Source: Chrysochromulina tobinii
Lineage: Eukaryota > Haptophyta > Prymnesiales > Chrysochromulinaceae
Direction: 5' to 3'
Length of the DNA: 25,263 nucleotides
Assembly: GCA_001275005.1 (NCBI GenBank)
Contig: JWZX01003410.1
Coordinates: 1 to 25,263, forward strand
Shown here: piece by piece, positions 1 to 25,263 of the stretch
How positions within the stretch are numbered: the stretch's first letter is position 1
How the letters are laid out: each line of letters starts with the position of its first letter
The notes under the pieces: generated by a model
Seen by the model: only the letters and a program-made list of their open reading frames with translations
What the model was told of the DNA's origin: nothing
The model's database searches: none
Made by a program: the position numbers and the translations under genes

Positions 1-197
1 TTGTAACTTTTCGTTGCATTCTTTTAACACTAGTAAGAGAAAAAGCCGAAATTCTTGAATTTTACTTTTCTCAAATTCTTGATTTTTTGCGTTTTTATAT
101 CCGTTTTTAACGTTATTTTTTTCTTTGACTAAACCTACACCTTGTGTCTTTTAGCTTTTGTGTTTTATTAGTAAAAACACCTTCTTTTTGTCTTTTC
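1..197 (+). repeat. remainder of repeat copy B, leader of orf437
   Basis: Shared blocks with copy A: GTAACTTTTCGTTGCATTC, GTAAGAGAAAAAGCCGAAAT, TTCTTGAATTTT, then CTTTTAGCTTTTGTGTTTTA and GTAAAAACACCTTCTTTTTG. The repeat ends just upstream of the first ATG of orf437, so the leader of that gene is repeat sequence. No promoter motif is recognisable. Confidence 0.8.
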
Positions 198-200
198 ATG

Positions 201-260
201 ATGTCTTTTTTTTCTTCACTAAAACAATTTTCTATTAAGCAAATTATTCCTGTTCTATTA
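201..260 (+). repeat. diverged duplicate of the atp6 5' coding end
   Basis: Aligned with 9066-9124, about 49 of 60 bases match, with one single-base gap in the T run. It encodes the first 20 residues of orf437, of which about 14 match Atp6 (for example M-S-F-F-S, Q-F-S-I, I-I-P). Confidence 0.85.
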
Positions 261-1514
261 CGTGTTTGTAACTACACTACAAAAAATACACTGGAAACAG
301 TCTCTACAATTCCAGCCGAGGCGAGTACACCAAGCACTGCACGCTCTCGAGGCATGGCTTATCAAAATGCAGTTGCAGAGCAACTACGCAAAACTTTAAA
401 CACGTTTGGTTTTCAGGTCATCGACAACACCGATAAGAGTAACAATAAAGAGGATTACTCTCCTATCGATATCCTTATAAAGAACAATAGTGGTGTCACT
501 ATTGGTGTCGAAGTTAAGGACTTTGATGCTATGTCTTTTGGGACCACTACTTTAGTTTTTTTTGACCACGACCAAGCCGTTGAGACGCTTCTTGACTTTA
601 ATAAGTGGCCTAAAGAAGCTCAACAAAAAGCTATACAAATAATAGAGGACGAAAAGGAAAACCGACAGTCTCAACAAATGCTTACGCTTTCTAACGTATT
701 GGCTAACGAGACCGACAACGCTTGGTTGCACTGAATTTCTTGCTCCCACCCCCTTCAACAATTGTCAAGAGGTTACTGTCTAACGAAAAGATCCATGAAT
801 AACCTAGCTCAACAGGAGCTGTGGTTACAAGTATTCGCTGCTAACTTCCCTCGGTGAATAAAAACAAGAAACGATCTCTTGATCGATGCCGCGCACCCAG
901 GATTTATGGCTCGTCAGCGCTTAAATTCTAGTATCTTTGGTGGTGAACTGCTTCCTTTTAAACAGGAGGACATGACCCTACGGTCTTGACGTAATTTTGT
1001 TGAAGACAATCACCTTTACCAAAACCAACGTTTCCTTTTACCGGATACACCGACATCAACAACGAATCTCACTGGTCCAGATATTCTCCGTGCGTTTTAT
1101 CGTAATGCTGGAGCATCGTACATCCAGATTCGTAACAAAGGTCTTTTTCATTTAGGTCACGATATGTTGAATCTTGGTGTGCCGTTGTTTAACCCTGTCA
1201 ATTGCGGTTGTCATATATATCTTCGCGTACAAAAAGACACGAATGTATCGGCTCCTACAAGTATTTTTAATGGTTCTGCCACGATTGCCTTGTGCGCGGA
1301 CACTGTAATGTTCCGTCAAAATTTAGAACCATCACCTTATTCTTTGGATGGTGATGGTGGGTTCCAACAACCCGCAATTAACAGTTCTTCCTATTTTGAC
1401 GTGGTTAAACGTCTTAAAAAGGTAAACATGCTTAAAAGCCTTACCGTTGTAGACCCTATCAAAATTGTGGACCCTATCAAAAAAAAATACAAAAAAAATA
1501 AGAATACCCGTTAA
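201..1514 (+). CDS. orf437: putative PD-(D/E)XK-type endonuclease with an atp6-derived N-terminus
   Basis: Read with UGA as Trp, the frame is open for 437 codons; TGA codons at 732, 855 and 987 would otherwise break it. Start ATG 201 (ATG 198 also possible; an in-frame GTG lies at 144). Residues 1-20 resemble the start of Atp6 in this window (about 14 of 20 identical). Residues 60-106 hold a PD-(D/E)XK-like core: Glu60 in a predicted helix, P-I-D at 88-90, then after 13 residues E-V-K at 104-106 at the end of a hydrophobic strand. A later stretch rich in beta-type sequence (YIQIRNKGLFHLG, then a C-G-C motif) resembles DNA-binding or specificity halves of restriction enzymes, but I cannot name a family. 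The tail is Lys-rich with a tandem VDPIK repeat. It ends 7 nt before nad4. By eye it uses more C-ending codons than its neighbours, suggesting acquisition. Mixed TGG and TGA Trp codons show it is adapted to this code. The nuclease role is inference. Confidence 0.75.
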
Positions 1515-1521
1515 CTTTTTG

Positions 1522-2952
1522 ATGCTATTATCTACTATTATTTCTCTACCTTTGTTTGGTTGTTTAGTTCTTGTTTTTATTAATAAAACAGAAATCAACT
1601 TTATACGTAATTTTTCACTTTTTTGATCTTTGCTAATCCTCAATGTATGTGTCACTTTATTATTTTTTTTTGATACCTCGTCAACACACTTCCAATTTCT
1701 TGAAACTACTTCTTGGTTTAGTTCTATCAATATCAACATAGTTCTTGGTATTGATGGTCTATCGCTGATTATGATGTTATTAACCGCTTTTTTAATACCT
1801 GTTTGTATTTTGCTTTGTTGAAATAAATCATTAACTAATCAAGCCAAAGAATACTCGATTGCTTTTTTTGGTCTTGAAGCAATCTTATTCTGCGTCTTTT
1901 CTAGTTTGGATTTAATGCTTTTTTATATTTTGTTTGAAGCTGTTTTAATTCCTATGTATTTAATCATTGGCTTTTATGGATCACGTGAGCGTCGAATTCG
2001 TTCTTCTTATATGTTGTTTTTGTATACTTTAATCAGTTCTATTATTATGTTCGTTTCGATTCTTTTTATATTCTTTAACTACGGTACAACTGACTACCTA
2101 ATTCTTCGAACCGTAGAATTTGAGCCACTTTCAGAAAAACTTTGTTGATTAGCATTTTTCTTGTCGTTTGCTGTGAAAATGCCATTGGTCCCCTTTCACA
2201 TTTGGTTGCCTGAAGCTCACTGCGAAGCTCCGACATCAGGGTCCGTTATTTTAGCCGGTATTTTGCTTAAATTGGGTGGTTATGGGTTTTTGCGTTATTC
2301 TGTGGGTCTTTTTCCTGACGCTTCCGCTTTTTTTACACCCTTTATTTTTGTTATTAGTATTTTAGGAATCGTATACGCTTCTATTACAACAATTCAACAA
2401 GTTGATCTAAAAAAGATTATTGCATATTCTTCCGTTGGTCATATGGGTGTTGTTACAATTGGTATTTTTTCTTCCGCATCACAAAGTATCTTAGGCTCTG
2501 TTTTCTTAATGGTTAGTCATGGAATTGTCTCCGGTGCGTTGTTTTTATGTATTGGTTTATTGTATGAACGACATCACACTCGTATTATCAAATACTATTC
2601 TGGTTTATTAACAACAATGCCATTATTTTCTACCTTTTTTACCCTTTTCACTATGGCAAATATTGGTTTGCCTGGAACTAGTAGTTTCATTGGTGAGTTT
2701 TTAATAATCGCTGGTTGTTTGTTAACAAACAGTTGAGGTGCTTTCTTCTCTGCTTCAGGTATGGTTTTAGGTGCTGCTTATAGTCTTTGGTTATTAAATC
2801 GTATTCTGTTCGGGAATATCAAAAAGTTTTCTATTCAAGAATATCACGATTTAACTCGTATCGAATTTTATTATCTTTTTCCTTATGGTCTTTTGACCGT
2901 TATTTTTGGTCTTTTTCCTGAAATACTTATTAATTACATTTATATTGTTTAG
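1522..2952 (+). CDS. nad4: NADH dehydrogenase subunit 4
   Basis: Proton-pumping antiporter-like membrane subunit of complex I, in the inner membrane. The 476-codon frame is open only if TGA is Trp (for example codons after MLLLTAF..ILLC and before LAFFLSF). Hallmarks visible are the motif LVPFHIWLPEAHCEAPTSGS (about residues 222-242), the conserved Glu in ILFEAVLIPMY, and SSVGHMGVV with the upstream Lys pair in QQVDLKKIIAYSS. It has about 13 hydrophobic segments and normal family length. Start ATG 1522 lies 7 nt after orf437. The stop TAG shares its last G with trnG. No frame break. Confidence 0.97.
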
Positions 2953-3022
2953 TGCGTATAAATTAATGGTAGATTTTCAGTCTTCCAAACTGTTCGTGCG
3001 AGTTCGAATCTCGCTACGCACT
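2952..3022 (+). tRNA. trnG: tRNA-Gly (TCC)
   Basis: The acceptor stem GTGCGTA pairs perfectly with TACGCAC. Anticodon loop CTTCCAA gives TCC. T arm GCGAG-TTCGAAT-CTCGC is perfect. The first base is the G of the nad4 stop codon, a one-base overlap. Confidence 0.93.
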
Positions 3023-3034
3023 CGTTTTACTAAA

Positions 3035-5650
3035 ACTATTAAACTTTGAATATATTTTTCCTTATACCTAACGGATAACTTCGCATACATCTATTTAGCT
3101 AGCGTAACTTAAACAACGAAATGCACCTATTTTTGCGTGATCCTAGTGAAGGAAAACCTACAGCTTTAACAAGTTAAAGCTGTTTTTTTGATTATAGATT
3201 AAAAAAATAAGTGAACTGAAACATCTTAGTAACTACCGTATGAAATCAAATGAGAAAGCATAAGTAATGGTGAGTGAAAATGCTTATTAAGATATAGTAT
3301 TCTAATAAAAAATGGATAACACTATATTTTGTATTTTTGTGGTTGTTGTGCTGCATCTTAATAAAAGAAAATTCATTTTCTTAAACATCTGTGATGTATG
3401 ACGGATAGCGAACTAGTATCGTGAGAGAAAGTTGGAAATTAGGTATATCAATATCGATTGTTTTGTGAAAATACAATGTTCCTTTTGTATTATGAGTCAG
3501 TTAGTTAATATAAGTAGCAAGCTCAAATTTAAAGCGTAAATAACTACGATAGTTACTTCTATTACACACGAAGCCAAGTGATCTAGCCAGAATCAGGTTG
3601 AAAATTTACTAAAAATAATTTGAATGACTCGACCGGTGTTTGTTGCAATAAACTCGGATGAATTCTGGTTTGGAATGAAAGGTTAATCAAACTTGGTATA
3701 GCTTGTTTTCTGCGAAATTTCTTTAAGGAAAGCACTCAATTAACTAAATGGTAAATCACTAGTAAAACGAAGGTTGCTTATCCGCATTACTGAATTTTAC
3801 TAAAATAAGAATATTTTGCTGAGTAGTTGGAGCATTTATGAAAAAATAAATGCTCAAAAGGGAAACAACCCACAATGTTTTCTAAGGTTTTGAATTAAGT
3901 TATTAGCTATAAGATTGTTTTTTAATAACGATAACTCGGATAGTAGGCTTAGAAACAGTCATCAACTTTAAAAAACGTAACAGTTTGCGAGTTTAATGTT
4001 AAATTGCATCGAAAATTCATAGAATTTTAGACTTTACCGAAGAAACATAATTTATCAATTAAATTAGTAGCAGAACGCTTTGTATTTCTAATCACATTTT
4101 CGTGAGAAATTTTGATCCATCTCAAAGTCGATAATGCTGATATGAGTAACACAAAAAGATTATAATATCTTTCACCGACAATTAAAGTTTTATCTCTTCG
4201 CTTGATTTAGCGAACTGTTAATCGAACTCTTAGTTTTTCGTGAGTGCGAACGAACAATGAGCATAAGATATTTTGAAATTACAAAAGTTATAAAATGCGT
4301 GTTGTATTATTTGGGTTGTACCACTGCTTTCTTTAACTTTTCTAGAAAAGTTTCTTCTTTTAATTCGTAATAATTCCGAAGCAGGTAAATCAGTTTTAAT
4401 GAACTAAGGTGTTAAATTTAATAAAAGATATGGAACTCGGCAAATTTGCACTGTAACTTAGGAACAAAGTGAGACGCTTTATAAGATGTAAAGTGTTCGT
4501 AGAAAATAAAGGTTAGCAACTGTTTACTAAAAACACACGATTATGCGAATTCAATAGAATAGGTATATGATCCGATTATTGTCCAATGCCAACAGGATAA
4601 AAAAGGTATTTTTATGATAACTTTATAATCTTTGGTAAATGACCGTATTATTTCTGAGTATGGTAATGTAGCGAAATTCCTTGGCTAATAAATATAGTCC
4701 CGCATGAATATAATAATGACTCACCTACTGTCATATCTTTTAGTTTTGTGAAATTGAAATTGGAGTGAAGATTCTCCAAAAAGAATAGAGGACGAAAAGA
4801 CCCTTTTGACCTTTACTATAGTCAACTATTGTAAAAATCAACTATCTTGTTCAGTCTATATAAGAACCTATCATATTTTTCTGCGAAAAGTTGAAAAATT
4901 AGGTAACCTTGAGAAATTATTCTAGCTGCTGATTTTTACTTATCGTGATGAGACAGTAGTTGAGTGGTAGTTTAGTTGGGATGACTGCCTTTGAAACAGT
5001 AGCAAAGGTGTGCATTGGTAAATTCAAACAAAACATTTTGTTTTTGAGCATAAGAGTATATATTTGCTAAACTGTTAGATTGATAAATCACGCAGAGACG
5101 AAAGTCGGTTTTAACGAACCAAATATACCGAATGAAAGGTTATTTGATCATCAGATAAAAGGTACCATAGGGATAACAGAATAATGAAAATCAAGCGACC
5201 ATAGCGACGTTTTCGTTTGTCACCTCGATGTCGACTCGCAATATCCCGCAGCTGAAGCTGGTTGCAAGGGTTTGACTGTTCGTCAAATAAAATTGTACGT
5301 GAGTTGGGTTTAAAACGACGTAAGTCAGTTTTGTTTCTATCCTTATTCTTTTGTAAAAATAGGGCTTTGCTTTTAGTATGAGAAGACCGAAAAGAGAAAG
5401 CCAATGGTATAAAATTATTTTTTCCTAAAGTATTGTTTTGTTGCTACGCTTTTGATGATAAAAATTGACAGAATTTATATTTGAAATCTCTCCTATTTTT
5501 TACGCTCACTGAAGTAATTCTTCTTTGATTATGGTAAGAGATTAATACCTTGATCGGTAAACTGACAATAGGCATGTAAATGTTTGTCAGATTATACGAA
5601 AAATATCATTAACTAATCTATTTAAAGATCTCAATAATTAGACTTAACCT
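3035..5650 (+). rRNA. rnl: large subunit ribosomal RNA (23S-like)
   Basis: Bacterial-type LSU rRNA core of the mitochondrial ribosome. Recognised landmarks: the domain I motif GTGAACTGAAACATCTTAGTA near 3211; GGACGAAAAGACCC near 4791 (domain V entry); the peptidyl-transferase region around 5110-5300, including TACCATAGGGATAACAG at 5163 and GATGTCGACTC at 5228; and the sarcin-ricin loop, read as AGTATGAGAAGACC near 5376. The order is normal and the gene is continuous, with no intron or gene break seen. Length about 2.6 kb, close to bacterial. Both ends are estimates: the 5' end from distance to domain I, the 3' end from about 250 nt beyond the sarcin-ricin loop. ORFs within it on either strand are shadows. 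Confidence 0.93.
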
Positions 5651-5767
5651 TTAAACCTTTTAAAAAATTGCTAAATACATTTCTTTATACAAAAGACAAA
5701 TTTTTTTGTTTTGATTCCAACATTTCCCACACACCCTTGCTTTTAGTAACACTTGAAAATTTGAGAT

Positions 5768-5839
5768 CAAGATGTCGCATAATGGTATTGCACCAGTTTT
5801 GGGAATTGGTCTTTGCGAGTTCGAGTCTTGCCATCTTGT
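5768..5839 (+). tRNA. trnP: tRNA-Pro (TGG)
   Basis: Acceptor CAAGATG pairs with CATCTTG. The anticodon loop TTTGGGA gives TGG. T loop TTCGAGT. It lies about 120 nt downstream of rnl. Confidence 0.9.
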
Positions 5840-5928
5840 CTATAATCTCCTTTTATAATTGTGTCGTTTTCCCTCAAAAAAAGACAACTTTTTATCTTAC
5901 TTTTGGTAATGATTATTTAATAACGTAA

Positions 5929-6017
5929 TTAGAAGTGGTTGAGTGGTTTAAAACGACGCTTTGCTAAAGCGTTAAATGGATTTGTCTATTTCGTGCGTTC
6001 GAATCGCATCTTCTAAA
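5929..6017 (+). tRNA. trnS: tRNA-Ser (GCT)
   Basis: Acceptor TTAGAAG/CTTCTAA. The anticodon stem ACGCT/AGCGT encloses TTGCTAA, giving GCT. A long variable arm typical of class II tRNAs follows. T loop TTCGAAT. Confidence 0.92.
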
Positions 6018-6051
6018 TTTTTGCTATTTTTTTCGTTATTACTCGATTCAG

Positions 6052-6279
6052 ATGATTTTACAAGCTGCAAAACTAATCGGAGCAGGTTTATCCACAATCG
6101 CACTAGCTGGTGTTGGTGCAGGTATCGGTACCGTATTCTCAGCATTAATTACAAGCGTTGCTCGTAACCCTCACTTAATGAAACAATTGTTTGGTTACGC
6201 TATTTTAGGATTCGCTTTAACTGAAGCAATTGCACTTTTTGCTTTAATGATGGCTTTCCTAATTTTGTTTACTTTCTAA
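6052..6279 (+). CDS. atp9: ATP synthase F0 subunit c
   Basis: Proteolipid of the F0 rotor ring in the inner membrane. The 75-residue hairpin has two hydrophobic helices. The first contains the Gly-rich [17 protein letters not shown]. The polar loop is [11 protein letters not shown]. The second helix carries the proton-binding Glu in [14 protein letters not shown] (about residue 60). Length is standard, with no presequence, as expected for an organelle-encoded copy. It stands alone between trnS(GCT) and trnQ. Confidence 0.98.
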
Positions 6280-6351
6280 TTTTTTCTTGCTATTTTATTT
6301 CGTTGAACATTCTATCAAATCAGTCAAAAACATCACAATACTCTTGATTTA

Positions 6352-6425
6352 AGAAGTATAGCTAAATTGGTTAAAGCGTTTGTTTTTGATACTTTTAATT
6401 GTTGGTTCAAGTCCAACTACTTCTT
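6352..6425 (+). tRNA. trnQ: tRNA-Gln (TTG)
   Basis: Acceptor AGAAGTA/TACTTCT is perfect and the T arm is good. The anticodon loop TTTTGAT gives TTG. The anticodon stem is poor: only the two pairs next to the loop form, because T-T oppositions occupy the rest. Identity is therefore likely but not certain. Confidence 0.75.
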
Positions 6426-6460
6426 TTAATTGCTTTATTTTCTTTACGTTGTTCACTTTG

Positions 6461-7270
6461 ATGTCAATTTTTTCTTTTTATACTCAACGTCACGCTTTTC
6501 ATTTAGTTGATCCTAGCGTATTACCTTTTATTACTGCGATTTCTGCGTTATCTCTTACTTTAGGTAGTGTTTTATATTTTCACGGTCATTCCGGTGGTTT
6601 AGAATCAACTTTTTTTGGTCTTTTTGGTGTATTAACCTGTATGTTCTTATGATGACGTGATGTTGTTCGTGAATCGACACTAGAAGGTCATCATACAAAT
6701 ATCGTACAATTAGGCTTACGTTACGGTATGATTCTATTTATAGTTTCAGAAGTTATGTTCTTTTTTGCTTTTTTCTGAGCTTTTTTTGCCGCAGCTCTTG
6801 CTCCTGTTATCGAAATAGGTTCAATTTGACCACCAAAAGGAATTAACGTGTTTGATCCTATTGAAGTACCTTTGTTGAACACTTTAATTTTACTTTGCTC
6901 TGGTGCTACAGTTACATATGCACACCACGCTATCACTTGTGGTAACAAAGTAGAAGCTGTTTTTGGTCTTGTGTTGACCGTTGTTTTAGCTGCTATTTTC
7001 ACAGGTTTTCAAGCTTTTGAGTACGTTAGTGCTGATTTTACTATTTCCGACGGTATTTACGGTTCAACTTTTTATATGGCAACGGGTTTTCACGGATTTC
7101 ACGTGGCTATTGGAACAATTTTTTTAACCGTTTGTTTAGTTCGCTTAACGTTAAACCACTTTACTATTCAACACCATTTTGGTTTCGAAGCTGCTGCGTT
7201 TTACTGACATTTTGTTGATGTTGTTTGACTCTTTCTATACGTTGCTGTTTATTTTTGAGGAGGTGTTTAA
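6461..7270 (+). CDS. cox3: cytochrome c oxidase subunit 3
   Basis: Core subunit III of complex IV. A 269-residue protein of normal length with seven hydrophobic segments. Family hallmarks are [10 protein letters not shown] near the N-terminus, WWRDVVRE with adjacent TGA Trp codons, the Glu-bearing [41 protein letters not shown] and the ending YWHFVDVVWLFLYV. Several Trp codons are TGA, so a standard-code reading would truncate it repeatedly. ATG 6461 is chosen because it begins at the usual family N-terminus; an apparent longer reading upstream belongs to trnQ. Confidence 0.98.
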
Positions 7271-7292
7271 TCCCGTTTAATAACAATTTTTT

Positions 7293-7377
7293 GAAAGGAT
7301 CGGTTAATTTGGTTAGACCGCAAAATTGTAAATTTTGTTTCTTTATGAAATTATAAGTTCGAGTCTTATTCCTTTCA
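7293..7377 (+). tRNA. trnY: tRNA-Tyr (GTA), class II form
   Basis: Acceptor GAAAGGA/TCCTTTC. Anticodon stem CAAAA/TTTTG around TTGTAAA gives GTA. The extra stretch TTTCTTTATGAAA forms a long, self-pairing variable arm, as in bacterial tRNA-Tyr. Confidence 0.92.
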
Positions 7378-7390
7378 CTATCTCTAATTG

Positions 7391-7750
7391 ATGTTTTTAG
7401 CTAACTATTTTAGTATTTTTCTTTTCTTAGTTTTTAGTATTGTTTTATCGACAGTCATCTTTTTTCTATCGTTTGTTCTTTCTACAAAAATGGATGACGC
7501 AGAAAAATTAACTGCATATGAATGTGGTTTTAACCCTTTTTCTGACTCACGAACAGAATTTGACGTTAAATTCTACATTATTGCCATCTTATTTATTATC
7601 TTTGACTTAGAAATTTCTTTTTTATTTCCTTTTTCTGTTTGTCTTGATAGTGTTTCTACCGTGAGTTTTTATTGTATGCTTTTTTTTCTTTTTGACCTAA
7701 TAATCGGTTTTTTTTATGTGTGAAAAAAGGGTGCTTTAGATTGAGATTAA
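7391..7750 (+). CDS. nad3: NADH dehydrogenase subunit 3
   Basis: Small membrane subunit of complex I near the quinone-site loop. With TGA as Trp it is 119 residues, the family norm. It has three hydrophobic helices. The conserved loop KLTAYECGFNPF (about residues 38-49) holds the redox-switch Cys, followed by FDVKFYIIAILFIIFDLE. The C-terminal VWKKGALDWD includes two TGA Trp codons (7721 and 7742) and matches the usual ending. Start ATG 7391; a TTG one codon upstream is not needed. Confidence 0.97.
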
Positions 7751-7804
7751 TCTTTTGACATCAACTACTAAACTTTTTATCAATGACCTTTTTCTAAATT
7801 TTAC

Positions 7805-8197
7805 ATGATGCCACAATTTGACACTTTTTCTTTTTTTTCTCAACTTTTCTGGGTTTTTGCTGGTTTTTTATCCCTTTACTTAGCTATTTGTTTCTATCTT
7901 TTACCTGCGTTGGGTTCCATTCTGAAGGTACGCAAACGCAAGTTAGCACAAGTTACTACAAGCTCGGAATCTGTTGCTCTAGTTTGTAACAGTTCTTTAT
8001 TGGAATTAACAAAGCAAACATTTAATAGCTATAGCACCAAATTTTCGAATTTAGCTAGCTCTAGTTCTGATTCGTCGTCAGTAACAACATCACTAACAAA
8101 AAATTTGGGTTCTATTACGGTAAAGTTTGCAGCGTCGCGTGAGTTGAATATGACTATTTTTTCCCAAGCACACCGTACGGCTTTGTTATACAAATAA
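7805..8197 (+). CDS. atp8: ATP synthase F0 subunit 8
   Basis: Peripheral-stalk subunit of F0 (ymf19 type in protists). It opens with MMPQFDTFSFFSQLFWVF, the family signature MPQ-D, followed by one or two membrane segments to about residue 38, then a basic stretch KVRKRKLAQ and a Ser-rich hydrophilic tail. 130 residues, usual for protist Atp8. ATG 7808 is an alternative start one codon later. It is followed by trnV and atp4, so stalk genes are grouped. Confidence 0.93.
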   Translation: MMPQFDTFSFFSQLFWVFAGFLSLYLAICFYLLPALGSILKVRKRKLAQVTTSSESVALVCNSSLLELTKQTFNSYSTKFSNLASSSSDSSSVTTSLTKNLGSITVKFAASRELNMTIFSQAHRTALLYK

Positions 8198-8282
8198 TAC
8201 CAAGCGGATCGCTTCGTTGTTTCTTTTACTATGTTACTAATACCTACATTTTGCTCTATGACCCTTTAGTCCCTTTTTAAAT

Positions 8283-8355
8283 TGGTAATTAACTCAATTG
8301 GTAGAGTGCTTCCTTTACACGGAATAAGTTATTGGTTCAAATCCAATATTGCCAA
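8283..8355 (+). tRNA. trnV: tRNA-Val (TAC)
   Basis: Acceptor TGGTAAT/ATTGCCA. Anticodon loop TTTACAC gives TAC, closed by TTCC/GGAA. T arm ATTGG-TTCAAAT-CCAAT. Confidence 0.93.
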
Positions 8356-8409
8356 AAATTCGTAAAAATTGAACACTTTTTAACCTATGAACAACATAAC
8401 CTTCGTTTG

Positions 8410-8972
8410 ATGTTTGACGTTTTCTTTATTGTCTCTCTCTTTTTTTTTCCATTCTTTGTTTTTTCGAAACCGTTGTTTTTAACGAAGAAATTTTACTTGC
8501 TTTATGCTTTTTTAGTTTTATCTTTTTTAGTTTCAATTCTATGGGTGATTCTATTTTTGATACTTTTCAATCACGTGCTGCTAAATTTGAGGAGGATTTA
8601 CTTATTTCTTTCAGCTCTTCAAAGACTGGTCTAGTTTCAAAATTTTCGGACTTTCTTTTATCTCGTGGTTTTTTTACGAAATTCAAGATTTTACAATTGT
8701 GTGTTGCAAATTATTTAACTGTTTTTTCTCGATTCTTCATGCATAAGTGATTTGCTTTATTTTTAGCATCAAGTCAAGCAAAACTCGCAGAATTATCCGC
8801 TTTTGAAAACAAACTTATCGCTATTTTTCAAGAAAAAAGTGTTTCATTATTATTGTACCCTCTAATTTTTCAATCTGTTAAAAGTTCTGTAGCTTTACTA
8901 ACAAGTGCTGGAGCAAAAAAAACGCAGATTTCTATCAAAAAAGCTTCACTATTAAACTTGATATCTAAATAA
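8410..8972 (+). CDS. atp4: ATP synthase F0 subunit 4 (b-type stalk), one apparent frame break
   Basis: Peripheral-stalk subunit (ymf39). The first part, from ATG 8410, encodes two hydrophobic helices (MFDVFFIVSLFFFPFFV, then YLLYAFLVLSFLVSILW). The second part, in the frame one base back, starts at GDSIFDTFQSRAAKFEEDL near 8544 and runs through a charged stalk region with two TGA Trp codons or fewer to TAA 8970-8972. The two parts together match the family plan of two membrane helices followed by a polar, helical stalk containing a G-D-S-like turn. A missing G in the GGG at about 8541-8543 would join them, giving about 187 residues. Either half alone would be atypical. The gene identity is based on architecture, position after atp8 and known haptophyte gene content; Atp4 is poorly conserved. 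Confidence 0.75.
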
Positions 8973-9065
8973 TCTCTCATTTTTCTTTTGATTTTACTGT
9001 TTAAAATACCGGAAAGCACAGCAGACGCTTTGGATCGTATTTACTTTTTCGTTTTTTTTTTCTTG

Positions 9066-9809
9066 ATGTCTTTTTTTCTCCATTAGAACAATTCTCTATT
9101 AACAAAATTATTCCTTTCGTGTTAGGTCCACTAGATTTTTCAATCACAAATTCGTCACTTTTAGTATTTGTTTCTTGTAGTGTTGCTTTTTTGTTTTATA
9201 ATTTTGCTTGTGCTAACGCTAAGTTAATTCCTTCAGCTTGACAAAGTACTGCTGAATTTATCTATGAATTCATCTATTTTACAGTATTATCCGAAAATGT
9301 TAAGAAGAATGGACCTTTGTATTTTCCTATGTTATTTACAATCTTTTCGTTTATTTTTTTTTGTAATTTGATGGGAATGATTCCTTTCAGTTTCACCGTA
9401 ACAAGTCATATTGTAGTTACATTAGGTTTAGCAACAATGGCCTTTTTTGGTATCAATGTTATCGGTGTTAAAACGCACGGGTTCCATATGATGTCTTTAT
9501 TTTTACCATCCGGAGCACCTTTAGCTCTTGCACCTCTTTTAGTTATGATTGAGCTTGTATCTTATAGTTTTCGTGTTATTTCTTTAGCTCTTCGATTGTT
9601 TGCTAATATGATGTCCGGTCACTGTCTCTTAAAAAATTCTTGCAGGCTTCGCTTGAACGATGTTATCCGCTGGTGGTATTTTAAGCTTGATGCATTTTTT
9701 GCCATTAATTGTAATTTTCGCCATTGTAGGTTTGGAGCTCTCTATTGCTTTCCTACAAGCTTACGTTTTCACTGTTTTATTGTGTATCTACTTAAACGAT
9801 GCTATTAGC
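9066..9809 (+). CDS. atp6: ATP synthase F0 subunit a, two apparent frame breaks
   Basis: Proton-channel subunit of F0. Most of the protein is readable: [14 protein letters not shown] at the N-terminus (typical SPLEQFE-type opening), the TGA-containing [38 protein letters not shown], and the channel helix with the essential Arg in [19 protein letters not shown]. Two breaks occur. ATG 9066 enters the gene frame only if the T7 run at 9070-9076 had eight T. At about 9629-9634 an A6 run has one A too many; reading five A restores LLKILAGFAWTMLSAGG and the ending [15 protein letters not shown]. The stop TAA is then at 9817-9819 by the corrected frame or very close to the stated end. An unshifted alternative is a non-AUG start upstream, since the frame is open back to 9002. 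Confidence 0.9.
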
Positions 9810-9828
9810 TTACACTAATAAAGTCAAT

Positions 9829-9902
9829 AGCCAAAATAGCATAATCGGTTAGTGCTTCGAATTCATAATTCGACGGTATTGGTTCAAGTCCATTTTTGGT
9901 AA
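9829..9902 (+). tRNA. trnM: tRNA-Met (CAT), possibly the initiator
   Basis: Anticodon stem TCGAA/TTCGA around TTCATAA gives CAT. The acceptor AGCCAAA/TTTGGTA has a mismatched first pair, which is a feature of bacterial-type initiator tRNAs. One of three CAT tRNAs here; the initiator assignment is inference. Confidence 0.85.
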
Positions 9903-9964
9903 CTACTTTTGTTAAAAAACGTTAACTCTTCTCAAATTTTTTACTTTTCGATAATTAAGTAAAG

Positions 9965-10038
9965 TAGCGCATAACTCAATTGGTTAGAGTGCTACTTTGA
10001 TAAAGTTTTGGTTATAGGTTCGAGTCCTATTGTGCTAA
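9965..10038 (+). tRNA. trnI: tRNA-Ile (GAT)
   Basis: Acceptor TAGCGCA/TGTGCTA. Anticodon loop TTGATAA gives GAT. The anticodon stem has only three good pairs. T arm ATAGG-TTCGAGT-CCTAT. Confidence 0.87.
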
Positions 10039-10053
10039 TAATCGCTTTTAATG

Positions 10054-10483
10054 ATGTTTCTATTTCCAAAAAATCAAAATTTACAAAATCCTTTTCTGCT
10101 AAAAAGTTAACCGCAAAAACAGTGGCAAAAGTAAAATCAAACAAATACGGAAATATTTCGTTAATAGCTTATGAAACCGGAAAAATTACAAATTTTCAAA
10201 TAGAATCCATTCGAAGATTTTTACGAAGATTTTTGAAAAAAAAAGCACAAATCTTCTTTCGCATTTTTCCGAATACACCAATAACAAAAAACCAAACGAT
10301 ATTCGTTTAGGTCGTGGAAAGGGTAATTTAAAGTACTGAGCGTGTTTGGTAAAAAAAGGAACTACTTTGGTTGAAATTCGTAGTTTTGATGACGTTTTGA
10401 CCAAAAAATCGCTGTTGGCTTCTCAAATAAAGCTATCGACAAAAACATTTACTTTTAACCGACAACTCAGATGAATTTTATAA
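10054..10483 (+). CDS. rpl16: ribosomal protein L16 (uL16), two apparent frame breaks
   Basis: Large-subunit protein near the A site. Three readable pieces in successive frames match the family. The first is MFLFPK from ATG 10054 (ATG 10051 also in frame). The second is KKSKFTKSFSAKK through YGNISLIAYETGKITNFQIESIRR and FFRIFPNTPITK. The third is PNDIRLGRGKGNLKYWACLVKKGT to the end. L16 hallmarks are the KxKF N-terminus, the GxITxxQIE-RR segment and the G-R-GKG motif. One missing A at the A6 run 10068-10073 and one at 10276-10281 would give a single ~143-residue protein, the usual size. With TGA as Trp the end reads RQLRWIL and the stop TAA 10481-10483 overlaps the nad4L start by 13 nt. Confidence 0.88.
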
Positions 10484-10773
10484 CACTTGTATTTATACCC
10501 ATTACTATTCTTTTAGTGAGTTTAATCGGTATTTTCGTGAATCGAAAAAACGTTTTACTTATCATTATTTGTGTCGAATTAGCATTGCTAGCAATCAACT
10601 TTAGCTTTTTAGTTTCATCCTTTTATTTAGATGACTCTTTAGGTCAAATTTTTGCATTTTTTGTACTTTCTGTTGCAGCAGCAGAGTCGTCTATTGGACT
10701 CGCTATATTAGTAGCTTATTATCGTGTTCACGGTAGTATTACAATTGAATCCGTTAGATTGCTTAAAGGTTAG
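10471..10773 (+). CDS. nad4L: NADH dehydrogenase subunit 4L
   Basis: Complex I membrane subunit (NuoK homologue). 100 residues, three hydrophobic helices. The conserved Glu occurs in IICVELALLAINFSF (about residue 36) and the second in VAAAESSIGLAILVAYYR (about residue 71), both family-defining. Intact frame, normal length. The start overlaps the end of rpl16 when the latter is read with UGA as Trp. Confidence 0.97.
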   Translation: MNFITLVFIPITILLVSLIGIFVNRKNVLLIIICVELALLAINFSFLVSSFYLDDSLGQIFAFFVLSVAAAESSIGLAILVAYYRVHGSITIESVRLLKG

Positions 10774-10811
10774 TAACAAAAATCTTATTAAAGTAATACT
10801 CAAAAAAATAA

Positions 10812-10885
10812 ACTTTCTTCGTCTAATTCGGTTAGGACTTAATTTTTTCACAATTAGAATATGAGTTCAAACCTCATAGAAAGTA
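10812..10885 (+). tRNA. trnE: tRNA-Glu (TTC)
   Basis: Acceptor ACTTTCT/AGAAAGT perfect. Anticodon stem TAATT/AATTA around TTTTCAC gives TTC. T arm ATGAG-TTCAAAC-CTCAT. Confidence 0.92.
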
Positions 10886-10919
10886 TAGGATTTCTCGCAA
10901 AAAAACTTATTAGTTAAAT

Positions 10920-12358
10920 TTTTCTTCTTGAGTTTGGTTCTAGCTCAGCGTAAACGTTATCAAAGTATTTCGACATGCTAGTTTTTATCATATCGCAAAA
11001 TGTGGTATTGCTACAGCGGAGTAAAACAAAAAGAGTTACATCGATAGTACGATATATTTTTTTGTAAGATCAGGACAAATAATGAAGCTTAAATTTCATT
11101 AGTCGAAGACCTTTAACGAATTTTCACGAATTTCTCGTCCGATTGGTTCTGAAACAACAACCAAATTCAAAAGAATCGCAGTCAAGAATATTGGACAATG
11201 AGCGAAAGCTTGATCCAGTAACTTTGAATAGGTACAAAAATCTTTTTCTAACCTACAAAACTTTAAAACTATGATTATTGTGTGGTAGTTGTCTCTAATC
11301 ACGTGCCAGAAGAGTCGGTAATACGTGAGCAACAAACGTTATGCAAAAAGACTAGGTTTACATAGCAATTAGAGGAAGATATCCCGTAGAAAGAAAACTC
11401 AACGATTATTGAGTTTTTAAGAATAAATGATATCTTTCGAGTAATACCGATGAAAATAGAATGAATCAATTAACGATAAAATGTGTTTAGTTGATTTGGA
11501 ATATCATTCAGTGAAGACGATTTTCTACGTATAACGAACAATAGAGTTTCTCTTTGTTTACTGACCTTTTTATTGCGGAAGCTTGAGGAGCAACAAGAGT
11601 TAGTCATTCTTTTAGTTCAAGCCGTCAACGATGACTTTCTTTATTCAAAACTTTTTGGATAAACAGCAAAAGCAGAAAAGTTAACCTGAATAGTAAAAAC
11701 GCAAGTTCTATCCTCAAAGAACTCGGTGAGCTGAGACACTATTTGTGGAGCATTGCGAATTAATTGGACAGTACACCCAAACCTTATCTTTGCTTGTATA
11801 ATGCGATATTTAAACTAGCTTTGTAAAATGTTACAAAATTTTCCGCATTACAAATGTTGCATGGTTGTCGAGCAGATCTTATTTTAAAATGTTTGGTTAA
11901 TTCCAATAAAGATCGAACCTTTTTTTCTTATTTTCTAATCTAAAGAAAAGATTTACCATAAGAATATCAATATCTATAAGATTTATGAAAAGAAAACGAC
12001 GACTAAATCTTTATGACTTTTATGCGAAGAGCTTTACGTGTGCTATAATGAAACGATCAAAAAGTTACTTGATACTATAATTTCTGGTTAATCTATAAAG
12101 TGTTTCCCAGTTCGGATTATTTCTTGCAATTTAGAAGTATGAAGTCAGAATAAAAAGTAATGGAAGACAAGAATGCTTCCGTGAAAAAAAACCTCTCAGT
12201 TGCACGTTTCGCCCATCACCTCGAGAAATTTCGTTTCGATTGAAGCTAAAAACAATACCTTGAAACATCGGTATGTTTTACTGTGACATTGGATCCTATA
12301 ATTTCGAGCAAGTTGTAACAAAGTAGCTGTTGATGAATCAGTAGCTGGAACAAGATTT
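10920..12358 (+). rRNA. rns: small subunit ribosomal RNA (16S-like)
   Basis: Bacterial-type SSU rRNA, continuous and in normal order. Landmarks: the 5' GAGTTTGGTTCTAGCTCAG at 10930; the 530 loop GTGCCAGAAGAGTCGGTAAT near 11303; the 780-800 region GAGTTAGTCATTCTTTTAGT near 11597, followed by CCGTCAACGATGAC; the 920-960 region CTCAAAGAACTCGGTGAGC then GTGGAGCATTGCG near 11740; TGTTGCATGGTTGTCG near 11854; the decoding-site strand TTGCACGTTTCGCCCATCACC near 12199; and the 3' helix GTTGTAACAAAGTAGCTG near 12313. About 1.44 kb. The 3' terminus has no CCUCC-type anti-Shine-Dalgarno. Ends are estimated within about 15 nt. Confidence 0.95.
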
Positions 12359-12390
12359 AACAAATCGATTATAAAGCATACAAATGTTTT

Positions 12391-12463
12391 GGGAATATGA
12401 CTCAATTGGTAGAGTGTTTGCTTTGCACGTAAAAAGTTGTTGGTTCAAATCCAACTATTTCCA
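12391..12463 (+). tRNA. trnA: tRNA-Ala (TGC)
   Basis: Acceptor GGGAATA/TATTTCC (one G-T). Anticodon loop TTTGCAC gives TGC. T arm GTTGG-TTCAAAT-CCAAC. It lies about 30 nt after rns. Confidence 0.92.
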
Positions 12464-12648
12464 TAAAAGTTACTAATTTACAAAGCGATCTAAAAAATAC
12501 ACAAATAGAAAATCTGCGATATTTTACACAATTTTCTTTGCAAACTTTGACCGTAAAAATAGATAGCGTTTTTGATAAAATTTTTGGTGTTAACATTAAA
12601 GAAAAAAAATTAAGTTAGTAATTTCTTAAAAAACTAAAATTTCATACG

Positions 12649-12918
12649 ATGAATCATTCCTTTATTAAAGTATTAAACGCTTATAAAACAGCAGTTGTTT
12701 CCAAAAAAACAACGCTTCATTTAACTTATTCAAGACAGTCACTACTGTTTGTGGAATTTTTATTAGAACGTTCTTTTATTTCTGGTTTTAACGCTCAAAT
12801 AACACACAAAACTAAAATGTTAGTCGTTTACCTAAAATATGACACCAAAAGAAATCCTACAATCTTGAATTCTAGTATATCCTCAAAAATAACGAAAAAC
12901 GACCCGTTGAAAAAATAG
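12649..12918 (+). CDS. rps8: ribosomal protein S8 (uS8), short or frame-broken at the 3' end
   Basis: Small-subunit protein. The opening MNHSFIKVLNAYKTAVVSKK and the strand-turn EFLLERSFISGF match the S8 N-terminal domain. The segment YLKYDTKRNPTILNSSIS matches the region just before the central linker. The frame stops at 89 codons, well short of the usual ~125-130, and the C-terminal domain is not encoded in this frame. Just before the stop is an A6 run (12910-12915). One extra A would continue the frame to 12978-12980 and add IATQNNFIINLNTKQKVMGVC, in which NFIINLNTKQ-VMG faintly resembles the IISTSKGVM motif of S8. The extended form would still lack the terminal GGE motif. Identity of the N-terminal half is fairly secure; the end is not. 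Confidence 0.72.
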   Translation: MNHSFIKVLNAYKTAVVSKKTTLHLTYSRQSLLFVEFLLERSFISGFNAQITHKTKMLVVYLKYDTKRNPTILNSSISSKITKNDPLKK

Positions 12919-13006
12919 CAACGCAGAATAATTTCATCATAAATTTAAACACAAAACAAAAAGTTATGGGTGTTTGTTAGCTCGTTTTCGTTAATTAGAA
13001 CACATA

Positions 13007-13092
13007 AGATAATTGGGTGAGTTGGTTTATACCGATTGTTTTGAAAACAATTATAACAAACGTTATCGTGAGTTCGAATCTTACATTATCTG
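13007..13092 (+). tRNA. trnS: tRNA-Ser (TGA)
   Basis: Acceptor AGATAAT/ATTATCT. Anticodon stem ATTGT/ACAAT around TTTGAAA gives TGA. Long variable arm, as in class II tRNAs. T loop TTCGAAT. Confidence 0.92.
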
Positions 13093-13105
13093 TTTTCATA
13101 AAAAG

Positions 13106-13888
13106 ATGTCTCAAAAAATAAACGCTACGGGTTTACGTTTGAAAAAAAAATTGAGTTGAAACTCCGTTTTTTGCTTACACAACCCACAAAAATATGCAAA
13201 TTTAACCGTAAGTAATCGTCAGATAAAATACGCAACTACTGCTATATTATCTAAAATTAATACGTATTCTAACAGGCTTTTCACTGTACGCAACTCAAAA
13301 ACGGCAGTCGTTTATTCAAAACTTATTCAACAGCAACAAGCTTATAAAAATACAAGATTTTATCAAAAACAGATGCTTAAACGAACGGAAGCAGCGTTTT
13401 CCGCGTTAAGCTCTTTAAGAAATCTTTCTTTAACAGGAAACTTTATAAACTATCAATTGTCTAGTTTAATCACACAAAATAGTGTTATAAAAAAGAAAGG
13501 ACTAGATCGATCTTCACATTTCTTGAAGTCTAGTTTTACTCTACTAACAGCGAAACTAATAACGTCTTTCGTTAGTGCTTTATTGCAAAAAGACGCTAAA
13601 ACAAAATATGGAATAGATACCTCTAATTTAAGTGCGAGTATTCCTTTACTTTTGACGAAATTGTTATCTCCATTTAAAAACCAATTGCTTGGTGTTAAGG
13701 TAATTTGCTCAGGTCGTTGAAAAAAAACCGGATCCGGTAGAAAACAAAAACTTTGCGTAAGATATGGTCGTGTTAGAAATCCTAATTTATCCAGTGTAAT
13801 ACTTTTGATTATATTACACAAAACAAAGTTTGGTGCTTGTGGTATAAAAGTTTGAGTTGCTAACAAAAAAACTCTACTTCAAAACTAG
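13106..13888 (+). CDS. rps3: ribosomal protein S3 (uS3)
   Basis: Small-subunit protein at the mRNA entry. The start MSQKINATGLRL matches the family MGQKxNPxGLRL opening and fixes ATG 13106. The end carries the S3 C-terminal signature GVKVICSGRWKKTGSGRK, then KTKFGACGIKVWVA. Trp codons are TGA at three places, including 13718. The middle, about residues 60-190, is poorly conserved and Lys/Ser-rich, usual for mitochondrial S3. 260 residues, intact even though it lies within the interval where several other genes are frame-broken. The last G of the TAG stop is the first base of trnR(TCT). Confidence 0.95.
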
Positions 13889-13960
13889 CGTTTTTAGTTT
13901 AATTGGATAAAACATTCGTCTTCTAAGCGATGATTATTGGTTCAATTCCAATAAAACGCA
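13888..13960 (+). tRNA. trnR: tRNA-Arg (TCT)
   Basis: Acceptor GCGTTTT/AAAACGC perfect. Anticodon loop CTTCTAA gives TCT. T arm ATTGG-TTCAATT-CCAAT. Overlaps the rps3 stop codon by one base. Confidence 0.9.
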
Positions 13961-13971
13961 GAAAATCCTTT

Positions 13972-14054
13972 TCAGTTGTGATGAAATTGGTATACATGTT
14001 AGATTTAGGATCTAATGCTACGTTAGCGTGAACGTTCAAGTCGTTCCAACTGAA
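13972..14054 (+). tRNA. trnL: tRNA-Leu (TAG)
   Basis: Acceptor TCAGTTG/CAACTGA. Anticodon stem TTAGA/TCTAA around TTTAGGA gives TAG. Class II variable arm CTACGTTAGCGTGA. Confidence 0.92.
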
Positions 14055-14071
14055 TTCAATCTTTTAATATT

Positions 14072-14144
14072 GAGAAAATAGTTTAATTGGTTTGAACGTC
14101 AGTTTGTCAAGTTGAAGGTTGCGAGTTCAAGTCTCGTTTTCTCG
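14072..14144 (+). tRNA. trnD: tRNA-Asp (GTC)
   Basis: Acceptor GAGAAAA/TTTTCTC. Anticodon loop TTGTCAA gives GTC, with a stem containing G-T pairs. T arm GCGAG-TTCAAGT-CTCGT. Confidence 0.9.
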
Positions 14145-14243
14145 TTCTTATTTTTAACGCATTTTTTTGGTGTAAACGCGTATAGCTTTGTTGCCTGCTT
14201 TCGTTCTTGTTTTAAAAGATTACTTTTACTGAAAGGTTTTTTC

Positions 14244-14315
14244 GAATACGTAGTTCAACGGTAGAGCATATGACTTTTAATCATTCGGTTGTTGGTTCGA
14301 ATCCAATCGTATTCA
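14244..14315 (+). tRNA. trnK: tRNA-Lys (TTT)
   Basis: Acceptor GAATACG/CGTATTC perfect. Anticodon stem ATGA/TCAT around CTTTTAA gives TTT. T loop TTCGAAT. Confidence 0.93.
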
Positions 14316-14319
14316 ATAA

Positions 14320-14392
14320 GATTGTATAGCATAATTGGTAATGCGATAAATTGCAAATTTATTTTATGGTAGTTCAAGTCTGCCTATAATCT
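14320..14392 (+). tRNA. trnC: tRNA-Cys (GCA)
   Basis: Acceptor GATTGTA/TATAATC. Anticodon stem ATAAA/TTTAT around TTGCAAA gives GCA. It follows trnK by 4 nt. Confidence 0.92.
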
Positions 14393-14473
14393 GTTCCAAT
14401 TCAAAAAGTAAAAGTCCTTATAACTTCTTTTTTACCGGTTTATTTAACAGTGAACGCTAAACTTTTATTTTTG

Positions 14474-16503
14474 ATGTATTTTTGTATCCTTATTTTACCT
14501 TTTCTAAGTTTTATTTCCTGTGTTTGTTTTGGTCGCTTTATTGGTATTCGCGGTTCTTGTTTCTTATCAACGTCTGCTATTTTTACATCGTTCTTTCTTT
14601 CGGTTTTTGCACTCTACGAAACCGCTGTTTTAAGTTCTACTTGTACCGTGTGCTTGGCTCCTTGAATGGTCTCTGAATTGCTCGTCGTTAATTGAGGTTT
14701 CTTATTTGACCCATTGTCTACTGTAATGTTGGTTGTTGTTTGTGGTGTTTCTTCACTTGTGCACTTATATTCTACGGAATATATGAACGGTGACCCTCAC
14801 CAAGGACGCTTTATGTCATACCTTTCTTTGTTCACCGGTTTTATGTTAGTTTTAGTTACTGCTGACAATTTTGTTGTTATGTTTTTTGGTTGAGAAGGTA
14901 TTGGTTTAGCTTCTTTTTTATTGATTAGTTTTTGACATACACGCATCCAAGCCAGTAAATCCGCTATTAAAGCTATGCTCGTTAATCGTGTTGGTGACGT
15001 TGGTTTAGCTTTGGGTATTTGTATTATCTTTCTTACATTCAAAACTGTTGATTATTCTACAGCGTTTGCTCTTGTACCTTGCGTACTGAATAAAACACTT
15101 TCGGTTTTTGGGTTCGAATTTCACGCATTAACTATAATATCGTTCCTTCTTTTTTGAGGTGTTTTAGGAAAATCCGCACAGTTATCTCTTCATATTTGAT
15201 TGCCTGATGCTATGGAAGGTCCTACTCCTGTTTCTGCTTTGATTCACGCTGCAACACTTGTTGTTTCTGGAGTTTTCTTAATTATTCGTTGTTCAATTTT
15301 CTTCGAAAACAGTGAATCCGTTTTAGTTATTGTTTCCGTTATTGGTGCTTTAACTTCCTTTTTCGCTGCTTCAGTCGGTCTTTTTCAAAATGATCTAAAA
15401 CGTGTTATTGCATATTCCACTTGTAGTCAATTAGGTTATATGGTATTTATCACAGGTCTTTCTCACTATTCTGTTTCTCTTTTTCACTTAGCTAATCACG
15501 CAGTTTTTAAAGCATTACTTTTCTTGAGTGCTGGTTGTGTTATTCACGGTTTATCAGATGAACAAGATCTTCGAAAAATGGGTGGTTTACTTAATCTTTT
15601 TCCTATTTCTTACGTTATGATTTTAATAGGATCCTTAGCTCTCGTGGGATTTCCTTTTTTAACCGGATTTTATTCAAAAGATTGTATTCTTGAGTTGGCT
15701 ATTGCGAAACATAACACTGTTGGTAATTTTTGTTATTTTCTTGGTTGTTGTGCTGCATTTTGTACCTCTTTTTACTCTTTTCGTTTAGTGTTTTAACCTT
15801 CGTTAACCCTTCAAATAGTTATAAAGTTTATCTTGAGCACGCACACGAAGCACCAATATTAATGATTTTTCCTTTGATGATTCTTTCACTTGGTGCTATT
15901 TTTTACGGTTATATGACTCGTGATTTAATGATTGGTTTAGGATCTCTTTTTTTCAACAATGTTCACACTAATTTTTTCAATTTTAACTTAATTGATTCAG
16001 AATTTCTAGATGCTTGAATTAAAAATATTCCCTTCTTATTTACTTGTGCCGGTGGTGTTTTATCTTTATTTCTAATTAACTGTTTTAATATGAACAAAAG
16101 CGATATTCTAGATTTCAAGCTACGACCAATCCCAAAAGCGCTTTATGTCTTCCTTAATAAAAAATGACATTTCGATCAAATCGTAAACGAGCTCATCACG
16201 GTAAAATTAATGAATTTTGGTTATTCTTTTACTTTCCAATCCATGGATAAAGGTCTGATTGAACGCATTGGACCAAGTGGTTTCACTGCTTCCATTTTTA
16301 TATCATCATCGAATTTTGTTAGCTATTATTCAGGCTTTCTTTATCACACGATATTTGTATTTCTTATCTTCACGGTTTTGTTCCTTAGTTTCTTTGTTTT
16401 GGGTTCCTTGGTTTCATTATTTTCGTATGGTTTATGTTTCGTTTTATTAGTTCTTTCTTATTTGTTCCTCTCTTTCTCTGACCCATTTAAACTACGCGAT
16501 TAA
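14474..16503 (+). CDS. nad5: NADH dehydrogenase subunit 5, one apparent frame break
   Basis: Largest antiporter-like membrane subunit of complex I. ATG 14474 ([16 protein letters not shown]) fits the family start; a GTG eight codons upstream also lies in frame. Hallmarks: [39 protein letters not shown], the [22 protein letters not shown] motif region near residue 240, [24 protein letters not shown]-type [14 protein letters not shown], and the C-terminal lateral helix region. The frame runs to a TAA at 15793-15795 just after FYSFRLVF. The next frame continues at once with [21 protein letters not shown], as expected for Nad5, to TAA 16501. One missing T in the T4 run at 15790-15793 explains the break. 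The joined length of about 676 residues is normal. Confidence 0.93.
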
Positions 16504-16545
16504 TTGCGTGTTAAGTGTGTTCGTTTTTGTTTACTTTCTAATTTT

Positions 16546-16625
16546 TCGATGCTGGTGGAATGGTATACACGATTGATTTAAAATCAATTGCCTACGGCTT
16601 AAACGTTCGAGTCGTTTGCGTCGAA
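16546..16625 (+). tRNA. trnL: tRNA-Leu (TAA)
   Basis: Acceptor TCGATGC/GCGTCGA. Anticodon stem ATTGA/TCAAT around TTTAAAA gives TAA. Class II variable arm. Confidence 0.92.
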
Positions 16626-16635
16626 TCTTTTTTTG

Positions 16636-18100
16636 ATGGAGTTTTTTAACTTTTTTGACACTCTTTTTTCCTTCAATATTGTTATTGAAGTTATTGCATT
16701 ATATATTCTATTTTCACTTGGTTATGGTGTTTTATACAGTTCATCGCTAGAACTAGCAACACCACCGTTACTGAATTCTTTTTTGTCCTTTTCTTCGTTC
16801 TTTTTAATTCTAACCTTTATCTTTTTGGTTTTGATATTTCAACGTTTTCTCTAGATTACAATTTGTATTCTTTTAATCAAAATATACAGCTGATTTTTTT
16901 GTTTATTTCGATTATGGTTTTATTCGTAACACGCGATTTCGTTGGTGCTCGTTTTATTAGTAAATTTGAATATGATATTTTGTTTTCTTTTGTATTATTG
17001 AGTGCTGTTTGTTTATGCTTCGCTGATGATTTCCTATTAATCTATTTGGCTATTGAACTACAAAGTCTATGTTTTTACGTTTTTGCTACTTTTAACCGAA
17101 ACTCAGAATTTTCTACAGAAAGTGGTTTAAAGTATTTCGTTTTGGTGCTGTAATTTCTTGTCTTTTACTTGTAGGTTTTTCGTTGATTTATCTTTCTTTT
17201 GGTTCAACCTCGTTCGAGTCTTTGCTGTGCTTAACCAACGCTTCCGATAACCCATTTTTGTTTTGTGGAATAGTATTTATCTTAATAGCTTTTTTATTTA
17301 AAGTAGGTGCTGCCCCCTTCCATTCTTGATTGTGTGATGTTTATGACGGTGCAATGATCAGTGTTACACTTCTTTTTGCTGCTGTACCTAAGATCATTAT
17401 TTTTAGTGTTATTGTCAAAATCTTTTTATTGATTTTTTATGACTTTGCTTCTTTTTGGTCATCTTTCTTCCTTTTTTCAAGTCTTTTATCGATTGCTGTT
17501 GGTTCCTTGTCTGCGATATACCAAAAACGCTTAAAACGTCTTTTTGCTTACTCCACTGTTGCACACACAGGCTTTATTCTGCTTGGTGTTGTCGCAGCTT
17601 CATCGGACTCTGTTAAAACGCTTATTTTTTACCTAATGATTTACTCCGTTTTAACTATTTTATTGTTTTCGTTATTGATTTTTGCTATAATTTCAATTGT
17701 TCGCTTTCCTGGCTATTTAGCTAGTTGAACATCTTCAGGGTTAAAAAATTATGTATTTGTAATGAGTTTTGCGTTAACCCTTTTCTCTATCGCAGGAATT
17801 CCACCACTTGCAGGATTCTTTAGTAAATTTCTAATTTTATTTTCTTTTATTTCACAGGAATATTTGCTTACAAGTGTAACTATTGTTCTGATAAGTTCCG
17901 TTGCTTGTTTTTATTATATTCGACTAATTAAAACGTTCTTTTTTGTAAAGTCTTCAAAAAACAGCTTTTGAATTTCGTCAACAAAACGACAGCACTCTGA
18001 ATATATTATTGGAACTCTTTTATTTTTCAATATGTTCTTTGTTTTTCGTCCTGAACTGTTTTCGTCATTTTCGACCTTAATAAGTATTACCTTGTTATAA
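16636..18100 (+). CDS. nad2: NADH dehydrogenase subunit 2, two apparent frame breaks
   Basis: Antiporter-like membrane subunit of complex I. Three consecutive pieces in successive frames make one Nad2. The first is MEFFNFFDTLFSFNIVIEV to FLILTFIF from ATG 16636. The second is GFDISTFSLDYNLYSFNQ to STESGLKYFV, including CFADDFLLIYLAIELQSLCFYV. The third is AVISCLLLVGFSL to the end, including FKVGAAPFHSWLCDVYDGA (the conserved Lys and PFH-W-D-Y motif), KRLKRLFAYSTVAHTGFIL and FSIAGIPPLAGFFSKF. Breaks lie at the T5 run about 16829-16833 and at TTTTGG about 17143-17148, each consistent with one missing base. TGA is Trp at several positions. Total about 488 residues, normal for the family. Confidence 0.9.
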
Positions 18101-18180
18101 GGTCTTCTTTCACTTAAATAAACCGTGTTAACTTTCGTATTATTTCATATTTTTGTTACTTGTGCCTTTTAACTTTCTTG

Positions 18181-19326
18181 ATGATTTTATCAATCAAAAA
18201 ACAACCTTTGATCCAAGTTGTAAACGATCATTTAATTGAGTACCCAACACCTTCAAACCTCACTCTTTTTTGAAATTATGGTTTTCTAGCAGGTATGTGT
18301 TTAGCTATTCAATTAATCACCGGTATCGCATTAGCTATGCACTATACACCTCACATCGATTTAGCTTTTTTAAGCACTGAGCATATCATGCGTGACGTAA
18401 ACAATGGGTGACTCTTGCGTTATATTCATGCGAATGGTGCTTCCATGTTCTTTATTGTTGTTTACATCCACATTGGTCGTGGTCTTTATTATGGTTCTTA
18501 TGCTGAACCTCGTGGTTTTGTGTGATGTCTTGGTGTTGTAATTTTACTTCTAATGATGGCTACCGCTTTTTTAGGTTACGTTTTAGTTTGAGGTCAGATG
18601 AGCTTCTGAGCTGCAACAGTAATTACAAATTTCTTCACAGCGTTTCCAGTCATTGGTGACAAAATCGTTACTTTTTTATGAGGTGGTTTCTCTGTTGATA
18701 ACGCAACTTTAAATCGTTTCTTTAGTTTGCATTATTTGTGTCCCTTTATAATTGCGGGAGCTGCTGTTGTTCATATGGCTGCTGTTCATTTTGATGGTTC
18801 TAACAACCCTTTGGGTATTTCATCAATTTCTGATAAAATTAGTTTTTTCCCTTATTTTTTCATCAAAGACACCTTGGGTTTAGTGGCTTTCCTAATTTTT
18901 TTCTCTTATTTTGTTTATTTTTCACCAAATTTTTTAGGTCACACCGACAACTACATCCCAGGTAATCCGATGGTTACACCTGCACATATTGTACCAGAAT
19001 GATATTTTTTACCAGCTTACGCTATTCTTCGCTCAATTCCAAATAAATTGCTTGGTGTTTTAGCACTATTCGCTGCTGTTCTTATTTTATTAATTCTACC
19101 TTTTGTAACGACTTCGGAAGTGCGTTCTTCTTTGTATCGACCATTACATCAAAAATTTTTCTGGCTTTTAGTCGCAGATTACATTCTGTTGGGTTATTTA
19201 GGTCAACAAGTACCGGAATCACCATTTACCGAAATTGGTCAAGTAGCTTCCATTTACTACTTCGCTTACTTTTTAGTTATCATTCCCGTTTTAGGACGTT
19301 TAGAAAAAAGTTTACGTCTTGCTTAA
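18181..19326 (+). CDS. cob: cytochrome b
   Basis: Central subunit of the cytochrome bc1 complex, carrying both hemes and the Qo and Qi sites. 381 residues with eight to nine membrane helices, intact. Hallmarks: [19 protein letters not shown], the heme-ligand His pairs in [20 protein letters not shown] and in [40 protein letters not shown], the Qo motif [18 protein letters not shown], and the final helix ending KSLRLA. Many Trp codons are TGA. ATG 18181 gives the usual short N-terminal amphipathic helix ([18 protein letters not shown]). Confidence 0.98.
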
Positions 19327-19333
19327 TTAACAT

Positions 19334-19405
19334 GCAAAGAAGAGCAATTTGGTTGTTCGTCTGTCTCATCAGCAGAAAGTTAATGGTTCAAATCCATTCT
19401 TTGCA
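19334..19405 (+). tRNA. trnM: tRNA with CAT anticodon (Met, or Ile with modified C34)
   Basis: Acceptor GCAAAGA/TCTTTGC perfect. Anticodon stem TCTGT/GCAGA around CTCATCA gives CAT. T arm AATGG-TTCAAAT-CCATT. The D arm is weak. Whether it serves Met or Ile (AUA, via lysidine) cannot be decided from the anticodon. Confidence 0.85.
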
Positions 19406-19418
19406 CTCCATTTTTTCG

Positions 19419-19793
19419 ATGTCTACTTTATCACAAACTCTACACACACCAAAACTAAAAAAACTAAAAAATAAATCTAGTCCTAAATTGCAAGGAAATC
19501 CACAAAAAAAAGCGGTCTGTCTTCGTGTGTTAACAATCGCTCCGAAAAAGCCTAATTCTGCTAATCGACGCATTGCCAAAGCTAATCTAACTCATTATAA
19601 AACTAAACTAACCGCGAAGGTTCCTGGAGAATCTCATACGCTTCAACAACATTCTACTGTTTTAATTCGTGGTGCTAGAGTTCGTGATCTTATTGGTGTC
19701 AGTTATTCAATTGTTCGTGGTAAATATGACCTATCGGGTGTTCCGAACAGAAAAAATTCTCGAAGCGTCTACGGTGTTAAAAAAATAAAATAA
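19419..19793 (+). CDS. rps12: ribosomal protein S12 (uS12)
   Basis: Decoding-centre protein of the small subunit. 124 residues, standard size. It begins MSTLSQTLHTP from ATG 19419; the frame is open further upstream but that stretch is trnM. Conserved blocks: NPQKKAVCLRVLTIAPKKPNSANRR (the loop with the decoding-site Lys and Pro-Asn-Ser), VPGESHTLQQHSTVLIRGARVRDLIGVSYSIVRGKYD and the basic end RKNSRSVYGVKKIK. Intact. nad6 starts 15 nt downstream. Confidence 0.97.
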   Translation: MSTLSQTLHTPKLKKLKNKSSPKLQGNPQKKAVCLRVLTIAPKKPNSANRRIAKANLTHYKTKLTAKVPGESHTLQQHSTVLIRGARVRDLIGVSYSIVRGKYDLSGVPNRKNSRSVYGVKKIK

Positions 19794-19808
19794 AAAATTT
19801 TTGATTCG

Positions 19809-20453
19809 ATGTCTATTAGCTGCGGTTTATTCTATTTCTTTTCAAGTTTGTCAATTCTTTCTTCCTTTTTTGTTATAACCACAAAAAATCCTGTATTTTC
19901 CATTTTATTTCTTATCTTGTCGTTCGTCAACGTTTCCTGTTTGTTATTTTTACTTAACTTCGAATTTTTACCGATTTCTTTTTTAATTATTTACGTGGGT
20001 GCTATCGCTGTTTTATTCCTATTTGTTTTGATGATGCTAAACATCAAACTTGCTGAATTACAGGAAAGCTATTTCAGTTTTATTCCTATTTCAATCGTTT
20101 TTAGCTTTGTTTTTCTTACAGAACTCCTTTTTTTATTTCGTTCAGAGTTTGTTTTTCTTGACCTTTTCAATGAGAACTCTATCAACTTTTTAACAGAGTT
20201 TTTGTATGTCACAAACTTGAAAACAAGCTTCAGTCCACTTTTTGGATCCGTGTCTAATCTAAAAGGTTTAGCAACGAATCTTTTTAGTGATCACTTACTT
20301 GCTTTCCTTATTGCTGGTTACCTTCTTTTACTCGCTTTAGTTGCGGCTATTATTCTAACATTACAAAAAGCTTTTGTTTCAAAAGCTCAAAATACTTATG
20401 CTCAAATTTTAGCCGACTATAACAATACTGTTATAAGCTATTCTAGAGATTAG
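19809..20453 (+). CDS. nad6: NADH dehydrogenase subunit 6
   Basis: Complex I membrane subunit (NuoJ homologue). 214 residues. The first half has the family pattern NPVFSILFLILSFVNVSCLLFLLNFEFLPISFLIIYVGAIAVLFLFVLMML, with the pi-bulge YVGAIAVLFLF, then about residues 85-150 hydrophilic and variable, and a late helix LLAFLIAGYLLLLALVAAIIL. Intact. Its stop codon TAG forms the first three bases of trnM at 20451. Confidence 0.95.
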   Translation: MSISCGLFYFFSSLSILSSFFVITTKNPVFSILFLILSFVNVSCLLFLLNFEFLPISFLIIYVGAIAVLFLFVLMMLNIKLAELQESYFSFIPISIVFSFVFLTELLFLFRSEFVFLDLFNENSINFLTEFLYVTNLKTSFSPLFGSVSNLKGLATNLFSDHLLAFLIAGYLLLLALVAAIILTLQKAFVSKAQNTYAQILADYNNTVISYSRD

Positions 20454-20523
20454 CTCGTAGTTTAACGGTTAAAACGTAATACTCATAATATTTTTATTGT
20501 AGGTTCAAGTCCTATCGTGCTAA
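20451..20523 (+). tRNA. trnM: tRNA with CAT anticodon (Met or Ile)
   Basis: Anticodon stem AATA/TATT around CTCATAA gives CAT. Acceptor TAGCTCG/CGTGCTA with one T-T mismatch. T arm GTAGG-TTCAAGT-CCTAT. The entire nad6 stop codon lies within the acceptor strand. Confidence 0.85.
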
Positions 20524-20533
20524 TTGTCTTGCT

Positions 20534-20607
20534 GGTAAAAATAGTTTAATGGTTAGAATTTCCGTTTGTGGTACAGAAGATAAAGGTTCAATTCCTTTTT
20601 TTTACCT
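20534..20607 (+). tRNA. trnH: tRNA-His (GTG)
   Basis: Acceptor GGTAAAA/TTTTACC. Anticodon loop TTGTGGT gives GTG. T arm AAAGG-TTCAATT-CCTTT. A run of eight T next to the 3' acceptor strand leaves one base unplaced. Confidence 0.88.
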
Positions 20608-20609
20608 TT

Positions 20610-20683
20610 GCTAATTTAACTTAGCTCGGTTAAAGTGCTTGTTTTGTAATCAAGAAACGTTGGTTCAAATCCAACAATTAGCT
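20610..20683 (+). tRNA. trnT: tRNA-Thr (TGT)
   Basis: Acceptor GCTAATT/AATTAGC perfect. Anticodon loop TTTGTAA, closed by CTTG/CAAG, gives TGT. T arm GTTGG-TTCAAAT-CCAAC. Confidence 0.92.
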
Positions 20684-20734
20684 TGTATAAAAATGGATTT
20701 AGGTATTGCTGCGTTGTTAAAGTTGATCTTTTAA

Positions 20735-20806
20735 AAGAGTTTAGTTTAGTCGGTAAAATCCAGAATTTCAAATTCTGTGTGACGTGTTCAAATCACGTAA
20801 CTCTTG
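20735..20806 (+). tRNA. trnW: tRNA-Trp (TCA), reads UGA and UGG
   Basis: Acceptor AAGAGTT/AACTCTT perfect. Anticodon stem CAGAA/TTCTG around TTTCAAA gives TCA, which decodes UGA as well as UGG. This matches the many in-frame TGA codons at conserved Trp positions across the window. T arm ACGTG-TTCAAAT-CACGT. Confidence 0.95.
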
Positions 20807-20854
20807 TTTTTTGTAGTTCTATTTCGTAGTGGTTCATACAATTCTCTTTATTTG

Positions 20855-21826
20855 ATGTTTGTTTTAGAAATCTTTGTTTCTTTTTTAGCTATCGTTCTTC
20901 CTGTTTTGATTAGTGTAGCTTATTTAACTCTAGCAGAACGTAAAATTATGGGTGGTATGCAACAACGTGTAGGTCCTAATGTTGTTGGGTTTTTGGGTCT
21001 TTTGCAACCGTTAGCTGACGGCTTAAAGCTATTGTTGAAAGAATCCGTGATACCGACGAATTCTAATACTTTTGGCTTTGTTTTTGCACCTATTCTAACT
21101 TTTTTTTTGAGTTTGGTTGGTTGATCCATCATACCGTTCTCGTCTTTTGGTTTTTTTGCGAATATTGATCTTAGTCTGATGTTTGTTTTTGCTGTTTCTG
21201 GTCTTACTGTATACGGAATTATTTTATCCGGTTGAGCTAGTAACTCTCGATATGCTTTTTTTGGTTCACTTCGCAGTGCAGCACAAATGATATCTTACGA
21301 GGTGTCTATCGGTCTAATTTTAATTTCTATTTTGATTTGTGTAGGTTCACTAAATTTTGTAGATATTGTTCTATATCAAAACTATATCGTCTTCGCAATA
21401 CCCTTTTTCCCTTTATTTCTAATGTTTTTGGTTTCTATTCTTGCTGAAACTAATCGAGCACCATTTGATTTGCCTGAAGCCGAATCTGAATTGGTTTCTG
21501 GTTTCAACGTTGAATATGCTAGTATGGGTTTCGCTCTGCTTTTTCTTGCAGAATATGGTTCTATGATTTTAATGAGTACATTTACTGTAATAATAATGTT
21601 TCTAGGTGGTTGACTATTGAACTCTTTTCTGTATTTGTTGGATCCCTTTGTTCTTGGTTTTAAAATTGCGATAATATTATTTTTCTTTATTTGAGTTCGT
21701 GCTTCATTTCCTCGTTATCGTGTTGATCAATTAATGCGTTTGTGTTGAAAATTATTTTTACCTCTTTCTTTTGCATTTGTTCTATTCGTATTAAGTTTAT
21801 TATTTTTTACGAATGGATTTTATTAA
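20855..21826 (+). CDS. nad1: NADH dehydrogenase subunit 1
   Basis: Complex I membrane subunit forming much of the quinone channel. 323 residues, intact, eight helices. Hallmarks: [36 protein letters not shown], the TGA-containing [26 protein letters not shown], and [30 protein letters not shown] 20855 is chosen because it begins the usual N-terminal helix ([18 protein letters not shown]); further upstream the frame runs into trnW. rps14 follows after 17 nt. Confidence 0.98.
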
Positions 21827-21843
21827 TCAACAATTTTTTACTG

Positions 21844-22149
21844 ATGAAAACCTTACCTTTTAAAAAAGCTAATATGTTTACTGATCACAAAAACAGAATT
21901 TATTTTTCTGATACCGAGATCTTTGACGTTTCTTATTTAATCATGAAACAAACAAAATTTTCTAATAAATTGTTATACTTCTCTTTAAAAAGATCTCAAC
22001 ATTCTTCTCATTTTACGTCGTTGAAAAACTACTGTTTACTTTCCGGTTATAGTCGTTCAGTATTTTCACTTGTCAAATTCTCACGAATAGCTCTTTCACG
22101 TAGAATACTAGAGGGTTCAATGCCTGGATTTTATAAATCTGTTTGATAA
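21844..22149 (+). CDS. rps14: ribosomal protein S14 (uS14)
   Basis: Small-subunit head protein. The C-terminal half is diagnostic: LKNYCLLSGYSRSVFSLVKFSRIALSRRIL then EGSMPGFYKSVW, where the last Trp is TGA (22144-22146) followed by TAA. ATG 21844 gives 101 residues, typical of mitochondrial S14. The frame is open further upstream but overlaps nad1 there. No Cys zinc ligands, as in the zinc-free form of this family. Confidence 0.93.
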
Positions 22150-22204
22150 AGTATCTTTTATTAATCCTCTAGTTTTACAATCTACTACGTCTCTTCGTTA
22201 TCAT

Positions 22205-22276
22205 TTTCTGATAGCTCAATGGTAGAGCGTATGACTGTTAATCATACGGTTATTGGTTCAAATCCAATTTGGAAAG
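22205..22276 (+). tRNA. trnN: tRNA-Asn (GTT)
   Basis: Anticodon stem TATGA/TCATA around CTGTTAA gives GTT. Acceptor TTTCTGA/TTGGAAA with two G-T pairs. T arm ATTGG-TTCAAAT-CCAAT. Confidence 0.92.
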
Positions 22277-22277
22277 C

Positions 22278-22352
22278 GTCAAAATAGCTCAGTTGGTTTA
22301 GAGTGTTTGATTGAAAATCACAAGGTCGACGGTTCAAATCCGTCTTTTGACA
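22278..22352 (+). tRNA. trnF: tRNA-Phe (GAA)
   Basis: Acceptor GTCAAAA/TTTTGAC perfect. Anticodon loop TTGAAAA gives GAA, with one mismatch in the stem. T arm GACGG-TTCAAAT-CCGTC. It starts 1 nt after trnN. Confidence 0.92.
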
Positions 22353-22396
22353 TTTTTACAGATTAGTTTTATATTTTTAAAAATATTATTTTTACG

Positions 22397-23137
22397 ATGT
22401 TTTCTTTTTTTTTGCTAGATTCTTCCACACCGTGACAACTTTATTTTCAGGATGCAGCTTCACCTGTTATGGAGGGTATTGTTAATTTACACCACGATTT
22501 AATGTTTTTTATCACTTTTATTTTATTTTTTGTATTAGTAGTAATGGGACGAACTCTTTACTTTTTTGGTTATAACTCTAACGATGCGTCTGCAGGTAAA
22601 AACGTAGTTCACGGTACGGTTCTTGAAATTGTATGAACAGTTCTTCCTTCAGTCATTTTGATCGTCGTTGCGTTACCTTCTTTTGCTCTTCTTTATTCAA
22701 TTGACGAAATTATTGATCCTGCATTAACCATTAAATGCGTTGGGCATCAATGATACTGATCGTACGAGTATAGTGATTTTGAAGCACAATTAGGTGCTAT
22801 CAATTTCGACAGTTATATGATTCCTGAAGATGAGCTTGAAATTGGTGAACCACGTTTGTTGGAAGTTGATAATCGTATTGTTTTACCTGTAAACACGCAT
22901 ACTCGTATTTTAGTAACTGCTGCTGACGTTTTACATAGCTGAGCAGTACCTTCACTTGGTATAAAGCTTGACGCGTGTACTGGTCGTTTAAATCAAACTT
23001 CTGTTTTTATTTTACGTGAAGGTGTTTTTTATGGTCAATGCTCGGAGATTTGTGGTGTTGGTCACGCGAATATGCCTATTGTGGTAGAAGCTGTTTCTGT
23101 AAGTAAATACATCACTTGACTATCTGAAAAAGTTTAA
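22397..23137 (+). CDS. cox2: cytochrome c oxidase subunit 2
   Basis: Subunit II of complex IV, which accepts electrons from cytochrome c at the CuA centre. 246 residues: two N-terminal membrane helices (about 30-55 and 78-100), then the cupredoxin domain facing the intermembrane space. GHQWYWSYEYSDF has two TGA Trp codons. CuA ligands are visible: His in [13 protein letters not shown], and C215, E217, C219, H223 and M226 in [13 protein letters not shown]. Intact despite a run of nine T near its start. A 121-nt spacer with no feature I can name separates it from cox1. Confidence 0.98.
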
Positions 23138-23258
23138 TTTAAATTATTGATTCTATTCGTTTGTTGAACTAAACCCTCATTGATTTATTTCAATTCTAAA
23201 ACTAGAAATTTTGACTGTATGAACACTTTTTTACGAGCTCTTTACAACAATTCTTTTG

Positions 23259-24773
<1,515 letters not shown>

Positions 24774-24832
24774 GTTTATTTTCTACATTTTTCTTAAAAC
24801 CTAGTATTGTGTAATATCACTTCTTTCAAAAT

Positions 24833-24904
24833 TCGTTCATAGTTTAATGGATAAAACAACAGACTACGGATCTGTCGATACGAGTTCGAATCTCATTGAA
24901 CGAA
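24833..24904 (+). tRNA. trnR: tRNA-Arg (ACG)
   Basis: Acceptor TCGTTCA/TGAACGA perfect. Anticodon stem ACAGA/TCTGT around CTACGGA gives ACG, which normally needs A34-to-inosine to read all CGN codons except CGG. T loop TTCGAAT. Confidence 0.93.
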
Positions 24905-24945
24905 ATTTTTGCTTCCTTTTTCTTCTTTTTTACTTTACTGTTTAG

Positions 24946-25234
24946 CGAAAAGTTTAATTTGTGCATTAAAACACAGTAACTTTTTGTTGCATTTTTTTAA
25001 CACTGTTAAGAGAAAAAGCCGAAATTCTTGAATTTTATTTTTCTCAAATCCGTGATTTTTTGCTTTTTTTGATTTAATTTTAAGCCGAAAACTCCCTGCA
25101 AAAACCGTTTGATTTTACCCATTTTTGGGTTTCGTGATACTATACCTTGTATCTTTTAGCTTTTGTCTTTTGCTGGTAAAAACACCTTCTTTTTGTCTTT
25201 TCGTTAAAATTATTATTTTTATTTTTTCACTTCA
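24946..25234 (+). repeat. copy A of a ~290-bp divergent tandem repeat in the main non-coding region
   Basis: This copy begins CGAAAAGTTTAATTTG and continues with TTAAAAC..GTAAC, AACACTGTTAAGAGAAAAAG, CCGAAATTCTTGAATTTT, and near its end CTTTTAGCTTTTGTCTTTT and GTAAAAACACCTTCTTTTTG. The same blocks occur in the same order in copy B. A central stretch (about 25070-25140) is unique to this copy. With 24905-24945 it forms the only non-coding stretch over 300 bases; no gene is seen in it. Confidence 0.85.
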
Positions 25235-25263
25235 CGAAACTTTTAATTTTTAGGTTAAAACAT
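25235..25263 (+). repeat. start of repeat copy B, continuing at base 1 of the window
   Basis: CGAAACTTTTAATTTTTAGGTTAAAACAT at the right edge matches the opening of copy A, and the next bases of copy A (GTAAC, TTGTTGCAT) are found at bases 3-20 of the window. This makes sense only if the molecule is circular or head-to-tail. Confidence 0.75.

Follow-up and report, generated by a model that had tools for sequence, protein, structure and literature searches.

The window, a stretch of 25,263 nucleotides from Chrysochromulina tobinii, corresponds to contig C2251 in a eukaryote assembly of 53 Mb. It carries rRNAs, tRNAs and respiratory ORFs and is a mitochondrial genome reading UGA as tryptophan. 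At window positions 20735-20806 ARAGORN called a 'tRNA-SeC (tca)', probably the UGA-decoding mitochondrial tRNA-Trp(UCA). The following features bear on the ORF at the start of the contig:

3..197, forward strand: copy of a mitochondrial repeat, its well-aligned part ending directly before the ATG of the ORF (repeat alignment)
198..1514, forward strand: ORF of 437 (or 438) codons in code 4, putative viral-type PD-(D/E)XK nuclease (translation, homologues, flanking repeat, orf457 match)
732..734, forward strand: TGA encoding W178, Trp in all three homologues
855..857, forward strand: TGA encoding W219, Trp in all three homologues
987..989, forward strand: TGA encoding W263, Trp in all three homologues
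24976..25202, forward strand: second repeat copy, at the far end of the contig (repeat alignment)

Translation of positions 201-1514 with table 4 gave 437 amino acids and a stop, with the three in-frame UGA codons read as W178, W219 and W263, in agreement with a preliminary description of this DNA. A search of 5.8 billion proteins with single-sequence and alignment queries (E up to 10, sensitivity word-limited) returned three homologues of 427-439 amino acids, with identities of 92, 46 and 46%. The ORF is very probably a real coding sequence: each of these homologues has Trp at the three positions encoded by UGA. The gene most likely starts at the ATG at 198 or 201, since the well-aligned repeat stops at base 197 and homologue P0002 opens with MMSFF. 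A GTG at position 144, whose first codons fall inside the flanking repeat, gives 457 codons including the stop, so the ORF is very probably the published orphan orf457. Hovde et al. 2014 (PMC4226036) report orf457 as the single novel ORF in the C. tobin mtDNA and state that it has no strong homology to any NCBI database protein. Neither a function nor a viral affinity of orf457 was found in the open-licence papers searched.

Aligned over 234 bases, the two direct repeat copies share 204; the alignment scored 130.5, whereas no score from 100 shuffles exceeded 43.5. The nuclease gene begins where the well-aligned repeat ends. According to the same paper (PMC4226036), the mtDNA outside the initial single contig is a large repeat region of 9.3 kb; the copies at both contig ends are probably the edges of this unresolved region. 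Third-position GC content ranges from 0.188 to 0.313 across 20 other mitochondrial ORF pieces but is 0.363 in the nuclease ORF. Half of the tryptophans of this ORF are encoded by TGG, whereas cox1 has 13 TGA and no TGG. Both features fit a later arrival, partly adapted to the organelle. Protein P0001 matched only the mitochondrial contig in the assembly. The viral-type protein P0005 had no match in the assembly, even to the mitochondrial contig, being too distant a query to be informative.

Pfam-type searches of the mitochondrial-type proteins gave marginal matches to NERD (E 0.0036) and REase-ARP (E 0.033), both under the curated cut-offs. No LAGLIDADG or GIY-YIG model was among the Pfam matches at E up to 10, although absence from such a list is not proof. 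PDB searches with these proteins yielded nothing of note, NCBIfam a single chance-level match, PADLOC none and plasmid tblastn two chance-level matches; viral-contig scans using the mitochondrial-type proteins alone found no relatives. All four mitochondrial-type proteins matched phrog_26930 with their C-terminal part (best E 3.9e-6). A tblastn comparison of P0003 with 50,697 phage records listed 10 with E up to 10. None but the two records of cyanophage P-TIM40 (E 2e-4) fell below 0.001, and two rows from Aeromonas phages appear to be chance matches. The P-TIM40 protein as query matched 10 records at E <0.001, all from cyanophages or marine viruses, and the cyanophage proteins align with the mitochondrial-type proteins over both halves. 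The annotation of the cyanophage proteins PSSM2_192 and PTIM40_181 is hypothetical only.

Relatives were confirmed in 97 of 223 pattern matches in an IMG/VR scan with the cyanophage-protein alignment, and in 152 of 261, overlapping the first set, in a rescan with more distant members. From 55 distinct viral ORFs, 24 were used for alignment A3, near-duplicates at 85%, five loci with ORFs of 1,711-1,902 amino acids and fragment L045 being dropped; alignment A5 used 46 of 104 proteins. A clean test profile built from 24 viral sequences only was run against a target set of 1,008 sequences. It found all four mitochondrial-type proteins (E 3e-21 to 8e-17, two domains per protein) and matched none of 1,000 shuffled and four reversed sequences. 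In profile-profile comparison the probability was 98% over 223 columns. The family seems to be rare among prokaryote genomes, where one scan by peptide pattern gave 20 matches, two of them relatives, on a Nonlabens contig and in a Heimdallarchaeota MAG. The family domain was also seen behind a cytidylyltransferase-like domain in P0110 (PF01467), an arrangement that P0109 resembles, and within the 1,711-1,902 aa phage ORFs at L044, L061, L063, L065 and L079; a Pfam scan of those at L044 and L065 gave nothing over the cut-off.

The residues of the putative active site and the C-terminal signature lie as follows:

351..365, forward strand: motif I region G51-x-x-Y54-Q55, with Glu at the last position in all 68 other family members
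378..380, forward strand: E60, named in the preliminary description; E, E, D and D in the mitochondrial-type proteins
462..470, forward strand: P88-I89-D90, motif II; D90 invariant, P88 variable
510..518, forward strand: E104-V105-K106, motif III; E and K invariant
1077..1199, forward strand: C-terminal signature, residues 293-333, the portion matching phrog_26930

D90, E104 and K106 are invariant in a 28-row and in a 72-row alignment; in the latter Y307 and G314 are also invariant and Q309 is kept in 71 rows. Together with the homology, this core makes the identification as a restriction-type PD-(D/E)XK nuclease, already proposed from the ORF itself, well supported at the sequence level. The proposal had named E60, P-I-D 88-90 and E-V-K 104-106 as its motifs and had made its survival depend on their conservation. 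E-V-K stands as placed and P-I-D is correctly positioned, without conservation of its proline; D90, E104 and K106 are thus kept. E60 is not: its position is acidic in only three of the 68 other members, and the helix Glu that is otherwise invariant in the family falls at Q55 in the alignment.

This Glu, present in all 68 other members, is Gln in all four mitochondrial-type proteins, a change that counts more heavily against an active enzyme than any other single result. The ORF could accordingly encode a derivative whose catalysis is weak or lost and which is retained to bind DNA or for some other function, or the gene could be decaying. The long insertion that the mitochondrial-type proteins carry in the family alignment points the same way, as does the MutH-like mitochondrial nuclease of katablepharids, reported as non-toxic in E. 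coli (PMC8099122). We nevertheless regard such a derivative as unlikely, given the invariant D, E and K; the frame, intact over proteins of 46% identity, speaks against decay.

An AlphaFold model of the mitochondrial ORF from four sequences reached a pLDDT of 30 and was discarded. The predicted structure of a viral relative aligned to HhaI over residues 6-237, in keeping with the earlier remark that the second half of the ORF is restriction-enzyme-like. HhaI was the best structural match of this predicted model, with 184 aligned residues compared with 86-112 for resolvases, and by way of the viral relative the family appears to have the PD-(D/E)XK fold. The type II endonucleases HhaI and HinP1I differ from the family in showing no sequence match to it in PDB searches, and from the mitochondrial case in that the window holds no partner methylase.

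HhaI and HinP1I recognise GCGC. This site occurs once in the other mitochondrial ORFs, against 8.8 times in synonymous shuffles (none of 300 shuffles as low), but CATG is likewise depleted (9 against 23.9). Nineteen ORF pieces entered this test, with one overlapping nad5 piece omitted and gene names read from the translations. Neither site is depleted in the nuclease ORF, which holds three of the window's five GCGC. As a sign of HhaI-like specificity, GCGC avoidance is weak and unspecific.

The genomic context of the relatives was surveyed at 87 loci, three of which had supplied query proteins. A neighbour resembling the cyanophage nucleotidyltransferase was present at 63 loci, gp41 at 57, a DUF6267 protein at 55 and MazG at 53; at 13 loci no query matched among the neighbours. 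Pfam confirmed a methylase next to the nuclease in two family lineages only. One is viral and comprises three contigs, its nuclease gene overlapping that of a PF01555 DNA methylase (E 2e-38); the other is the Heimdall MAG, where a PF01555 methylase stands on either side of the nuclease (E 1e-36 and 1e-16). On viral contig L046:2545-4112 the overlap is a single base, making a candidate phage-borne restriction-modification pair; in the MAG (L090:2641-5924) the flanking methylases are on the opposite strand, a likely restriction-modification locus.

Methylase-like ORFs were detected near eight of 167 loci (BLAST with four queries plus loose motifs, flanks up to 4 kb); six of these loci represent three contigs that were each fetched twice, the seventh is the Heimdall MAG, and the eighth (L142) was picked up by motif only. 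This may be an undercount, since a weak Eco57I-methylase match (E 0.0004, under the curated cut-off) in the P-SSM2 gene upstream of mazG escaped the screen. Such neighbours being the exception, the data do not support restriction-modification as a role general to the family. Besides the nuclease, cyanophage P-SSM2 has an annotated dam methylase (L091:43729-44697). Reports on haptophyte mtDNA name dam as the other gene of foreign appearance.

The gp41 primase-helicase beside cyanophage members and the mtDNA repeats beside the gene would both suit a resolvase of Holliday junctions or branched DNA, co-opted for recombination of the repeat-rich mtDNA. Archaeal-type resolvases made up eight of the nine matches of the family profile to PDB sequences (E up to 10, one of them <0.01), and PIDILIK and IGVEVK of the ORF fit, by eye, the published resolvase/Mrr motifs II (hDhhXp) and III (hhh(E/D/Q)hK) (PMC8805305). 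The viral members share these motifs and the active-site spacing with Hjc and Hjc_15-6. According to the same source, however, the motif I Glu is strictly conserved in the resolvase/Mrr group; with Q55 in its place the ORF fails one defining resolvase feature, and activity cannot be assumed. The mitochondrial-type proteins further differ from Hjc-type resolvases in their extra, long C-terminal half. Considering also the better structural match to HhaI and the two lineages that adjoin DNA methylases, a resolvase seems rather improbable.

The preliminary description had noted that the window holds no methylase, and a six-frame search of the mitochondrial contig indeed gave no match to PF01555, PF02086 or PF00145. 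A type II system would have its cognate methylase beside the nuclease; none was found there, the 9-kb repeat lying outside the window, and for the full C. tobin mtDNA no novel ORF besides orf457 is reported (PMC4226036). In the whole assembly, also in six frames, PF02086 had no match, PF01555 (N6/N4 methylase) had one (C406:13519-14202, L093, E 2e-36), within a 602-aa ORF in nuclear-type DNA of 67% GC, and PF00145 (C5 methylase) had twelve on nine contigs, none mitochondrial. The nuclear methylase search that had been suggested yielded these candidates. A split system, in which an imported nucleus-encoded methylase would hold the mitochondrial nuclease in check, is unsupported and, we think, very improbable. 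In its favour, DNA methylases exist in the assembly, PF01555 methylases adjoin family members in one phage lineage and one archaeal MAG, and the mitochondrial restriction-modification system of katablepharids (PMC8099122) is a precedent. Against it, inspection by eye revealed no obvious mitochondrial presequence on the C406 protein, nothing ties this protein to the nuclease, and most family loci have no methylase detected in their short flanks.

A tree was calculated from 30 representatives of 159 of the 167 ORFs and two of the four mitochondrial-type proteins. The two mitochondrial-type rows group together with 99% SH-aLRT, their clade sitting among the viral rows on a long branch, in an unrooted tree that carries a long-branch warning. 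As the tree is unrooted, the direction of transfer, from virus to mitochondrion, is inferred from distribution and composition. The data suggest that a gene of a family of restriction-enzyme-like nucleases, otherwise found almost only in viruses of bacteria, moved into a mitochondrion.

Our preferred reading, which we hold to be probable, is that an endonuclease gene of this viral family entered the mtDNA of a Chrysochromulina lineage and was kept as a solitary, metal-dependent DNA endonuclease, its catalysis being predicted from its residues. Family membership, the conserved core, the predicted fold of the viral relative and a frame kept across 46% identity form its basis. The viral PD-(D/E)XK gene would have arrived beside the large repeat block and would be translated in the mitochondrion with UGA as Trp; D90 and E104 are predicted to bind Mg2+, and K106 to help activate water. 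As to its role, a weaker part of the reading, the protein would most likely act as a selfish nuclease of restriction or homing-like type whose target is rare or limited by structure, because the contig yielded no dedicated methylase and an enzyme that cut often would destroy the genome encoding it. More tentatively, and with considerable doubt, a solitary selfish restriction-type endonuclease from a marine phage, without a linked methylase, may be able to bias mitochondrial inheritance in the haptophyte.

Mitochondria are believed to gain genes only rarely. The published orphan ORF gains a family, a fold, a likely viral source and predicted catalytic residues, and an unannotated nuclease family of marine phages gains a first functional hypothesis. 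The closest relatives, the phrog_26930/Kyanoviridae proteins PSSM2_192 and PTIM40_181, share with the mitochondrial ORF the G-x-x-Y, D, E-x-K, Y-x-Q and G-L signature. They differ in length (225-287 amino acids for P0005-P0007 against 437), in having the motif I Glu, in using code 11 and in lying in a phage replication-gene neighbourhood.

Mitochondrial restriction-modification is already known from katablepharids; the solitary nuclease of a viral family is new here. As described in PMC8099122, the katablepharid HpaII-type system likewise includes a horizontally acquired, mtDNA-encoded restriction-type nuclease, but it is of flavobacterial origin, has an adjacent cytosine methylase and was tested, whereas the C. 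tobin ORF is solitary, viral-type and known from sequence. The dam gene reported in the mtDNA of Emiliania and Gephyrocapsa (PMC8283788, PMC9551565) is, like the C. tobin nuclease, a DNA-acting, foreign-looking gene in haptophyte mtDNA; it encodes a methylase, not a nuclease, and belongs to another haptophyte order. Together with these two cases, the C. tobin gene suggests that algal and protist mitochondria repeatedly acquire DNA-modifying or DNA-cutting genes.
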